The notes beneath the pieces were generated by a model. That model was not told the DNA's origin. It searched no databases and was given only the letters and a program-made list of their open reading frames with translations. Source: Candidatus Methylomirabilis sp. (lineage in GTDB: Bacteria; Methylomirabilota; Methylomirabilia; Methylomirabilales; Methylomirabilaceae). From it: a DNA stretch of 64,000 nucleotides. A program made the translations under genes and the position numbers. Positions 1 to 64,000 of the stretch are shown here, one piece after another. Position 1 is the first letter of the stretch; every line of letters starts with the position of its first letter. The DNA is taken from the NCBI RefSeq assembly GCF_028716865.1, contig NZ_JAQUOY010000003.1, forward strand, positions 62,001 through 126,000. The letters are read 5' to 3'.

Positions 1-858
1 TGGCCCAAGCTGAAAGCAGAGCATGAAGGCTGTCAGCGCGCGCGTGTCGGTCTCGCGCATCAGGATGAAATGGGCCTGCGGGCACCGGCGGATCTGCCGG
101 AAGAACTCGACGTTGAACCGCTCGAATTTGGTCTTGCCTTTTTCGTAGGTCTGCCAGAACAGGCCCCAGATTTCATCCAGCGTCGCGTCATCGGGATGCT
201 GCGCCACCGTCGTGTACAGCTTGCCCAGTTCCTTCCCGCGTCTGAGCTTCTTCTTCAGATTATGTCGTCGGGAGCCTTTGAGTGCTTTGAGATAGGGTTC
301 AACACCGGGACCGGAGAGGCGTAATCGGGTACCGGGAAAACTGGCCAGCTTGAATAGCCCCAGTTCCGTTTTGATCGACTCCAGATCGGCCGCCTGAGGA
401 TCGGGGAAGTCCTTCCAGACAACCATGCTGCACCGTTCGATCCTGGCCCGTTCGTCGGCGGCGCGCTGGATGACGGGGGCGACCTGTGTGAGCGAGAGCC
501 CCGGTTTCAGGCCGACGGTTCCCTCATCGGCGCACACCGACCCAATGAACAGCGTGCGTTGATAACGGGCGGCGCGGATCAGCGTCCCAAGCAGTTTCAG
601 GATGCGGGCAATCGCCGGCGGGGCGACCAGGTCGATCGGCACGTCCATGATGAAGACCGGGGCGATGCCTACCGGTTCGCCTGATCGCTCGATCTGCATA
701 TAGGCGAATGTGAACTGGTCCTCGATCCGGCTGTTCTCCAGCGCCACATACCACCACTGGCCCTCCAGTGGAGGAGGGAAGCAGGTCTCCCACAGATCGC
801 CGGCAATCTGTGTTGCGGACGCGAACCAGCGGACAGAGAATTCGGAGTGGCCGGGCAT
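1..858 (-). CDS. GNAT/FemAB-like acyltransferase, C-terminus cut by window edge
   Basis: An open minus-strand frame of 286 codons starts at ATG 858-856 and runs off the left edge without a stop. The N-terminus reads MPGHSEFSVRWFASATQIAG. A basic stretch near residue 195 (GSRRHNLKKKLRRGKELG) followed by FWQTYEKG and FILMRETDTRALTAFM looks like the FemAB/CelD-type GNAT fold, which joins acyl groups from acyl-CoA or aminoacyl donors to amino groups. The substrate cannot be told. Its ATG overlaps the stop of the upstream membrane protein (TGATG), so the three minus-strand genes here are probably one translationally coupled operon. The family call rests on motif feel rather than a catalytic residue; the coding frame itself is secure. 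Confidence 0.6.
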   Translation of the reverse strand, partial: MPGHSEFSVRWFASATQIAGDLWETCFPPPLEGQWWYVALENSRIEDQFTFAYMQIERSGEPVGIAPVFIMDVPIDLVAPPAIARILKLLGTLIRAARYQRTLFIGSVCADEGTVGLKPGLSLTQVAPVIQRAADERARIERCSMVVWKDFPDPQAADLESIKTELGLFKLASFPGTRLRLSGPGVEPYLKALKGSRRHNLKKKLRRGKELGKLYTTVAQHPDDATLDEIWGLFWQTYEKGKTKFERFNVEFFRQIRRCPQAHFILMRETDTRALTAFMLCFQLGP

Positions 859-1223
859 CAACTGAATCCGACCAGGCAGACGCCCGCCAGGATCAATACG
901 ATCCCCGCCCATCGCCTCAGGTTGACGGTTTCCTTCAGGAAGCTGTGCGAGAGCAACGCGATGACGACCAGTTCGACGCTGGCCATCGGCTGGGCTACGC
1001 TGACCGGCAGCAGGGTGAGGGCGATCGTCCAGAATCCCCATTCGACGCTGAAGCAGCCGATCCCGGCCCCGATCCACTCAGACTTGGCAAATACCTTGCG
1101 AATTGTCGACAATCTGGCGCTGTCGCGGGCGTGGTTGGCGGCATGCTTGAAGCAAAGCTGTCCGACCGCCTCGCAGACGACAGCCGCGAGCACGAACAGG
1201 ACGCCGATCAGCCGGTTGCTCAT
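858..1223 (-). CDS. Half-size EamA/SMR-type membrane protein (second of pair)
   Basis: A 121-residue protein starting MSNRLIGVLFVLAAVVCEAVG with four predicted membrane segments: about residues 4-24, 45-65 (a weak one), 70-90 and 98-118. Size and the pattern VVCEAVGQLCFKHAAN resemble EmrE-like small multidrug-resistance or ArnE/ArnF-type proteins of the drug/metabolite transporter superfamily, with a Glu inside the first helix. The start is chosen because ATG 1223-1221 overlaps the stop of the preceding partner (ATGA). A longer in-frame upstream extension exists but would overlap the partner by about 180 bases. Members of such adjacent pairs often work as heterodimers. The substrate is unknown. 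Confidence 0.7.
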   Translation of the reverse strand: MSNRLIGVLFVLAAVVCEAVGQLCFKHAANHARDSARLSTIRKVFAKSEWIGAGIGCFSVEWGFWTIALTLLPVSVAQPMASVELVVIALLSHSFLKETVNLRRWAGIVLILAGVCLVGFS

Positions 1224-1675
1224 GGCGAATCCTCCAACGAATCGGTCACCGGATGGACCATCGAGGGCGCGCCGGTGTGATGTGTGGTTCCGCTGATGAG
1301 CCACACGCCGATCAGGATCAGCGCAATACCGGCCATGCGCAGCGGGGTGACGCGATCGGCCAGGAAATAGGCCGATCCTGCCGCTGTCAGGACGTAGCTG
1401 CATGCCGTGATCGGCTGGGCAAAACTGAGATCGGCCTTGGACAGGACGATCATCCAGTTGACGAACTGCATCGCATACAGTCCAAGCATCGCATAGAACA
1501 AGGGATGGCTGAACATGCCCAGGAGCGTGGCCAGCGTGGCTTCGCTGGACGCGTCGGTGGCGGCCTTTGACCAGACAAGCTGCACAACAGTGTCGATGCA
1601 GACGGCAAAGGCCAGGCCCAGCCAGACGCCCAGAGGCGCCTTATGTCCGGTTGTAGGCGGAGGAGTCGGCGACAT
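1220..1675 (-). CDS. Half-size EamA/SMR-type membrane protein (first of pair)
   Basis: A 151-residue protein with four hydrophobic segments, at about residues 15-35, 57-77, 84-106 and 112-130, followed by a short hydrophilic tail. It is the same size class as the next gene, and its stop overlaps that gene's ATG by four bases (ATGA at 1220-1223), so the pair is likely co-translated. The fold looks like the 4-TM half of the EamA/drug-metabolite transporter superfamily, where two small subunits replace one 10-TM protein. This is the promoter-proximal gene of the three-gene minus-strand operon. No strong ribosome site is visible before ATG 1675. Substrate unknown; lipid-linked sugar or small-molecule export is only a guess. 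Confidence 0.68.
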   Translation of the reverse strand: MSPTPPPTTGHKAPLGVWLGLAFAVCIDTVVQLVWSKAATDASSEATLATLLGMFSHPLFYAMLGLYAMQFVNWMIVLSKADLSFAQPITACSYVLTAAGSAYFLADRVTPLRMAGIALILIGVWLISGTTHHTGAPSMVHPVTDSLEDSP

Positions 1676-1851
1676 GAGCGTACACCCTCACTCGGAACAT
1701 ATGCGACGATTTCCGAAAAGCCAAGACGACCTCTCACTCAATCTCTTATGCTGCCAAAATATCCGTATGTTATGCCCGCACCAGCGAAACTTCAAGGCGA
1801 ATCCGTCCTTGCACGTGCGGATAGTACCATGACCTGCGCCATCAGAATTAC

Positions 1852-1879
1852 TTGACTAATTTTGGGTGGGATGTAGAAT
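1852..1879 (+). promoter_or_regulatory. Sigma-70-type promoter for tRNA-Val
   Basis: TTGACT (1852-1857) and TAGAAT (1874-1879) are separated by 16 bases and lie 18 bases before the tRNA 5' end. This is a good match to a -35/-10 pair. No other gene nearby would use it. Confidence 0.6.
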
Positions 1880-1896
1880 AAGTTACCCGACAGATT

Positions 1897-1972
1897 GGGC
1901 GGTTAGCTCAGTCGGGAGAGCGCCGCCTTCACACGGCGGAGGTCACTGGTTCGATCCCAGTACCGCCCACCA
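1897..1972 (+). tRNA. tRNA-Val (anticodon CAC)
   Basis: The acceptor arm pairs GGGCGGT (1897-1903) with ACCGCCC (1962-1968), followed by A and an encoded CCA. The anticodon stem CCGCC/GGCGG encloses the loop TTCACAC, giving anticodon CAC, which reads the valine codon GUG. The T-arm carries the usual GGTTCGATCCC. All four arms can be drawn. It is monocistronic, with its own promoter and terminator. Confidence 0.95.
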
Positions 1973-1973
1973 T

Positions 1974-2005
1974 AATCCCCCTGCCGCTGAGTAGGGGGAT
2001 TTTTA
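1974..2005 (+). terminator. Rho-independent terminator after tRNA-Val
   Basis: A 9-bp stem AATCCCCCT/AGGGGGATT (1974-1982 with 1993-2001) with a 10-base loop runs directly into a T-rich tract, two bases after the tRNA CCA. Confidence 0.85.
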
Positions 2006-2211
2006 TTTGGCTACCCGGATTGATTTAGCCGGAAAGCAGCCCTGGGACGACAATCCTCAGGTTATGTCATGCGGCTTCCGGAAGGGGCTGGACCGTTATC
2101 TGGAGCTGGAGTTCTTCAAGTCGATGCGGGGCGTGGCGTCTCGGCCACTCGGTGTGCAGTCGGTCGAAATGCGATGGGCTCGGGTCGGCATACGGGACGC
2201 CTTTGCGGCGG

Positions 2212-2313
2212 CTGGGCCGCATCGGGAAACCCGCTCATGTCGACTCCGACCTTGGCGAGGATCACGTCCGTCGCCCGCCGCCTCATGCCCGGGAACGTCT
2301 GAAGGTACTCGAA
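2212..2313 (-). pseudogene. Remnant of an IS110-family transposase
   Basis: On the minus strand a 34-codon piece contains FPGMRRRATDVILAKVGVDM and then SGFPDAAQ. This matches the C-terminal transposase_20 region of IS110/IS116/IS902 enzymes (consensus of the type IPGIGxxTAxxILAEIGxDMSRFP), which normally continues into HLASWAGLCPG. Here that continuation is lost: the frame runs into unrelated arginine-rich sequence and no complete open frame surrounds it. The rest of the roughly 400-base gap between the tRNA terminator (2005) and the propeller gene (2423) shows no other gene. It is a decayed insertion next to a tRNA, a common landing spot. No terminal repeats could be identified. Confidence 0.6.
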
Positions 2314-2422
2314 CGCGGGATCTGCGCGAGCTGAAGAACAACGTCTTGCGCGGTCACGGCAATGCAGAAGGCTCCACGCAACCACTAACCAATGTGGGAT
2401 GTGGGCCCGTTCAGTCGCTCAG

Positions 2423-3742
2423 TCATGGGGTGAACTCGAAGGGTTGGACCCCGACGCTGAGCTGATTCGCGGGTTGCAGGGGGTCGCTCCCCGCCATTAC
2501 GAGGCCCGCATAGGTAAGGTAGGTGCCGACCGACTCACCGCCGGTGAACGTATAGGAGAATGGGACGACCGTCGGCGCAAGCGTCACGTTGGCCGAGAAG
2601 GGCACCGGGACAGGGCCGAAGGCAAAGGCGATCGTACCGCCTGGACCGGGGACGAAGGAGAGGAACGTCACTCCGTCGGGAAGCAGGACTCCGAGGTAGA
2701 TGTCCACCTTGGGCGGTGTAGTCCCCGGAAAGGTGGTGGCCTTGTAGGTAATCGTCTGGCCCGTGTGGAAGACTGAGCTGTTGAGGAATACCGCCGCGCT
2801 CCACACCGGATCCGGCACGATCCACCCGATCTGGTTGCTATTGCTTTCGATGAACCACAGGGCCCCGTCCGAGCCGGCAGTGATGCCAAGCGCCCGGCTG
2901 CTCGCCGTAGGGATGGGAAACTCGGTGATGGTCCCGGCCGTAGTGATTCGCCCGATTTCGTTGCTAGTCAACTCGGTAAACCACAGGGCTCCGTCCGGAC
3001 CGGCAGTCATGCCAAACAGGCCGCTGCTCGCCGTAGGGATGGGAAACTCGGTGATAGTCCCGGCCGGGGTGATCCGCCCGACCTTGTTCCCGGTCAACTC
3101 AGTGAACCACAGGGCTCCGTCCGGGCCGGCAGTGATGTCTCGCGGGCCGCTACTCGCCTTGGGGAGGCTAAACTCGGTGATGGTCCCGACCGTGGTGATC
3201 CGCCCGATCTTATCCTCGGTGAACTCGGTGAACCACAGGGCTCCGTCCGGGCCGGCAGTGATGCCAACCGGCTCACTGCCCCCCGTGGAGAGGCTAAACT
3301 CGGTGATAGTCCCGGCCGTGGTGATCCGCCCGATCTTATTCCCAGCGAACTCGGTAAACCACAGGGCTCCGTCCGGGCCGGCAGTGATGCCAACCGGCTG
3401 GCTGCTCCCCGTAGGGATGGAGAACTCGGTGATGGTCCCGGCCGTGGTGATCCGCCCGATCTTGTTCCCAGCGTACTCAGTGAACCAGAGGGCTCCGTCC
3501 GGGCCGGCAGTGATGCCAAGCGGTTGGCTACTTACCGTGGTGACGGGGAACTCGGTGATAGTGGCAGCACCCGCCGCGCCGACCAGCCCCACGTAGCAGA
3601 GGGCCAGCGCCAGCCCTACCCCGCACGTACGCCGAAACGGCTCCAGAAGCCGCCTCATGAGAGGCCGACCGCGCCAGGATCGAGTCCCAAACGCCGTCAC
3701 GCTCCCCTGCCGTTGATGCTCCACTCCTTCGACCTTGGCCAT
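2423..3742 (-). CDS. Secreted streptogramin-lyase (Vgb)-like beta-propeller
   Basis: About 439 residues. A hydrophobic segment ending in VGLVGAAGAA is a Sec signal (or anchor). It is followed by about six near-identical 42-residue units of the type GITAGPDGALWFTE, then FAGNKIGRITTAGTITEF. This is the blade pattern of virginiamycin B lyase (Vgb) and related propellers. The last 120 residues form a separate beta-rich domain with no clear match. The ATG at 3742 is preferred because GGAGAGAGGG lies just upstream; ATG 3658 would start directly at the signal peptide (411 residues) but lacks a good ribosome site. Most family members with such regular repeats are not proven lyases, so enzymatic function is uncertain. 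It stands alone as a transcription unit. Confidence 0.75.
   Translation of the reverse strand: MAKVEGVEHQRQGSVTAFGTRSWRGRPLMRRLLEPFRRTCGVGLALALCYVGLVGAAGAATITEFPVTTVSSQPLGITAGPDGALWFTEYAGNKIGRITTAGTITEFSIPTGSSQPVGITAGPDGALWFTEFAGNKIGRITTAGTITEFSLSTGGSEPVGITAGPDGALWFTEFTEDKIGRITTVGTITEFSLPKASSGPRDITAGPDGALWFTELTGNKVGRITPAGTITEFPIPTASSGLFGMTAGPDGALWFTELTSNEIGRITTAGTITEFPIPTASSRALGITAGSDGALWFIESNSNQIGWIVPDPVWSAAVFLNSSVFHTGQTITYKATTFPGTTPPKVDIYLGVLLPDGVTFLSFVPGPGGTIAFAFGPVPVPFSANVTLAPTVVPFSYTFTGGESVGTYLTYAGLVMAGSDPLQPANQLSVGVQPFEFTP
2850..3570 (-). repeat. Tandem 126-bp coding repeats in propeller gene
   Basis: The string GGTGATxGTCCCGGCCG recurs at about 2925, 3051, 3303 and 3429 with a variant at 3177, an exact 126-base (42-codon) period. 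Units are nearly identical at DNA level, with most differences clustered in a short variable segment of each blade. Confidence 0.85.
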
Positions 3743-4154
3743 GTGCACCCTCTCTCCAGCAAGCTGATAGACTCCCGCTGGGCACAGTGTCCCGCGTTGC
3801 GGCAAGTCGAGCTCTGCAGGGTCTTGGTCTAGACGCAGTTATCGGTCCCCCGGATCACCAGTCCCCCAGGGGGGGAGCATATTACCGCCTCAGTAGACTG
3901 TCAAGCTGTTTTGAGGCCCTGTCTTCGACCGCACTAATGCAGATTATAATCACAAATCTGCACCAAGATCGAAACGCCTGACGGATTGTAGTCGGGATGG
4001 AAGCGGGATTCCTTCGGTTGATTCTACAGGTCAATCCGGATAGCCTTTTATTTTCCATGACCATTTCAGCTTGACATCAGTGGACTCGTTCAGTAGGCTC
4101 CAGTTCACTCGATCCTCTCATTGTGTGTAAGGGTCTAACGCCATCGGGAGAAGC
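3743..4154. other. Intergenic region between propeller gene and bioB
   Basis: A divergent intergenic stretch of about 410 bases. Apart from the bioB promoter at 4071-4099, it contains an AT-richer tract (about 3940-4060). No BirA-like palindrome of the GTAAAC/GTTTAC type was found, and no RNA gene or open frame is convincing. Confidence 0.5.
4071..4099 (+). promoter_or_regulatory. Putative sigma-70 promoter of the biotin operon
   Basis: A perfect -35 TTGACA (4071-4076), a 17-base spacer and TAGGCT (4094-4099) as a weaker -10 lie 55 bases before the bioB ATG. A GGGAGA ribosome site precedes the ATG. Confidence 0.5.
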
Positions 4155-5225
4155 ATGGAAGTCCGACAATCGAGCGGTGTGACGGAGCGGGTACAGCGGA
4201 TCGGCGAACGGGTGCTTGCCGGAGATGCGATGACGTTCGAGGAGGCCGTCGAACTCTTCGAGCGCTCCGATTACGATGTCCATGAACTGTTCCACGTGGC
4301 CAATCGGCTCCGGCTGAAGCAGTTCGGGAACCGGATCCATCTCTGCAGCATCATCAACGCCAAGAGCGGCGCCTGCCTAGAGGATTGCGGCTTCTGCAGT
4401 CAGTCTGTTTATCACGCCACCCGGATCCCGAGTTATGGTATGGTATCCCCAGACGAGATGGTCGGGGCCGGCAGGAAGGCGCAAGGGAACGGCGCCTCTG
4501 CGCTTGGGGTCGTCACCGCCGGTCGCGGCTACGCCGCCGCATCAGCGGATTTTCGTCAGCTTATCGAGGGGATCCGGGCCATCGCGCAGGACGGCTGGGT
4601 AGAGGGTCACGCCTCTCTCGGAATCATGGGCGACGAGGAGTTTCGACAGCTCAAGGCGGCCGGCCTCACCACCTTCAACCATAATCTGGAAACCGGCCGC
4701 TCCTACTTTCCGAAGGTCTGCACGACCCACACCTATGACGAGCGGGTGCGTACCATCAAGGCCGCGAAGGCTGCCGGGATCAGGACTTGCAGTGGCGGGA
4801 TCATTGGAATGGGGGAAGAGCCGATGCATCGCGCCGAGCTCGCCTTTGCCCTCAAAGAATTGGATGTAGACGAGGTCCCTCTGAACTTCCTGGTTTCCGT
4901 GGACGGAACGAGACTGGAAAAAGCCATTCCCCCGCCGCCCCTCGAAATGCTGAAGGCGATCGCGCTCTTTCGCTGGATCCTCCCGACCAAGAATATCTTT
5001 ATCTGCGCCGGCAGAGCGCATCTGGGCGACCTGCAATCGATGATCTTCTTCGCCGGCGCGAGCGGGATGATGGTTGGCGACTTCCTCACGACCAAGAATC
5101 GAAGTGTGAGCGACGACCTCAAGATGGTCCGGGATCTTGGGCTCGACTTCGGTGGTCCCCTCTTCGCCCAGGAGCGCCAGGGCGTCACCGCTTCGATACG
5201 CCTCGCTACAGGCGCTGCCGCCTGA
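4155..5225 (+). CDS. bioB: Biotin synthase
   Basis: A radical-SAM enzyme that inserts sulfur into dethiobiotin, the last step of biotin synthesis, in the cytoplasm. The 356-residue protein has the SAM [4Fe-4S] motif C74-X3-C78-X2-C81 (GACLEDCGFC), followed by the BioB-type stretches NHNLETGRSYFPKVCTTHTY and TCSGGIIGMGE. Length is normal for the family. ATG 4155 is preceded by GGGAGAAGC. It is the first gene of bioB-bioA-bioD-rlpA, all on one strand with spacings of 8 bases or overlaps. bioF, bioC and bioH are not in the window, so the pimeloyl part of the pathway must lie elsewhere. Confidence 0.96.
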   Translation: MEVRQSSGVTERVQRIGERVLAGDAMTFEEAVELFERSDYDVHELFHVANRLRLKQFGNRIHLCSIINAKSGACLEDCGFCSQSVYHATRIPSYGMVSPDEMVGAGRKAQGNGASALGVVTAGRGYAAASADFRQLIEGIRAIAQDGWVEGHASLGIMGDEEFRQLKAAGLTTFNHNLETGRSYFPKVCTTHTYDERVRTIKAAKAAGIRTCSGGIIGMGEEPMHRAELAFALKELDVDEVPLNFLVSVDGTRLEKAIPPPPLEMLKAIALFRWILPTKNIFICAGRAHLGDLQSMIFFAGASGMMVGDFLTTKNRSVSDDLKMVRDLGLDFGGPLFAQERQGVTASIRLATGAAA

Positions 5226-5233
5226 CCCTCGCC

Positions 5234-6580
5234 ATGGCCTCTCGCAGCCATCGGCTTCAGCAGGACGACAAACGATACGTCTGGCACCCGTTCACGCAGA
5301 TGCAGGACTGGCTGCGGGAGCGCCACCCGATCATCGAGCGTGGCGAGGGGAGCACCCTCATCGACGTGGACGGGCGTCGCTACCTGGACGGGATCTCTTC
5401 GCTCTGGGTGACCGTTCACGGCCACCGTCACGCAGCAATCGACCGGGCCATTCGCGCCCAACTCGGCAAGGTCGCACACACCACCTTCCTGGGTCTGTCT
5501 CATCCGCTCGCCATTACGCTCGCCAAGGCGCTCGTCCGGGTCGCCCCGGAAGGGCTCACTAAGGTCTTTTATTCCGATAACGGCTCGACTGCCGTCGAGA
5601 TCGCGCTCAAGATGGCGTTTCAATACTGGCAGCAGCGGGGCGGGGCATTTGCGCGCAAGAGACGGTTCATCGCCTTGGAAGAGGCGTATCATGGTGATAC
5701 GCTGGGCGCGGTCAGCGTCGGCGGGATCGATCTGTTCCACCAGCTCTACCGGCCGCTCCTTTTTCCGATCTGGAGGATCCCGTCGCCATACCGGGCGCCG
5801 TGGGATCGCTCCCGACAAGTTGATTCGCTGAAACGATTGGAGTCGCTTCTTACGCGATGCCACGATCAGGTGGCCGGCCTGATCGTGGAGCCGCTGATGC
5901 AGGCCGCGGCCGGGATGCTGCCCTCACCGCCGGGCTTCCTCAAGGCCGTGCGATCGCTCTGCTCGCAATACAACGTTCTGCTGATTCTTGATGAGGTTGC
6001 CACCGGTTTCGGCCGGACCGGGACGATGTTTGCCTGTGAACAAGAGGGTGTGACGCCCGACCTGCTCTGCTTGGCGAAGGGGCTTACCGGCGGCTACTTG
6101 CCGCTGGCCGCCACGCTCACGACACAACAGATCTTCGACGGTTTCTGCGCCCCCTATGAGGAGAAAAAAGCCTTCTTTCATGGGCATAGCTACACCGCCA
6201 ACCCGCTGGCCTGCGCCGCCGCCCTCGCGAACCTGCAGTGCTTTCAGCGGGAGCAGACCTTGAAGCGCATGCAGCCCAAGATCGTCCTGTTGCGTCGAGA
6301 GCTCGAACCGCTTCGATCACTGCCGCACGTGGGCGACGTCCGGCAAATAGGGTTTATGGTCGGGATCGAGCTGATGCGAGACCCGGCCCGAGGAGAGCCA
6401 TACCCATACGAGGCCAAGACCGGGATTCGGACGATCCTGGAGGCACGACGACGCGGCCTGATGATCCGGCCGCTGGGCAACGTCATCGTCCTGATGCCGC
6501 CCCTGTCGATCTCGCAAAGGGACATTGTCAGAATGGTTCGTATCGTGCGTGATTCCATCGTCACGGTAACAGAGAGATGA
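5234..6580 (+). CDS. bioA: Adenosylmethionine-8-amino-7-oxononanoate aminotransferase
   Basis: A PLP enzyme of aminotransferase class III that turns KAPA into DAPA, using S-adenosylmethionine as amino donor in most relatives. The 448-residue protein shows the substrate-binding start RYVWHPFTQM, the cofactor Asp in DEVATGFGRTG (D253) and the Schiff-base Lys in CLAKGLTGGYLP (K282). ATG 5234 is chosen because it follows the bioB stop by eight bases and gives the family N-terminus; the frame is open much further upstream, but only inside bioB. The gene ends in an ATGA overlap with bioD, so translation is probably coupled. Confidence 0.95.
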   Translation: MASRSHRLQQDDKRYVWHPFTQMQDWLRERHPIIERGEGSTLIDVDGRRYLDGISSLWVTVHGHRHAAIDRAIRAQLGKVAHTTFLGLSHPLAITLAKALVRVAPEGLTKVFYSDNGSTAVEIALKMAFQYWQQRGGAFARKRRFIALEEAYHGDTLGAVSVGGIDLFHQLYRPLLFPIWRIPSPYRAPWDRSRQVDSLKRLESLLTRCHDQVAGLIVEPLMQAAAGMLPSPPGFLKAVRSLCSQYNVLLILDEVATGFGRTGTMFACEQEGVTPDLLCLAKGLTGGYLPLAATLTTQQIFDGFCAPYEEKKAFFHGHSYTANPLACAAALANLQCFQREQTLKRMQPKIVLLRRELEPLRSLPHVGDVRQIGFMVGIELMRDPARGEPYPYEAKTGIRTILEARRRGLMIRPLGNVIVLMPPLSISQRDIVRMVRIVRDSIVTVTER

Positions 6581-7320
6581 AGGACGCCAGACCCGCAGGC
6601 CTGTTTGTTACCGGGACCGATACCGGCGTCGGGAAGACGCTGATTACGGCTGGGCTGGCCTATGCCCTGCGGGTCCTGGGGATCGATGCGGGGGTAATGA
6701 AGCCGGTTGAGACCGGCTGTCCCACCAGGACTGGGCGGCTGCGACCGCCGGATGCGTTGACGCTTCGTGAGGCTGCGCAGTCGCGGGACGCCCTCGACCT
6801 GGTTAACCCGTATCGTTTCCATGAGCCCCTTGCCCCGATGGTTGCGGCTGAGCGGTCCGGCCGACGTATCGATGTCGGCCGACTGGAAGAGCGGTTCACT
6901 CTTCTCACTGATCGGCATTCGGTGGTCCTGGTCGAGGGCGCCGGCGGCCTGCTGGTTCCCATCACTGAAGAAACGTCATGTCTCGATCTTGCTGCCAGGC
7001 TTCGGCTCCCGTTGCTTATCGTGATTGGGTCCAGGCTCGGCGCGTTGAACCACGCCAGGCTGACCATTGAGACCGCGCTTCATGCCCGCGTCCCGGTGGC
7101 AGGAGCAATCTTGAACCATTTCCACGCGGACCGTTCGGTCGCTCGGACGACAAATCTCTCGGCGCTTCGCCGGCTCTTACCCATCCCGCTCCCTGGGGAG
7201 ATTCCGCACCTCTCCACTATCAGGGGCCAGGCACTCTGGCGCCATCCCCTCCTTCAGCGCCTTTTGACGCGATCCCTTCGACAGCTTCTTCCGGAGACCA
7301 TCGCAAGAGGTGAGACGTGA
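6577..7320 (+). CDS. bioD: Dethiobiotin synthetase
   Basis: An ATP-dependent carboxylase that closes the ureido ring of DAPA to give dethiobiotin. The 247-residue protein has the P-loop GTDTGVGKT near residues 13-21, the family stretch VMKPVETGC and VLVEGAGGLLVPI in the middle. Its ATG overlaps the bioA stop (ATGA, 6577-6580) and its stop overlaps the next start (GTGATG). It sits third in the biotin operon, in pathway order between bioA and bioB activities. Confidence 0.95.
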   Translation: MKDARPAGLFVTGTDTGVGKTLITAGLAYALRVLGIDAGVMKPVETGCPTRTGRLRPPDALTLREAAQSRDALDLVNPYRFHEPLAPMVAAERSGRRIDVGRLEERFTLLTDRHSVVLVEGAGGLLVPITEETSCLDLAARLRLPLLIVIGSRLGALNHARLTIETALHARVPVAGAILNHFHADRSVARTTNLSALRRLLPIPLPGEIPHLSTIRGQALWRHPLLQRLLTRSLRQLLPETIARGET

Positions 7321-7973
7321 TGCTTACGCTGAGGCCTGCGATACTCACACCGCTGCTCATAGCCTTGCTGCTGACCTCCTGTGCTACCCCAAGGCTCAGG
7401 CCACGGGCATGGGAAGGAGTGTCTGGCGAGGAGGGGCTGGCGTCCTGGTACGGTCATCCATACCATGGTCGCCGCACCAGCAATGGCGAGGTCTACAATA
7501 TGTATCAGTTATCGGCGGCGCACCGCGAGATCCCGCTCGGCAGTTGGGTGGAGGTGATCAATCTCAGCAATGGCCGGTCCCTCACCGTCAGGATCAACGA
7601 TCGGGGACCCTTTGTGAACGGGCGAATCATCGATCTCTCATACGCAGCCGCCTCATTGCTGGGAGTGACGGGTCCTGGCGTAGTGCCGGTCAGAGTGCGA
7701 CTTACCCAAGCGCCGCAGAGTGGCCTGAACCCGGGCCGGTATTCGGTGCAGGTGGGCTCATTCACCGCCGAGGTAAATGCCCTCGCGCTGAAAGCAGCGC
7801 TGGAACAGAAGGCTTCAGACGTTTACCTTGTGAAAGCTCAGGTGGGTGGAGAGGTCTACTACCGAATCCGAGTCGGGCAGTTCGCCTCACGCGCCGAGGC
7901 CAAGACGACTGCGGAGCGACTGGCTTCTCTCGGCTACCGCGTTCTGATCATGGGCTCTGAAGATCGCCCCTAA
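7317..7973 (+). CDS. rlpA: RlpA-like lipoprotein with SPOR domain
   Basis: A 218-residue lipoprotein. Residues 1-23 form a type II signal ending in LLTSCATP, with Cys as the lipid-attachment site. Next comes a double-psi beta-barrel domain (EEGLASWYGHPYHGRRTSNG and VRINDRGPFVNGRIIDLS), the RlpA signature with its catalytic-type Asp. A C-terminal SPOR domain (about residues 140-215, YSVQVGSFTAE) binds denuded septal peptidoglycan. In Pseudomonas RlpA is a lytic transglycosylase acting at division. The start is GTG 7317 or the adjacent ATG 7320, both just after AGAGGTGAG. It overlaps bioD and is probably read from the biotin promoter, an odd functional pairing. Confidence 0.88.
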   Translation: MMLTLRPAILTPLLIALLLTSCATPRLRPRAWEGVSGEEGLASWYGHPYHGRRTSNGEVYNMYQLSAAHREIPLGSWVEVINLSNGRSLTVRINDRGPFVNGRIIDLSYAAASLLGVTGPGVVPVRVRLTQAPQSGLNPGRYSVQVGSFTAEVNALALKAALEQKASDVYLVKAQVGGEVYYRIRVGQFASRAEAKTTAERLASLGYRVLIMGSEDRP

Positions 7974-7974
7974 C

Positions 7975-8109
7975 GCCAATACTGTTCACTGAGTGCAGTA
8001 CTTCATAACTATGCTCACGAATCCGTTTGCCCTGAGCCTGTCGAAGGGCGGCTTCACCGTTCGTGGTTCGACAGGCTCACCACCAACGGCTACAGTGAAC
8101 CGTATTGGC
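7975..8109. repeat. REP-like nested palindrome, copy 1
   Basis: Outer arms GCCAATACTGTTCACTGA (7975-7992) and ACAGTGAACCGTATTGGC (8092-8109) flank an inner perfect 13-bp inverted repeat TGAGCCTGTCGAA (8033-8045) / TTCGACAGGCTCA (8067-8079). The inner core recurs at 8870-8968 and 12226-12304. It lies directly after rlpA and could fold in the mRNA tail, but no T-tract follows. Confidence 0.8.
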
Positions 8110-8472
8110 CTTAAGGCGCTCTGACCTCATACATTAGCCCCTCCCTACGTGAGATGCAGCCAGGTTCGCCTTCCCTCTCAGCTCGGCACGGCGTCCTACT
8201 GTCTTTCAGCTTGCCTTTGCCTTGGAGACGGACTACAGTTATTATTATATTATGTAATATAACAAAATATAAGATGACTTGATATGTATAAGTAGATTAT
8301 GATAGCATGAATTATAGCTAAATTGAGAGGCGATCCATTCTACTTGCACAGAGGGATTCGCGATGAGTCAAGAGGCAAGAGGGGGGATGCGGCCGTGACG
8401 TAAGATGGCATTGATGTGACGGCACGCGTGGCGCGTGCGATTCGTTCAATACATACAAGCCGAGAGGTAATG
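8110..8472. other. AT-rich intergenic leader before response regulator
   Basis: No gene is visible. The stretch 8235-8330 is strikingly AT-rich compared with its surroundings. It includes the palindrome TTATATTA-TG-TAATATAA (8245-8262, 8-bp perfect arms), a possible operator or promoter element for the signalling genes that follow. Confidence 0.5.
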
Positions 8473-8844
8473 ATGGCAGCGCGAGTGTTGGTTGTAGATG
8501 ATGAGCCGGGGGCGGTGGAGCTTCTTCAGGAGTTCCTCGTCGCAAAGGGGTATGAGGTAATCGCGGCGAGTAACGGGGCAGAGGCCGTGCAAAAAGTCGT
8601 GGAGGAGCGGCCCCATCTGATCCTACTGGATGTGCGAATGCCGAGGATGGATGGCCTCGAGGCCCTTCGCCGGATCAGAGAGATCGACAAGGAGGTCGCC
8701 GTGATCATGGTTACGGGCGTGAACGAGGAAGAGATCGGTCGGCAGGCCATGGCGCTGGGCGCCTTCGATTATATCGTCAAACCCTTGGACTTACCGTACC
8801 TAGAACGAAGCCTGTGGTACAAGATTACCATGATGACGCTGTGA
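8473..8844 (+). CDS. Single-domain (CheY-like) response regulator
   Basis: A 123-residue receiver domain with no output domain. The acidic pair is D9-D10, the phospho-acceptor is D53 in LILLDVRMP, and the conserved Lys is K103 in DYIVKPLD. ATG 8473 is preferred over 8470 and over an 18-codon upstream extension because GAGAGG lies 5 bases before it. The C-terminus is a few residues shorter than CheY, ending in YKITMMTL. It starts a signalling block and probably relays phosphate from one of the nearby kinases. No DNA-binding domain is present. Confidence 0.88.
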   Translation: MAARVLVVDDEPGAVELLQEFLVAKGYEVIAASNGAEAVQKVVEERPHLILLDVRMPRMDGLEALRRIREIDKEVAVIMVTGVNEEEIGRQAMALGAFDYIVKPLDLPYLERSLWYKITMMTL

Positions 8845-8869
8845 TGCGGCGAGCCCTTCGATACGCCAA

Positions 8870-8968
8870 CCGTTCACGCTGAGCTTGTCGAAGGAAACGG
8901 CTGGGATGCTCGGGACGGGCGTGTCGAAGACTGATCCGTCCTAGGTTCGACGGGCTCACCATGAACGG
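8870..8968. repeat. REP-like palindrome, copy 2
   Basis: CCGTTCACGCTGAGCTTGTCGAA (8870-8892) is opposed by TTCGACGGGCTCACCATGAACGG (8946-8968), an imperfect 23-bp inverted repeat sharing the TGAGCxTGTCGAA core of copies 1 and 3. It fills the gap between the receiver gene and the HD-GYP gene. Confidence 0.75.
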
Positions 8969-9021
8969 AATAAAGACATCCGCAGTCTGCATGACTTCTG
9001 TAAGGATCAATAATAGCGGCT

Positions 9022-10002
9022 ATGGCGAACAAGACGATCCTTGTTGTAGATGATAACCCGCAGAACGTCGAACTGTTGACGGTCCTGATGCAGGCCGAGG
9101 GGTATGAGGTCGTGGTGGCCGCCGACGGCCTGGAGGCCCTGGCTCAGGTGGCCGCCTTCCCTCCGGACTTGATCCTCCTGGACATCATGATGCCGAAGCT
9201 GGATGGCTACGCGGTCTGCCGCCGCCTGAAACAGGAGGCGCCGACCCGCCTGGTGCCGATCGTCTTGCTCACGGCTCTGGGGGCGGAAGAGGCCCGTGTC
9301 CAAGGGATCGAGGCGGGGGCTGACGACTTTATCATGAAGCCGTTCAGTCGGGCAGAGCTGAGGGCCCGCGTCCGCTCGCTGCTCAGGCTCAAGGCGTTTA
9401 CCGACGAGTTGGAATACGCCGAGGCCATGCTGCTCGCGCTGAGCCGAACCGTCGAGGCAAAGGACCCATACACCCAGGGACACTGCGAGCGACTGGCGGC
9501 CTACTCGGTCGCCCTTGGACGGAAGCTCGGCCTGCCACCGGAGGAGCTGACGGCCCTGGACAGAGGCGGGGTCCTGCACGATCTGGGGAAGATCGGGATT
9601 CCGGATGCGATTCTGCTGAAACCCAGCGGCCTCAGCGAGGCGGAGTGGGTGATCATGCGCGAGCATACGGTAATCGGCGAGCGGATTTGCCAGTCGCTAC
9701 GATCATTACTGCGGGTTCTGCCGATCATCCGCCATCACCATGAGCGGTGGGATGGGAGCGGTTACCCTGATGGCCTCGCGGGGGAGGCGATCCCCCTTAC
9801 TGCGAGAATCCTGCAGATCGCCGACATCTTTGATGCGCTGATGACGGCGCGACCATACAAGCCTGCCTGGTCGTTACAAACCGCGTGTAACATCCTGCGG
9901 GATGAGGTGGCGTGCGGCTGGCGTGATCCCGCCGTGGTGGGGCCGTTCATCGAGCTGGTCGAGCGCGGAGAGCTGCCCGGATCGGAAGCAGGCGCGCCCT
10001 GA
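9022..10002 (+). CDS. Response regulator with HD-GYP domain (RpfG type)
   Basis: A 326-residue two-domain protein. Residues 1-120 are a receiver with D54 (LILLDIMMPKLDG) and K106. Residues 135-320 are an HD-GYP domain with H186-D187 in VLHDLGKIG, RHHHERWDGSGYPDGL around residues 238-252 (GYP at 247-249) and ADIFDALMTARPY. HD-GYP proteins hydrolyse cyclic di-GMP; all the metal-ligand residues I can recognise are present, so it is likely active. It is followed by a membrane histidine kinase, its probable partner. A weak AAGGA lies 14 bases before the ATG. Confidence 0.92.
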   Translation: MANKTILVVDDNPQNVELLTVLMQAEGYEVVVAADGLEALAQVAAFPPDLILLDIMMPKLDGYAVCRRLKQEAPTRLVPIVLLTALGAEEARVQGIEAGADDFIMKPFSRAELRARVRSLLRLKAFTDELEYAEAMLLALSRTVEAKDPYTQGHCERLAAYSVALGRKLGLPPEELTALDRGGVLHDLGKIGIPDAILLKPSGLSEAEWVIMREHTVIGERICQSLRSLLRVLPIIRHHHERWDGSGYPDGLAGEAIPLTARILQIADIFDALMTARPYKPAWSLQTACNILRDEVACGWRDPAVVGPFIELVERGELPGSEAGAP

Positions 10003-10058
10003 GGATTAGGTACCAGCGCTCTATGACCACAGATTCACAATCCTGGATGTAAGTACGT

Positions 10059-12152
10059 ATGTTGTCTATCAAGAACTGGAGCATCGGCACGCGGCTGCTG
10101 CTCGCCTTTATCCTGGTTCTAGCTCCCTTTGTGGGGTTCGTCGGCATTGCCGGGCTGCATTTCGGCGCCATCATGCACTCCTATCTACGGATCCAGGAGG
10201 ATGCGACAGTCGATCTGAAACGGACATCCGACGTAATGGCGGCTGCCGATGGTCTCCTGCTGGCAACTAAAGACTATCTCGTCAGTCAAGGTCCGCAGGA
10301 GCAGCAGCGGGTCAACGGATACGTGACGCTTCTTCACGAGGCTTTCAGGGTGCTGGAAACCACACGATTTGAGGGCGCCGATGAGCGGCGATTGTTTGAT
10401 GCAGTGAAAGACATGGCGCCTCGCATGGAAGCGCTCGGACGGGAAATCGTCGCGCCTGCGCCCTTCCCGCACAATCGTGAGATATCCGCCAAGGTGGCCA
10501 GGCTGACACAGATACACGATCACGTCGATACGACGCTGCATCAGCTCATGGGCGTCCACATACGCGAAATCGATGAGGCGATGCGACACGTCTCCGATGT
10601 GGGCCAACAGGTGATATTTGTCACGTTCGTCACGCTGGCTGTCAGCGCGTTGGGGGCTATCGCGATCAGTGTCCCATTGGCACACTGGCTGAGCCGACCC
10701 ATCCGGACCATCGCGCAGGGGAGCCGTCGGTTGGCTGAGGGCGACCTCTCCCAGCGGGTGGAGGTAACCGTCGGAGGGGAGCTTGGAGAGGCGGCCCAGG
10801 CCTTTAACGAGATGGCGCAACGGCTGGAACGATCGGCTGTCGAAAACGCCGCGCTGTACGGCGCCGTGCGCCAACGCGCCGAACGGATCGCGGCCGTCAA
10901 TCGCCTGACCAAGATCATCAGCGCCTCCCTCGATATCGGCGCCGTCTATGAGACCTTTGCTGAGGAGTTGAAACGGTTCATCTCCTATACCCGGATGGGG
11001 ATTGTCATTGTCGATGAGTCAGGCGCGCGATTCAGGCTCTTTCAACTGGTCGGCAAACCGTTGAACGAGGTCCCCCTCGGGATGGCGTGGTCGAGGGGGG
11101 GAGACAGCGGCGTGGACTGGGTCATGACCCACAGGCGCCCGCATTTTGAATCGGATCTTGCGAAGGCGGGACGGTTTCGTGAAGACGAGGCGATGGCGAA
11201 GGAGGGGATTCGCTCGACAGTTCGCCTGCCGTTGATCGTAGCGGGGCAGGTCATCGGTGTCCTTTTTTTGGACGATGTCGCGCCCAGCCACTACACTGAG
11301 GCCGATCTTGAACTGCTTGTTCCGCTCGGAGAGCAGTTGGCCATCGCCATTGAAAATGCCAGGCTCCACAAGGAGATGGGACAGAGAGTGGAGGAGCGAA
11401 CGCGGACGCTCAAGCACACGCAGGCGCAACTCATCCAGTCGGGGAAGTTGGCGGCAGTCGGGACGCTGGCGGCGGGGGTGGCCCACGAGCTGAACCAGCC
11501 CCTGATGATCATCCGAGGCTATGCCCAGGAGCTGCTCCGAGACGAGCGGATCGGGGAGGAGGCGATCCGTGACGATCTACGGCGGATTGAGGCACAAACG
11601 ACCAGGATGACGGCCATCATCGATCACCTGCGCGACTTCTCGCGCGAGTCCAAGGGGAAGCGGCAGGACACAGACCTGAACCGGGTGGTGACGGACGCGC
11701 TAGACTTCCTCGGGCAGCAACTTACGGCTAGAAACATCGACGTCGTCCAGGAACTGCACCCCGCGCTCCCGACGGTCCGGGTCGATCCGTTACAGATCGA
11801 ACAGATACTCCTGAACCTGATTACCAATGCCCGGGATGCGATGGAGCCGGCGGGTCGCGGGACTATTGTGATCCGCACTGAGGTCATATCCGGTAACCGG
11901 GTCGCCCTGAGCGTCACTGATACCGGTCCCGGCATTCCCGGAGAGATCCAGTCCAGGATCTTCGACCCGTTTTTCACGACCAAGGAGGTCGGCAAAGGGA
12001 CCGGCTTGGGGCTGAGCATCTGTCATGGGATCGTTAAGGAGCATGGGGGAGATCTGACGATGGAGAGCCCGGTAGCTGATGGTCGTGGCGCCCGCTTTAC
12101 GCTCATCTTGCCGCTTATCCACCCCGATGATGGTAAAGGGAGTCCGGCCTGA
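10059..12152 (+). CDS. Membrane sensor histidine kinase (HAMP-GAF-HisKA-HATPase)
   Basis: A 697-residue protein. TM1 is about residues 12-33, a periplasmic sensor is about 34-185, and TM2 is about 187-210. A HAMP segment ([20 protein letters not shown]) leads to a GAF domain (about 285-440). HisKA carries H476 in [12 protein letters not shown], and the HATPase_c domain shows NARDAM, DTGPGIP and GKGTGLGLS. Autophosphorylation on His476 in response to a periplasmic signal is expected. From about base 11390 to its end the sequence is almost the same as in the kinase at 12381, implying duplication or gene conversion. It follows the HD-GYP regulator by 56 bases. Confidence 0.92.
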
Positions 12153-12194
12153 AGGGTGTACGTATGCTCCCGGTCGATGACAACCCTAACGACA

Positions 12195-12337
12195 TAGTGT
12201 AGTGTCTCATCAATGCCTTTACAGTCCGTTCGTGGTGAGCTTGTCGAATCCATGAACGGAACTCACTGAAATACTTGACCCTTCGACAGGCTCAGGGTGA
12301 ACGGAATAAGTAAAGAAGCATTGGATACACTACACTA
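12195..12337. repeat. REP-like nested palindrome, copy 3
   Basis: An inner pair CCGTTCGTGGTGAGCTTGTCGAA (12225-12247) / TTCGACAGGCTCAGGGTGAACGG (12282-12304) sits inside outer arms TAGTGTAGTGT...CAATGC (12195-12216) and GCATTGGATACACTACACTA (12318-12337). The outer arms differ in sequence from those of copy 1, while the core is shared. It lies between the two related kinase genes. Confidence 0.75.
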
Positions 12338-12380
12338 GAGTCGGCACTGTGCAATTCGGCCGTCGTGGTTCAATAATCGC

Positions 12381-14195
12381 ATGACAATACGAGTCAGATT
12401 GCTGCTCGGGTTCGGGCTGGTATGCCTGACCATGATGGCGGCGCCGCTGACCATCTATATGGTGCAAAGCATCAGAGCGCTGCAATCGGCCGGTCTGAAG
12501 TATGCCGGGATTGCGCCGTCGAGGGCGCTGCTGAGGATGGTGCAATTGCAGCAACAGCACCGCGGACTCTCCTCCGGGGTGCTGGGCGGGCATACAGAGA
12601 TGGAGGCGCAACGCGCGGCCAAGCAGGCCGAGGCCGATCAGGCGGTCGAGGCGTTTGACGCGATGGTCGCGTCCAGGATCCATGATCCTGCGCTCACCGC
12701 GGACTGGCGCAGGGCGGCCGAGGCCTGGAAGCGGCTTGCGCGTGGGGTGGCCTCGCACTCGATCTCCGGTCAGGAGAGTGTTGTCGGGCATGCGGCGCTT
12801 ATCGGCGACGATCTCAAGCTACTCGACCTCCTGTTGGATTACTTCGGCCTCTCGTACGACCCAACCGGGCATGACTACCACCTGACCATGGCGCTGTTGG
12901 TGCACATGCCGATGCTCACCGAATTCCTTGGCCAGGCGCGGGTGCACGGGGCGCTCCTGTTGGCAGAACGGCGCATTACGCTGGCGGACCGCACCGCGTT
13001 GATCGGGCTTATCGGCAATGTGGAACGGCAACACGAGTATATGACGCGCGAGTTGGACAAGGCGATGGTGCTGAACCCCCAGATGAAGACCGACCTTGGC
13101 GGCATCGCCCAGGTCAGTAGGGCGCTTGCACAGAAGGCGATCGATCTCGCCAGAACTCAGGTGGTGGAAGCCGAGAGGCTGAGTTATGCGCCGGCCGATT
13201 ACCTCGCGCTCTTCACTCAGGTCATTGATGGTCAGTTCGCGCTCCTCGATCACGCGATGCTCGATCTGGAAGGGGCGCTCCAGGCGCGCCTGGCCGCGTT
13301 GCGACGTGGGCAGGACAAGACAATCGCCTTCATGGCGGCGGTGGTCGCGTTGGCGGTATGGCTGGCGGCGGTGATCGTCCGCGCGACCAAACGGGATATC
13401 ATCGCCCTACAGCAGAGTGAGGAGGCGCAGCGACGCCACGCGAGCGAGCTCGAAGCCACGGTTGAGGAGCGAACGCGGACGCTCAAGCACACGCAGGCGC
13501 AGCTCATCCAGTCGGGGAAGTTGGCGGCAGTCGGGACGCTGGCGGCCGGGGTGGCCCACGAGCTGAACCAGCCCCTGATGATCATCCGAGGCTATGCCCA
13601 GGAGCTGCTCAGAGACGAGCGGATCGGGGAGGAGGCGATCCGTGACGATCTACGGCGGATCGAGGCGCAGACGGGCCGGATGACGGCCATCATCAATCAC
13701 CTGCGCGACTTTTCGCGCGAGTCCAAGGGGAAGCGGCAGGACACAGACCTGAACCGGGTGGTGACGGACGCGCTGGACTTCCTCGGGCAGCAGCTTAAAA
13801 CCCAACACATCGACGTCGTTCAGGAACTGCACCCCGCGCTCCCGACGGTCCGGGTCGATCCGTTGCAGATCGAACAGATACTCCTGAACCTGATTACCAA
13901 TGCCCGGGATGCCATGGAAGCGGCAGCGTTCGGGACCATCACCATCCGGACCGAGTGTGCTCAGGGTGACCGGGTGGCGCTCAGTGTGACTGATACCGGG
14001 CCCGGCATCCCGGAAGAGATTCGGACCAGGATCTTTGATCCCTTTTTTACGACGAAAGAGGTCGGCAAAGGGACCGGCTTGGGGCTCAGCATCTGCCATG
14101 GTATTATCGAGAAGCATGGGGGGGAGTTGATCATGGCGAGCCCGGTGTCCGACGGTAAGGGCGCTCGCTTTACCATCATTTTACCGCCTGCCTGA
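12381..14195 (+). CDS. Membrane sensor histidine kinase with nitrate-sensor-like input
   Basis: A 604-residue protein. TM1 is about residues 8-28, a helical periplasmic region about 29-315 and TM2 about 316-337. The short linker leads straight into HisKA (H393 in [12 protein letters not shown]) and HATPase_c ([19 protein letters not shown]). There is no GAF and no clear HAMP. The input region with LLRMVQLQQQHRGLSSG resembles the NIT/all-helical nitrate-sensing type (motif around QxxRG), but this is only a likeness. The last 240 residues are almost the same as in the kinase at 10059. The response regulator 22 bases downstream is the probable partner. Confidence 0.88.
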   Translation: MTIRVRLLLGFGLVCLTMMAAPLTIYMVQSIRALQSAGLKYAGIAPSRALLRMVQLQQQHRGLSSGVLGGHTEMEAQRAAKQAEADQAVEAFDAMVASRIHDPALTADWRRAAEAWKRLARGVASHSISGQESVVGHAALIGDDLKLLDLLLDYFGLSYDPTGHDYHLTMALLVHMPMLTEFLGQARVHGALLLAERRITLADRTALIGLIGNVERQHEYMTRELDKAMVLNPQMKTDLGGIAQVSRALAQKAIDLARTQVVEAERLSYAPADYLALFTQVIDGQFALLDHAMLDLEGALQARLAALRRGQDKTIAFMAAVVALAVWLAAVIVRATKRDIIALQQSEEAQRRHASELEATVEERTRTLKHTQAQLIQSGKLAAVGTLAAGVAHELNQPLMIIRGYAQELLRDERIGEEAIRDDLRRIEAQTGRMTAIINHLRDFSRESKGKRQDTDLNRVVTDALDFLGQQLKTQHIDVVQELHPALPTVRVDPLQIEQILLNLITNARDAMEAAAFGTITIRTECAQGDRVALSVTDTGPGIPEEIRTRIFDPFFTTKEVGKGTGLGLSICHGIIEKHGGELIMASPVSDGKGARFTIILPPA

Positions 14196-14217
14196 ACGAG
14201 TGTGAGGGGGATCGGAT

Positions 14218-14901
14218 ATGAATAGCGACCGTGTGCTGCTGGTCGATGACGAGCCGGATATCCGTCGATTGCTGTCGCGCTATCTCGGGCGGCTGGGGTA
14301 CATTGTACAGGAAGCGGCGGATGGGGAAGCGGCGGTGGCGCTGGTGAAGGCGGCGATTCCCGATGTGGTGATCACCGATATGGCCATGCCTCGCCTGGAC
14401 GGCCTGGGACTGCTCGAGCAGCTTCGGAGGTTGGACCCCGGTCTGCCTGTGATTGTGCTCACCGGACACGGCTCGTTCGAGAATGTCATTGCCGCCATGC
14501 GGTGTGGGGCGGCCTTTGACTATCTGGTCAAGCCGCTCCAGGACCTCACGATGATCGAGGTGGCCGTGGCTAGGGCGCTGGAGGTCAGGAGGCTGCGCGC
14601 CAGGGCCAGGGAGGCGGACCAGGTTGCCGCGATCCGGGAAATGGCTGTCACCGCGAGCGATAAGATCCTAAATCCCTTGAACATCATCCTCCTCAGCCTG
14701 GCGCAGCTTACCGGCGAAGGGGTCACGGCAGAGGCCAAGACCAAGGCTGCGGCGCACGTTGAAGCGGCTGTTGAGACTATCGCCAGGGTCGTCCGACAGA
14801 TGCGTACGGTGGCGCGGTACGCGCCTCGCGAGGTCCTCCCCGGTCTCCGGGAGATCGATCTCGATCAAGCCGCGGGGGACGAGAAGCGCGATGTTCAATA
14901 A
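14218..14901 (+). CDS. Response regulator with degenerate HisKA-like tail
   Basis: A 227-residue protein. Residues 1-120 are a receiver with D54 (VITDMAMPRLDG) and K105. The C-terminal helix-rich part (about 135-205) runs EMAVTASDKILNPLNIILLS, which aligns with HisKA dimerisation helices of the form xxVSHEINNPLNxI, but the phospho-acceptor His position is Asp148 and the following Glu is Lys149. No ATPase domain follows. It could be a dimerising or decoy module left from a hybrid kinase. It lies 13 bases before the PilB-like gene and may be co-transcribed with it. Confidence 0.82.
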   Translation: MNSDRVLLVDDEPDIRRLLSRYLGRLGYIVQEAADGEAAVALVKAAIPDVVITDMAMPRLDGLGLLEQLRRLDPGLPVIVLTGHGSFENVIAAMRCGAAFDYLVKPLQDLTMIEVAVARALEVRRLRARAREADQVAAIREMAVTASDKILNPLNIILLSLAQLTGEGVTAEAKTKAAAHVEAAVETIARVVRQMRTVARYAPREVLPGLREIDLDQAAGDEKRDVQ

Positions 14902-14913
14902 TCCGGAACTCTC

Positions 14914-17232
14914 ATGAGGAGGCGGCTTGGCCAGGTCCTGGTCGGGGTCGGGATCATTCAGCCGGAGCAACTCGAACAGGTACTGAAGCTACAGGCTCAG
15001 ATTCGGCTGCCGCTGGGGCAACTGCTGATCAGCCAGGGGTTGGCCACAGAAGAGCAGATCGCGACGACGCTGGCGACGCAGTTCGCGATCCCGTACGTCC
15101 GTCTGGCATCGGCCGTCGTCGAGCCGAAGGCCCTCGATCTGGTTCCTCAGGCCATGGCTGAGAAGTACACGATCTGTCCCCTCTCCATCGAGGGGAAAGC
15201 GCTGCTCCTGGTGATGGCCGACCCGCTGAATCTGGAGGCCATCAAGGATGTGGAGTTCCGCGCTTCTCTTCGGGTCCGGCCGGCCATCTCGACGCCGACA
15301 GAGATCAAAGACGCCATCGCCCGCTGCTACGCCTTTGAGGAGTCCCTGGGTCCCTTGGTCCGCAACCTCGAGGACAAGGTGGAGGTCAAGGTGCTGCCCT
15401 CGACTGGGTCCCTGGATGCCGGTGGGATCCTGGATCTGAAGAAAAGTGAGACGACGCCGGCCGTCAAGATGGTGAATCTTCTGATCAATGAGGCGATCAA
15501 GACGCGAGCCAGCGATGTCCATATTGAGCCCGGCGTCGGCGAGGTGACCGTCCGGAACCGGATAGACGGCATTTTGCGGGACGCGCATACCATGCCCAAG
15601 TGGATTCACGCCGGCGTGGCCTCCCGGCTGAAGATCCTTGGCGGGCTTGACATTGCGGAGCGCCGCCTCCCTCAGGACGGGCGGATCAAGGTCAGGTACG
15701 GTGAGCGCACGCTGGACCTGCGTGTCTCAACGCTCCCGACCCATTGCGGGGAGAAGGTAGTCCTTCGACTGCTCGACCCGGTCCGGGACCTGCTGAGCCT
15801 AGAGCGCGTGGGGCTGGACCCCGGTCAGCATCAACTCCTTGAAACAGTGCTGGCGCAGCCCCAGGGGACGATCCTGGTGACCGGCCCAACCGGCAGCGGC
15901 AAGACCTCGACGCTGTATGCCACACTCTCACGCCTCAAATCGCCTGGAATCAATATCGTGAGCATAGAGGATCCGATCGAGTTTCAGATCGCTGGTGTCA
16001 ACCAGGTCCAGGTGAACGAGCGGGCGGGGCTGACTTTTGCCTCTACCCTCCGCTCCGTCCTTCGCCAGGACCCGGACGTCATTATGGTGGGGGAGATCCG
16101 AGACCACGAGACCGCGGAGATTGCCTTCCAGGCCTCGCTGACGGGCCATCTGGTCTTCAGCACCCTGCATACCAACGACGCCATCTCGGCCATCACCCGC
16201 CTGCTGGACCTGGGAATTGAGCCGTTCCTGGTGGCCTCTTCCATCTCGCTCATCGTGGCCCAGCGGCTTATGCGGCGCCTTTGTAACCACTGCCGCGAGG
16301 CGTACCAACCCTCCGACGATATGGTGAGACGGCTGAGACTGACGGATGTCGCCACTGCCGTTTTTCGGGGGAAAGGGTGCCCTGCGTGCCAGGGGACCGG
16401 CTTTTTCGGACGGATCGGCGTATTCGAATTCCTGTCGATTGATGCCGCGATGCGTGAGTTGATCACTCAGCGGGCCTCAGAGGGAACCTTGCGGCGCGAG
16501 GCCAACGCCAGGGGATTTGTGAGCCTGATCGAGGCGGCAGGCGCCAAGATCCGCGCAGGACTCACCAGCCCGGACGAGGTCCTTCGGGCCATCCTTGGAG
16601 ACGAGGGTGTCCAGAACCGCTGCGGAAGCTGCGGCGAGAAGATCGAGGCCGACTTCGCGATCTGTCCTGCCTGCCAGACGGTCCTGAAGCCCCGGTGCCC
16701 CTCGTGCCGTCAGGATCTGCTGCCAGAGTGGAAAGCCTGCCCCTTCTGTTCGACGCCTGTCGTAAGCCCTGTCGAACGAACGGATACCGTCTCGAAGGTC
16801 GCGTCGTCTCCCACCGAGAGTAAGCCTGTCGTGAGCCCGGTCGAACGACGGGTGAAGATTCTTGTGGTGGACGACGAGGAGGACGTGAGGCGGATCGTGG
16901 CGATCGCACTGCAGCAGCTTCCCTTCTCGGCCGAGATCCTGACGGCCGGCAATGGCATGGAGGCGCTGAAAGCGGTCGAAGCCGAGCAGCCAAGTCTGGT
17001 GATTCTCGATCTGATGATGCCCCAGATGGACGGGTTTGAGGTCTGCCGTCGTCTCCGGGAAAACGTCAAGACCGCCTTCATTCCGATCCTCATGCTGACC
17101 GCCAGGGGAGAGAGCGAGACCAGGACCAAGGCATTCCTGGTCGGAACGGACGATTATCTGATGAAACCGTTCGAGATCAACGAGTTGAACGCGAGGGTCG
17201 GGCGGCTCGTGCGCCGCACCTATGGAGTGTAG
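14914..17232 (+). CDS. PilB/GspE-type ATPase fused to zinc ribbons and a receiver domain
   Basis: A 772-residue protein. Residues 1-150 are an MshEN-type N-terminus (c-di-GMP-binding in MshE/PilB relatives). Residues about 190-560 are the type II secretion/type IV pilus motor ATPase, with Walker A GPTGSGKTS (K330), FSTLHTNDA and the internal zinc motif RRLCNHC...CPAC. Next come two C-X2-C/C-X2-C zinc ribbons (Cys 570, 573, 584, 587, then 595, 598, 609, 612). A linker with two PVVSPVER copies leads to a receiver domain from about 649, with D699 in LVILDLMMPQMDG. No other pilus gene is nearby. The fusion suggests phosphorylation-controlled motor activity, or a signalling role for the motor fold. 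Confidence 0.9.
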   Translation: MRRRLGQVLVGVGIIQPEQLEQVLKLQAQIRLPLGQLLISQGLATEEQIATTLATQFAIPYVRLASAVVEPKALDLVPQAMAEKYTICPLSIEGKALLLVMADPLNLEAIKDVEFRASLRVRPAISTPTEIKDAIARCYAFEESLGPLVRNLEDKVEVKVLPSTGSLDAGGILDLKKSETTPAVKMVNLLINEAIKTRASDVHIEPGVGEVTVRNRIDGILRDAHTMPKWIHAGVASRLKILGGLDIAERRLPQDGRIKVRYGERTLDLRVSTLPTHCGEKVVLRLLDPVRDLLSLERVGLDPGQHQLLETVLAQPQGTILVTGPTGSGKTSTLYATLSRLKSPGINIVSIEDPIEFQIAGVNQVQVNERAGLTFASTLRSVLRQDPDVIMVGEIRDHETAEIAFQASLTGHLVFSTLHTNDAISAITRLLDLGIEPFLVASSISLIVAQRLMRRLCNHCREAYQPSDDMVRRLRLTDVATAVFRGKGCPACQGTGFFGRIGVFEFLSIDAAMRELITQRASEGTLRREANARGFVSLIEAAGAKIRAGLTSPDEVLRAILGDEGVQNRCGSCGEKIEADFAICPACQTVLKPRCPSCRQDLLPEWKACPFCSTPVVSPVERTDTVSKVASSPTESKPVVSPVERRVKILVVDDEEDVRRIVAIALQQLPFSAEILTAGNGMEALKAVEAEQPSLVILDLMMPQMDGFEVCRRLRENVKTAFIPILMLTARGESETRTKAFLVGTDDYLMKPFEINELNARVGRLVRRTYGV

Positions 17233-17236
17233 GGGA

Positions 17237-19252
17237 ATGCGAGAATCGAAAGATCCGAAGCCGCTTCAGTATGAAGCGGGGCGGACCGCTCAGAAACAGT
17301 GGGCCGAGGAGCGAGATCGCCTGTACGCTGTCCTGGAAGCCACCTCTGACGGGATAGCGCTGTTTGATCCCGAAGGCCGGCTACTGCTTGCCAACCTGAC
17401 CTTCCGCAAGTATTTCGGGTTGATCCCCGAAGACCTGGCGCATGAGGATCCGGCCGCGACCCTTGAGTTTTTGAGGTCACGGGCAAAGAACCCCGCCGAG
17501 TTCGAGCGAAGCTTCCGGGGGCTTCTGTTGCATCCCGAGACGACGGAACATGATACGATCGAGCTCAAGCTGCCCTACCCTCGCGTCCTCCTGCGCATAC
17601 GCACCCCGGTACGGGATGAGGCGGGAGCCGCCGTCGGGCATGTGCATACTGTTCGGGATGTGACCATGGAGCGGGAGGTTGCGCAGACGAAATCGGATTT
17701 CGTTTCTACCGTCTCACATGAGTTACGGACCCCGCTGACCTCCATCAAAGGCTCACTGCAGCTCATTATGGGCAACCCGCAGAATCTACTTCCCTTCCAG
17801 CGGGAGTTGTTGAGTATCTGCCTGAGGAATGCCGATCGCCTGATCCGCCTCGTCAACGATGTCCTGGACCTCTCCAAGATTGAAGCGAGGAAGCTTACGC
17901 TGAAGTTGTCCGAGCAGAACGTGCCGCACCTCGTCGAGCTCGCCCTGGCGAGCGTGAGCATGCTGGCGAAGGAACGGCAGACCACTGTCGAGGTGAGCCT
18001 GCCTTCGGACCTGCCTCCGATTCAGGCCGACCAGGATCGGATTGTCCAGGTCCTGACTAACCTGTTGAGCAACGCTATCAAGTTCTCCGGACCCGCAGAG
18101 CGCGTGCGCGTCGTCGCGGAGCTCAGGCGCGTCGCCGGGGATGATGAGGGTATAGTGCGCGGGCGGAGAGGTGTGGACCAGGCGATCGAATTCAGCGTGA
18201 TCGACCGGGGTCGAGGCATCGCGCAGGAGGATTTCGATAAGCTGTTCGTGTCTTTTCACCAATTGGATAGTTCAGCCGCGCGGGAGACCGCTGGGACCGG
18301 CCTCGGGCTGGCCATCTGTAAGGGGATTGTCGAAGAGCACGGGGGCAGGATCCGGGCCCGCTCGGATGGGCTCGGTCTCGGGACGACTGTCACGTTCCTT
18401 CTCCCCGTGGGGGGACCGCCCAGGCGCCGTCTTGTCGTGGCTGATGACGACTCATTGTTCGTCAGCCTCCTGGTAGAGGTATTTGAGTCTGCAGGCTACC
18501 TGGTGACGTCGGCTCCAGATGGAGAGGCGGCCCTGCAGATGATCGAGCAGGCCATACCGGATCTACTGATCCTGGATCTGCTGCTTCCTCGAGTGAATGG
18601 GTGGGAGATCCTGAAGATTCTCCGGGAGAAGGCAACGACACGGGACCTGCCGATTCTAGCCGTGACCTCCCTGGGCGCTTCTGATGCCGAACAAACTCTT
18701 GCCCTTGGAGCGGACGACTACCTGAGCAAACCGATCTCTCTCTCTGTCATAGCCGACACGGTCGGTCGTCTCATCACTGAGGCGGAGCGCCGGCGGCGAG
18801 AGACCGAGGCGGAGACGGCGGCTGAACGGTTGCTGGCGGCCCGACCCGTGGGAGCCCAAAAGGCGGAGAAGGCTCGCCTTCGCATCCTGGTCGTCGAGGA
18901 CAATCCGATCAATATGGAGCTGATGATCGAACTGCTGGAACGGGGAGGATACGAGGTCTACACGTGCGCTGATGGGCGAGAGGTGATACAGCAGACCAAG
19001 ACGCATCGGCCGGACCTCATCCTGCTCGACATCAACCTGCCGCATATTGATGGCTTGACACTTACCCGGATGCTTCGAGAGGATCCGGAGACTCGATCTA
19101 TTATGATTCTCGCCATCAGCGCCTACTCCGTGGCAGACGACAAGGAGCGGATCCGCCAGGCGGGGTGTGATGGGTTCATCCCCAAGCCGATCGACACCAG
19201 GATCTTCCTTCAGACGATCTCGATGCTCCTCGATCGCGGCAAAGCCCCGTAG
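17237..19252 (+). CDS. Hybrid histidine kinase (PAS-HisKA-HATPase-REC-REC)
   Basis: A 671-residue soluble hybrid kinase. PAS is about residues 25-140. HisKA carries H161 in VSHELRTPLTSIKGS, and HATPase_c ends with GTGLGLAICKG. Two receiver domains follow: about 398-515 (LLILDLLLPRVNGWEI) and about 549-670 (LILLDINLPHIDG, ending in FIPKPID). No membrane segment is seen. ATG 17237 is chosen because it follows the stop of the previous gene and a GGGGA; ATG 17222 is possible but overlaps the upstream gene without a ribosome site. It probably acts with the PilB-receiver fusion just before it. Confidence 0.9.
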   Translation: MRESKDPKPLQYEAGRTAQKQWAEERDRLYAVLEATSDGIALFDPEGRLLLANLTFRKYFGLIPEDLAHEDPAATLEFLRSRAKNPAEFERSFRGLLLHPETTEHDTIELKLPYPRVLLRIRTPVRDEAGAAVGHVHTVRDVTMEREVAQTKSDFVSTVSHELRTPLTSIKGSLQLIMGNPQNLLPFQRELLSICLRNADRLIRLVNDVLDLSKIEARKLTLKLSEQNVPHLVELALASVSMLAKERQTTVEVSLPSDLPPIQADQDRIVQVLTNLLSNAIKFSGPAERVRVVAELRRVAGDDEGIVRGRRGVDQAIEFSVIDRGRGIAQEDFDKLFVSFHQLDSSAARETAGTGLGLAICKGIVEEHGGRIRARSDGLGLGTTVTFLLPVGGPPRRRLVVADDDSLFVSLLVEVFESAGYLVTSAPDGEAALQMIEQAIPDLLILDLLLPRVNGWEILKILREKATTRDLPILAVTSLGASDAEQTLALGADDYLSKPISLSVIADTVGRLITEAERRRRETEAETAAERLLAARPVGAQKAEKARLRILVVEDNPINMELMIELLERGGYEVYTCADGREVIQQTKTHRPDLILLDINLPHIDGLTLTRMLREDPETRSIMILAISAYSVADDKERIRQAGCDGFIPKPIDTRIFLQTISMLLDRGKAP

Positions 19253-19349
19253 GAGCGACCCACCGGATCGGTCGTAACTGCTGAGATGCCGCTGCCGCGA
19301 TGGTCCGGTCCCGGTCCTTGTCCTGGGAGCACGCATCCCTGAAGCTGCC

Positions 19350-19378
19350 TTGACAGTGACCAAGGGGCTTCCTATAAT
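19350..19378 (+). promoter_or_regulatory. Consensus sigma-70 promoter for lysS-lolC-lolD
   Basis: An exact TTGACA (19350-19355), a 17-base spacer and an exact TATAAT (19373-19378) stand 27 bases before the lysS start. It is the only perfect -35/-10 pair I found in the window. Confidence 0.85.
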
Positions 19379-19405
19379 CGAACACATCTGACAACTGGAG
19401 GCTTT

Positions 19406-20908
19406 GTGGAAGAACACAGTCCGTTGGTAGTCGAGCGGATGCGGAAGCTGGCGGAGCTTGAGGCAGCCGGCGTGGATCCCTATCCGGCTCGCTTTGAAGT
19501 CCGAAACCTCATGGCCGATCTTCACCGGGAGTACGCTGTCCTCCCTGAAGACGCCAATGCAGCGCCGGATGTGGCCATCGCCGGCCGCCTGATATCCCTG
19601 CGCCATCACGGCAAGGTTACCTTTGCCCACCTCCAGGACTGCTCCGGCAGGATGCAACTCTACCTTTCGCAGGACACGCTGGGCGCGAAGGCCTACGACT
19701 TCTGCAAGAAGCTGGATGTTGGCGACTACCTGGGGGTGGAGGGCCAACTCTTCCGAACGCGGACTGGGGAACTCACGGTGCGAGCCCGGACGGTTCAGCT
19801 CTTGTCGAAGTCGCTGCGGCCGCTGCCGGAAAAGTGGCATGGGCTGACCGATGTAGAGACCCGCTTTCGCCAGCGCTACCTGGATCTCATCGTGAACCGC
19901 CAGGTCGCAGACGCCTTCAGGACACGCAGCCGCCTGATCGCGGAGATCCGCCGCTTCCTTGACTCGAGGGGGTTTTTGGAGGTCGAGACCCCCATGATGC
20001 AGGCGATGGCCGGCGGCGCCATGGCGCGCCCCTTTGTCACCCATCACAACGCTCTCGACCTCACGTTGTATCTGAGGATTGCCCCTGAGCTCTATCTGAA
20101 GCGGCTCGTTGTAGGAGGATTCGATCGGGTCTTCGAGATCAACCGGAACTTTCGGAATGAGGGGATCTCCACCCAACACAACCCCGAGTTTACGATGTTG
20201 GAGTTCTACCAGGCGTATGCCGATTACCGGGATCTGATGGCGATGACGGAAGCGATGCTGGCTCACCTGGCCAAGGAGATCACGGGGGACCAGGAGGTGA
20301 CGTATCAGGGGCAGCGGATCTCCTTCGCTCCGCCCTGGCCGAGGCTGACGCTTGAGGAGGCCCTCGTCACGCTGGCTGGACTTGATGCAGAGGCCCTCAA
20401 GACAGAAGAGGGACTGAGTGCCTTGGCCGGACGCCATGGTGTGAACATCGCGCCGGGGTGGGGCAGGGGGAAGGTGCTGGCTGAGCTGTTCGACACCCTG
20501 GTGGAGTCGAAGCTCTTACAGCCCACGTTCATCATCGATTTTCCCACCGAGCTTTCCCCCTTGGCCAAAGCGACACAAGGAGAGCCGACGACGGTTCAGC
20601 GGTTCGAGTTGTTCGTGGGCGGGATGGAGATCGCCAATGCCTACTCCGAGTTGAACGATCCGCGCGAGCAGCGCGCCCGCTTTCTTGACCAGTTGCGGCA
20701 GCGTGATCAAGGCGATCTGGAGGCCCATGGCCTGGATGAGGATTATCTGCGCGCATTGGAGTATGGGATGCCGCCGACGGCTGGTGAGGGAATCGGCATC
20801 GACCGGCTGGCTATGCTCTTCACCGACTCCGCCTCCATACGCGATGTCATCCTCTTCCCTCTCCTGAAGCCGGCCCAAGGCGAACAGGGTAGCGCCGATG
20901 CCGTTTGA
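19406..20908 (+). CDS. lysS: Lysyl-tRNA synthetase, class II
   Basis: Charges tRNA-Lys with lysine in the cytoplasm. The 500-residue protein has an N-terminal OB-fold (about 55-150, [20 protein letters not shown]) and a class II core with motif 2 ([18 protein letters not shown]) and motif 3 ([14 protein letters not shown]). Length is normal. The start is GTG 19406, preceded by TGGAGG; no in-frame ATG fits the family N-terminus. Its last 11 bases overlap the lolC start, so lipoprotein-transport genes are read from the strong lysS promoter. Confidence 0.96.
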
Positions 20909-22148
20909 ACTGTTCGTGGGGCTTCGATATCTGAAGGCGAGGCGAGGGCAGGCGTTTATCTCCCTGATTACGCTGATCTCTATCGGCGGCGTCGCCCTTG
21001 GCGTCATGGCGCTTATTGTCGTCCTGGCGGTCATGAGCGGGTTTGAGCGTGACCTTCGAAGCAAAATCCTCGGAACCAATGCCCACCTCTGGATCATACG
21101 CTATGGGGATCGAGGGGTGGAGGAGCCGGCTCGGACGCTTGCGCAGGTTCGCGATGTTCCGCACGTGGTGGCCGTGTCTCCTTTCACCTACCATCAGGTG
21201 ATGCTGAGCGCAGGCCGAGGCGCGGGAGGAGCGGTCCTTCGTGGGATCGATCTCGACTCCGCGCGGGAGGTCACGGCGTTGACCAGAAGCTTCACCGAGG
21301 TCGATCCGGCGCGGCTGACAGGGCCGGCCGAGGGGAGCGGATGGCATCTTGACCCCGAGGGGATCATCATCGGGCGCGCCTTGGCCACGAATCTCGGGGT
21401 GGGCCTCGGCGGGCGGGTGAACGTCATTTCTCCCTTCGGCAATGTCATGACCCCATTCGGGCTTGCGCCGCGCATGCGAAGTTTCACCGTGGCCGGGATC
21501 TTCGAGATGGGAATGTATGAATACGACAGCGCTCTGGCCTATATCGGCATCACAGCGGCTCAGCAGCTCTTCCAGATGGGACAATCAGTGACAGGGATCG
21601 AGGTGAAGGTGGACGATCTATACAGAGCGAAGGAGGTGGGAGCGGAGATTCAGCGACGCCTTGGGTTCCCGTACGTCGCAAAAGACTGGATGCAGTTGCA
21701 CCGCAACCTCTTTGCCGCCCTGAAGCTGGAAAAGATCGCCATGTTTATCATCCTGACGATGATTGTGCTGGTAGCCGCTTTTAACATCGTGAGCACCCTG
21801 ATTATGAAGGTAATGGACAAGGGGGCGGAGATCGGCATCTTGAAGTCGATCGGCGCCACCTCCAGGAGCATTATGTTGATCTTCATGGTGGAGGGATTGG
21901 TGATCGGGCTTGTCGGTACCCTGTTGGGGACTGCGGGGGGCGCGATTATCTGTAAACTGCAGGAGACCTATAAAATCGTCAGACTCCAGGGGGATGTCTA
22001 TCTGCTGGATGCCCTCCCGATCTTAATGAAAGAGACCGACCTGATTTTGATCGCCTCCTCGACGCTGGTCTTAAGTTTCCTCGCGACGCTCTACCCTTCC
22101 TGGCGGGCGGCCAGGCTTGACCCGGTCGTCGCGATCCGCTATGAGTGA
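20898..22148 (+). CDS. lolC: Lipoprotein-releasing system permease LolC/LolE
   Basis: The inner-membrane permease subunit of the LolCDE ABC complex, which detaches lipoproteins from the inner membrane for transfer to LolA. The 416-residue protein has the family N-terminus [20 protein letters not shown], one N-terminal membrane helix (about 24-47), a large periplasmic domain and three C-terminal helices (FtsX/MacB type). A single permease gene next to lolD suggests a homodimeric LolF-like arrangement rather than separate LolC and LolE. It overlaps lysS by 11 bases and lolD by 8. Confidence 0.93.
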   Translation: MPFELFVGLRYLKARRGQAFISLITLISIGGVALGVMALIVVLAVMSGFERDLRSKILGTNAHLWIIRYGDRGVEEPARTLAQVRDVPHVVAVSPFTYHQVMLSAGRGAGGAVLRGIDLDSAREVTALTRSFTEVDPARLTGPAEGSGWHLDPEGIIIGRALATNLGVGLGGRVNVISPFGNVMTPFGLAPRMRSFTVAGIFEMGMYEYDSALAYIGITAAQQLFQMGQSVTGIEVKVDDLYRAKEVGAEIQRRLGFPYVAKDWMQLHRNLFAALKLEKIAMFIILTMIVLVAAFNIVSTLIMKVMDKGAEIGILKSIGATSRSIMLIFMVEGLVIGLVGTLLGTAGGAIICKLQETYKIVRLQGDVYLLDALPILMKETDLILIASSTLVLSFLATLYPSWRAARLDPVVAIRYE

Positions 22149-22821
22149 GTTGATCAGAGCGCATGGCGTCTACAAGTCGTTTCAGGTCGATGGCGGAACA
22201 GTTGAGGTTTTGAAGGGTGTGGACCTCAGTATTGAAAAGGGAGCATTCATCGCCATCGTAGGACCTTCAGGCGCCGGCAAGAGCACGTTCCTGCATCTGC
22301 TCGGCGCCCTGGATCGCCCAACCGCTGGTGAGATTTTCTATGAGAATGTCGGCCTTGGGCAGATGGACGATGGGCAACTGGCCGGTTTTCGCAACCAGAC
22401 TGTCGGCTTTATCTTTCAGTTCCATCATCTGCTGCCGGAGTTTACCGCACTGGAGAATGTCATGATGCCCCTCCTGGTCGCGCGGCAGAAGCGCTCACAG
22501 GCACGGGAGATCGCCGCGTCCCTGCTGAGGGAGGTGGGGCTCGAACCCAGGCTCTTACATCGCCCTTCTGAACTCTCCGGTGGGGAGCAGCAGCGAGTTG
22601 CGATCGCCAGGGCCCTGGGCGCCTCACCCAAGGTCATCCTTGCGGACGAACCGACCGGGAACCTGGATACCAAGACCGGCGATGCGACCTTTGAACTCCT
22701 CCATCGACTGAATCGAGAACGCGGCCTCACCTTTATCATGGTGACGCACAATGAGAAATTAGCTCATCGGTCGGATCGGATCGTAACCATATTGGATGGT
22801 CGCATTGTAGAGAAGGCTTGA
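22141..22821 (+). CDS. lolD: Lipoprotein-releasing system ATPase LolD
   Basis: The ABC ATPase partner of the preceding permease. The 226-residue protein has Walker A GPSGAGKST, the signature LSGGEQQRVAIARAL and Walker B VILADEPTGNLD. ATG 22141 is chosen because it overlaps the permease stop and gives the usual N-terminus MSELIRAHGVYKSF; an eight-codon extension upstream lies inside the permease gene. The clpC -35 element overlaps its stop codon. Confidence 0.95.
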   Translation: MSELIRAHGVYKSFQVDGGTVEVLKGVDLSIEKGAFIAIVGPSGAGKSTFLHLLGALDRPTAGEIFYENVGLGQMDDGQLAGFRNQTVGFIFQFHHLLPEFTALENVMMPLLVARQKRSQAREIAASLLREVGLEPRLLHRPSELSGGEQQRVAIARALGASPKVILADEPTGNLDTKTGDATFELLHRLNRERGLTFIMVTHNEKLAHRSDRIVTILDGRIVEKA

Positions 22822-22845
22822 AATTCTCAAAGGATCGGCTATACT
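22818..22845 (+). promoter_or_regulatory. Putative sigma-70 promoter of clpC
   Basis: TTGAAA (22818-22823), a 16-base spacer and TATACT (22840-22845) stand 47 bases before the clpC ATG. The -35 overlaps the lolD stop. Confidence 0.55.
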
Positions 22846-22891
22846 GAAAACGTTGGTAACGCGAGGGTGCTGAAGAGAGGGGAGCGAGGAG

Positions 22892-25324
22892 ATGTTCGAG
22901 CGATTCACAGAGCGAGCCCGTAAGGTGATTATCCTGGCCAGGGAGGAGGCGATCCGCCTCGGACACAACTTCGTTGGCACTGAGCACCTGCTGCTCGGAC
23001 TGATCCGTGAGGGCGATGGACTTGCGGTTGCGATTCTCAAAAAGCTGAACGTGAACATCTCCGCAGTGAAAGGCGAGATCGAGAAGATCGTCTCGGTCGG
23101 CTCGGAGTTCAGCCCGGCCGGCGAGATCCCCTTTACCCCGCAGGCGAAAAAGGTCCTGGAATATGCCATCTCTGAAGCCAGATCACTCGGACACAATTAT
23201 ATCGGCACTGAGCACCTGCTGCTCGGGTTGATCCGGGAGGGCGAAGGGATCGCCTCCCTGGTCCTGAGAGACTTCGGCGTCAGCGTGGCCGCGGCCAAGG
23301 CGCAGGCCCAGGAGTTACTGGGTGAGCAGGCCTCCAAGCCCACGACCTCGACCAGGACACCCGCGCTGGATGAGTTCGGTGTGGACCTGACCGCGATGGC
23401 GCGCCAGGACAGGCTGGATCCCGTCATCGGCCGTGAGACGGAGATCGAGCGAGTCATCCAGATTCTCTCGCGTCGGACAAAGAACAACCCGGTCCTGATC
23501 GGGGAGGCCGGCGTGGGGAAGACCGCCATTGTGGAAGGGCTTGCCCAACGGATCGTGGCCAGCAACGTACCCGAGACCCTCCTCAGAAAGCGGGTCGTCC
23601 AGCTTGACCTCGCCGGCATGGTGGCCGGGACCAAGTATCGCGGTCAGTTCGAGGAGCGGCTGAAGGCCGTCGTCAAGGAGATTCAACAGACACAGTCTAT
23701 TATCCTGTTTATCGATGAGTTGCACACGTTGGTGGGCGCCGGCGCCGCAGAGGGCGCGATCGACGCGTCCAGCATGTTGAAGCCGGCGCTTGCGCGCGGG
23801 GAGTTGCAGTGCATCGGTGCGACCACACTCGACGAGTATCGCCGTCACATTGAGAAGGACCGGGCGCTGGAGCGGCGGTTCCAGGCGGTCCAGATCGGGC
23901 CGCCGAGCGTGGAGGAGACGATTCGGATCCTCCGGGAGATTAAGGATCGCTATGAGGCGCATCACTGTGCGGTCATCACCGACGAGGCCGTCACGGCCGC
24001 TGCGCGTCTGTCTCAGCGCTACATCGCCGACCGCTTTCTGCCTGATAAGGCCATTGATGTCATCGACGAGGCCGGCTCACGGGCGCGGCTGAAAACCCTG
24101 ATGTTGCCACAGGATCTCCGCGAGATGGAGAATGAAGTTGAGCGCCTCCGGGCCCAGAAGGAAGACGCGATCCGAACCCAGGCCTTTGAGGTTGCGGCTA
24201 GGCTCCGGGATTCTGAGCGCAAGCTCCGGGCCGAGTTGGAAGAGAAAAAGGCTCACTGGAAGGAGTCCAGGGCGAAGGAGAAGACCGTTGTCACGGCTGA
24301 GGAGGTCGCCTACATCGTCTCCAAGTGGACAGGTATTCCGCTGTACCAGATTGAGGAAGAGGAATCAGCCAAGCTGATCCGGATGGAGCAGGATCTGGCC
24401 AAGCGGGTGGTAGGGCAGACCGAGGCCATCGAGAGCGTAAGTCGCGCGATTCGCCGTTCGCGGGCCGGGATTAAGAACCCGAGCCGTCCCGTCGGATCGT
24501 TCATCTTCCTGGGGCCGACCGGCGTGGGGAAGACCGAGCTGGCCAAGGCGCTGGCGGAATTTCTGTTCGGAACGGAGGACGCGCTGATACGCGTCGATAT
24601 GTCGGAGTACATGGAGCGGTTCTCTACCTCCCGTCTCATTGGCGCCCCTCCGGGGTATATTGGGTACGACGATTCTGGCCAGCTCACCGAAAAGGTTCGG
24701 CGTCGACCGTTTTCTGTCATCCTCCTAGACGAGATAGAAAAAGCCCACCCGGAGGTATTCAATCTACTCCTCCAGATCTTTGAGGATGGTCGCCTGACCG
24801 ACAGCTATGGCCGCATTGTTGACTTTAAGAACACCATACTGATCATGACGAGCAACATCGGCGCCCGTCAGATCGGTCTCCACGCTGCCATGGGCTTTGC
24901 CAAGGGCGGTAGCGAGGCGGTGACATACGATAAGATGAAGGACACCGTCCTTGGCGAACTGAAGCGAGCCTTCAATCCGGAACTGCTGAACCGGATCGAT
25001 GAGGTGATTGTCTTCCACCAGTTGAGCAAAGACGAACTATGCAAGATCGTGGATCTGATGCTTGCCCGCCTCCAGCTTCAGCTTGGTGAGCGCAAGATTT
25101 CGCTTGCGGTCGATGAGAGCGCGAAAGATTTTCTGATCAATCGAGGATTCGACCCAACCCTTGGCGCCAGGCCGTTGCGCCGTGCCATCCAGCGCTACGT
25201 GGAGGATCGATTGGCTGAAGAGGTCTTGAAAGGGCGATTTGCAGAAGGCGCTACCCTCAGGGTGAAACTGGAGGGTGACGCTTTGACATTCGAAGAGATC
25301 GGTCTCCTCGAAGCCCCTAAATAG
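22892..25324 (+). CDS. clpC: ATP-dependent Clp protease ATPase subunit ClpC
   Basis: An AAA+ unfoldase that feeds proteins to ClpP. The 810-residue protein has two Clp-N repeats (1-145; [20 protein letters not shown] and a second copy from about 80), AAA-1 with Walker [10 protein letters not shown], a UVR coiled segment (about 415-450), and AAA-2 with GPTGVGKTE and the sensor region [12 protein letters not shown]. The UVR motif separates ClpC from ClpA and ClpB. The two Clp-N repeats are strongly alike even at DNA level (CACTGAGCACCTGCTGCTCGG occurs in each). ATG 22892 is preceded by GGAGCGAGGAG. clpP is not nearby. Confidence 0.96.
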
Positions 25325-25469
25325 TCTCACCTGTCCGCACCCCATCTCTTCATTATTACAGCCCGTCTGAGCGAGTTTCTCCTTGCGTTTTCGCGGCAAA
25401 GGTGGTAAAGTTCACCCGTTTAATTTGACCGCAGGTATCCCGTCCAGAATCGAGGAGTGATAGCGTTCA

Positions 25470-27770
25470 GTGCAACTCTTCGCAAATAGCGTAAAGGTTC
25501 TCGCCGCCGGTTCTCTCTTTCTCTTTTTGGTCTTGGCGTTCGGCAAAGCTTACGGCCAGGAACAGACACAGGTCAAACAACTCGATATCAAGGGAAGCCG
25601 AAAGATCGACGAGGCTACGATCCGGTTCAAGCTTAAGACCAGGGTTGGAGAGCCGTTCTCTCTGGAAAAGATCAGGGAGGATGTTAAAACCGTCTACCGG
25701 TTAGGCTTCTATGACGATGTCGCTGTGGATGCCGAAGTCTTTGAGGGGGGCCTGAAGATTACCTTCATCCTCACAGAAAAGCCGACCATTCGGGAAGTAA
25801 AGATACGAGGTAATAAACAGATTGGTACGGAGAAGATCAAAGAGAAACTCACGCTGGCTGAAGGCGGAGTGTTCAACCCTCAAGCCGTGACGGCGAATGC
25901 GGAAAAGGTCCGGTTGTTTTATGAAGAAGAGGGATATTACCAGGCAAAGGTCCTCCCACAGGTAGACAAAACCCCGGAGGGAGACATTGCGATCGCCTAC
26001 GAGATCAAAGAAGGGGAGAAGTTTGAGATTTCTACTATTCGGATCCTTGGGGCCAAAGGGTTAAGCGAAGAGGAGATCAAGCTGCGCATGGCCACCAGGG
26101 AGCTGCTCTTGTTCTTCTTTTTTGGGACGCTGAAACGTGATGAACTGCAACGCGACCTGGATCGGATCAAGGCGTTCTACCTAGATAACGGCTATCTTGA
26201 TATTAAAGTGGGGGAGCCGGAGATCCGGGCGATCGAGGCAAAGCAGAAGCTCGAGATCAGCGTGCGCGTAGAAGAGGGCCCACGGTATCGGGTCGGGGAG
26301 CTGCGGGTAACGGGCCACACCGTCTTTTCTACCGAGGAGGTATTGAAGCCGCTTCAGATCGCCAGGCAGGGTATCTTCAGTCGGGAGATACTCCAGCGGG
26401 ACATACTGACCCTTACCGACCGGTATTCGGAGCGCGGCTATCTGTTTGCGGATATCGCCCCGACTATCAACACCGATCGAGAGAACCATATCGTGGATGT
26501 GGGCCTGGAGATCAGTGAAGGGAAGCAGGCCTTCCTGGAGCGGATTGAGATCTCAGGCAACACAAAGACCAGAGACAAAGTAGTCAGACGGGAGATCCCT
26601 CTGAACGAGGGCGACCTGTACAATAGCCGCCTGTTGGCGCGTGGTCGCCAGAATCTGAACAACCTTGGCTACTTTGAGGATGTCAAGATTGAGACCCGTC
26701 GGGGCACGGTTGAGGATCGGGTGGATATCGATGTCATGGTAAAGGAGAAGCCGACCGGCTCCTTCAGTATCGGAGGCGGCTTCAGCTCGATTGACGGGAT
26801 CCTGGGTTCGGGCTCTATCACCCAAGATAACTTCCTCGGATTGGGCCAGCGAATCTCACTCTCAGGACAGCTCGGCGCAAGGGCAACTCGACTTGCCCTG
26901 AGCTTCTTCGATCCTCACATCCTGGACACCGAGACCTCACTGGACTTCTCGCTGTTCAACCAACGCCTGCTCTTCAACGAGCAGATCGGCTTTGATCAGG
27001 ATACCAAGGGCGGATCGATCGCCTTTGGCCGGCGGCTCTACAAGGAGTTGTTCGGTACTCTGGGGTATCGGTGGGAGTCGGATCGGATCTTTAATCTCAT
27101 CGCGAACGCGCCGACTCTGATTCAACGCCAGAAAGGGACGAGTACGACCGGACGGGTTTCGTTGGGTCTCGCGTTGAACCTTACGGACAATCGCCTCGAT
27201 CCAACCAGAGGCTTCAACGGGGCTGCAACGGTCCAGATCGCCGGGACCTTTCTGGGCGGGGAGAACAAGTTCAATCGCTTCAACCTCGATCTGGGTTACT
27301 ACCACCCAATGGTGTGGAAGCTGGTCGGTCATATCCGCGGGAACCTGATTGTCGCGGAGCCTTATGGCGGGAAAAGTCTGCCGGTTCAGGAACGAATCTA
27401 TCTCGGTGGCACGACTACGGTTCGCGGGTTCCAGACCTTCCGCTTGAGCCCTAAGGAAACGGTGATAAACCCCGTGACCGGCACAACGACCGAGGAAAGG
27501 ACCGGCGGCAACAAGGCCCTCTACTTCAACAACGAAGTAATGTTTCCCATCTATGAGCCGTTGGGCCTGAAGGGTCTGCTCTTTTTCGATGCGGGTAATG
27601 TCTGGAAAGAGGGGGAAAGTCTTTCGTTAGACTTGCGACCGACGGCAGGAGGCGGAGTTCGCGTTGCTACCCCTTTCGGTCTCGTGCGGGTTGAGTGGGG
27701 CCTCAACCTGGATAAGAAGCCAGGAGAGTCCAGTAGCGCCGTGCACTTGACGGTCGGGTCGACATTTTAG
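25470..27770 (+). CDS. bamA: Outer membrane assembly factor BamA
   Basis: The central component of the outer-membrane protein insertase. The 766-residue protein has a signal peptide (to about residue 28, FGKAYGQ), five POTRA domains (about 30-430) and an Omp85 beta-barrel (about 450-766) with the barrel motif VRGFQTF, ending in a terminal Phe (TVGSTF) as expected for a BAM substrate. The start is a GTG at 25470; GAGGAG is 13 bases upstream, rather far, so the precise start is a little uncertain. Skp follows after 20 bases, then the lipid A genes, as in many Gram-negatives. Confidence 0.95.
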   Translation: MQLFANSVKVLAAGSLFLFLVLAFGKAYGQEQTQVKQLDIKGSRKIDEATIRFKLKTRVGEPFSLEKIREDVKTVYRLGFYDDVAVDAEVFEGGLKITFILTEKPTIREVKIRGNKQIGTEKIKEKLTLAEGGVFNPQAVTANAEKVRLFYEEEGYYQAKVLPQVDKTPEGDIAIAYEIKEGEKFEISTIRILGAKGLSEEEIKLRMATRELLLFFFFGTLKRDELQRDLDRIKAFYLDNGYLDIKVGEPEIRAIEAKQKLEISVRVEEGPRYRVGELRVTGHTVFSTEEVLKPLQIARQGIFSREILQRDILTLTDRYSERGYLFADIAPTINTDRENHIVDVGLEISEGKQAFLERIEISGNTKTRDKVVRREIPLNEGDLYNSRLLARGRQNLNNLGYFEDVKIETRRGTVEDRVDIDVMVKEKPTGSFSIGGGFSSIDGILGSGSITQDNFLGLGQRISLSGQLGARATRLALSFFDPHILDTETSLDFSLFNQRLLFNEQIGFDQDTKGGSIAFGRRLYKELFGTLGYRWESDRIFNLIANAPTLIQRQKGTSTTGRVSLGLALNLTDNRLDPTRGFNGAATVQIAGTFLGGENKFNRFNLDLGYYHPMVWKLVGHIRGNLIVAEPYGGKSLPVQERIYLGGTTTVRGFQTFRLSPKETVINPVTGTTTEERTGGNKALYFNNEVMFPIYEPLGLKGLLFFDAGNVWKEGESLSLDLRPTAGGGVRVATPFGLVRVEWGLNLDKKPGESSSAVHLTVGSTF

Positions 27771-27790
27771 CACCAGGAGGAACAAAACGT

Positions 27791-28339
27791 ATGGCGCGAT
27801 CGATGTGCGGTGGACGATGGTGGCTGTTCTGTGGGGCTGCGGTGGTAGTATTGATGGTATCCGTGAGCTGGGCCGCGGATCCCTCGACGAGGCTCGGGTT
27901 TGTAGACCTTCAGTTGGTCATCTCGCAGTCGAAAGAGGGGCAGGCTGCGATGAATACGGTGAAGGCGGAGGCGGCCGAGAAACAGAAAGAGATCAGCGCG
28001 AAAGAGGCCGAGATCAAGCAGATGGATGCGGATCTCCAGAAGCAGGCATCCGCCCTGAGTGATGCCGCAAAGAAGGATAGAGAGGAAGAGATTCGACGCA
28101 AGTTGCGTGATCTCAAGCGAGTGACCGAGGATTTCAACCGTGACTTGGCCAAGCGGGAAAGCGAGATGGTGAACGATCTGCTCCGAGATCTCACGGTTGT
28201 GATTCGGGACTATGGCAAAGAAAAAGGGTTTACCCTTATTGTTGAGAAAGGGCAGAGCGGTGTCATCTACGGTAACGATGCGGCCGACCTTACCAAAGAG
28301 ATCCTGGAACGCTACAACACCCGTCGAACGAAAAAGTAG
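27791..28339 (+). CDS. skp: Periplasmic chaperone Skp/OmpH
   Basis: A holdase that carries unfolded outer-membrane proteins across the periplasm to BamA. The 182-residue protein has a signal peptide (to about residue 32, VSVSWAA) and then GFVDLQLVISQSKEGQAA, followed by a long charged coiled coil (about 50-120) forming the tentacles, and a closing GFTLIVEKGQSGVIYG typical of the OmpH family. AGGAGG precedes the ATG. It sits between bamA and lpxD, the classical position. Confidence 0.92.
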   Translation: MARSMCGGRWWLFCGAAVVVLMVSVSWAADPSTRLGFVDLQLVISQSKEGQAAMNTVKAEAAEKQKEISAKEAEIKQMDADLQKQASALSDAAKKDREEEIRRKLRDLKRVTEDFNRDLAKRESEMVNDLLRDLTVVIRDYGKEKGFTLIVEKGQSGVIYGNDAADLTKEILERYNTRRTKK

Positions 28340-28341
28340 TT

Positions 28342-29427
28342 GTGGCAATGCAACTGCGGGAACTGGCCGAAAAACTGAGGTGTCGGCTGGTAGGTAACGG
28401 TGAGATCGAGGTCAATCGTCTCGCTCCACTGCACGAGGCGGGCGAGGGAGACTTGGCCTTTGTCGCGAACGCCCGCGATTTGCCAAAGCTGGAAGCGAGC
28501 AAGGCCTCTGCCGTCATTGCACATGAGGGGAGCCCACCCTGCTCCAAGCCGGCGCTGCTGACGAACGATCCCTATCTCGCCTTTGTCCAAGCCCTCCGTC
28601 TTTTCTACACCCCGGACCGCCCAACTCGTGGCGTCCATCCATCCAGCATCGTGCAGGAGGGCGTATGTCTGGCAGAGGATGTCGCGATCGGGCCGCTTTC
28701 GGTCGTTGAGGCAGGCGTAACGATTGGCCAGAGAAGCATTGTGGGCGCCCAGGTCTATATCGGGAAGGGTACGCGTGTCGGCGTTGACTGTCGGTTCTAC
28801 CCGCAGGTCATGATCCGGGACGGCGTCGAGATCGGCGATCGAGTGATTATCCACAGCGGAGCGGTAATCGGGAGCGATGGCTTCGGGTATCGCAAGGACG
28901 GACAGGGAGTCCGTATCAAGATCCCACAGGTGGGACGGGTGATTCTCGAGGATGATGTGGAAATCGGCGCTAACGTCACGATCGATCGGGCGACGATGGG
29001 GACGACGCGGATCAAGCGTGGGACTAAGATCGACAATCTGGTCCAGATCGCACATAACGTTGTCGTGGGAGCGGATACGGTGATCGCGGCCCTGAGCGGC
29101 ATCTCCGGCAGTACCACGATCGGGGATCGGGTGACACTGGCCGGCCAGGTCGGGATTGCCGATCATGTCGAGATCGGCGATGATGTCACCGTGGGAGCGC
29201 AGGCTGGAGTCACCAAGAGCCTTCCGCCTGGGGGTGTCTTTCTGGGTTTTCCCGCCGTGCCACATCTCGAATTCAAGCGCAGCGTCGCCGCGGTAAATCG
29301 GATCCCTCAGCTCCTGATGGCCATCAAGCGCATTGAAGCGCGTCTAGCATCGTTAGAGGATACCATGAGGGAACGGAGGGAGGAGGCGCAGCCTTCTCAG
29401 CCAGCGTCCGAGGGGGGACCCCAGTGA
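28342..29427 (+). CDS. lpxD: UDP-3-O-acylglucosamine N-acyltransferase
   Basis: Adds the second acyl chain (N-linked) to UDP-3-O-acyl-glucosamine in lipid A synthesis, using acyl-ACP. The 361-residue protein has an N-terminal uridine-binding domain (to about residue 105), a left-handed beta-helix of hexapeptide repeats (about 110-310) including IHSGAVIGSDGFGY and NLVQIAHNVVVG with the catalytic His, and a C-terminal helix. The start may be GTG 28342 or ATG 28348; the ribosome site is weak for both. It overlaps fabZ by four bases. Confidence 0.94.
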   Translation: MAMQLRELAEKLRCRLVGNGEIEVNRLAPLHEAGEGDLAFVANARDLPKLEASKASAVIAHEGSPPCSKPALLTNDPYLAFVQALRLFYTPDRPTRGVHPSSIVQEGVCLAEDVAIGPLSVVEAGVTIGQRSIVGAQVYIGKGTRVGVDCRFYPQVMIRDGVEIGDRVIIHSGAVIGSDGFGYRKDGQGVRIKIPQVGRVILEDDVEIGANVTIDRATMGTTRIKRGTKIDNLVQIAHNVVVGADTVIAALSGISGSTTIGDRVTLAGQVGIADHVEIGDDVTVGAQAGVTKSLPPGGVFLGFPAVPHLEFKRSVAAVNRIPQLLMAIKRIEARLASLEDTMRERREEAQPSQPASEGGPQ

Positions 29428-29903
29428 TCGATATTCGACAGATTCAGGAGATGCTTCCCCACCGCTATCCTTTCCTTCTGGTCGATCGAATCCTTGAGAT
29501 CGAGCCCGGAAAGAGGGTAGTGGGGCTTAAGAACGTCACCATCAACGAGGCGTTCTTTCAGGGCCACTTTCCAGGGCAGCCGATTATGCCTGGCGTGCTG
29601 GTGATTGAGGCGATGGCGCAGGTCGGAGGGGTCCTGCTGATGCGGACGATGAACGTGAGCGCCGAAAAGAAACTCCTGTATTTTACCGGCATCGACCGGG
29701 CCAGGTTTCGCAGGCCTGTGCTGCCGGGTGATCAGGTGAGATTCGAGATCGAACTGCTTCAACTCAGGAGCCGCACCTGTCGAATGCACGCCAGAGCCTT
29801 CGTGCAGGACAAGCTGACTGCGGAGGCTGAGTTGACGTGTATGGTCGTTGACCGGGAAACGCCGAACCTGCCTCCAGGTGTTCCCGTCGTAATGGAAGAA
29901 TAA
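29424..29903 (+). CDS. fabZ: 3-hydroxyacyl-ACP dehydratase FabZ
   Basis: Dehydrates beta-hydroxyacyl-ACP in fatty acid elongation and competes with LpxA for the same pool, which explains its place among lpx genes. The 159-residue hot-dog protein has LPHRYPFLLVDR and GHFPGQPIMPGVLVIEAMAQ, with the catalytic His and Glu. It starts at GTG 29424, overlapping the lpxD stop, and its own stop overlaps the lpxA ATG by one base. Confidence 0.95.
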   Translation: MIDIRQIQEMLPHRYPFLLVDRILEIEPGKRVVGLKNVTINEAFFQGHFPGQPIMPGVLVIEAMAQVGGVLLMRTMNVSAEKKLLYFTGIDRARFRRPVLPGDQVRFEIELLQLRSRTCRMHARAFVQDKLTAEAELTCMVVDRETPNLPPGVPVVMEE

Positions 29904-30679
29904 TGGTACGGATTCATCCGTCAGCGGTTGTTGCGCCGGAGGCTACGCTCGCATCGGACTGTACCATTGGCGCCTTTTCGGTCATCGGTCCTGATGTCAC
30001 TGTGGGATCCGGGACCGTCATCGGCTCGCATACCCTTATCGAGGGGATCACAGAGATTGGGGAACGGTGTCAGATCTTCTCTCACGTCGTCCTTGGCGCG
30101 GCGCCCCAGATCTTCCAGGACAGAAGCGAGAAGACCAGACTGGTGATCAGCGATGAGACAGTCATCCGGGAGTTCGCCTCGGTCCATCGCGGCTCTTCGA
30201 AAGGCAGGGGTACCACGGTGCTGGGGCACCGGAATTACATCATGGCCTATGCGCACATCGCACACGATTGCCTCTTACGCGATGACGTCGTGGTCGCCAG
30301 CCAAGCTGGGCTGGCCGGCCACGTTGAGGTCGAAGATCGAGTAGTTATCGGCGGGCAGGCAGGGATCCATCAGTTCGTCCGTATCGGACAATATGCCATG
30401 GTTGGTGCCTGCTCCGCGGTACTGCAGGACATCCCGCCCTTTCTCAAGGCGCAGGGGAACCGGGCCAAGTGCTACGGTTTAAATACGGTCGGGCTTCGCC
30501 GCCATGGCGTCTGCCAGGAGACGATCCTTCGCCTCAAGCAAGCCTATCGATTGCTTTTCCTTTCCAACCTGAACACGTCCCAGGCCCTGGAGAGGATTGC
30601 GTCGGAGGTGAGCTCCTGTCCGGAGATCGAACACCTGATGCACTTCATCAAGTTATCGGCCAGAGGGATAGCACGATAA
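29903..30679 (+). CDS. lpxA: UDP-N-acetylglucosamine O-acyltransferase
   Basis: Catalyses the first committed acylation of lipid A synthesis. The 258-residue protein is a left-handed beta-helix with hexapeptide repeats and the catalytic His in YAHIAHDCLL; GVCQETILRLKQAYRLLF is the C-terminal helical region. Length matches E. coli LpxA (262). Whether it makes an O- or N-linked chain (the GlcNAc versus GlcNAc3N question) cannot be read from the sequence by eye, but a Gfo/Idh oxidoreductase two genes downstream makes it worth asking. Confidence 0.94.
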   Translation: MVRIHPSAVVAPEATLASDCTIGAFSVIGPDVTVGSGTVIGSHTLIEGITEIGERCQIFSHVVLGAAPQIFQDRSEKTRLVISDETVIREFASVHRGSSKGRGTTVLGHRNYIMAYAHIAHDCLLRDDVVVASQAGLAGHVEVEDRVVIGGQAGIHQFVRIGQYAMVGACSAVLQDIPPFLKAQGNRAKCYGLNTVGLRRHGVCQETILRLKQAYRLLFLSNLNTSQALERIASEVSSCPEIEHLMHFIKLSARGIAR

Positions 30680-30688
30680 AAGCGTATA

Positions 30689-30711
30689 GCGTGCAGCGTC
30701 ACGCCGCACGC
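30689..30711. repeat. Short palindrome, GCGTGC/GCACGC family (copy 1)
   Basis: GCGTGCAGCGT and ACGCCGCACGC form a near-perfect 11-bp dyad around one central base, in the lpxA-lpxI gap. The 15-mer CACGCCGCACGCAAT (30700-30714) recurs before waaA at 34526-34540. Confidence 0.6.
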
Positions 30712-30743
30712 AATAAACGCGATTCACCGCGAATCGGATTGTA

Positions 30744-31544
30744 ATGGAACGTCTGGGGATTATAGCCGGCGGAGGCCCGCTTCCGGTCGTAGCGGCTCGG
30801 GAGGCGCGTATGCAGGGGTTCAAGGTTGTGGCGGTAGCTCTCGAAGAGGCTGCCTCTGCCGACCTGGCCAATGAGGTGGATGCGTTCTGTTGGGTGGGAG
30901 CCGGACAGCTTGGCCGGTTGATCGCAGCGCTGAAGCGTGAGAAGGTGACGGATGCTGTGATGCTCGGGAAGATCCCGCTCGACCTCATCTTCTCGCGCGT
31001 GAAGACCGATCTGGATGGCCTGCTATTCTATCTGAAGCTCAAAGATCGACGCGGCGATACGATCCTTGCGGGCGTAGGCGATCGGTTAATGCAGGAAGGG
31101 ATTACCCTGCATGATTGCCGGCGGTATCTTTCTTCGGTGGTATTGCGGAAGGGGCTGCTGACGGCGCGAACGCCAAGTTCCTCGGAACAGCAAGATATCA
31201 GCTTTGGCAGAGAACTTGCCCGAACCATCGCGCAGTTGCGCATCGGCCAAACTGTCGTAGTGAAACGCCGCACTGTTCTTGCAATAGAGGCGATCGAGGG
31301 TACTGATGCCGCCATTCGCCGCGGCGGCCAACTCGGGAATGGGGGAGTGGTGGTCGTCAAGGTTGGGCGTCCCGACCAAGATATGCGCTTCGATCTTCCG
31401 GTCATCGGGTCGGAGACCATGGTGGCCCTTGAAGATGCGGGTGCGACCGCGCTGGCCCTGGATGCAGATCATACCTTGATGCTCGATCGGGAGAAGGTCG
31501 TGGCGGCTGCTAACCGGCTTGGCCTGGCGATTGTAGCAGATTAG
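30744..31544 (+). CDS. lpxI: UDP-2,3-diacylglucosamine diphosphatase LpxI
   Basis: Hydrolyses UDP-2,3-diacylglucosamine to lipid X, in place of LpxH. The 266-residue protein starts ERLGIIAGGGPLPVVAAREA, the DUF1009/LpxI N-terminus, and contains DGLLFYLKLKDRRGDTILAG and the end portion VGRPDQDMRFDLPVIGS, all characteristic. It lies between lpxA and lpxB, in pathway order apart from the oxidoreductase. The intergenic palindrome before it may affect its expression. Confidence 0.93.
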   Translation: MERLGIIAGGGPLPVVAAREARMQGFKVVAVALEEAASADLANEVDAFCWVGAGQLGRLIAALKREKVTDAVMLGKIPLDLIFSRVKTDLDGLLFYLKLKDRRGDTILAGVGDRLMQEGITLHDCRRYLSSVVLRKGLLTARTPSSSEQQDISFGRELARTIAQLRIGQTVVVKRRTVLAIEAIEGTDAAIRRGGQLGNGGVVVVKVGRPDQDMRFDLPVIGSETMVALEDAGATALALDADHTLMLDREKVVAAANRLGLAIVAD

Positions 31545-31561
31545 CAGCAGGACGGCGATCG

Positions 31562-31597
31562 GCCATCAGCCATCAGCTAGAGCTGACGGCTGATGGC
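31562..31597. repeat. Near-perfect 17-bp palindrome before Gfo/Idh gene
   Basis: GCCATCAGCCATCAGCT (31562-31578) and AGCTGACGGCTGATGGC (31581-31597) pair at 16 of 17 positions around two bases. No T-tract follows, so it is not a standard terminator. It probably belongs to a dispersed intergenic repeat family. Confidence 0.65.
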
Positions 31598-31643
31598 TGA
31601 CAGCTTCCCCGATGAGGCTGATGAGAGGTGGGACGGATCTGGC

Positions 31644-32588
31644 ATGAATAACGGAAAGCCAATTCGAGTCGGTGTGGTGGGTGTCGGCTATGTGGGACAC
31701 CACCATGCCAGGATCTATTCGGAGCTTCAGGGCGTTGAACTGGTCGGGGTGGTCGATATTAACGAGACTCGCCTGCAGGAGTTGGGGGCGCGGTACCGGA
31801 TCCAATTATGCCGCGATTATCGCGATCTGCTGGAACGTGTCGATGCCGTCAGCGTGGCGGTGCCGACCCTGCTGCACTATCCGATCGCCAAGGAATTTCT
31901 GGAGCATGGGGTAGACGTCCTGGTAGAGAAACCGATCGCGCAGTCCCTCGCGCAGGCCGACGAGCTGGTTGAAATTGCCGGGGTTGGCGATCGAATATTC
32001 CAGGTTGGTCATATCGAGCGATTCAACGGCGCGGTCAAGGCGCTCGAGACTATCGTGAGAAGTCCGGGTTTCATCGAATGCCACCGTCTTGGCCCTTTCG
32101 CCGACCGCAACACGGATGTTGATGTCGTTCTCGACTTGATGATCCATGACATTGATATCGTACTGAATCTGATCAAGTCGCCTGTCACCGCCGTCACGGC
32201 TGTCGGTGTTCCGGTGATCTCCGATCAGGTGGACATCGCGAATGCGCGACTCCAGTTTGAGTCGGGGTGTGTCGCGAACCTGACCGCCAGCCGGGTGAGC
32301 GTCGAGCGGGTCCGGCGGATACGCATCTTTCAGCGTGACACCTTCATCTCCCTTGACTACTCCCAGCAGGAGATTGAAGTCTATCATCGCATTCCGGGGG
32401 CGGATCCAGCCGCCGCAACCACCCCCACGATCGTGAAGGAAGATATTCCCATTGATAAAGCGGAGCCGCTTCGCGTCGAGCTTGAGAGCTTTGTCGAGTG
32501 CGTCCGAGCCAGAAAAAGACCTTTAGTTTCAGGAGAGGACGGTCGGGACGCCTTGAAAGTGGCCTCTCAGATTGTGGAGCGACTGTAG
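31644..32588 (+). CDS. Gfo/Idh/MocA-family NAD(P)-dependent oxidoreductase
   Basis: A 314-residue sugar oxidoreductase. The Rossmann motif GVVGVGYVGHHHA lies at residues 9-21, VEKPIAQSLAQADELV is the EKP catalytic-lysine segment, and HIERFNGAVKALE with LDLMIHDIDIVLNL completes the C-terminal alpha/beta domain with the conserved HD pair. It is embedded between lpxI and lpxB, five bases before lpxB, so a role in lipid A sugar modification is likely. GnnA, which oxidises UDP-GlcNAc on the way to the diamino sugar of some lipid A types, belongs to this superfamily, but its partner aminotransferase GnnB is not seen here. ATG 31644 gives the family start. Confidence 0.85.
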   Translation: MNNGKPIRVGVVGVGYVGHHHARIYSELQGVELVGVVDINETRLQELGARYRIQLCRDYRDLLERVDAVSVAVPTLLHYPIAKEFLEHGVDVLVEKPIAQSLAQADELVEIAGVGDRIFQVGHIERFNGAVKALETIVRSPGFIECHRLGPFADRNTDVDVVLDLMIHDIDIVLNLIKSPVTAVTAVGVPVISDQVDIANARLQFESGCVANLTASRVSVERVRRIRIFQRDTFISLDYSQQEIEVYHRIPGADPAAATTPTIVKEDIPIDKAEPLRVELESFVECVRARKRPLVSGEDGRDALKVASQIVERL

Positions 32589-32593
32589 GCCAG

Positions 32594-33766
32594 ATGCGAG
32601 ATGGCCGAATTTTGATCGTCGCAGGGGAGACCTCAGGAGACCTGCATGCCGCCGATGTGGTTGCTGAGTTGCGGCGACGCGCTCCGCACCTGACTATAGA
32701 GGGAATTGGGGGAGATCGGATGCGCCAGGCGGGTGTCCGTCTTTATGCGCATGCAGACGATCTGGCGGTGGTCGGCCTCATCGAGGTTGCCGCCCGGCTC
32801 CCTGCTATCTGGCGGGCGTACCGGAGTATGATCCGGTACTTGCGCGACAGACGCCCTGATCTGGTGATCCTTGTGGACTTTCCGGATTTCAACCTGAAGC
32901 TCGCCCGCCGGGCATTTCGACTTGGCATCCCCGTCGTTTACTTCATCAGTCCGCAGGTGTGGGCTTGGCGTGCCGGCCGGGTACGGTCGATTGCGAAGTA
33001 TATCCGACGCCTCCTGGTCATCTTTCCCTTTGAGGAAGGGTTCTATCGCGAAAGAGGGGTCGAGGCGTTGTATGTCGGTTACCCGCTTCTGGAGCGGTTG
33101 ACATCTTCACCGTCAATGGATGAGGCGCGGCGCCGCCTGGAGTTGGATGGGGCGGCCCCAGTGTTGGGGCTCTTGCCGGGCAGTCGCGTGGGTGAGCTCA
33201 CGCGGCATCTACCCCTTTTGCTCAGATCGATCAGGCCGCTGATGGTTGAGCTGCCTGATCTTCGCGTCATCATCGCTGCGGCCGACGGTCTTCCCCTCGA
33301 CCTCATCGGATCCTATGTGAATCAAGCGGCTGTCCCGGTGAGAGTGGTACAGGGGCGGACCTATGAGGTCATGGCTGCCTCGGACCTGATCCTTGCGGCT
33401 TCTGGCACCGCGACCCTGGAGGCGGCCATCATCGGTACCCCGATGGTGATCGTGTATCGTCTCGCATTTCTCTCGTGGCTGCTGGGCCGTGTATTGATCA
33501 GGGTTCCGTACATCGGCATGGTGAATCTGGTGGCGGGAAGACGAGTTGTGCCTGAGCTGATCCAATTTCACGCGACGCCGGAGCGGATCGCTGATGAAGC
33601 GCGCCGGCTGCTCCTGTCGGCAGAGCAACGCCTCCGGATGCGGCAGGAACTCCAGCAGGTGCGTAATCGATTGGGGCCGCCGGGCGCCCTGGGTCGGACG
33701 GTAGATGCTATCCTTGAGTGCTTGCAGTCCGACGCTGGGGAGGAGATGGCGGTCCAGAGAGGGTAA
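32594..33766 (+). CDS. lpxB: Lipid-A-disaccharide synthase
   Basis: A GT19 glycosyltransferase that joins lipid X to UDP-diacylglucosamine at the inner membrane. The 390-residue protein begins ILIVAGETSGDLHAADVVAEL and has VDFPDFNLKLA, YFISPQVWAWRAGR and ASGTATLEAAIIGTPMVIVY, all diagnostic. ATG 32594 follows the oxidoreductase stop by five bases; an upstream in-frame extension would lie inside that gene. The stop TAA shares its last A with the next ATG. Confidence 0.95.
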   Translation: MRDGRILIVAGETSGDLHAADVVAELRRRAPHLTIEGIGGDRMRQAGVRLYAHADDLAVVGLIEVAARLPAIWRAYRSMIRYLRDRRPDLVILVDFPDFNLKLARRAFRLGIPVVYFISPQVWAWRAGRVRSIAKYIRRLLVIFPFEEGFYRERGVEALYVGYPLLERLTSSPSMDEARRRLELDGAAPVLGLLPGSRVGELTRHLPLLLRSIRPLMVELPDLRVIIAAADGLPLDLIGSYVNQAAVPVRVVQGRTYEVMAASDLILAASGTATLEAAIIGTPMVIVYRLAFLSWLLGRVLIRVPYIGMVNLVAGRRVVPELIQFHATPERIADEARRLLLSAEQRLRMRQELQQVRNRLGPPGALGRTVDAILECLQSDAGEEMAVQRG

Positions 33767-34461
33767 TGGGGAAGTCATCCTTTTCCCGAGCGGTCGCTGC
33801 GCTCAGGGAAGATCGCCGTATTCTGCGTATTGTCCCATGGCTTGCTGCGAGGCTCATGCAATGCCTCTTTCGACTGCTTCGTGTTATTCATGTGGGCCGT
33901 GCGTACCCGGAAAGCTGCTGGGCAAAGGGAGAGCGAATCATCGTGGTCTTCTGGCACGGCCGGCTCCTGATGATGCCCTTTGTCTATCCCGGGAAACCTG
34001 GAGCGCTCCTCGTCAGTCAGCATCGGGATGGGGAGTATTTCAGCAGAATTGCCACGATTCTCGGGTTCGAGGTGATTCGAGGCTCAGCAACACGGGGCGG
34101 CATGCGCGCCCTCAAGCAGATGATTCGCGCCATCAAAGGAGGGCTGAATCTGGTTGTCACCCCGGATGGCCCAAAGGGACCGCGAGCAAAGGTCAGACTC
34201 GGCGTCATCGAGGTAGCGAAGCTGACAGGGGCTCCCATTGTGCCGGTGAGCTTTAGCGCGTCGCGACGCCGATTCCTGAGGAGTTGGGACGCCTTCCTCG
34301 TGCCGGTTCCGTTCTCCCGCGCCGTGTATATCTGGGGAGAACCGATGTATGTTCCTCTGACGACGACCAAGGATGAGATGGCAAAGCATCAGGAAGCCCT
34401 CGAGGAGCGCCTCGATCTGCTCACGATGAAAGCCGACGATTACTTTAGGGCGGATCTGTAA
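33766..34461 (+). CDS. DUF374-type lysophospholipid acyltransferase family protein
   Basis: A 231-residue inner-membrane-associated acyltransferase of the PlsC/LPLAT superfamily. It has FWHGRLLMMPFVYP (acyltransferase block with His), SQHRDGEYFSRIATILGFEV, RGSATRGGMRAL, TPDGPKGPRAKVRLGVIEVA and APIVPVSFSAS, the DUF374 pattern. In some Gram-negatives such genes next to lpxB or waaA are suspected secondary acyltransferases, but I know of no firm substrate. It could supply an acyl chain of lipid A not made by the LpxL homolog downstream. It overlaps lpxB by one base. Confidence 0.82.
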   Translation: MGKSSFSRAVAALREDRRILRIVPWLAARLMQCLFRLLRVIHVGRAYPESCWAKGERIIVVFWHGRLLMMPFVYPGKPGALLVSQHRDGEYFSRIATILGFEVIRGSATRGGMRALKQMIRAIKGGLNLVVTPDGPKGPRAKVRLGVIEVAKLTGAPIVPVSFSASRRRFLRSWDAFLVPVPFSRAVYIWGEPMYVPLTTTKDEMAKHQEALEERLDLLTMKADDYFRADL

Positions 34462-34476
34462 CTACCGGTACGTATG

Positions 34477-34546
34477 GCGTCTATTGCGTGTCTTGCGTCT
34501 CAGGCAGTGCCACAACAACGCAATCCACGCCGCACGCAATGAGCGC
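34477..34546. repeat. Short palindrome family, TATTGCGTG/CACGCAAT (copy 2)
   Basis: CTATTGCGTG...TTGCGT (34480-34498) opposes ACGCAATCCACGCCGCACGCAATGAGCGC (34518-34546), within the 87-base gap before waaA. It shares CACGCCGCACGCAAT with the lpxA-lpxI gap. Confidence 0.55.
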
Positions 34547-34548
34547 AT

Positions 34549-35835
34549 ATGTATTCTGCCTACTCCCTTCTGCTGACCATCGTTCTGCTTGCCTGGGCAC
34601 CCTCTGTCCTTTTGAGGGCCCTTCGATACCCCCGCTACAGGGAAGGATGGCGGGAGCGTCTGGGTTGTTACCCTGAAGCCCTGGTCTCGCGGCTTCACGC
34701 GGTTCGACCTGTCTGGATACATGCCGTCTCGGTGGGGGAGGTCGGCGCTGCCTCCATCCTGGCTCATCTCTGGACAGCTCGACGGCCAGTGCTACCGCTT
34801 CTGGTCTCGACGGTAACCGGAACCGGACGAGAGGTTGCTAGACGAACGTTTCCGCAGGCGGCGGCAGTGGTGTACTTTCCGATCGATCTCCCGATGGCCG
34901 TTCATCGAACTCTGGCCACTGTGAGACCCCGACTCATCCTCCTGACGGAGACGGAAATCTGGCCAAATTTCCTCCACAAATGTGCTGCTTCGAAGGTTCC
35001 GGTTGCTATCATCAATGGTCGGATATCTGCGCGCTCGTTTGCACGCTACTGCCTCGTCCGACCCTTTATCCGCCGGATTCTTCAGTGCGTTGATCTCTTT
35101 TGTATGCAAACCGACACAGACGCCGAGCGGATTCTTGCGCTGGGCGCCAGTCCTGAGCGAGTGCATGTAGTGGGCAATCTCAAGTTCGATGCAGCCTCCC
35201 CCGCTGATGCCTCATCGCTTGCCGAGCAGTGGCGTCGGGAGCTTCACATCGAAGTCGAGCGGCCGGTTTTGGTGGCAGGAAGCACCCATGCAGGCGAGGA
35301 GGAGGTGTTGCTCCAGGTCTTTCGCCGTCTGCGCAGCGAGTTTCCGGATCTTCTGCTGATCCTGGCGCCACGTCATCCCGAGCGGGTGGCCCAGGTGGAG
35401 ACGGTAGTGGTCGGCCAAGGACTCACCGCAGTGAGACGGAGCGCCTTCGCTCAAGAAAGGGATGGCGCAAAGGAGGTGATCCTCGTGGACACCGTCGGTG
35501 AGTTGTCGACGCTGTACGCGGTGGGGAGCATCAGCTTTGTCGGAGGGAGCCTCGTACCCAGAGGCGGCCACAACCTGCTTGAGCCGGCTCTGCACGGTTG
35601 CCCGGTTCTGTTCGGTCCCCATATGGAGAATTTCATTGAGGCGAGTGCGTACTTTGTCGAGCAGGGGGCGGCTATCCAGGTCGGCGATGCAGCGGACCTC
35701 AACCGACAGCTTGCCCGACTCCTGCGCGATCCTGCCGCCAGGGAGAAGATGGGTCAAGCGGCAATGGCAGCTTTAGCAGCCCATCAGGGCGCGTGCGAGC
35801 GGACAGTGGCCCTTCTGGAGCGGCTCGTGTTGTGA
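34549..35835 (+). CDS. waaA: 3-deoxy-D-manno-octulosonic acid (Kdo) transferase
   Basis: Transfers Kdo from CMP-Kdo to lipid IVA. The 428-residue GT30/GT-B protein has an N-terminal membrane anchor (about 5-22), GWRERLGCYP, PVWIHAVSVGEVGAASILAH, LTETEIWPNFLHKCA, and in the C-terminal half ILAPRHPERV and VGGSLVPRGGHNLLEPA. These are classic WaaA/KdtA blocks. It could be mono- or bifunctional. Its stop overlaps the GTG start of lpxK (GTGA). Confidence 0.95.
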   Translation: MYSAYSLLLTIVLLAWAPSVLLRALRYPRYREGWRERLGCYPEALVSRLHAVRPVWIHAVSVGEVGAASILAHLWTARRPVLPLLVSTVTGTGREVARRTFPQAAAVVYFPIDLPMAVHRTLATVRPRLILLTETEIWPNFLHKCAASKVPVAIINGRISARSFARYCLVRPFIRRILQCVDLFCMQTDTDAERILALGASPERVHVVGNLKFDAASPADASSLAEQWRRELHIEVERPVLVAGSTHAGEEEVLLQVFRRLRSEFPDLLLILAPRHPERVAQVETVVVGQGLTAVRRSAFAQERDGAKEVILVDTVGELSTLYAVGSISFVGGSLVPRGGHNLLEPALHGCPVLFGPHMENFIEASAYFVEQGAAIQVGDAADLNRQLARLLRDPAAREKMGQAAMAALAAHQGACERTVALLERLVL

Positions 35836-36956
35836 AAGGCATAGAAGCGCTCTCAGCCTGGACGCTGCACTGCATGGCGGAGGCATCGGAGCAATGGACC
35901 GCTCACGCCTGGCTGACGTGCTTACGTCCGGCTTCGCATGTGTATGGGGCAGTCGTCTCGCTTCGGGCCGCGCTCTTTGCGTCCGGCCTCGTGAGGAGCC
36001 GCCGACTTCCAGTTCCGGTGCTGAGCGTTGGAAACTTAAGTGTCGGCGGAAGCGGGAAGACCCCGTTCGTTGAGATGTTGGCCGCTCGGCTGCACGAGCG
36101 GGGCCAGCGGGTCGTCATCATTTTACGGGGGTATCGAGGTGGTTCGAAGAAGCCAACGATCGTCAGCGACGGCAAGAGGCTGCGGTGTGAGCCGCCGGTC
36201 GCCGCCGACGAGGCCTATCTGCTGGCTAGGCATCTGCCGGGCGTCGCTGTCTTGACCGGAGCCGACCGATACCGAGTTGGTGAGATTGCTCTTGAACAGG
36301 TGGACCCCAGCGTCATCATTCTGGATGACGGGTTTCAGCATCTCAGACTCTACCGCGATCTGGATATTGTTCTGGTTGATGCGGTCAATCCTCTTGGATA
36401 CGGTCGGTTGTTGCCGTCGGGGTTGTTGCGGGAGCCGCCGGAGGCGTTCGGACGGGCCGATATCGTGGTCATCACCCACGCTGACGCCGTACACGACCTG
36501 GACGCCGCCATACTGGCAATCCGGCGGTATGCGCCGTCCACTCCGATTGCCCTGGCTGTCCATCGGCCTGTCAGTCTCATCGATGTCAGGAGCGGAGAAC
36601 GCCTGGGCCTTGAACGTCTCACCGGCCAGCGGCTGTCGGCAGTCTCCGGTATTGCCAGTCCGAGCCGGTTTGAGGCCACCCTGATTCAGCTTGGGGGCTT
36701 CGTTGCGGCTCACCGTACCTTCCCCGATCACCATCGCTACAGCCCCGCTGATCTGGAGATCATCAACGAAGCGGTCAAAAATAGCGGTGCCTCCATGGTA
36801 GTCACCACAGAAAAGGATATGGTAAAATTGATGTGCTTGGACCTCGCAAAGGTGGGCGCACCGCTCTACGCCCTGTCGATCTCACTCGAATTGGTAGAAG
36901 GGGCGGAGGTGTTGGATGCCATGTTGAGCCGCCTGGTAAAACCGAGTGCCTCATGA
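35832..36956 (+). CDS. lpxK: Tetraacyldisaccharide 4'-kinase
   Basis: Phosphorylates the 4' position of the lipid A disaccharide. The 374-residue membrane-associated P-loop kinase has VLSVGNLSVGGSGKTPFVEM (Walker A), RGYRGGSKKP, DDGFQHLRLYRDLDIVLVDA and TTEKDMVKL at the end. GTG 35832, in a four-base overlap with waaA, is taken as the start. The reading frame upstream lies inside waaA. The stop overlaps the lpxL ATG. Confidence 0.94.
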   Translation: MKGIEALSAWTLHCMAEASEQWTAHAWLTCLRPASHVYGAVVSLRAALFASGLVRSRRLPVPVLSVGNLSVGGSGKTPFVEMLAARLHERGQRVVIILRGYRGGSKKPTIVSDGKRLRCEPPVAADEAYLLARHLPGVAVLTGADRYRVGEIALEQVDPSVIILDDGFQHLRLYRDLDIVLVDAVNPLGYGRLLPSGLLREPPEAFGRADIVVITHADAVHDLDAAILAIRRYAPSTPIALAVHRPVSLIDVRSGERLGLERLTGQRLSAVSGIASPSRFEATLIQLGGFVAAHRTFPDHHRYSPADLEIINEAVKNSGASMVVTTEKDMVKLMCLDLAKVGAPLYALSISLELVEGAEVLDAMLSRLVKPSAS

Positions 36957-37936
36957 AGCCCAAAACCAAGGACGGCGTTGCTGCCTACCTCGAATACCTC
37001 CTCGTGGCAGGACTCGCGAAGGGATTATTGTATCTGCCGTCTTCCATGGCCTACTCTGTAGGCGAGGGATTGGCGGCGCTCCTCTATCGCTTTGACAACA
37101 AACATCGGCTCATTGCCCAGGAGAACCTGTGTCGGGCCTTCAAAGACGAGCTTTCCGCTTCGGAGATTGCCGAACTCGCGCGCTCGTCCTTCATCAACCT
37201 CGGCCGAACCGTTGTTGAGACCTGTCGGATTCTCAAGATCGACCGGGAGAACTTTCGGCAATTCATCCGGATCGAAGGGTATGAGCACTTCCAGCAGGCC
37301 AAGCGTCGAGGGAAAGGGATTATTTACATCACCGCGCACCTGGGTTCATGGGAACTGCTTCCGCTCGCATCCGCCCTTATGGGGGAGCCGTTATCTATTG
37401 TGACGCGCCCTCTGGATAACCCATACCTTGATAGGACAATCAACCGGTTACGGGCCGTCCGGGGAACGAGGGTGTTAGCTAAGAAATTGGTGATGCCGGC
37501 GCTGGTGCAGGCGCTGCTTCGTGGGGAGAGCGTCGGGATCCTCATGGATCAAAACATCACCTGGAAAGAGGGGGTGTTTGTCGATTTCTTTGGTACGCCG
37601 GCCTGCACGGCTCTGGCGCCTGCACTGCTCGCCCTCAGAACCGACGCATCGGTGCTTCCCGCCGCCATCATGCGGTGCGGACGGGACCGGCATACCATTG
37701 TTGTGGAGAAAGAGATCCCCTTAATCAGGACAGGGCGTCTGAGGACAGACATCGTTGCCAACACCGCCTCCTTCACCAGGGCCATCGAGGCGTTCGTTCG
37801 TAGGGAGCCGGCCCAGTGGCTCTGGGTCCATCGAAGATGGAAAACGCAACCGCGTGCCACGTGCCGGATTCCGAATCTGGAATCAGGAATCGAACACCTG
37901 GAATCTAGCGTTGCGAGGCAAAACCCGACACAATGA
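36953..37936 (+). CDS. lpxL: Lipid A late acyltransferase (LpxL/HtrB family)
   Basis: Adds a secondary acyl chain to Kdo-lipid A. The 327-residue protein has an N-terminal hydrophobic anchor, RLIAQENLCRAF, the catalytic H-X4-D/E motif as HLGSWE in YITAHLGSWELLPLA, and GVFVDFFGTPACTALAPALL, a common LpxL block. ATG 36953 overlaps the lpxK stop. The last 30 residues (RATCRIPNLESG onward) look unlike the family. Their DNA (GGATTCCGAATCTGGAATCAGG) is repetitive, as though an intergenic repeat had extended the frame. Confidence 0.92.
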   Translation: MKPKTKDGVAAYLEYLLVAGLAKGLLYLPSSMAYSVGEGLAALLYRFDNKHRLIAQENLCRAFKDELSASEIAELARSSFINLGRTVVETCRILKIDRENFRQFIRIEGYEHFQQAKRRGKGIIYITAHLGSWELLPLASALMGEPLSIVTRPLDNPYLDRTINRLRAVRGTRVLAKKLVMPALVQALLRGESVGILMDQNITWKEGVFVDFFGTPACTALAPALLALRTDASVLPAAIMRCGRDRHTIVVEKEIPLIRTGRLRTDIVANTASFTRAIEAFVRREPAQWLWVHRRWKTQPRATCRIPNLESGIEHLESSVARQNPTQ

Positions 37937-39585
37937 GTGTAGCGACACTTCGTATCAGACGGACCTTCGAACCGGATCGGCTTCGATCCATCCTGGTCGC
38001 AAGTCCTAATTGGTTGGGCGACGCGGTCCTCGCTCTGCCTGCGCTCGCTAATCTTCGCCGCTCCTTTTCCGGCGCAAGAATCTCACTCCTCGTGCGCCCG
38101 TGGCTGAGCCAACTGTTTCGATCCTCGCCGTTTATCGACGAGCTCGTTGAGCTGCCACGCAAGGGTGAATTGATGTGGGCGGCGACAGCGCTGCGGCAAC
38201 GAGACTATGAATTGGCCTTGCTTTTGCCGAACAGTTTTCGGACAGCGCTGATCAGTCGGCTGGCAGGAATTCCGCATCGGGTCGGGTATGTGGCCGATGG
38301 ACGGGGGTCTCTTTTGACGGTTGGGGTATGTCCCGCTGGCGGGAAGGCGCTGCATCAGGCAGATTCCTACCTTGGCCTGCTTCGAGCGCTGAAGTGGGAT
38401 GCGTGGTCGCGTCCGACAGGGTGTCTGCTTCCGCCTGGAAGCGACGCGGCAGCAGAGAAGTTGCTCACCGATTTGGGGCTCCCCTCTCACACACTGTTCA
38501 TTGGCATGACCCCAGGCGCTGCCTATGGGACGGCAAAGCGTTGGCCGGCTGACCGGTTTGCCGCAGCCGCCGATCTTTTGATTGATCGTCTTGGAGCCAC
38601 CATCCTGTTATTCGGTTCGCCGAGGGAAGCCTCGTTAACGCGAGCCATCCGCGAGCGGATGCGCAGAGTTGCCATTGACTTGGGCGGGCGGACGACGCTG
38701 ACTGAATTGGCCGGCCTGATCAGTCGGTGCGCGACGCTCCTCACGAACGATACGGGGGCCATGCACCTGGCCTCCGCCTTGGGGATCCCGTGCGTCGCCC
38801 TGTTCGGCCCGACGGATCCTCGTCGCACAGGTCCTCTCGGCTCCGGACATCAGATTCTTCACGATTCGCCGGCCTGCAGTCCGTGTCGCTACCGCGACTG
38901 CCCGATCGACCATCGATGCATGCAGACGCTGGACGTGGAGAGGGTCGTGGCCGCGGTGGAGGCCCTTCTCATGCGGTCAACCTCTACCACCGACAAGACC
39001 GTCCGGCGGCGGCCCGCGGTCTTTCTGGACCGGGACGGTACGATCAATGTCGAGATAGGGTCGATCCAACGCCCGGACCTGATGAGACCGATTCCTGGAG
39101 CGGCAGAAGCGTTGAAACGTCTTGGCGAGGAAGGGTATCTGCGGATCGTGGTCAGCAACCAGGCGCGAGTGGCCCGAGGGGACGCAACGGAAGAGCTGGT
39201 TGAAGCGAATCAGCAGCAGCTCTTGCGACTGCTCGAAGCGGATGGGGGGGGAGTGGATGCCTTCTACTACTGCCCTCACCACCCTCGGGAAGGGCGCTTT
39301 CCTTACAGACGGGCCTGTCAGTGCCGCAAGCCTGCTCCCGGGTTGATTCAGCAGGCGGTCTTTGAGCAGCAGGTAGACATGGAGCGATCGTACGTCGTAG
39401 GGGATAAGGTGAGCGACATGCTGTTGGCGGATCGGTTGGGCCTCCCTTCGGTGTTGGTCCTGACCGGCTACGGACGCGAGTCATTGGATAGCCTTCATGC
39501 GGCGGGAGGTCCGATGCCTGCGCATACGGCTCAAGATCTGCTGGGCGCCACCGAGTGGATTGTGCAACAGAGCGGCCGAGGATGA
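37933..39585 (+). CDS. Heptosyltransferase II fused to heptose bisphosphate phosphatase
   Basis: A 550-residue bifunctional protein. Residues about 15-340 are a GT9 ADP-heptose:LPS heptosyltransferase (WaaF type: VASPNWLGDAVLALPAL, MTPGAAYGTAKRWP, TNDTGAMHLASALGIPCVALFGPTDP). Residues about 356-530 are a HAD phosphatase of GmhB type (FLDRDGTINVE, VVSNQARVARG, zinc site CPHHP...CQCRKPAPGL, GDKVSDMLLA), which makes heptose 1-phosphate for the ADP-heptose the first domain consumes. It is a natural pathway fusion. It overlaps lpxL and waaC by ATGA. Confidence 0.92.
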   Translation: MSVATLRIRRTFEPDRLRSILVASPNWLGDAVLALPALANLRRSFSGARISLLVRPWLSQLFRSSPFIDELVELPRKGELMWAATALRQRDYELALLLPNSFRTALISRLAGIPHRVGYVADGRGSLLTVGVCPAGGKALHQADSYLGLLRALKWDAWSRPTGCLLPPGSDAAAEKLLTDLGLPSHTLFIGMTPGAAYGTAKRWPADRFAAAADLLIDRLGATILLFGSPREASLTRAIRERMRRVAIDLGGRTTLTELAGLISRCATLLTNDTGAMHLASALGIPCVALFGPTDPRRTGPLGSGHQILHDSPACSPCRYRDCPIDHRCMQTLDVERVVAAVEALLMRSTSTTDKTVRRRPAVFLDRDGTINVEIGSIQRPDLMRPIPGAAEALKRLGEEGYLRIVVSNQARVARGDATEELVEANQQQLLRLLEADGGGVDAFYYCPHHPREGRFPYRRACQCRKPAPGLIQQAVFEQQVDMERSYVVGDKVSDMLLADRLGLPSVLVLTGYGRESLDSLHAAGGPMPAHTAQDLLGATEWIVQQSGRG

Positions 39586-40733
39586 GGAGCGCTGTATCTT
39601 CGAGCAGCGCTGTGCCGATGGAACAGGTGCAGCGCATCCTCATCATCAAGCCGAGTTCGATCGGCGATGTGGTGAATGCGCTCCCGTTCCTCAGCTCCCT
39701 CAGGCGGCGGTACCCTGATCGGTACATCGCATGGCTGGTGGAGGAGGAGGCGGCAGAGCTGCTGCTGGGCCATCCCTTGTTGGATCGGGTCATCGTGTCA
39801 GGTCGCAGACGATGGGGACGGGAGGTGCGGACCCCCTTCCGCGAGTCGAAGATGCTGCGAGAGATCGCTGCGCTCATCGCTGAGCTCCGCCAAGGTCGGT
39901 ATGACCTCATTATCGATTTACAGGGACTGCTGAAAAGCGCTCTCATGGTGGTCTGTGCCGGCGCGCGATTTCGGGTCGGTCTCGCGGGGGCCCGCGAGGG
40001 GAGCGAGCGCGTGTTGACGCACGTGGTGCCGCTTCCACCCGGGCCGCTGCATGCCGTGGACCGATACCTGGAAGCCGCCAGGTTCTTGGGAGCAGACCCA
40101 CTATCGAAGGCGTTCGTGTTTCCTTCCCGACCCGATGACGGAGCGAGGGCTGAGGCGCTCCTGGCTGAGGCAGAGGTGAAGCCGAATGCTTTAGTGGTCG
40201 CCCTGAATCCTCAGGCGCGTTGGCGGACGAAACTCTGGGAAGAGGAGCGGTTCGCGCGCGTGGGGGAACTGCTGGCGCGTCAGTATGGGGCTAGGATCCT
40301 TGTGATCGGGTCTTCCTCGGATCTTCCATTGGCCAGGCGTCTGGCAAGCCAGATGGACCCGGCCCCGTTCGTGGCGGCGGGTCGGACTGATCTCAAGGTC
40401 CTGATCGCCCTCCTAAGGCGGATCGACCTGCTGGTGACGGTCGATTCCGGTCCCATGCACGTGGCGGCAGCGCTCGGAACCCCCCTCGTTGCACTCTTCG
40501 GCCCAACCGATCCACGTCTCATCGGTCCCTACCGAGGCGACCTGTCTGCCGGTCAGGCAGGTGGGGTCGTACTCCGTGTTCCCCTGCCCTGCAGTCCCTG
40601 CTCAAAGCGACGGTGCCAGATCGAAGCGGATCGTTTGTGTATGCGCTCGATCTCTGTCGAGGAGGTGGCGGAAGCCGCCTCGGCGCTCCTCACTACAGGC
40701 CAAACATGTCGAACGGGCCGCGATCTCTTGTAG
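39582..40733 (+). CDS. waaC: Lipopolysaccharide heptosyltransferase I-like (GT9)
   Basis: A 383-residue GT9 protein that probably adds the first L-glycero-D-manno-heptose to Kdo. It has ILIIKPSSIGDVVNALPFL, DLIIDLQGLLKSALM, ALNPQARWRTKLW and VTVDSGPMHVAAALGTPLVALFGPTDP. ATG 39582 overlaps the previous stop; ATG 39618 is an alternative that would begin directly at the Rossmann strand. Residues near GDLSAGQAGGVV look inserted, coinciding with a palindromic repeat in the DNA. GT9 subgroup (WaaC or WaaQ) is not certain. Confidence 0.85.
   Translation: MRSAVSSSSAVPMEQVQRILIIKPSSIGDVVNALPFLSSLRRRYPDRYIAWLVEEEAAELLLGHPLLDRVIVSGRRRWGREVRTPFRESKMLREIAALIAELRQGRYDLIIDLQGLLKSALMVVCAGARFRVGLAGAREGSERVLTHVVPLPPGPLHAVDRYLEAARFLGADPLSKAFVFPSRPDDGARAEALLAEAEVKPNALVVALNPQARWRTKLWEEERFARVGELLARQYGARILVIGSSSDLPLARRLASQMDPAPFVAAGRTDLKVLIALLRRIDLLVTVDSGPMHVAAALGTPLVALFGPTDPRLIGPYRGDLSAGQAGGVVLRVPLPCSPCSKRRCQIEADRLCMRSISVEEVAEAASALLTTGQTCRTGRDLL
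40540..40563. repeat. Palindromic repeat inside waaC
   Basis: ACCTGTCTGCC and GGTCAGGCAGGT form an imperfect dyad inside the waaC coding frame, between conserved blocks GPTDPR and PLPCSPC. It resembles CCTGCCTG/CAGGCAGG intergenic repeat units. Confidence 0.45.
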
Positions 40734-40755
40734 TCGAGATCGTGAGGGGCTGACG

Positions 40756-41559
40756 ATGATTCGACGAGCAGCAGTAGCGGGCTCATTCTACTCTGGCGCC
40801 CCAGAGCGGTTGCGGGCGCAGGCGACCGATTTTATCCAATGGGATCTTCCCAAGGTGCGCGGCATCGGGGCGGTCGTTCCCCACGCGGGGCTTATCTACT
40901 CCGGGAAGGTGGCGGGATCGGTCTATGCCCGTCTCGCCTTTCCTGATGTCTTTGTAATCCTGGGGCCGAACCACACCGGCGTAGGGGCAGGAGTAGCGAT
41001 TATGACCTACGGAAGATGGGAGACGCCCCTTGGACAGGCTCCTATCGACGCAGACCTGGCAAAGACCATCCTGCAGAATTCGCAGGCAATTGAGGAGGAT
41101 CAGCTCGGGCATCAGCGCGAGCACTCGATTGAGGTCCAACTCCCTCTGCTCCAGGCGTTCGGTCTGCCCTTCTCCTTTGTGCCGATCTGCCTCTTCAGCA
41201 GTGAATATGCTGTCTGCCAGGATGTCGGGCTGGCGGTAGCCGAGGCAGTCGCGCGATCGGATCGATCGGTGCTGATAGTGGCCAGCACCGATATGAGCCA
41301 TTACATCAGCCAGGACCAGGCTAAGGCAAAGGATCAACTGGCGATTGAAGCCATCCTGGCGTGCGACCCGGAGCGGTTGCATCGAGTCGTGAGACGGGAG
41401 GAGATTACCATGTGCGGATTTCACCCGACGACTGCCATGCTGATCGCGGCAAGAGAGCTTGGGGCCACCTCGGCCGAGTTGGTCGGCTACGCTACCTCTG
41501 CCGATGTCACCAAGGACGACTCCAGGGTGGTCGGGTATGCCGGACTGATTGTGAGATGA
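40756..41559 (+). CDS. amrB: MEMO-family protein (AmmeMemoRadiSam protein B)
   Basis: A 267-residue MEMO1-like protein. It has RRAAVAGSFYSG at the N-terminus, VVPHAGLIYSGKVAGSVYARL, GPNHTGVGAG, REHSIEVQLPLLQ, VASTDMSHYI and MCGFHPTTAML. The His and Cys residues correspond to the metal site of MEMO (His in VPHAG and GPNHT, Cys in MCG). In the AmmeMemoRadiSam system it is found with AMMECR1 and a radical SAM protein; neither is seen here. Function is still open; redox or metal handling has been proposed. It converges with selD over an 8-base gap. Confidence 0.88.
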   Translation: MIRRAAVAGSFYSGAPERLRAQATDFIQWDLPKVRGIGAVVPHAGLIYSGKVAGSVYARLAFPDVFVILGPNHTGVGAGVAIMTYGRWETPLGQAPIDADLAKTILQNSQAIEEDQLGHQREHSIEVQLPLLQAFGLPFSFVPICLFSSEYAVCQDVGLAVAEAVARSDRSVLIVASTDMSHYISQDQAKAKDQLAIEAILACDPERLHRVVRREEITMCGFHPTTAMLIAARELGATSAELVGYATSADVTKDDSRVVGYAGLIVR

Positions 41560-41567
41560 GTATAGAG

Positions 41568-42617
41568 TTACGGCTCCACCCAGATTCGGCCATCCGGATC
41601 CTCGATGATTTCGCCGATCAGGGCTGTGGCGGGTGTCTCACGCTCCTGCAGGCGCTGAATCATGGCTGCAGTCCTGTTCTTCGGCACCGCGATCAGAAGG
41701 CCGCCGGAGGTCTGGGCGTCGCATAAGATAAGCTGGGCCTCTTGCCGAATCACCGGATCCCAGACGATGGCCCCTTGCAGTGATTCATAGTTCCGTCGCG
41801 TCCCGCCGGGACAGATCCCCTCCTGAATCAATGTCCAGGCCTCCGGGATGACGGGAACCTTTGAGAGCGACACCCTCGCTCCCACCTTGCTCCCCGCAGT
41901 CATCTCGTGGAGGTGGCCCAGCAGCCCAAAGCCTGTGACGTCCGTACACGCGTGCGCTCCCACCGCCACCATAGCCTCTGATGCGTCTTTATTCAGCGCG
42001 GCCATCAACGCGATGGCGCCATCGATGGCCGGCTGCGTAAGCTTGCTCCGCTTGATGGCCGTAGTGATAATCCCCAGGCCAATTGGCTTAGTTAGCACCA
42101 GATCATCCCCGATGAGAGCGGTCGAGTTTTTGAAGATCTTTGTCGGGTCGATCAGTCCGGTCACGACGAGGCCATATTTTGGCTCCGGGTCGTCGATGCT
42201 GTGCCCTCCAATGATGGAGGCGCCGGCCTCACGAACCTTGTCGGCGCCGCCACGAAGGATCTCCCCTAGGATCTTCAGTGATAGCGACCCGACTGGAAAA
42301 CCGATGATATTCAGGGCGAACAATGGAGTGGCGCCCATGGCATAGATGTCGCTTAGAGAGTTCGCGGCGGCGATCAGACCGCAACTATACGGGTCATCCA
42401 CCACGGGGGTGATATAGTCCACCGTCTGGACGATGGCCTGCCCGTTGTCCAGTTGATACACAGCGGCATCGTCTGAGGTCTCGGTCCCCACAAGAATGTT
42501 GGGGTCGTTAAACTTGGGAAGCTGGCCCAGCACCTGGGCCAGATCAGCGGGGCTGATCTTGCACGCTCAGCCCGCTCCATGCGACAAGGACGTGAGCCGC
42601 ACCTGTTGAGCACTCAT
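41568..42617 (-). CDS. selD: Selenide, water dikinase (SelD), itself a selenoprotein with in-frame UGA
   Basis: Makes selenophosphate from selenide and ATP for selenocysteine and selenouridine. Read from ATG 42617 the protein is 349 residues and begins MSAQQVRLTSLSHGAG-U17-ACKISP. The UGA at 42569-42567 falls exactly at the catalytic Cys17 of E. coli SelD (GAGCGCKI), with Lys20 preserved. Stopping at the UGA, or starting at the internal ATG 42533, would remove the active-site segment. GAGGAG precedes the ATGATG start. Downstream blocks are normal (DDAAVYQL, ANSLSDIYAMGATP, GGHSIDDPEPKYGLVVTG, DVTGFGLLGHL). Two perfect hairpins follow the UGA. The organism should therefore have selA, selB and selC elsewhere. 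Confidence 0.94.
42522..42559 (-). promoter_or_regulatory. SECIS-like tandem hairpins downstream of the selD UGA
   Basis: In mRNA sense, 7 bases after UGA comes AGATCAGC-CCC-GCTGATCT (42559-42541), then CTGGCCCAG-GTG-CTGGGCCAG (42542-42522), a perfect 9-bp stem with loop GUG that starts 33 bases after UGA. Known bacterial SECIS elements lie about 16-37 bases past UGA and carry a G early in the apical loop; the second hairpin fits both. Confidence 0.7.
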
Positions 42618-42636
42618 CATTGAGCTCCTCAAGGCA

Positions 42637-43254
42637 CTACTGGAAGGTTTCCGGCCCGCAGGCCGAATGATCCTTTTTCTCTGTCGCTCCGTTCGCAGGC
42701 TGCATTCCTCCTGGTCGTATGAAACGCTGGATCGCTACGGCGCTAAGAAGTCCGATCAGGACTCCCCAGAGCGCTCCGCCCAGGACGTCGAACGGATAAT
42801 GCGAGCCGAGATAGATCCGAGAATACCCAACCAGAACAGCTGCCGGGAAACAGAGCAACCCTACTCGTAAGTGATTATAGGAGAGAAATGTAGCCAAGGC
42901 AAACATGTTGCTGGCGTGGTTGGAGGGAAAGGAGAATGAACGGATACGCAAGCAGGCAGTCGCGTTGAGGACGCCACATGGTCTGATTCGTTGAAATAGA
43001 TCTTTCAGGAGCTGACTGGTTGTATCGGTGAGTAGAATCACCGCGATGGCGGAAATGACTATGATGCGATCTCGTTTCGGACGGAAGAGCAATACGTAAA
43101 CCAGTAGGGCGCCAACCGGGATGGCGAAGTTCCATTTGTTGCTGACGAGCGGCATCAGGAGATCGAAGACTCGGTTCCGTAGGCTTCCGTTAATCAGGTG
43201 GAATCCGGCTTCATCCCACTCGCGCAGTCTTTCGAGCCACGGCAAAACAGACAT
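42637..43254 (-). CDS. PAP2-family membrane phosphatase
   Basis: A 205-residue integral membrane phosphatase with about five helices and all three PAP2 motifs: KDLFQRIRP (K-X6-RP), FPSNHASN (PSGH-like, here PSNH) and SRIYLGSHYPFD (SR-X5-H-X3-D). It probably dephosphorylates undecaprenyl pyrophosphate (BcrC/YbjG-like) or lipid A phosphate (LpxE-like). Its position after selD-independent glycolipid genes on the same strand favours polyprenyl-phosphate recycling or lipid A editing. The hydrophilic tail (GATEKKDHSACG) is not conserved. Confidence 0.88.
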   Translation of the reverse strand: MSVLPWLERLREWDEAGFHLINGSLRNRVFDLLMPLVSNKWNFAIPVGALLVYVLLFRPKRDRIIVISAIAVILLTDTTSQLLKDLFQRIRPCGVLNATACLRIRSFSFPSNHASNMFALATFLSYNHLRVGLLCFPAAVLVGYSRIYLGSHYPFDVLGGALWGVLIGLLSAVAIQRFIRPGGMQPANGATEKKDHSACGPETFQ

Positions 43255-43269
43255 GGTTGGTTCCGCAGT

Positions 43270-44247
43270 TTACGGATCTATCTGATGTTGCGAATGACCG
43301 ACTAAAAACGCGATCCCCCCTAACCCGCTACAGAGGGCTGTGACAGCGAACCACAGTAAGGATAGGCTGATTGCGCCAGCCGAGTCCATGCCGACCTTGG
43401 AGAAGAGGTATACGGCGCTCCCCTCGCGGAGACCCAGGCCCGCGACCGAGATCGGCAGCATCGAGATAACGCTGATCAACGGGACGAACAGAAAAAAATA
43501 GCGGAGCGGAACGGACAGGTTAAGCGCCTGCGAGATGAGGAAAAAGATCGTAATGACCATCGACTGTAAAATCAACGAGAGCCCCAGCGCGACCAGGAGA
43601 GCCCGCCGATGGGTCCAGTACTGTTGGACCGCTTCATACAGCCGATGGACCGTATCATGGAATCGCCCAAGACCCACGCCATGAAGCAGCCTGAAGAACA
43701 GCGCCTGGAGCCGGTCGCTCAACAGTGATGCGATAAGCGCGACCATCCCTGCCGCCGAGCCTGCCATCAACCAGACGATGAGCGGGTCGTTCACGTGAGC
43801 ATATGCGGGGATAATGGCAATGCAGCCGATGATAGCGAGGGCCACAAAGCCGGAGAGCCGCTCCACGAGGATGGAGGCTAACGACGCTTCGCGTCGCTCC
43901 GTCAGCCGTGAGACCCGATAGCCCCGAACCAGATCGCCGCCGATGGCGGTGGGCAGCATCAGATTGAAGAACATCCCTTCATAGTACAGCAGGATAAGGC
44001 GCCAGAAGGGGAGGTGAATCTTCTCCGCCTGGAGCAGGCACCTCCAGCGCACTGTGCTGAGCAACTGAGCCAGCAGATAGAGGAGAATGGATCCGAAAAA
44101 GATCGAGATGCGCAGGGAGCGAAAGAGGGTCCCGAGGGCTTGCAGATCGGTTTTGGCTAAGAGGAGAGCCAGCAGGGCGATGCTCACGACGAGCTTCAGC
44201 CAAAATTGCCAAGCCTTGGTCGCCGACCTACTGGCTGGCTTCAGCAT
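43270..44247 (-). CDS. UPF0104/AglD-like flippase-family membrane protein
   Basis: A 325-residue protein with about eight membrane helices of the lysylphosphatidylglycerol synthase TM/UPF0104 family: LFRSLRISIFFGSILLYLLAQ, RWRCLLQA near the second helix pair, LPTAIGGDLVRGYRVSRL (family hallmark) and SVAGLGLREGSAVYLF near the C-terminus. Such proteins sit beside glycosyltransferases and are thought to move or modify lipid-linked sugars. It overlaps the upstream glycosyltransferase by 20 bases, implying coupled translation. Confidence 0.85.
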   Translation of the reverse strand: MLKPASRSATKAWQFWLKLVVSIALLALLLAKTDLQALGTLFRSLRISIFFGSILLYLLAQLLSTVRWRCLLQAEKIHLPFWRLILLYYEGMFFNLMLPTAIGGDLVRGYRVSRLTERREASLASILVERLSGFVALAIIGCIAIIPAYAHVNDPLIVWLMAGSAAGMVALIASLLSDRLQALFFRLLHGVGLGRFHDTVHRLYEAVQQYWTHRRALLVALGLSLILQSMVITIFFLISQALNLSVPLRYFFLFVPLISVISMLPISVAGLGLREGSAVYLFSKVGMDSAGAISLSLLWFAVTALCSGLGGIAFLVGHSQHQIDP

Positions 44248-45253
44248 CTATCTTTCCAGTCTTGACCCCATGGATCACCCGCTGGACCATATAGATCGGT
44301 TTGTGCTGCGTTTCGTGATAGACTCGTGCCACCATTTCACCGAGCAGGCCCATGCCCACCAGTTGCACCCCAAGAATCAGGAGGAGGATCGCGAGCAGCA
44401 AGAGCGGTCGTCCGCCGATCTGTTGGCCCATGATCAGCTTGAGACCGGCCAGATACAGGAGTAACCCTCCGCCGATGGTTCCAACAGTAAGCCCTAATCC
44501 CCCGAAGATCTGAATCGGGGTCGTGCTGAATCGGAGGAGGAATTTGACGGCAATCAGATCCAGGAGGACCCTCACCGTTCGTGCGATGGAGTACTTGGAG
44601 CGTCCGAAACGTCTGGGTCGGTGATTCGTCTTGATCTCGGCGATAGAAATCCCCATCCAACTGGCAATGGCGGGGATGAAGCGATGCAACTCACCGTACA
44701 GCCGAAGATTCTCCACCACCACCCGTCGATAGGCCTTCAATGTACATCCGTAGTCATGAAGCCGAATGCCGGTTGTCACGGAGATGAGCCAGTTTGCAAG
44801 CATGGACGGTAGCCGCCTGGAGAGGAAGGGATCCTTGCGATCGGCCCTCCAGCCGCTGACGACGTCGTAGTCCTGGATCAACTCCAGCAGCCTCGGGATA
44901 TCGGCCGGATCGTTCTGGAGGTCCCCATCGAGGGTCACAATCACGTCGCCCTTGGCGTGGTCAAAGCCGGCGGACAAGGCAGCCGTCTGCCCGAAGTTTC
45001 GTCGAAGTACCACCACCCTCCAGCGTAAATCGTCCTTCACGATCGCCTCAAGGACGGCAAGCGTCCGATCGGTGCTGCCATCGTCCACAGCGATCACCTC
45101 GTAGGGTTGTCTGAAATCACCCAGAGCCGTGACGATCTGGTCGTGGAGGGGCCGGACGTTTTCTTCTTCGTTACAAAAGGGGATAACGATGGACAGCCAC
45201 GGTGCCCGCTGAAGATCGTGGTTCACGGCGCATGGAGGTGAGGCGTCACTCAT
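44228..45253 (-). CDS. Polyprenyl-phosphate glycosyltransferase (GT2, DPM1/ArnC/GtrB-like)
   Basis: A 341-residue protein. The GT2 domain covers residues about 15-235, with LSIVIPFCNEEENVRPL, VDDGSTDRTL, LRRNFGQTAALSAGFDHA, TLDGDLQNDP (DxD-type) and RRFGRSKY. Two C-terminal helices (about 240-310) anchor it. It should transfer a sugar from a nucleotide donor to undecaprenyl phosphate for use by the GT83 enzyme upstream in the same operon. A mild feature is the two-TM tail of ArnC/GtrB type. Sugar identity unknown. Confidence 0.9.
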   Translation of the reverse strand: MSDASPPCAVNHDLQRAPWLSIVIPFCNEEENVRPLHDQIVTALGDFRQPYEVIAVDDGSTDRTLAVLEAIVKDDLRWRVVVLRRNFGQTAALSAGFDHAKGDVIVTLDGDLQNDPADIPRLLELIQDYDVVSGWRADRKDPFLSRRLPSMLANWLISVTTGIRLHDYGCTLKAYRRVVVENLRLYGELHRFIPAIASWMGISIAEIKTNHRPRRFGRSKYSIARTVRVLLDLIAVKFLLRFSTTPIQIFGGLGLTVGTIGGGLLLYLAGLKLIMGQQIGGRPLLLLAILLLILGVQLVGMGLLGEMVARVYHETQHKPIYMVQRVIHGVKTGKIDAEASQ

Positions 45254-46810
45254 CTAGTACCCGAGCTGCTGAACCGGGGGGAATCCCCGGAAACCATAGC
45301 AGCGAAAGATTGACCACGAGTCAAGAGCATGCTCCTTCACGACAGTCGAGAGGTGGGTTGGCCGCTCCAGTTTCACCATATCGAAGGAGCGGAGGACCGC
45401 ATCAGGGGGACCAGTCGACCGATCCGTCACAAAGATGGCGTCCCAACCTCGAACCTCCTCGGTTCCTCTCCATACGTCAAACTGGTTCATTCGTCGCCCG
45501 AGTTGGATGTTGTAGGTGTTCGGATGGACCGGCATATAGAACATAATCTCACTGGCAACCTGATATCGGTCGCTGAAGAGAAACGTCGGTCTGCTCCGAC
45601 TCATCGCTTGATAGATTTCATCGACCTGCGTTCCAAGCTCCGCCCATCCTCTGAGGCGCCTGGTCATGTCGAGTTTGTGAGGAAGCGGCAGGCCGACCGA
45701 GGCAAGCGCGTGCGGAAAGTGACCAATGGCGCTGACGAGGAATCCGGTCAGCAAAGCGCCGACGAAAAGGGCGCGACTGCGCGTCCATCGCCTGACAGAG
45801 TAACCCTGGGCCGGTGAGCCTGATCGCCATTTGACGGCTGCTATGACCGCAGCAACAAAGGCCGGCGCAGCCCAGTTTGCCTGTACCTTGGTCCACAGGC
45901 TTATGATGACGCAGGCGAGCAGCAGGGGCACGGAGGCACAGAAGAGAAACAATGAGGTATCATCATCATTACGTCTGGCAAGTCCGGTCCGTCCGACCCC
46001 CCAAAGTCCGAACACGAGTACAACGAACAGTATAGGGGTCACCACACCCACCTGGGATGCCACAAATTCCCCCAGACTTTTCAGCGGCATCACTCTCCCC
46101 TTTCCAGCTCCAAGCTGCTCCAGGAGGTGACGAAACGAGACCAAATTGTGTGTCGCGTTCCAATATAGAACAGGGGTAAAGAGGAGGAGCCCCACCCCGA
46201 GCGCCAGGTAGGGACCCGCCCGCCGCATCCAGAACCGATGGTTTCGGGATGCTACAAGATACAGGAAAATCTGTGGCACCATGATGGCCATCGTGTATTT
46301 GCTGAGCAGACCAAGGCCGAGGCCGATCCCCGCGAGGAGCCACCAGGCGTTGCCGTTTGCTGTGAGAGCGCGGTGGATCAGCAACAGCGTGAGAGACCAA
46401 AAGAAAACCAGCGGCGCATCGATCGTCATCAGGATCGAGCCCGCCTCGTACAGCGGCATGGCGGCAAGGAGCAGCACCGCTTCCAGAGCAGCCCATCTGG
46501 AGCGACACAGCCGATCTGCCAACTGGAAGGTAAGCCAGGCGGTTCCAGTCGAAAGCAGGACCGCAGGGAGTCGGACAAACAACTCGGTGTCGCCCCCCAA
46601 CCGGGTAGACAGGGCGATGAGGTAGGCCACCATCGGCCCTTTGCTATAGTAGCTCCAGTCCAGTTGCCTCGACCAGACCCAATAGTGTGCCTCGTCTGGC
46701 GCCAGATTGAACCGGCCGGAGTTGATGAACCAGAGGTGAAAGGCGGCGACGAGGCCAAGGAAGAAAAGGAGCAACAGCGACGTCTGCCGGTCACTTACCG
46801 GGTACGCCAA
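45254..46810 (-). CDS. ArnT/PMT-type membrane glycosyltransferase (GT39/GT83)
   Basis: A 518-residue protein with 10-12 predicted membrane helices. The acidic motif NLAPDEAHYWVWSRQLDWSY in the first periplasmic loop holds the Asp-Glu needed by GT-C enzymes, and SKGPMVAYLIAL follows. This pattern is typical of dolichyl/polyprenyl-phosphate-mannose and ArnT-like transferases that move a sugar from lipid carrier to lipid A, glycan or protein on the periplasmic side. It directly abuts the GT2 gene (1-base spacing) that likely makes its donor. The acceptor is inferred to be LPS, given the lipid A block nearby. Confidence 0.87.
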   Translation of the reverse strand: MAYPVSDRQTSLLLLFFLGLVAAFHLWFINSGRFNLAPDEAHYWVWSRQLDWSYYSKGPMVAYLIALSTRLGGDTELFVRLPAVLLSTGTAWLTFQLADRLCRSRWAALEAVLLLAAMPLYEAGSILMTIDAPLVFFWSLTLLLIHRALTANGNAWWLLAGIGLGLGLLSKYTMAIMVPQIFLYLVASRNHRFWMRRAGPYLALGVGLLLFTPVLYWNATHNLVSFRHLLEQLGAGKGRVMPLKSLGEFVASQVGVVTPILFVVLVFGLWGVGRTGLARRNDDDTSLFLFCASVPLLLACVIISLWTKVQANWAAPAFVAAVIAAVKWRSGSPAQGYSVRRWTRSRALFVGALLTGFLVSAIGHFPHALASVGLPLPHKLDMTRRLRGWAELGTQVDEIYQAMSRSRPTFLFSDRYQVASEIMFYMPVHPNTYNIQLGRRMNQFDVWRGTEEVRGWDAIFVTDRSTGPPDAVLRSFDMVKLERPTHLSTVVKEHALDSWSIFRCYGFRGFPPVQQLGY

Positions 46811-46856
46811 ATTTGTGAACGATTCCCTGGAGTAAGGGGACTGTGATATGGGGAGT

Positions 46857-47363
46857 TCAGGAGCGGTGCTTTTGAAGCGTGCGATCTTTTTCCTCCACTT
46901 CAGAGGCCAGAGCCTCCTTGAACGAGCGGAGTTTCACCCGGAGGGCCTCATCCGACAGCGCCAGGATCTCAGCGGCCAGGATCGCAGCGTTTTTGGCCCC
47001 CGCCTCACCGATAGCCATGGTTGCAACCGGAACCCCCCCAGGCATCTGGACGATGGAGAGTAGCGCGTCGAGACCCTTGAGCGAGCTGGAGGCCAGTGGC
47101 ACACCGATGACCGGGAGCGTCGTCTGGCCCGCGATAACGCCCGCGAGGTGCGCCGCGGCGCCGGCGCCGGCGATGATCACCTTGATTCCTCGCGCCTCGG
47201 CTTGCCGGACATAGTCCAGCGTCGCGTGAAGGGAACGATGGGCGGAGCTGATTTTGAGTTCGAACGGGATCCCGAATCGCTCCAGCGACTTGGCGGTGAG
47301 TTCCATCACTGCCAGATCGGAGTCGCTGCCCATGACGATCCCGACTAGGGGGTACGTGGCCAT
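46857..47363 (-). CDS. purE: N5-carboxyaminoimidazole ribonucleotide mutase
   Basis: Rearranges N5-CAIR to CAIR in purine synthesis. The 168-residue class I PurE has [25 protein letters not shown] and [25 protein letters not shown], then [16 protein letters not shown] 47363 is chosen, four bases after the purD stop; an upstream ATG would overlap purD. It comes last in purN-purH-purD-purE on the minus strand. purK is not in the window. Confidence 0.95.
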
Positions 47364-47367
47364 ACTG

Positions 47368-48645
47368 TTATGAAACCCTGGCGAGGGCGCGAACACCGAT
47401 GTCGGTCCGGTAGTGTGCGCCTTCCCAATGGATCTTCTTCACCGCCCGGTAGGTGGTAGCGATCGCCCCCGGGATGTCTCGTCCGAGGCCGGTGATACCC
47501 AGGACCCGTCCGCCGCCTGTAACGACTTGGCCTTTCGTGCGGTTTGTCCCGGCGTGGAAGATCATGACGCCAGGCTCGGCAGCCGCTTCCTCGATTCCGG
47601 CGATCAGAGCGCCTTGGTTGTACGGGCCGGGATAGCCTCTTGAGGTCATGACCACGCAGACGCTTGCGTCAGGCTTCCAATCTATCGTCTGATTCCGCAA
47701 TCGGCCGTCTACGACCGCCTCCAGTAGCGGAACCAGGTCAGACTTCATCCGCAGGAGCAGCGGTTGCGTTTCAGGGTCGCCGAGTCTGGCGTTGAACTCG
47801 AGCACCTTGATCTCGCCTGCCCTGATCATCAGGCCGGCATAGAGGACGCCTTTGTATGGTCGTCCTTCCGCCGCCATCCCTCTGACAGCCGGGATCATGA
47901 CCTGTTCCATGACTGCCTGATGGATCGGCTCGGTGATGGCCGGCGCAGGGGAGTAGGCGCCCATACCGCCGGTATTTGGGCCCTGGTCGTCATTGAACAC
48001 GCGCTTATGATCCTGAGATGATGCCAGAGGCAAGACAGCGTCTCCGTCGGTCAACACGTGGAAAGAGACCTCCTCTCCCTCCAGGTACTCCTCGATCACG
48101 ATCCGCTCACCGGCGTCGCCAAAGAGACGCTCCTCCATGATCTTCTTGACCGCGTCCAGCGCCTCGGACAACTCGAAACAGACGATGGCCCCCTTTCCCG
48201 CCGCCAGGCCATCGGCCTTCACGACCAGGGGGGCGCCGATCTCTTGGATATATCGCTTGGCGTCATCTACCCGATAGAAGGACTGGAAGAAGCCGGTGGG
48301 GATATGGTACTTCTTCATGAAGCTCTTGGCGAAGACCTTGCTTCCCTCAACGAGGGCAGCATCCTTCCGAGGCCCGAAGATGCGGAGTCCGCGGCGTTCG
48401 AATTCATCTACGATCCCAAGAGTCAGCGGGAGCTCCGGCCCCACGACGCTGAGGTCGATCCGTTTCCGCTCGGCGAAATCGGCCAGGAGGCGGATATCGG
48501 AGCTGCTGACCTCCACGCACTCAGCCACCTCGCTCATCCCGACGTTTCCTGGCGCGGCCCAAACCTTCGCTACCTTCGGACTCTGAGCGATCTTCCATGC
48601 GAGGGCATGTTCTCTACCGCCTGAACCGATCACGAGAACCTGCAT
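47368..48645 (-). CDS. purD: Phosphoribosylamine-glycine ligase
   Basis: An ATP-grasp enzyme that makes GAR in the second step of purine synthesis. The 425-residue protein begins [19 protein letters not shown], then [49 protein letters not shown] and [16 protein letters not shown] 48645, with ACAGGAA upstream, fits the family start; longer in-frame forms (ATG 48669 or 48732) would overlap purH and add a non-conserved N-terminus. Confidence 0.96.
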
Positions 48646-48679
48646 TGGCGTTCCTGTCTGTCGCTTCATGGCCCAGGTA

Positions 48680-50284
48680 TCAATGTCGGAAGTGTCGAAT
48701 ACCGGTGAAGACCATTGCGATGCCGGCCTCATCCGCCGCCTGGATCACCTCAGCATCACGGATGGAGCCGCCCGGCTGGATGATTGCGGTCACGCCCGCC
48801 TCGGCTGCCACATCCACCCCGTCCCGAAACGGAAAGAACGCATCTGACGCGAGCACCGTTCCCTTGGTGGATGAGACGGCCTTCATCACAGCCAGCCGGC
48901 AGGCATCAACCCGGCTCATCTGCCCGGCGCCGATCCCTACCGTGGCGCAGTCGTTTGTCAGAACGATCGCGTTCGACTTCACGTACTTTGCTACCCTCCA
49001 GGCGAACCGAAGCGCTCGCATTTCGATCGTAGTAGGCTCGCGGCGGGTCACGATGCGAAGGGTGCCGGAGTCCAGATCGATCTGATCACGTTCCTGTGCC
49101 AGTATCCCGCCAACGATCGGCCGCAGCTCTCGGGCCGCTCGATCAGGGGACGTCGTTTCTGGCCACGGTTCGATCAGTAAGAGTCGAAGGGCCTTCTTTT
49201 CTTTCAGGATGGCGAGCGCTGCTTCATGGTATCCCGGTGCAACAACCGCCTCCACGAAGGTAGCAACCAGCTCGCACGCAGTCTCGACGTCCACCGGGCG
49301 GTTGAGCCCAAGGACCCCGCCGTAGGCCGAGGTCGGATCTGCGGCCAGGGCGCGCTGATACGCTTCGCTCAGCCGGGAACCGATACCAACGCCACAGGGA
49401 TTCGAATGTTTGACGATGACGCTGACAGGCTCATCGAATCCTTTAGCCAGGGCAAAGGCTGCGTCAAGGTCCAGGAGATTATTGAACGAGAGTTCCTTCC
49501 CCTGCAGCAACTTGGCCCCCGCTACGGAAGGCTCACTCACGAGGGCGTCGCAATACAGGGCCGCCTGCTGGTGCGGGTTCTCGCCGTAACGGAGTTGCTT
49601 CACTCTGACCAGGCGGAGATCGAGTCGACCGGGGAGTACGGTTTCATCTGCCTCGCCGCATTGCCGCTGCAGATACGCGGCGATCAGCGCGTCGTAACGA
49701 GCGACGTGCGCGAAGGCCTTTGTCGCTAAATGGAGCCGACGGGTCCGCGACAGGCAGCCATGTGCTTGCCGCAGTTCCGTGCCAACCGTGGTGTAATCGG
49801 CGGGATCAACGACGATCGCAACATCCTCGAAATTTTTCGCAGTAGCTCGGATGAGGCTTGGTCCGCCGATATCGATCTGCTCGATGGCCTCTTCGAAGGA
49901 GGCGTCCGTTCTGGCAACAGTGGCCTCGAAGGGATACAGATTGACGACGACGAGATCGATGGGCGGAATGCCGAATTTGTGCAGTTGCCGCTGGTGCTCC
50001 GGGTCGCGTCGCCTCGCCAAGACGCCGGCATGAATCCTCGGGTGGAGTGTCTTGACTCGCCCATCCAACATTTCCGGGAAGCCTGTGATGTCGGCCACAT
50101 CGACCACCGGGATATTGGCGTCCCGCAGGGCGCGAGCCGTTCCGCCGGTGGAGACAATCTCAATAGAGAGGCTAGACAGAGCCGATGCCAGTTCAATCAG
50201 CCCGGCTTTATCGGAGACGCTGATCAGAGCTCGCCGAACCGGCGCTAACCCCTTATTGTCTATTCGCTCGTTCGAAACCGTCAT
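48680..50284 (-). CDS. purH: Bifunctional AICAR formyltransferase / IMP cyclohydrolase
   Basis: Performs the last two steps of IMP synthesis. The 534-residue protein has the MGS-like cyclohydrolase domain (RALISVSDKAGLIELASAL, STGGTARALRD, MLDGRVKTLHPRIHAG, to about residue 200) and the formyltransferase domain (RYGENPHQQAALY, KHSNPCGVGIG with the catalytic Lys-His, SDAFFPFRDGVDVAAEAGV). It overlaps purN by four bases. Confidence 0.97.
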   Translation of the reverse strand: MTVSNERIDNKGLAPVRRALISVSDKAGLIELASALSSLSIEIVSTGGTARALRDANIPVVDVADITGFPEMLDGRVKTLHPRIHAGVLARRRDPEHQRQLHKFGIPPIDLVVVNLYPFEATVARTDASFEEAIEQIDIGGPSLIRATAKNFEDVAIVVDPADYTTVGTELRQAHGCLSRTRRLHLATKAFAHVARYDALIAAYLQRQCGEADETVLPGRLDLRLVRVKQLRYGENPHQQAALYCDALVSEPSVAGAKLLQGKELSFNNLLDLDAAFALAKGFDEPVSVIVKHSNPCGVGIGSRLSEAYQRALAADPTSAYGGVLGLNRPVDVETACELVATFVEAVVAPGYHEAALAILKEKKALRLLLIEPWPETTSPDRAARELRPIVGGILAQERDQIDLDSGTLRIVTRREPTTIEMRALRFAWRVAKYVKSNAIVLTNDCATVGIGAGQMSRVDACRLAVMKAVSSTKGTVLASDAFFPFRDGVDVAAEAGVTAIIQPGGSIRDAEVIQAADEAGIAMVFTGIRHFRH

Positions 50285-50946
50285 GGATTTATGGCTCCCC
50301 AGGCTTGCTTTTCCTGTTGCTGTGGGGTATCGGTTCCATGGCAGAGCACCCGACGACCGCGAATCTCCAACCGCCCTTCGGCGAAGAGTTGGATCGCTCG
50401 CGGATAGATCCGGTGTTCGTACGCGAGGATCCTGGCTGAGAGGTCCTCTTCGGTGTCATTGTCCAGCACCGGGACCACCGCTTGAATGATAATGGGACCG
50501 GTATCGACCCCCTCGTCCACAAAGTGGACGGTGCAGCCGGAAAACTTCAGCCCGTACTGCAGCGCCTTGCGCTGAACATGCAGTCCAGGGAAGGCAGGGA
50601 GGAGCGCGGGGTGAATATTCATGATTCTGTTTTTATAGGCCTCAACAAAGGAAGGGCTTAGCAGGCGCATGTAGCCTGCCAGACACACCAGCTCCACATC
50701 GCGCTTCCGCAGCAGGTCGAGAACCGCTGCATCGAAGTCATTCCTCGTACGGTGCCGAGTTGAGTCGATAAAGGCTGCCTCGATTCCATATCGACGACCC
50801 CGTTCGAGGGCGTAAGCCTCTGCCACGTCACTGATGACGATAGCGACAACCGCATTGATCTGACCGGCCTCACAGGCGTTGACGATTGCTTGTAGGTTAC
50901 TTCCTCGACCGGAAGCCAGCACACCAAGTCTGAGTTGCCGCTTCAT
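50281..50946 (-). CDS. purN: Phosphoribosylglycinamide formyltransferase
   Basis: Transfers a formyl group from 10-formyl-THF to GAR. The 221-residue protein has LGVLASGRGSNLQAIVNACE, LAGYMRLLSPSFV, MNIHPALLPAFPG (catalytic Asn-His) and GCTVHFVDEGVDTGPIIIQ (catalytic Asp). First gene of the minus-strand purine operon. Its promoter must lie in the gap shared with the Rrf2 regulator, to the left of the repeat element. Confidence 0.96.
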   Translation of the reverse strand: MKRQLRLGVLASGRGSNLQAIVNACEAGQINAVVAIVISDVAEAYALERGRRYGIEAAFIDSTRHRTRNDFDAAVLDLLRKRDVELVCLAGYMRLLSPSFVEAYKNRIMNIHPALLPAFPGLHVQRKALQYGLKFSGCTVHFVDEGVDTGPIIIQAVVPVLDNDTEEDLSARILAYEHRIYPRAIQLFAEGRLEIRGRRVLCHGTDTPQQQEKQAWGAINP

Positions 50947-50958
50947 GTTCTCCCATGG

Positions 50959-51072
50959 GTCATTGCGAGCCGAAGGCGAAGCAATACCACCGTTCTTCGT
51001 CCGGTTCTTTCATCGCGGCGACGCACATCAAAACTGAAAGATTGCTTCGGTCGCGCCGCTCCTCGCAATGAC
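50959..51072. repeat. Inverted-repeat element with TCATTGCGAG ends
   Basis: GTCATTGCGAG (50959-50969) and CTCGCAATGAC (51062-51072) are perfect inverted ends of a 114-base element, with further internal pairing GAAGCAAT/ATTGCTTC. It matches the general look of a widespread non-autonomous repeat with TCATTGCGAG termini. It lies between purN and the sulfur-island regulator. Confidence 0.75.
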
Positions 51073-51199
51073 GCGCGAAGCGAGACTTTCACGCCAACGA
51101 TAGCAGAAAGGGAAGTAATGAGCAAGAGGATTATAGCAACTTACTGGCGGTGAATAGTCATGTAATTTTCCAATATAAATCTGAGGTTACAAAAAATTC

Positions 51200-51228
51200 T
51201 TGACATGGTTCTGCGGGAACGTTATAAA
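51200..51228 (+). promoter_or_regulatory. Strong promoter of Rrf2 regulator and sulfur operon
   Basis: An exact TTGACA (51200-51205), a 17-base spacer and TATAAA (51223-51228) lie 50 bases before the Rrf2 start. Unusually for this window, the region is AT-rich. Confidence 0.8.
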
Positions 51229-51261
51229 TACCGAGTAACTCAATCGACTTAATCGGTATTT
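51226..51261. promoter_or_regulatory. Perfect 9-bp dyad overlapping the -10: probable Rrf2 operator
   Basis: AAATACCGA (51226-51234) and TCGGTATTT (51253-51261) are exact inverted repeats 18 bases apart. The left arm overlaps the -10 hexamer and the right arm the start region, so a bound repressor would block transcription of the downstream Rrf2 gene (autoregulation) and the cys genes. Confidence 0.7.
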
Positions 51262-51277
51262 GCCATAGTGAGACGAT

Positions 51278-51727
51278 ATGCGGGTATCAACAAAGGGCGA
51301 CTACGCGACACGAGCCATGCAAGATTTGGCTCTCCATTACGAGGAGGGGCCGATTCAAATCGAGGAGATCGCCCGACGGCAACATCTGCCGGCTCGTTAC
51401 CTGGAACAGATCCTGTTGAGTCTCAAACGAGCCGGGTTCGTGGAAAGCAAGCGGGGAATGAGTGGGGGCTATTACCTGGCAAAGCCTCCCAGAGAGATTA
51501 CAATCGGGGCCATTATCAGGGCGATGGAGGGTCCAATCGTGCCGATCTTCTGTGTCGAGAGTGGGCCGCGCGAGATCTGCATCGAGGAGCCTCATTGCTC
51601 CCTGCGAGACATCTGGGCCGATGTGCGTGACGCCGTCGCACAGATCGTGGATCGGACTACACTCGAAGACCTCTGCCAACGGTTCCGGACGAAACAGGAG
51701 CGGCAGAGGGTCAGTTATCAGATCTGA
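51278..51727 (+). CDS. Rrf2-family transcriptional regulator of sulfur genes
   Basis: A 149-residue winged-helix regulator. It has STKGDYATRAMQDLALHY, IEEIARRQHLPARYLEQIL (recognition helix), and RGMSGGYYLAKPPREITIG (wing), as in IscR, NsrR and CymR. Three Cys follow in the C-terminal third (IFC, EIC, PHC; spacing X8 then X5). This is close to but not the same as the IscR-type cluster ligands (X5, X5), so Fe-S binding is possible. As in CymR/CysR systems, the gene is next to cysK, pointing to control by cysteine or Fe-S status. The 51226-51261 dyad is its probable operator. Confidence 0.88.
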   Translation: MRVSTKGDYATRAMQDLALHYEEGPIQIEEIARRQHLPARYLEQILLSLKRAGFVESKRGMSGGYYLAKPPREITIGAIIRAMEGPIVPIFCVESGPREICIEEPHCSLRDIWADVRDAVAQIVDRTTLEDLCQRFRTKQERQRVSYQI

Positions 51728-51759
51728 ACGATCTACAACGTCCGGAGATTGACGCGTAG

Positions 51760-52674
51760 ATGCCACGAGTTGTTCGAAATATCCTGGAACTGATAGGCGA
51801 TACCCCGCTGGTCCAGTTGCAGCGGATCCCGCGTCCCGGGTCGGCCCGAGTTCTTGGGAAGCTGGAGTCGCTCAATCCGGGCGGAAGCGTGAAGGATCGG
51901 ATCGCCTTTGCGATGGTCGAGGAGGCCGAGCGGAGCGGGCGTCTGAAGCCGGGCGACACAATCGTTGAGCCGACGTCCGGCAATACCGGGATCGGGCTGG
52001 CGATGGTGGCCGCCGTCAAGGGGTACCGCCTGATCCTGACGATGCCTGAGGACATGAGTGCGGAGCGGCGAAAACTGGTCGGTCGATTCGGCGCCGAGGT
52101 GATCCTGACCCCTGCCATTGAGGGGATGAGCGGGGCCGTCTATGCGGCAGAATCGCTCGTGGCGCAACATCCCGAGTACTTTATGCCGCAACAGTTTGTA
52201 AATCCGGCCAACCCGGCGATCCACCGCGTCACCACGGCGCAAGAGATTCTGAAAGCGACTGAGGGACAGATCGATGCCTTTGTCGCCGGTGTCGGGACCG
52301 GCGGGACGATTACCGGGGTGGGTGAGGTGTTGAAAAGGGAAGTTCCTGACGTTCAGGTAGTCGCGGTGGAACCGGCCAGATCCCCCGTGTTGCAGGGAGG
52401 CAGGGCCAGGCCGCACGGTATCCAGGGAATCGGCGCGAGCTTTGTCCCAGGCGTGCTGGACATCCAAGTAATTGATGAGATTATTGCTGTTGAGGACGAG
52501 GACGCCTATCGGATGGTGTCTCGCCTGAGCAGAGAGGAAGGCCTCCTGGTGGGGATCTCAGCCGGGGCCAACGTCTTTGCCTCGACAGTGGTTGCCGAAC
52601 GGCTTGGGACCGGAAAGGTTGTGGTGACCATCCTCCCCGACACAGGGGAGCGGTACCTGTCGGTCCCACTCTGA
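51760..52674 (+). CDS. cysK: Cysteine synthase A (O-acetylserine sulfhydrylase)
   Basis: A PLP fold-type II enzyme that makes cysteine from O-acetylserine and sulfide. The 304-residue protein has the PLP lysine in NPGGSVKDRIAFAMVEEAE, VEPTSGNTGIGLAMVAA, GTGGTITGVGEVLK (phosphate loop) and GISAGANVFAS. It follows the Rrf2 gene by 32 bases and precedes the carrier-E1 fusion by 19. It differs clearly from the second synthase at 55472, and its features fit the sulfide-using CysK branch. Confidence 0.93.
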   Translation: MPRVVRNILELIGDTPLVQLQRIPRPGSARVLGKLESLNPGGSVKDRIAFAMVEEAERSGRLKPGDTIVEPTSGNTGIGLAMVAAVKGYRLILTMPEDMSAERRKLVGRFGAEVILTPAIEGMSGAVYAAESLVAQHPEYFMPQQFVNPANPAIHRVTTAQEILKATEGQIDAFVAGVGTGGTITGVGEVLKREVPDVQVVAVEPARSPVLQGGRARPHGIQGIGASFVPGVLDIQVIDEIIAVEDEDAYRMVSRLSREEGLLVGISAGANVFASTVVAERLGTGKVVVTILPDTGERYLSVPL

Positions 52675-52693
52675 TCTATAAGGGAGCAAACGC

Positions 52694-53842
52694 ATGAATG
52701 GCTATCGTGGCATGGAGGTCTCTGAAGTAGGGCAATCGGCGGAGGGCGACCGCAATGCGGCGATCCGTGTCTACATCCCAACCCCGTATCGAGGACTGAC
52801 TCAGAATCAGCCCCTTGTCGAGGGACGAGGGGACGATCTGGTGGAGCTTCTGGAGGATCTGGAGACGCGCTTTCCAGGGATTCATAAGCATGTGTTTGAT
52901 CAGATGGGCGAACTCCACCGTCATCTCAATGTCTATGTGAACAACGTGGGGGTGGAGGAATTGGGGGGGAAGCGGACCGCGCTCAAGGACGGAGACGAAG
53001 TGGCCTTGATCCCGGCCATGGCAGGGGGGGGCATACCTTTCAACGAAGAGCAGATCCGCCGTTACAGTCGTCATATCATCCTCCCTGAGGTGGGCGGAAA
53101 GGGGCAGCGCAAGCTCTTAAACAGTTCGGCGTTGCTCGTCGGGGCGGGCGGCCTGGGCTCTCCTGCGGCCCTCTATCTGGCCGCTGCCGGTGTCGGTCGC
53201 CTCGGCATCATTGATGCCGATGTGGTGGACCTGAGCAACCTGCAGCGACAGATTCTCCATCACATGGATGATGTGGGACGACCGAAGGTCGTCTCGGCGG
53301 TCGAGGCGATCGGCCAGATCAATCCCGACGTGAAGGTGGAGCCGATCCAAGCGGTTCTCTCCTCGGCGAACGCGAAGGAGGTCATCAGCCAGTATGACCT
53401 GGTCGTGAATGGCTGTGACAATTTTCCGACCCGATACCTGGTCAACGACGCCTGTGTATTCCTGAAGAAACCCCTCGTGGACGGGTCTATCTTCAAGTTC
53501 GAAGGCCAGGTCACGGTTTTTGTCCCCGGTCACGGCTGCTATCGCTGTCTGTACCCTGCGCCCCCTCCCCCAGGGCTGGTCCCAAGCTGTCAGGAGGCCG
53601 GTGTGCTGGGCGTGCTGTGCGGTATCGTCGGAAGTCTCCAGGCGATCGAAGCGATTAAACTGCTGCTTGGGATTGGCGACTCTCTGGCCGGGCGACTCCT
53701 CTTCTTCGATTCGTTGGGGATGGAGTTTCGGCAGGTCAAGGTACGGCGGGCCTCCGACTGCCCGGTTTGTGGAGACGATCCAACCATCACCGATCTGATC
53801 GATTATCACGAGTTTTGCGGAGTGCCGGGCGGTGGCCACTGA
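52694..53842 (+). CDS. CysO-type sulfur carrier fused to MoeB/ThiF-type E1 activating enzyme
   Basis: A 382-residue fusion. Residues about 23-112 are a ubiquitin-like carrier of MoaD/ThiS/CysO type (AIRVYIPTPYRGLTQNQP, GELHRHLNVYVNNVGVEELG, DGDEVALIPAMAGG), strikingly like mycobacterial CysO. The carrier's Gly111-Gly112 is followed without a stop by GIPFNEEQIRRYSRHIILPE, the usual start of MoeB/MoeZ. The E1 part has ATP site GAGGLGSP (about 150-157), NLQRQILHH, a CQEAGVLG block and zinc pairs CYRC/CPVC, but no rhodanese domain. The E1 would adenylate and thiolate the carrier C-terminus, but here that end must first be freed. Its stop overlaps the YeeE start. Confidence 0.92.
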   Translation: MNGYRGMEVSEVGQSAEGDRNAAIRVYIPTPYRGLTQNQPLVEGRGDDLVELLEDLETRFPGIHKHVFDQMGELHRHLNVYVNNVGVEELGGKRTALKDGDEVALIPAMAGGGIPFNEEQIRRYSRHIILPEVGGKGQRKLLNSSALLVGAGGLGSPAALYLAAAGVGRLGIIDADVVDLSNLQRQILHHMDDVGRPKVVSAVEAIGQINPDVKVEPIQAVLSSANAKEVISQYDLVVNGCDNFPTRYLVNDACVFLKKPLVDGSIFKFEGQVTVFVPGHGCYRCLYPAPPPPGLVPSCQEAGVLGVLCGIVGSLQAIEAIKLLLGIGDSLAGRLLFFDSLGMEFRQVKVRRASDCPVCGDDPTITDLIDYHEFCGVPGGGH

Positions 53843-54878
53843 GGCCGCGAACGGCGCAGCGATGGTCCGGATGATAGGCCTGGGTCTCGTCGTCGGGGTG
53901 ACGTTCGGATACGCCCTGCAGCGCGGCCGCTTCTGTATGAACTCGACGTTTCGCGATATCCTGCTGGCGCGGGATCTTACCCTGCTGCGGGCCTATCTCC
54001 TGGCGCTGTTGATTCAGATGGTCGGAGTCAGGGCAATGGCGACGCTGGGTCTGTTCGGGTTGGGTGTCACACCGTTTTTCTGGATGGCGACGCTGTTCGG
54101 TGGATTCGTCTTTGGCCTTGGTATGGCCTTTTCCGGCGGGTGTGTGAGCGGGAGCAGTTACCGGTCAGGTGAGGGGATGGTGGGCTCGATTATCGCGCTG
54201 CTCGGATTTGTGTTTGGGATCACGATGACCAATGACGGCGTGCTCGAGCCGGTGCAAGCCGCCTTTCGGAGTCGGGTGGTTGAAATCGATGGGCAGCCTG
54301 CAACGCTGGATCGCCTCCTGGGCGTGAACCCATGGATACTGGTGATGACCTTTGTGACGGTTGGCGGATGGTGGCTTCTGAAGAGCCCGGCCGGCGGCTA
54401 CCAGAGAGGGTGGAGTTGGATGAGGAGCGGGATCACCATCGGCCTGATCGCCACGGCTGCCTGGCCGATCTCAGCCCTGACCGGAAGAGAGTACGGTCTT
54501 TCCATTACCGAGCCGATCCGAACAATCTCGGGGTTTCTGTTCACGGGTGACACCTCTCTGCTCACTTGGGGGAGTTTTATGTGGGTGGGGCTCATCGCGG
54601 GCGCGTACGTGGCGGCGCGGTCGCATGGAGAGTTTGCCTGGCGCGCCCCTGGCGCTCAGCGTCTTCTCCAGGCTCTCGGGGGCGGTCTGCTGATGGGCAT
54701 GGGGGCGGGTATTGCGGGTGGATGTAACATCGGTCATGGACTGACCGGGGTCCCGCTCTTTGGGCTGAGCAGTGTGACGGCGACCCTCAGTATTATCTTG
54801 GGAGTCTGGGCTGGGGTCTATCTGTTGTTTGGCAGTGTGGCGTTTGAGCGTGGGGCGCGAAGCGCCCAGCGGGCGTAG
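53832..54878 (+). CDS. YeeE/YedE-family (thiosulfate) transporter
   Basis: A 348-residue membrane protein with about nine helices and the two Cys motifs of the family: GRFCMNSTFRDIL near the N-terminus and FSGGCVSGSSYRSGEG, repeated in the second half as GGCNIGHGLTGVPLF. TsuA (YeeE) takes up thiosulfate through such Cys residues. The start is GTG 53832, overlapping the previous gene, or ATG 53862. Together with the TusA-like proteins downstream it likely brings in reduced sulfur for the carrier route. Confidence 0.88.
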   Translation: MATEAANGAAMVRMIGLGLVVGVTFGYALQRGRFCMNSTFRDILLARDLTLLRAYLLALLIQMVGVRAMATLGLFGLGVTPFFWMATLFGGFVFGLGMAFSGGCVSGSSYRSGEGMVGSIIALLGFVFGITMTNDGVLEPVQAAFRSRVVEIDGQPATLDRLLGVNPWILVMTFVTVGGWWLLKSPAGGYQRGWSWMRSGITIGLIATAAWPISALTGREYGLSITEPIRTISGFLFTGDTSLLTWGSFMWVGLIAGAYVAARSHGEFAWRAPGAQRLLQALGGGLLMGMGAGIAGGCNIGHGLTGVPLFGLSSVTATLSIILGVWAGVYLLFGSVAFERGARSAQRA

Positions 54879-54922
54879 AGCCTCCCGAACGTGGTCCCAA
54901 TCGTGCAATCATGGGGGCAGCG

Positions 54923-55150
54923 ATGATGAAGCACGCTCTTGATGTGACTGGAGAGATTTGTCCGTATCCGTTGATGTTAACCAAACAGAAGATGGGGGAG
55001 ATCACGGCCGGTGAACAACTGGTGGTGATTGTCGATTACGCGAAATCGGTCGAAGACATCCCCAGGTGGGCAAAAGAGGAAGGACATGCCGTCCTCGCCA
55101 TCTCGGAAGTTGGCAGAACGCAGTGGGAAATCGTCCTGGAAAAAGCCTGA
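54923..55150 (+). CDS. TusA/SirA-like sulfur-relay protein (first copy)
   Basis: A 75-residue protein with HALDVTGEICPYPLMLTKQK, where the Cys of the C-P-x-P motif carries persulfide in TusA. It could pass sulfur from the YeeE transporter to the E1 fusion. ATG 54923, seven bases after GGGGG, is favoured; ATG 54911 would add MGAA. Two such copies in tandem suggest different donors or acceptors. The C-terminus (TQWEIVLEKA) is typical. Confidence 0.88.
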   Translation: MMKHALDVTGEICPYPLMLTKQKMGEITAGEQLVVIVDYAKSVEDIPRWAKEEGHAVLAISEVGRTQWEIVLEKA

Positions 55151-55173
55151 CCTGCATGATTGGAGGAATGGAA

Positions 55174-55419
55174 ATGAGTAGGGCGCCTGAGCAGGCAGCC
55201 GAGATCCTTGATCTGAAGGGGGAGGTATGCCCCTACACGTTTGTGAAGACTAAATTGGCGCTGGAAGAGCTGCAAAGCGGTCAGACGCTGAGAGTCATCG
55301 TGGATAACTCCGGCTCTGCTGCGAACGTTCCCAGGAGCCTGACGAGTGAGGGATACATCGTGACAGATGTGACACAGCTCAATGACACTGACTGGGCGAT
55401 CACGGTCATAAAGGCCTGA
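55174..55419 (+). CDS. TusA/SirA-like sulfur-relay protein (second copy)
   Basis: An 81-residue protein with EILDLKGEVCPYTFVKTKLA. It has the persulfide Cys, but the fourth residue of C-P-x-P is Thr (CPYT), unlike the first copy (CPYP). Position 55174 follows GGAGGA by six bases; ATG 55168 and 55156 are less well placed. The gene lies 23 bases after the first copy, with about one-third identity by eye, so this is an old duplication. Confidence 0.87.
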   Translation: MSRAPEQAAEILDLKGEVCPYTFVKTKLALEELQSGQTLRVIVDNSGSAANVPRSLTSEGYIVTDVTQLNDTDWAITVIKA

Positions 55420-55471
55420 GCCGCAGGATGAAGGTGAGCCGGGGACGAGACAGCCGACAAAGAGGGCATGG

Positions 55472-56407
55472 ATGAAATCAATCGATATTCTTGATGCGAT
55501 CGGGCACACGCCGCTGATCGAGCTGCCGCGGATGAGTCCCAAGAAAGAGGTTCGGATCTTCGCCAAGCTGGAGGGAGCGAACCCGACCGGTAGCTTGAAG
55601 GATCGAATCGCGAAGTACATGATCGAGCAGGCCGAGCGGAGCGGTGCACTCACGGCGGACAAAACGATTCTGGAGCCGACGAGCGGCAATACCGGCATTG
55701 CCCTGGCCATGATCGGACGGAGGAAGGGGTACAAGGTCAAGGTGGTGATCCCGGAAAACGCCACCCCGGAGCGACGTCAGCTCCTGGAGATCTTTGGCGC
55801 CGAGTTGATCTATTCCGATGGGACGAAAGGGAGCAACGGTGCCATTGAGTTGGCTCAAAAGCTGGTGGCGCAGGATCCAACCCTTTTCATGCCCTTTCAG
55901 TACGGCAATCCGGCCAACCCTCTGGCCCACTATGAAACGACCGGGGTGGAGATCCTGAACGACCTCCCGGAGGTCGATGCCTTTGTAGCCGGTCTTGGGA
56001 CCGGCGGAACTCTGATGGGCGTGGGGAGACGGCTGAAGGAATGTAACCCCAAGACCAAGGTCATTGCCGTGGAGCCGAATCCGGGCGATCTGGTCCAGGG
56101 GCTTCGCAGCCTGGACGAAGGTTTCATTCCCCCGATCCTTGACACCAGCCTCCTGGACGGCAAAATTATGGTCGATTCCCGCTGCGCCTTTGCCGCCACC
56201 AAAGATCTGACCAACAAGGAAGGGATCTTTGCCGGCGTGTCCTCTGGAGCGGTCGTTCATGTGGCGATGCGAACGGCGCATCGAATGGAGAAGGGCAACA
56301 TCGTGGTGATCCTCTGCGATGGCGGGTGGAAGTATGTGAGTCTGGGTGTCTGGCACAAGGAGTTTCCGGAGCTGGGCGAGAACATGTACAGTCACCTCTG
56401 GTGGTAG
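55472..56407 (+). CDS. cysM: Cysteine synthase of CysM (CysO-dependent, O-phosphoserine) type
   Basis: A 311-residue PLP fold-type II synthase with the Schiff-base Lys in NPTGSLKDRIAKYM and LEPTSGNTGIALAM. Two traits recall mycobacterial CysM, which uses CysO-thiocarboxylate and O-phosphoserine: the segment LRSLDEGFIPP (compare LRNMDEGFVPE, which contains the phosphoserine-binding Arg) and a C-terminus GGWKYVSLG...YSHLWW (compare GWKYLSTG...GQLWA), whose last residues close over the active site. The next gene is a JAMM peptidase, mirroring mec-cysO-cysM of Mycobacterium. It therefore probably makes carrier-bound cysteine. Confidence 0.9.
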   Translation: MKSIDILDAIGHTPLIELPRMSPKKEVRIFAKLEGANPTGSLKDRIAKYMIEQAERSGALTADKTILEPTSGNTGIALAMIGRRKGYKVKVVIPENATPERRQLLEIFGAELIYSDGTKGSNGAIELAQKLVAQDPTLFMPFQYGNPANPLAHYETTGVEILNDLPEVDAFVAGLGTGGTLMGVGRRLKECNPKTKVIAVEPNPGDLVQGLRSLDEGFIPPILDTSLLDGKIMVDSRCAFAATKDLTNKEGIFAGVSSGAVVHVAMRTAHRMEKGNIVVILCDGGWKYVSLGVWHKEFPELGENMYSHLWW

Positions 56408-56408
56408 G

Positions 56409-56885
56409 ATGGGCCTCACGCAATCGGAGCTGGATGACGTCTTTGCTCATGCCGAAGAGTCGTATCCGGACGAGGCCTGCGGAATCGTCATAGGCAAGCC
56501 GGGCGATCCGGATACGAACATTGTCCGCAGATGCGCGAATCTTGCGAACCAGTATCACCAGGACGATCCAATTCGTTATCCGAGAGATGCAAAGACCGCC
56601 TACATCATGGACCCGAAGGACCTTCTGCGGATTCAGAGTGAAGCCGATGCCAAAGGTCTCGAATTCGTTCTTATCTACCATTCACACCCCGATCATGACG
56701 CCTACTTTTCCGAGACCGATCGAGAGTTGGCGCTGTTCGATGGTGAACCAGTGTGGCCCAGACTTCAATATCTCGTGGTGTCAGTGAAACACGGTAAGGT
56801 GTCGTACTTCAAGGTCTTCAGGTGGGATTCTAGCGTAAAGCAGTTTACAGGAGAACCATCTGCTGCTCTTCAGTGCAACGACTAG
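56409..56885 (+). CDS. mec: JAMM/Mov34 metallopeptidase of Mec+ type
   Basis: A 158-residue zinc peptidase with the JAMM set: Glu in SYPDEACGIVIG and H-x-H...S-x-x-D in YHSHPDHDAYFSETD. In Mycobacterium, Mec+ releases cysteine from the CysO C-terminus. Relatives such as QbsD trim residues after a carrier Gly-Gly. Here it starts one base after the cysM stop. It is the best candidate both for cutting the carrier-E1 fusion after Gly112 and for freeing cysteine. No other peptidase is in the cluster. Confidence 0.92.
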   Translation: MGLTQSELDDVFAHAEESYPDEACGIVIGKPGDPDTNIVRRCANLANQYHQDDPIRYPRDAKTAYIMDPKDLLRIQSEADAKGLEFVLIYHSHPDHDAYFSETDRELALFDGEPVWPRLQYLVVSVKHGKVSYFKVFRWDSSVKQFTGEPSAALQCND

Positions 56886-56886
56886 C

Positions 56887-57828
56887 ATGATGAATCTCGA
56901 CATCGGGCAAATTACGCTTATAGGTATCACGCTCTTTGCGGCCACCGTGAATGGGGCACTGGGATACGGATTTTCATCGCTGACCGTCCCCGTTGCCCTC
57001 ATCTTTTATTCCAACAGGATCTTGAACCCTGCCCTGGTATTGGTGGAGGTGGCGCTCAATAGCTACGTGCTGCTCGTCAATCGGCGGAGCATCCCAAAGA
57101 TCTGGAAGAGGGTACTGCCGATCGTGTGCGGCCTTATTCCAGGCGTCATCGCGGGGAGCTATGCCCTCTCGATGGCGGGCCCGGAATGGCTCAAGCTGAT
57201 CACGTATCTCATCGTACTGCCGTTGATCCTGCTGCAGGCGGCAGGAGTCAGGCGGCCGATTCGGTCCGAACATCTCATTGGTGTCCCGTTCGGCGCCGGC
57301 GTTGGCGTTCTCTATTCAACAACCACTATCTCCGGTCCTCCGTTGGCGCTCCTGTTCAATAACCAGGGCTTTGTCAAAGGTGAGTTTCGAGCCGCCATTG
57401 GCCTGATCAGAATAGTCGAATCAACCGTGACAGCGACTGCGTATTACTACCTGGGAGTGTACACTGCGGCGAGTACGGGGCTCCTTTCGTCGATCATCCC
57501 CAGCGTTATCATTGGAATTCCGATAGGGGCCTACGTCATCAGGCAGATGAATGCTGAGACGTTCAGAAGAATCTGCATGAGCTTCGATACCTGGGTAGTG
57601 GGCTTCGGCTTATCGAAGGTGTTGATCGAGCTGGGGTTGCTCACAAGCCCACGTGCCTACAGTGTCTGGCTGGGCGTTGTCTTTATTGATCTCTTTTTAC
57701 TCTATGGCTTCTTTACGAGGGGGCCGGAGATCGCGGCGGCCGCCTTGGCTGTCGATGTTGCTGACGGTAGTCCAAGGCTTCTACATCAAAAAACGCCGAC
57801 CGTCACTCAGGATGATCTGTCTACATGA
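56887..57828 (+). CDS. TauE/SafE-family sulfur-compound permease
   Basis: A 313-residue membrane protein with about eight helices of the TSUP family: TLFAATVNGALGYGFSSLTV opening the first repeat, and GVLYSTTTISGPPLALLF, opening the second. Members move sulfite, sulfoacetate or taurine-derived anions. It begins one base after the mec stop, so it belongs to the operon. The direction and substrate (sulfite export as overflow, or uptake) cannot be decided. The last 40 residues are hydrophilic and not conserved. Confidence 0.87.
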   Translation: MMNLDIGQITLIGITLFAATVNGALGYGFSSLTVPVALIFYSNRILNPALVLVEVALNSYVLLVNRRSIPKIWKRVLPIVCGLIPGVIAGSYALSMAGPEWLKLITYLIVLPLILLQAAGVRRPIRSEHLIGVPFGAGVGVLYSTTTISGPPLALLFNNQGFVKGEFRAAIGLIRIVESTVTATAYYYLGVYTAASTGLLSSIIPSVIIGIPIGAYVIRQMNAETFRRICMSFDTWVVGFGLSKVLIELGLLTSPRAYSVWLGVVFIDLFLLYGFFTRGPEIAAAALAVDVADGSPRLLHQKTPTVTQDDLST

Positions 57829-57928
57829 ATGTATCTCCCGATAGCCGCCGGGCGGTGGATGACGGGGAGGGCAGGAACAGTGAAGGGGGAGATGTGAGAA
57901 GTGAGATGTGGCAAGGGAGAAGCGAGAA

Positions 57929-59704
57929 ATGATGCGTGATACGAACGAATCAGAGAAGGCAAATCTCGCCAACGGGCCGTCCTGGGCGAGCGAGGAGGAG
58001 ATCGACACCTTCGATCAGTTCGTCCACAGGTTCTGGAATGGGGAGATCTCACCTGATGAGTTCAAGCGGTTCCGCCTGCAGAACGGGATCTATGGGCAGC
58101 GGCAGGAAGGGGAACAGATGTTCCGGATCAAGATCCCGTGGGGCGGGCTTAGCGCGGCCCAACTGGAGCTGCTTGCCGAGCTGGCGGCGAAGACCCAGAA
58201 GGGGGTAGGCCACGTAACGACCCGCCAGAACATCCAGCTCCACTTCATCAAGCTCGATCAGGTCGCAGGGCTGATGAGGAGCCTGGCCTCGGTCGGGCTG
58301 ACGACCCGAGAGGCCTGCGGCAATACCGTTCGCAACGTGACGATCGGGCACTGTGCCGGTGTCTGTCCTCAAGAAGTCTTCGACGTGACCCCGTATGCCG
58401 CGACGATTGCGCGATTTCTCCTGCGCAATCCGATGAATCAGAATCTGCCCAGGAAGTTTAAAATCGCATTCTCCGGCTGCCCCGATGATCTTGGTCTCAC
58501 CCCCATCCAGGACATCGGGGCTCGTGCCGTGCTCCGATCTACGGCAGGTAAGGAGGAACGGGGTTTTCAGCTGTATGTCGGGGGCGGCCTCGGCCCCATG
58601 CCACGCCTTGCGGACCTGCTCGAGGAGTTCACGCCGGCGGATCGGCTCCTGCCGACCGTAGCTGCCATCGTGCGCGTGTTCGATCGCCTCGGGAACCGTG
58701 ACGATCGGCACAAGGCCAGGATGAAGTTCGTACTGAACAAGCTGGGGATCGAGCAGTTTCGAACGCTGGTATTTCAGGAGCGGACCGGCCTCGATTCAAC
58801 CATGGCCGGACAGTTCCCTTCTCTTGTCGTGTGGGAGGAGGCCCCGTCTCCTCGCACATTGTCTGCTTCGGCGGGTCTCCCCATAGAGTCTGACGATCCC
58901 GCCTATCGGCGGTGGCGGGCCACCAATCTGCTTCCGCAGAAGCAGGCCGGGTACGCCATGGTCCACGTCCGCCTCGAACTTGGGGACATCACTGCGGTAC
59001 AGCTCAGAACGCTGGCCTTTGCGGCGCGTGAGTTCGGCGATGGCACAGTCCGCAGCACGAACCAGCAGAACTTCGTCCTCAGGTGGATTCTCTCCGAGCG
59101 TCTTCCTGCGCTCTACCGGCTGCTGAGCGCCGTCGGTTTGGCTGCCCCATCCGCTGAGCGATTGGCAGATGTGACCGCGTGTCCGGGCGCCGATACATGC
59201 CAGCTTGGCATCACCTCCTCTTACGGCCTGGCGGCTTCCCTGGGAGCCCTCTTCGACGATGAACTGAGGGATCTGGCGGACGAAACGGGGATTCGGATCA
59301 AGATCTCCGCCTGCCCGAACTCCTGTGGCCAGCATCACCTTGCGAATATCGGGTTTTATGGTGGGGCCAAAAAGTTCAACGGCCGCCAGGTACCTACCTA
59401 CGAGATGTTGTTAGGCGCGAGGTTGGCGCCAGGCCAGGCGCGCTACGGTAAGCCGGTGGCGCGAGTTCCGGCAAAGAATATCCCGGCCGCGGTAGAGGCG
59501 GTCCTCCGTCTGTATCAGAAAGAGCGACAGGATGGCGAATCGTTCAACAACTTTCTGGATCGCTATGGGCTGGAGTCGGTGAAGACTGTCCTGGCGCCGT
59601 TCACAGAACTGCCGCCGGCCTCTGAGGCGCCGGATTACTATCTCGACTATAATGCTGAAGAGGCGTTTTCCATCCAGACCGGGCCTGGCGAGTGCGCTGC
59701 GTAG
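57929..59704 (+). CDS. Ferredoxin-type siroheme sulfite (or nitrite) reductase
   Basis: A 591-residue reductase built of two ferredoxin-like half domains (IPWGGLSAAQ/VTTRQNIQLHFI and MVHVRLELGDI/RSTNQQNFVLRW) plus two 4Fe-4S/siroheme parts. The cluster ligands are CPGADTC (C-X5-C) and CPNSC (C-X3-C). Sequence alone does not cleanly separate NirA from SirA; context with cysH and sat favours six-electron reduction of sulfite to sulfide. ATG 57929 follows AAGGGAGA. The gap before it (57829-57928) has purine-rich imperfect repeats (GTGAGAAGTGAGATGTG). Confidence 0.9.
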   Translation: MMRDTNESEKANLANGPSWASEEEIDTFDQFVHRFWNGEISPDEFKRFRLQNGIYGQRQEGEQMFRIKIPWGGLSAAQLELLAELAAKTQKGVGHVTTRQNIQLHFIKLDQVAGLMRSLASVGLTTREACGNTVRNVTIGHCAGVCPQEVFDVTPYAATIARFLLRNPMNQNLPRKFKIAFSGCPDDLGLTPIQDIGARAVLRSTAGKEERGFQLYVGGGLGPMPRLADLLEEFTPADRLLPTVAAIVRVFDRLGNRDDRHKARMKFVLNKLGIEQFRTLVFQERTGLDSTMAGQFPSLVVWEEAPSPRTLSASAGLPIESDDPAYRRWRATNLLPQKQAGYAMVHVRLELGDITAVQLRTLAFAAREFGDGTVRSTNQQNFVLRWILSERLPALYRLLSAVGLAAPSAERLADVTACPGADTCQLGITSSYGLAASLGALFDDELRDLADETGIRIKISACPNSCGQHHLANIGFYGGAKKFNGRQVPTYEMLLGARLAPGQARYGKPVARVPAKNIPAAVEAVLRLYQKERQDGESFNNFLDRYGLESVKTVLAPFTELPPASEAPDYYLDYNAEEAFSIQTGPGECAA

Positions 59705-59769
59705 TCGTCGGATCAAGAGATCGCTGCGGTGGATTGGGAAGATCGGTAGAAAAAATGAGAGGAGATGGA

Positions 59770-60750
59770 ATGAGGAGACAGATCGTTACGCTGGTCCCAT
59801 GGATAACCGGACTGGCCTTAGCAGTAGGAATGACGTGGATCGGCCAGGCTCACGCCTACGAAGTATGGGTGACGAATCAGGAAGACCATACCGTCACCGT
59901 GATTGATAGCGAGACCAATACGGTTCTCGATACAATTACCCCCGGCGGCAAGAAGCCCCATAACATCGCCTTTTCGCCTGATGGCGCCTACGCCTATGTC
60001 GCGAATGCCGGGTCTAATGACGTACACATGATCGAGACAAAAACGAGAAAGGTAGCTGCGGCATTTCCCGCCGGGACGAAGGCGCATGGCCCTGCTGTCA
60101 CACCCGATGGGCAGCAGCTCTGGGTGGCGAACCCGGGGTCAAACGATGTGACGGTGATTGATCTTCAACTCCGGAAAGCGATCGACACGATCCCAGTCGG
60201 GAAGGCCCCCGCGCTCGTGGTCTTTGATCCGAAAGGCGCGAGCGCCTTTGTGAGCAACGGGGGATCCGGGGATCTTTCCGTGATCGATGTGAAGAGCCGG
60301 AAGATCGTCAGCACCATCGAGGCAGGCAAGGGCGCCATGGGGACAGACATCACATGGGACGGGAAGCTCCTGCTGGTTACGGCGGGGGATGTCGATCGAA
60401 TCGACGTGATTGATGCGATGAGTCACCATGTCAAGGCGAGGATTCCACGGGAGGGTGAACCGCATGGCCTTGTACTGTCGCCTGATGGGAAGCGGGCGTA
60501 TACCGTGAGCCGCAAGGCGAATGTGGTGTCTGTGATCGATTGCAAACAGCTCAATATTATAAGAGATATCCCAGCAGGCAAGCGGATCGATATCATCACG
60601 ATCACGCCGGACGGCCGTCGCCTCTATGTGACCAGTCGCGACACCAATACCGTGATTGCCATCGATACGTTGACGGAAAAGATTGTTGCTGAGATTCCGG
60701 TAGGAAAAGACCCGCACGGGATCGCTGTGCTTCCTGCGAGTCATCACTGA
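59770..60750 (+). CDS. Periplasmic YVTN-type seven-bladed beta-propeller
   Basis: A 326-residue exported protein. A signal peptide (to about residue 29, IGQAHA) is followed by seven propeller blades of the YVTN form, such as VWVTNQEDHTVTVIDSETN, AYVANAGSNDVHMIETKT, QLWVANPGSNDVTVIDL, to VGKDPHGIAVLP. These bind ligands or partners; the family has no single enzymatic role. ATG 59770 is chosen for its GAGGAG site. It lies between the siroheme reductase and APS reductase on the same strand, so a link to sulfur metabolism or to a periplasmic sulfur carrier is possible but unproven. Confidence 0.85.
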   Translation: MRRQIVTLVPWITGLALAVGMTWIGQAHAYEVWVTNQEDHTVTVIDSETNTVLDTITPGGKKPHNIAFSPDGAYAYVANAGSNDVHMIETKTRKVAAAFPAGTKAHGPAVTPDGQQLWVANPGSNDVTVIDLQLRKAIDTIPVGKAPALVVFDPKGASAFVSNGGSGDLSVIDVKSRKIVSTIEAGKGAMGTDITWDGKLLLVTAGDVDRIDVIDAMSHHVKARIPREGEPHGLVLSPDGKRAYTVSRKANVVSVIDCKQLNIIRDIPAGKRIDIITITPDGRRLYVTSRDTNTVIAIDTLTEKIVAEIPVGKDPHGIAVLPASHH

Positions 60751-60848
60751 GATAGCGATAGATCGGTTGGTCGCACTGACATGATTGCGATCTTGTGTGT
60801 AATAGAGCGAAGTATTTCACGCGTGTTGGTATGTTCCAATAAGGAGGA

Positions 60849-61637
60849 ATGATGGAAAGGCAATCGGGAATTCAGAGCATTGATAGAGGAGGTCGGGTCC
60901 TCTCGGCGGAGAAGATTGCCGAGTTGAATGAGCGATTCCGGGCTGCCAAGCCTGAGGTGGTGCTTCAGTGGGCCATTGATACCTTTGCTCCTAAAGTGGC
61001 ACTCGCCAGCAGTTTTGGGGCCGAGGATATGGTGTTGATCGATATGCTGTCGAAGCTTCAACCGCCGATTACGATCTTTACCCTGGACACCGGTCGGTTG
61101 CATGAGGAGACGTACGACGTGATGGAGCGGACCCGGGAACGGTACAAGGTGGCGATTGAGAGCTACTTCCCGGGACGAGACGCCGTAGAGGCGCTGGAGC
61201 GGGAGCGCGGATTTTATTCCTTCCGGCAGAGTGTCGAGGAGCGGAAGTATTGCTGTCGCGTTCGAAAGGTGGAGCCGCTCGGTCTGGCCCTCAAGAACGT
61301 TGATGCGTGGATCACCGGGCTCCGGCGGGAGCAGGCAGCGACCCGCACCGGCATCGATGTCGTCGAGATCGATGCGAGCCATGGCTCAATCGTCAAAATC
61401 AATCCGCTCGTCGAATGGACCGAGCCGCAGGTCTGGGCGTATATCCGCGAGCACCATGTGCCCTATAACGCTCTGCATGACCAGGGATTCCCCAGCATCG
61501 GTTGCTCGCCATGCACAAGGGCTATCAAGCCGGGCGAGGATGTACGGGCGGGGCGATGGTGGTGGGAAAACCCCGAGACCAAGGAGTGCGGGCTGCATCT
61601 TGACAGCAAACAGGGCGCTCACGGCACAGGCCACTAA
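60849..61637 (+). CDS. cysH: Adenylylsulfate (APS) reductase, assimilatory
   Basis: Reduces APS to sulfite with thioredoxin. The 262-residue protein has KVALASSFGAEDMVLIDML, TLDTGRLHEETYDV, the iron-sulfur cysteines CC (KYCCRVRKVEPL) and C-X2-C (GCSPCTRAI), and the catalytic Cys in the ECGLH tail. The CC/CxxC quartet means 4Fe-4S APS rather than PAPS reductase, matching the lack of cysC. AAGGAGG is just upstream; ATG 60852 has better spacing than 60849. sat follows 31 bases after. Confidence 0.95.
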   Translation: MMERQSGIQSIDRGGRVLSAEKIAELNERFRAAKPEVVLQWAIDTFAPKVALASSFGAEDMVLIDMLSKLQPPITIFTLDTGRLHEETYDVMERTRERYKVAIESYFPGRDAVEALERERGFYSFRQSVEERKYCCRVRKVEPLGLALKNVDAWITGLRREQAATRTGIDVVEIDASHGSIVKINPLVEWTEPQVWAYIREHHVPYNALHDQGFPSIGCSPCTRAIKPGEDVRAGRWWWENPETKECGLHLDSKQGAHGTGH

Positions 61638-61668
61638 GGTAAAGGGAACGATATCGACGGGAGAACAG

Positions 61669-62865
61669 ATGATACAGGAATCGATTGAATTGTCGGAGAA
61701 CGAGGTGCTGGCGCCGATTCTCCCTCATGGCGGGCGGCTCGTCTCGCGGGTGCTCACAGGAGAGGCCAGGGCCGACGCGATAGGCAGGGCGCAGGATCTC
61801 CCCGCGATTTCCTTGAACGCCAGGGCCGTATCCGATGTGGAATGCCTGGCCACAGGTGTCTTCAGTCCGCTCGAAGGGTTTATGAATCGAGCTGACTATG
61901 AAGGGGTGGTCCATGAGATGCGCCTGAAGAGCGGCCTGCTGTGGACGCTACCGATTACCCTGGCCGCGCCAAAGGAGGAAGCCGCCAAACTCAAGCAGGG
62001 GGGCGAGGCGGCCTTACTGGGCTCAGATGGCGACCTGCTTGGCCTACTTTCGGTGGAGGAGGTGTTTCCCTACGATAAGCGAACGGAGGCGTGCCTGGTG
62101 TATGGCACCGAGGAGACGCGTCATCCGGGTGTGCAGTATCTGTATCAGCGCGGTGAACTCCTGGTGGGCGGGTCGATCAGTATGGTTCGCCCCCCATCAC
62201 TGCCGGGATTCGAAGACTATTACTGTGTGCCGGCCGAGACGCGGCGACGATTCAAAGAGCGCGGATGGCAGACGGTCGTCGGATTTCAGACCCGCAACCC
62301 GATTCATCGGTCGCATGAGTACATCCAGAAGTGCGCATTGGAGTTGATGGACGGCCTGCTGATCCACCCGCTGGTTGGTCGGACAAAACTCGACGATATT
62401 CCATCAGAAATTCGGCTTCGATGCTATCGCGCGCTTGAGGAGCGCTACTTCCCGAAGGAGCGCGTCATGCTGAGCGTCTTTCCGGGCGCTATGCGGTATG
62501 CGGGACCGCGCGAGGCGGTGTTTCACGCGCTGGTTCGCAAGAACTACGGATGCACTCACTTCATCGTCGGGAGGGACCCCGCTGGAGTAGGCGGTTACTA
62601 TCATCCGTACGCGGCCCGTGACCTCTTTCTGCGGCTGTCACGCGACGAATTGGACATCACCCCGCTCTTCTTCGACGAGGCGTTCTTCTGTCGTCGCTGC
62701 GATGGGATGGCTTCGGCCAAGACCTGTCCGCATGAGGCATCCGAGCGGGTGACGCTGAGCGGCACGCGCGTTCGCGAACTCCTTCGGAACGGTGAGGCGC
62801 TACCGGAGGAGTTCACACGGCCGGAGGTCTCCGAGATTCTGGCGGAATGGATGCAGGGTGGATGA
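61669..62865 (+). CDS. sat: ATP sulfurylase
   Basis: Activates sulfate to APS. The 398-residue Sat/PUA-type protein has an N-terminal PUA-like domain (LISLNARAVSDVECLATGVFSPLEG region) and a catalytic domain with FQTRNPIHRSHEY, GRTKLDD, MRYAGPREAVFHALVRKNYG and IVGRDPAGVGGYY. The C-terminus holds CRRCDGMASAKTCPH, a zinc site. ATG 61669 (GGGAG upstream) is right; the frame extends into cysH but only as an overlap. It converges with the rhodanese gene with a 15-base gap. Confidence 0.96.
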   Translation: MIQESIELSENEVLAPILPHGGRLVSRVLTGEARADAIGRAQDLPAISLNARAVSDVECLATGVFSPLEGFMNRADYEGVVHEMRLKSGLLWTLPITLAAPKEEAAKLKQGGEAALLGSDGDLLGLLSVEEVFPYDKRTEACLVYGTEETRHPGVQYLYQRGELLVGGSISMVRPPSLPGFEDYYCVPAETRRRFKERGWQTVVGFQTRNPIHRSHEYIQKCALELMDGLLIHPLVGRTKLDDIPSEIRLRCYRALEERYFPKERVMLSVFPGAMRYAGPREAVFHALVRKNYGCTHFIVGRDPAGVGGYYHPYAARDLFLRLSRDELDITPLFFDEAFFCRRCDGMASAKTCPHEASERVTLSGTRVRELLRNGEALPEEFTRPEVSEILAEWMQGG

Positions 62866-62880
62866 TCAGCGCTTGGGCGG

Positions 62881-63555
62881 TTATGGCAGGCGGATGGTGG
62901 GGTGGCCGGCCTTGAACCAGTCACCCATGCCGCCAGGAACGTTCGCGACCCTTGGGAAGTCGTGATGCAGCAGGATGCTGGCAGCCGTACTGCTGCGTGT
63001 GCCTTCTTCGCAGATCAGGACGATGTCTCGGCGCGGGTCGAGCGTATAAGCACGGCGCCAGATCTCTGCAAGCGAAATGAACAGAGAGTCTTTGATGTAG
63101 CCGAGCTTCCACTCGAACGGCTCCCGCACGTCGATCAGCATCAGCTCATCGTGTGCAACGTGCAGACGCTGCCACAGGATCTCGACGGTCACCTGTGGCA
63201 GCGTGGCAAGTGGGAGCCCTGCATGGTCCCAGCTTTCGGTCCCTGAAGCGAGGATCCCCCTGAGAGGATTTCGATCCACCCGCTGGAGTGTCTCGACCGC
63301 GGCCTCGGCAATGTCTGCCTTTCCGGAGAGGAGCACGATTGGTGGACCGGGCGGGATCGCGGTTGCTATGCGCTCAGGGAGACTCTTGCGACTGAAGACG
63401 ACGTTGATACTCCGCGGGATATGACGTGACGCAAACTCTTCGCGCGGGCGTAAATCGATCAGCAGCGCACCGGCCTCCAAAACGCTCTTTGTCTGATGTG
63501 GCGTCAACGTTGGTGGCTCGGTGGCCATCGCGCTCACACTGGTTGAGAGAAACAC
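62881..63555 (-). CDS. Tandem rhodanese-domain protein
   Basis: A 224-residue protein with two rhodanese domains. The first (about 15-105) has LIDLRPREEFASRHIPRSIN, but its loop is VLLSGKADIAE, without the active-site Cys. The second (about 120-224) is complete: LIDVREPFEWKLGYIKDS and LICEEGTRSSTAA with Cys as sulfur acceptor. An inactive-active tandem is common in sulfurtransferases. ATG 63555 or 63528 may start it. It lies opposite the sat operon and diverges from the NIL gene. Confidence 0.88.
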   Translation of the reverse strand: MFLSTSVSAMATEPPTLTPHQTKSVLEAGALLIDLRPREEFASRHIPRSINVVFSRKSLPERIATAIPPGPPIVLLSGKADIAEAAVETLQRVDRNPLRGILASGTESWDHAGLPLATLPQVTVEILWQRLHVAHDELMLIDVREPFEWKLGYIKDSLFISLAEIWRRAYTLDPRRDIVLICEEGTRSSTAASILLHHDFPRVANVPGGMGDWFKAGHPTIRLP

Positions 63556-63687
63556 GCCTTGCGTATCATGTCTAAACCCTTTATACTCCTCCGAGCACGA
63601 AGGCTCAAGCGGAATGTAAGCGAATATCTACCGGCCAAGATCTCAGATCGATGACCGCTGATCTGTGATCGATCTCCGAAAGACACG

Positions 63688-63927
63688 ATGGCAAAAAAGC
63701 GCATACACTTGACGTTTACAGGAAAGCTGGCCGAGGAGCCGATCCTGTGGCAGCTTAGCCAGACGTTCGACTTGGTGTTCAATATTCGCCAAGCCGACTT
63801 TACAGAGGGAATCGGGTGGATCATGGCTGAGCTCGAGGGAGACCCAAAGCTACTTGAAAATGGGATCACGTGGCTGGAGGATCATGGTGTCCAGGTGGCG
63901 CCAATCGAGCAGGATGTCGTCTCTTAA
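63688..63927 (+). CDS. NIL-domain protein
   Basis: A 79-residue protein, entirely a NIL domain: RIHLTFTGKLAEEPILWQLSQ, FNIRQADF and LEGDPKLLENGITWLEDHGV. The NIL domain is the ACT-like substrate-sensing tail of the methionine ABC ATPase MetN and is found fused to ferredoxins in sulfur-related clusters. Standing alone it may bind methionine or another sulfur amino acid. It precedes a strong promoter reading out of the window. Confidence 0.85.
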   Translation: MAKKRIHLTFTGKLAEEPILWQLSQTFDLVFNIRQADFTEGIGWIMAELEGDPKLLENGITWLEDHGVQVAPIEQDVVS

Positions 63928-63951
63928 AAGGATCGAGGACTCGATTTTTGC

Positions 63952-63981
63952 TTGACAGGGAAAAGTTGCTTTGATTATATA
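63952..63981 (+). promoter_or_regulatory. Promoter reading out of the window
   Basis: TTGACA (63952-63957), an 18-base spacer and TATATA (63976-63981), with no start codon before the right edge. A short hairpin ATCGAGGACTCGAT followed by TTTTT (63932-63949) just upstream may weakly terminate the NIL transcript. Confidence 0.5.
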
Positions 63982-64000
63982 GCTGCGTTTCACCTTTTCA

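Follow-up and report, generated by a model that had tools for sequence, protein, structure and literature searches.

Does the UGA that interrupts selD in this Candidatus Methylomirabilis genome end translation, or is it decoded as selenocysteine (Sec)? We analyzed a 64,000-nucleotide stretch of DNA (the window) in which the minus-strand frame from ATG 42617 reads MSAQQVRLTSLSHGAG, TGA, and then ACKISPADLAQVLGQLP, continuing to a TAA stop (Table 1).

An in-frame UGA at the catalytic position of SelD

Translated through the TGA, the predicted protein is a full-length SelD that matched the NCBIfam selD equivalog TIGR00476 with 406 bits over residues 7-314 (cut-off 125) and PRK00943 with 399 bits (cut-off 299). 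It was colinear with E. coli SelD (PDB 3u0o; 8e-89), and the phmmer alignment to that protein set U17 on C17 and K20 on K20. The residues directly after the TGA are ACKIS, with K as residue 20, and the protein contains the UxxK motif. Translation and alignment thereby confirmed the initial annotation, which had placed the UGA at Cys17 by E. coli numbering (C17/K20). The three nearest titled records were all from Candidatus Methylomirabilota, with 79-86% protein identity. Judged from its sequence, the window gene almost certainly encodes a selenide, water dikinase (selenophosphate synthetase, SelD) that contains selenocysteine.

A GAGGAG motif lies 7 nt ahead of ATG 42617; a second candidate start, the in-frame ATG at 42620, is 4 nt from it. 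At its 3' side selD is flanked by a convergent Memo-family gene (window 40489-41559, plus strand; 8 bp apart) and upstream by a PAP2-family gene (window 42637-43254, minus strand; about 20 bp apart). Neither of these direct neighbours is a selenium gene.

Table 1. Coordinates of selD, its putative recoding signals, and the two fmdB genes (window positions unless a contig or locus is named)
Feature	Position	Strand	Remarks
selD CDS	41568..42617	minus	349 residues, predicted Sec at 17; read-through translation
In-frame UGA (TGA), codon 17	42569-42567	minus	E. coli Cys17 position
selD stop codon TAA	41570-41568	minus
GAGGAG, ribosome-binding-site-like (Shine-Dalgarno-like)	42625..42630	minus	from sequence
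H1 hairpin	42541..42559	minus	8 bp, CCC loop; between UGA and H2
H2, putative SECIS hairpin	42522..42542	minus	stem 7-9 bp, GUG loop 42533-42531
Putative Sec fmdB (formylmethanofuran dehydrogenase subunit B)	C13:24991-26361 = L175:4992-6365	+ (L175)	TIGR03129, 536 bits
Cys fmdB paralogue	C3:44266-45624 (L202)		same host genome

The UGA codon is conserved through the genus and class

We compared the codon at site 17 over 142 SelD loci, drawn from relatives of the host and from titled genomes spanning many phyla; a few records are counted twice in this total. It was TGA in 124, TGT in 11, TGC in 7, and nothing else. All 14 of 14 congeners kept the TGA, and exactly one in-frame TGA occurred in SelD of each of these congeners and, with few exceptions, of the remaining genomes in the class. 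The alignment of SelD homologues that had been suggested as a check thus returned TGA through genus and class and Cys codons otherwise, with no sense codon at the site in any relative within the genus. The codons flanking the UGA were conserved through phyla as well, with the consensus RLTxLSHGAG-U-ACKIxPxDLAQVL. A Cys SelD was seen in one order-level relative (L046), whose assembly is 7% contaminated. Another, from an acidimicrobiial locus (L153, Acidimicrobiia), reads SHGAG-C-ACKLSPADL and has a Sec SelD (L134) as its tree neighbour; it is possible that this represents a recent Sec-to-Cys conversion.

In Sec-SelDs the cysteine neighbouring the Sec lies either two residues after it (UxC, as in SHGAGUACK) or three before it (CxxU, as in AACAGUASK), never both; 2 of 28 motif types had neither, and CxxU was never present in Cys-SelDs. 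Loci in which the contrast shows include L047-L078, L091, L092, and L100, set against window 42617-42560. Because independent changes are few, this exclusivity is suggestive only, and the two cysteines are possibly alternative redox partners of Sec.

The host genome encodes the Sec machinery

The host genome (2.54 Mb, 99.98% complete) encodes SelA, SelB, and tRNA-Sec together with SelD. A search for selA, selB, and selC, also proposed in the initial annotation, recovered all three: selA matched with 513 bits; the selB product contained an EF-Tu-like GTPase domain, a SelB beta-barrel, and two SelB winged-helix domains (2 and 3); and selC scored 67.4 bits, above the Rfam cut-off, and was called by ARAGORN as tRNA-SeC(tca). 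Each of the three genes is on a separate contig and none is next to selD, and an Rfam scan of the window returned tRNA-Val only. The genome holds one SelD copy; a weak second match was 32% identical and lacked the catalytic region, and the host genome yielded no Cys SelD that could serve as a backup. At a strict threshold, tRNA-Sec was detected in 49 of 60 relatives. Among the 11 without a match at that threshold, seven assemblies were rated 90% complete or better, with contamination of no more than 5%.

We considered which processes might explain retention of selD. No 2-selenouridine synthase was found in the host genome, so selenouridine was dropped as a reason and SelD serves, as far as tested, selenoprotein synthesis. 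Formate dehydrogenase was dropped too, since the full-length FdhA homologue of the host has no in-frame UGA.

H2 resembles a bacterial SECIS element and is maintained by base pairing

Two stem-loops follow the UGA at the places given in the initial annotation. The second, H2, reads CTGGCCCAG-GTG-CTGGGCCAG, with the GTG loop beginning 33 nt after the UGA, and has a folding energy of -16.3 kcal/mol. The 51-nt fold with both hairpins reached -25.7 kcal/mol (z -2.9 versus dinucleotide shuffles), and 0 of 1000 synonymous recodings of the same peptide were as stable as the observed sequence over H1 and H2. Bacterial SECIS limits quoted in PMC13188914 are a loop of 3-9 nt, a stem of 4-16 bp, a G in the first two loop positions, a distance of 16-37 nt from the UGA, and an MFE of at most -7.5; H2 falls within every one of them.

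A gapless alignment was made of 51 non-redundant Sec-SelDs that had been picked for their ability to form most of H2. Of its H2 cells, 97.5% were paired, and at four pairs both partners had changed. When the partner was shifted by 1-3 columns, pairing over the entire structure fell from 88% to 26-47%. We also analyzed 81 distinct sequences with no selection for pairing, leaving out the Rokubacteria-like family. H2 pairing in this set was 92% of cells, versus 83% when synonymous codons were shuffled within columns and 66% expected from the genes' own codon usage. None of 300 shuffles reached the observed pairing, a count that is not an exact probability because the sequences share ancestry. The clearest case was the synonymous wobble position of the DLAQVL Ala codon, whose base tracks the codon four on (C with Gly, T with Ser, G with Arg, A with Cys). 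This complementarity held in 66 of 68 genes, with 23 expected, which means that selection is acting on RNA pairing. On a protein tree built without this region the pair changed state at least 11 times, which is a safer statement than the shuffle counts.

The RNA structure differed between Sec and Cys forms of the enzyme: 37% of H2 cells were paired in Cys-SelDs versus 87% in Sec forms, with mean z of -0.25 versus -2.88, and the Cys-SelDs had neither hairpin and were missing the DLAQVL peptide. Rokubacteria-like relatives retained the UGA and lost the pairing of H2 (51% paired), so not every member of the class has this form of SECIS. The UGA SelDs lacking H2 were L047, L048, L050-L058, and L060-L078 (Rokubacteria-like family f7 and part of f5). 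Many of these SelDs have a near-palindrome, CTCCTGGAGATCTCCAGGAG, after the UGA instead of H2. A covariance model of the SelD SECIS run on the host genome convincingly found only selD itself (E 1e-24; next matches E about 0.02 or worse), and thus does not generalize to other selenoproteins.

H1 folds within the spacer between the UGA and H2

The first hairpin, H1, reads GATCAGC-CCC-GCTGATC, and it shares its final two bases with the foot of H2. For the window gene, only 3 of 1000 synonymous recodings were as stable over H1, and the spacer that holds H1 had a mean z of -2.35 against synonymous recodings in 81 genes. Codons facing each other in the stem were complementary: Ser AGC with GCT in 13 of 14, Gly GGC with GCC in 9 of 9, and Arg CGC with GCG in 9 of 9. 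Compensatory changes were seen in H1 as well as H2, the outcome of the covariation check that had been recommended for both. H1 occurs in two registers among lineages, and a single fixed register was rejected on that account.

Lying between the UGA and H2, H1 would shorten the effective distance from the UGA to the SelB loop. Probably it compacts the long spacer of 24 nt and so brings the SelB-bound loop to the right distance. More speculatively, many Sec-SelD genes may share a tandem two-hairpin element in which H2 binds SelB while H1, kept by selection and re-registered among lineages, compacts the spacer or times decoding, perhaps tuning SelD recoding to selenium supply. We put this forward tentatively, as an idea with somewhat less than even prospects.

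Proposed recoding of the UGA and rival readings

The gene, its UGA, the host machinery, and the conserved RNA structure are all directly observed. We infer from them that Sec is inserted at codon 17 and that SelB binds H2. Ribosomes would start at ATG 42617 (or 42620) and reach the UGA, where a SelB-GTP-Sec-tRNA complex held by the GUG loop of H2 would deliver Sec, and release factor 2 would not terminate. The SelD product would then supply the selenophosphate needed by SelA to charge tRNA-Sec, making the enzyme necessary for its own synthesis. The claim of the initial annotation that the host inserts selenocysteine is thus supported by the machinery, the UGA conservation, and the hairpin covariation.

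Alternatively, the UGA could end a 16-residue peptide, with the functional protein beginning at the internal GTG 42533 as a truncated SelD, or with the locus being a pseudogene. A standard ORF finder does return 41568..42533, and the form starting there still scores 370 bits against the selD model. The initial annotation had foreseen this internal start and the loss of the active-site segment; the codon it gave as ATG, however, is GTG. That GTG sits inside the H2 loop, and the product would have neither the catalytic Cys/Sec nor Lys20. Moreover, coding is conserved through phyla on both sides of the UGA, and the sole SelD of a genome bearing selA, selB, and selC would be dead. We consider this reading extremely unlikely.

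Decoding of the UGA as Cys, Trp, or Arg, through a changed code or through readthrough stimulated by the hairpins, appears very unlikely. A hairpin located 3' of a stop codon can promote readthrough, and PMC4561486 offers a proposed precedent in hymenopteran SPS1-UGA. Nevertheless, the genome contains the full bacterial Sec machinery, H2 fits the bacterial SECIS model, and Cys is the only replacement for the UGA at this site. TGA is also the ordinary stop elsewhere in the window, where it is the commonest (24 of 45 long ORFs), so the genetic code is not changed. Nothing was seen in favour of an error of sequencing or assembly that turned TGC or TGT into TGA; the same TGA recurs in 14 separately assembled congeners and more than 100 other loci; with no relative in the genus carrying a sense codon, an error is excluded.

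Comparison with known Sec-SelD and SECIS systems

Sec insertion at codon 17 would place this gene in a known class. Sec-SelD (SPS2-Sec) is the second-largest prokaryotic selenoprotein family (PMC13188914, PMC4561486, PMC1794560), so the arrangement here, in a member of the methane-oxidizer lineage Methylomirabilota, is of a known kind. SPS genes are often selenoproteins, and bacterial SECIS elements have been found by RNAz in Sec SelD genes (PMC4561486). The initial annotation's premise that bacteria have Sec-SelD, with the SECIS just past the UGA, agrees with PMC13188914 and PMC4561486. Every bacterial selenoproteome surveyed in PMC1794560 has FdhA and/or SelD, and a Methylomirabilota MAG with 63 predicted selenoproteins has been reported (PMC13188914). 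In the literature searched, we found no published description of this particular selD gene or of Sec-SelD in this lineage.

The window gene shares with bacterial Sec-SelD the UGA at the catalytic Cys17 position, UxxK, a downstream bacterial SECIS, and the host Sec machinery. It differs in nothing essential, and its spacer carries a second hairpin in tandem. E. coli SelD (PDB 3u0o) belongs to the same family and is 49% identical over 309 aligned residues, but has Cys for Sec and VLETIL where the hairpin here encodes DLAQVL. The SECIS of E. coli fdhF has one long stem with a bulged U and a loop about 18 nt after the UGA; CAG comes before the G-U that opens this loop. H2 likewise has G-U at the loop start after CAG, whereas its loop lies 33 nt from the UGA with a separate hairpin between.

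Read-through annotation recovers a segment of the active site that standard gene callers would miss, and a Sec-SelD would indicate selenium dependence of this Methylomirabilota lineage. The locus is also a clear example in which an RNA hairpin dictates the protein sequence, with base pairing setting both DLAQVL(G/S/R) and the synonymous codons.

fmdB is a predicted second selenoprotein gene

An in-frame UGA also occurs in fmdB of the host, in the context HTSSV-U-HGPG. It is followed by a perfect 8-bp hairpin, GTCTGCAG-GGT-CTGCAGAC, whose GGU loop lies 18 nt after the UGA. With this UGA and hairpin, fmdB is by its sequence the predicted second selenoprotein gene of the host. The UGA form was present in six genomes of the genus (the host and five congeners), and the Cys form in most. 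Bacterial Sec fmdB has been reported in one planctomycete and two unclassified bacteria, and the operon has been noted in M. oxyfera (PMC4807772). Three congeners (G007, G008, and G014) have two tRNA-Sec-like genes per genome; the second scores 54-58 bits and is no more than about 4 kb away from the Cys fmdB gene in each (G014:C18, G007:C49, G008:C3).
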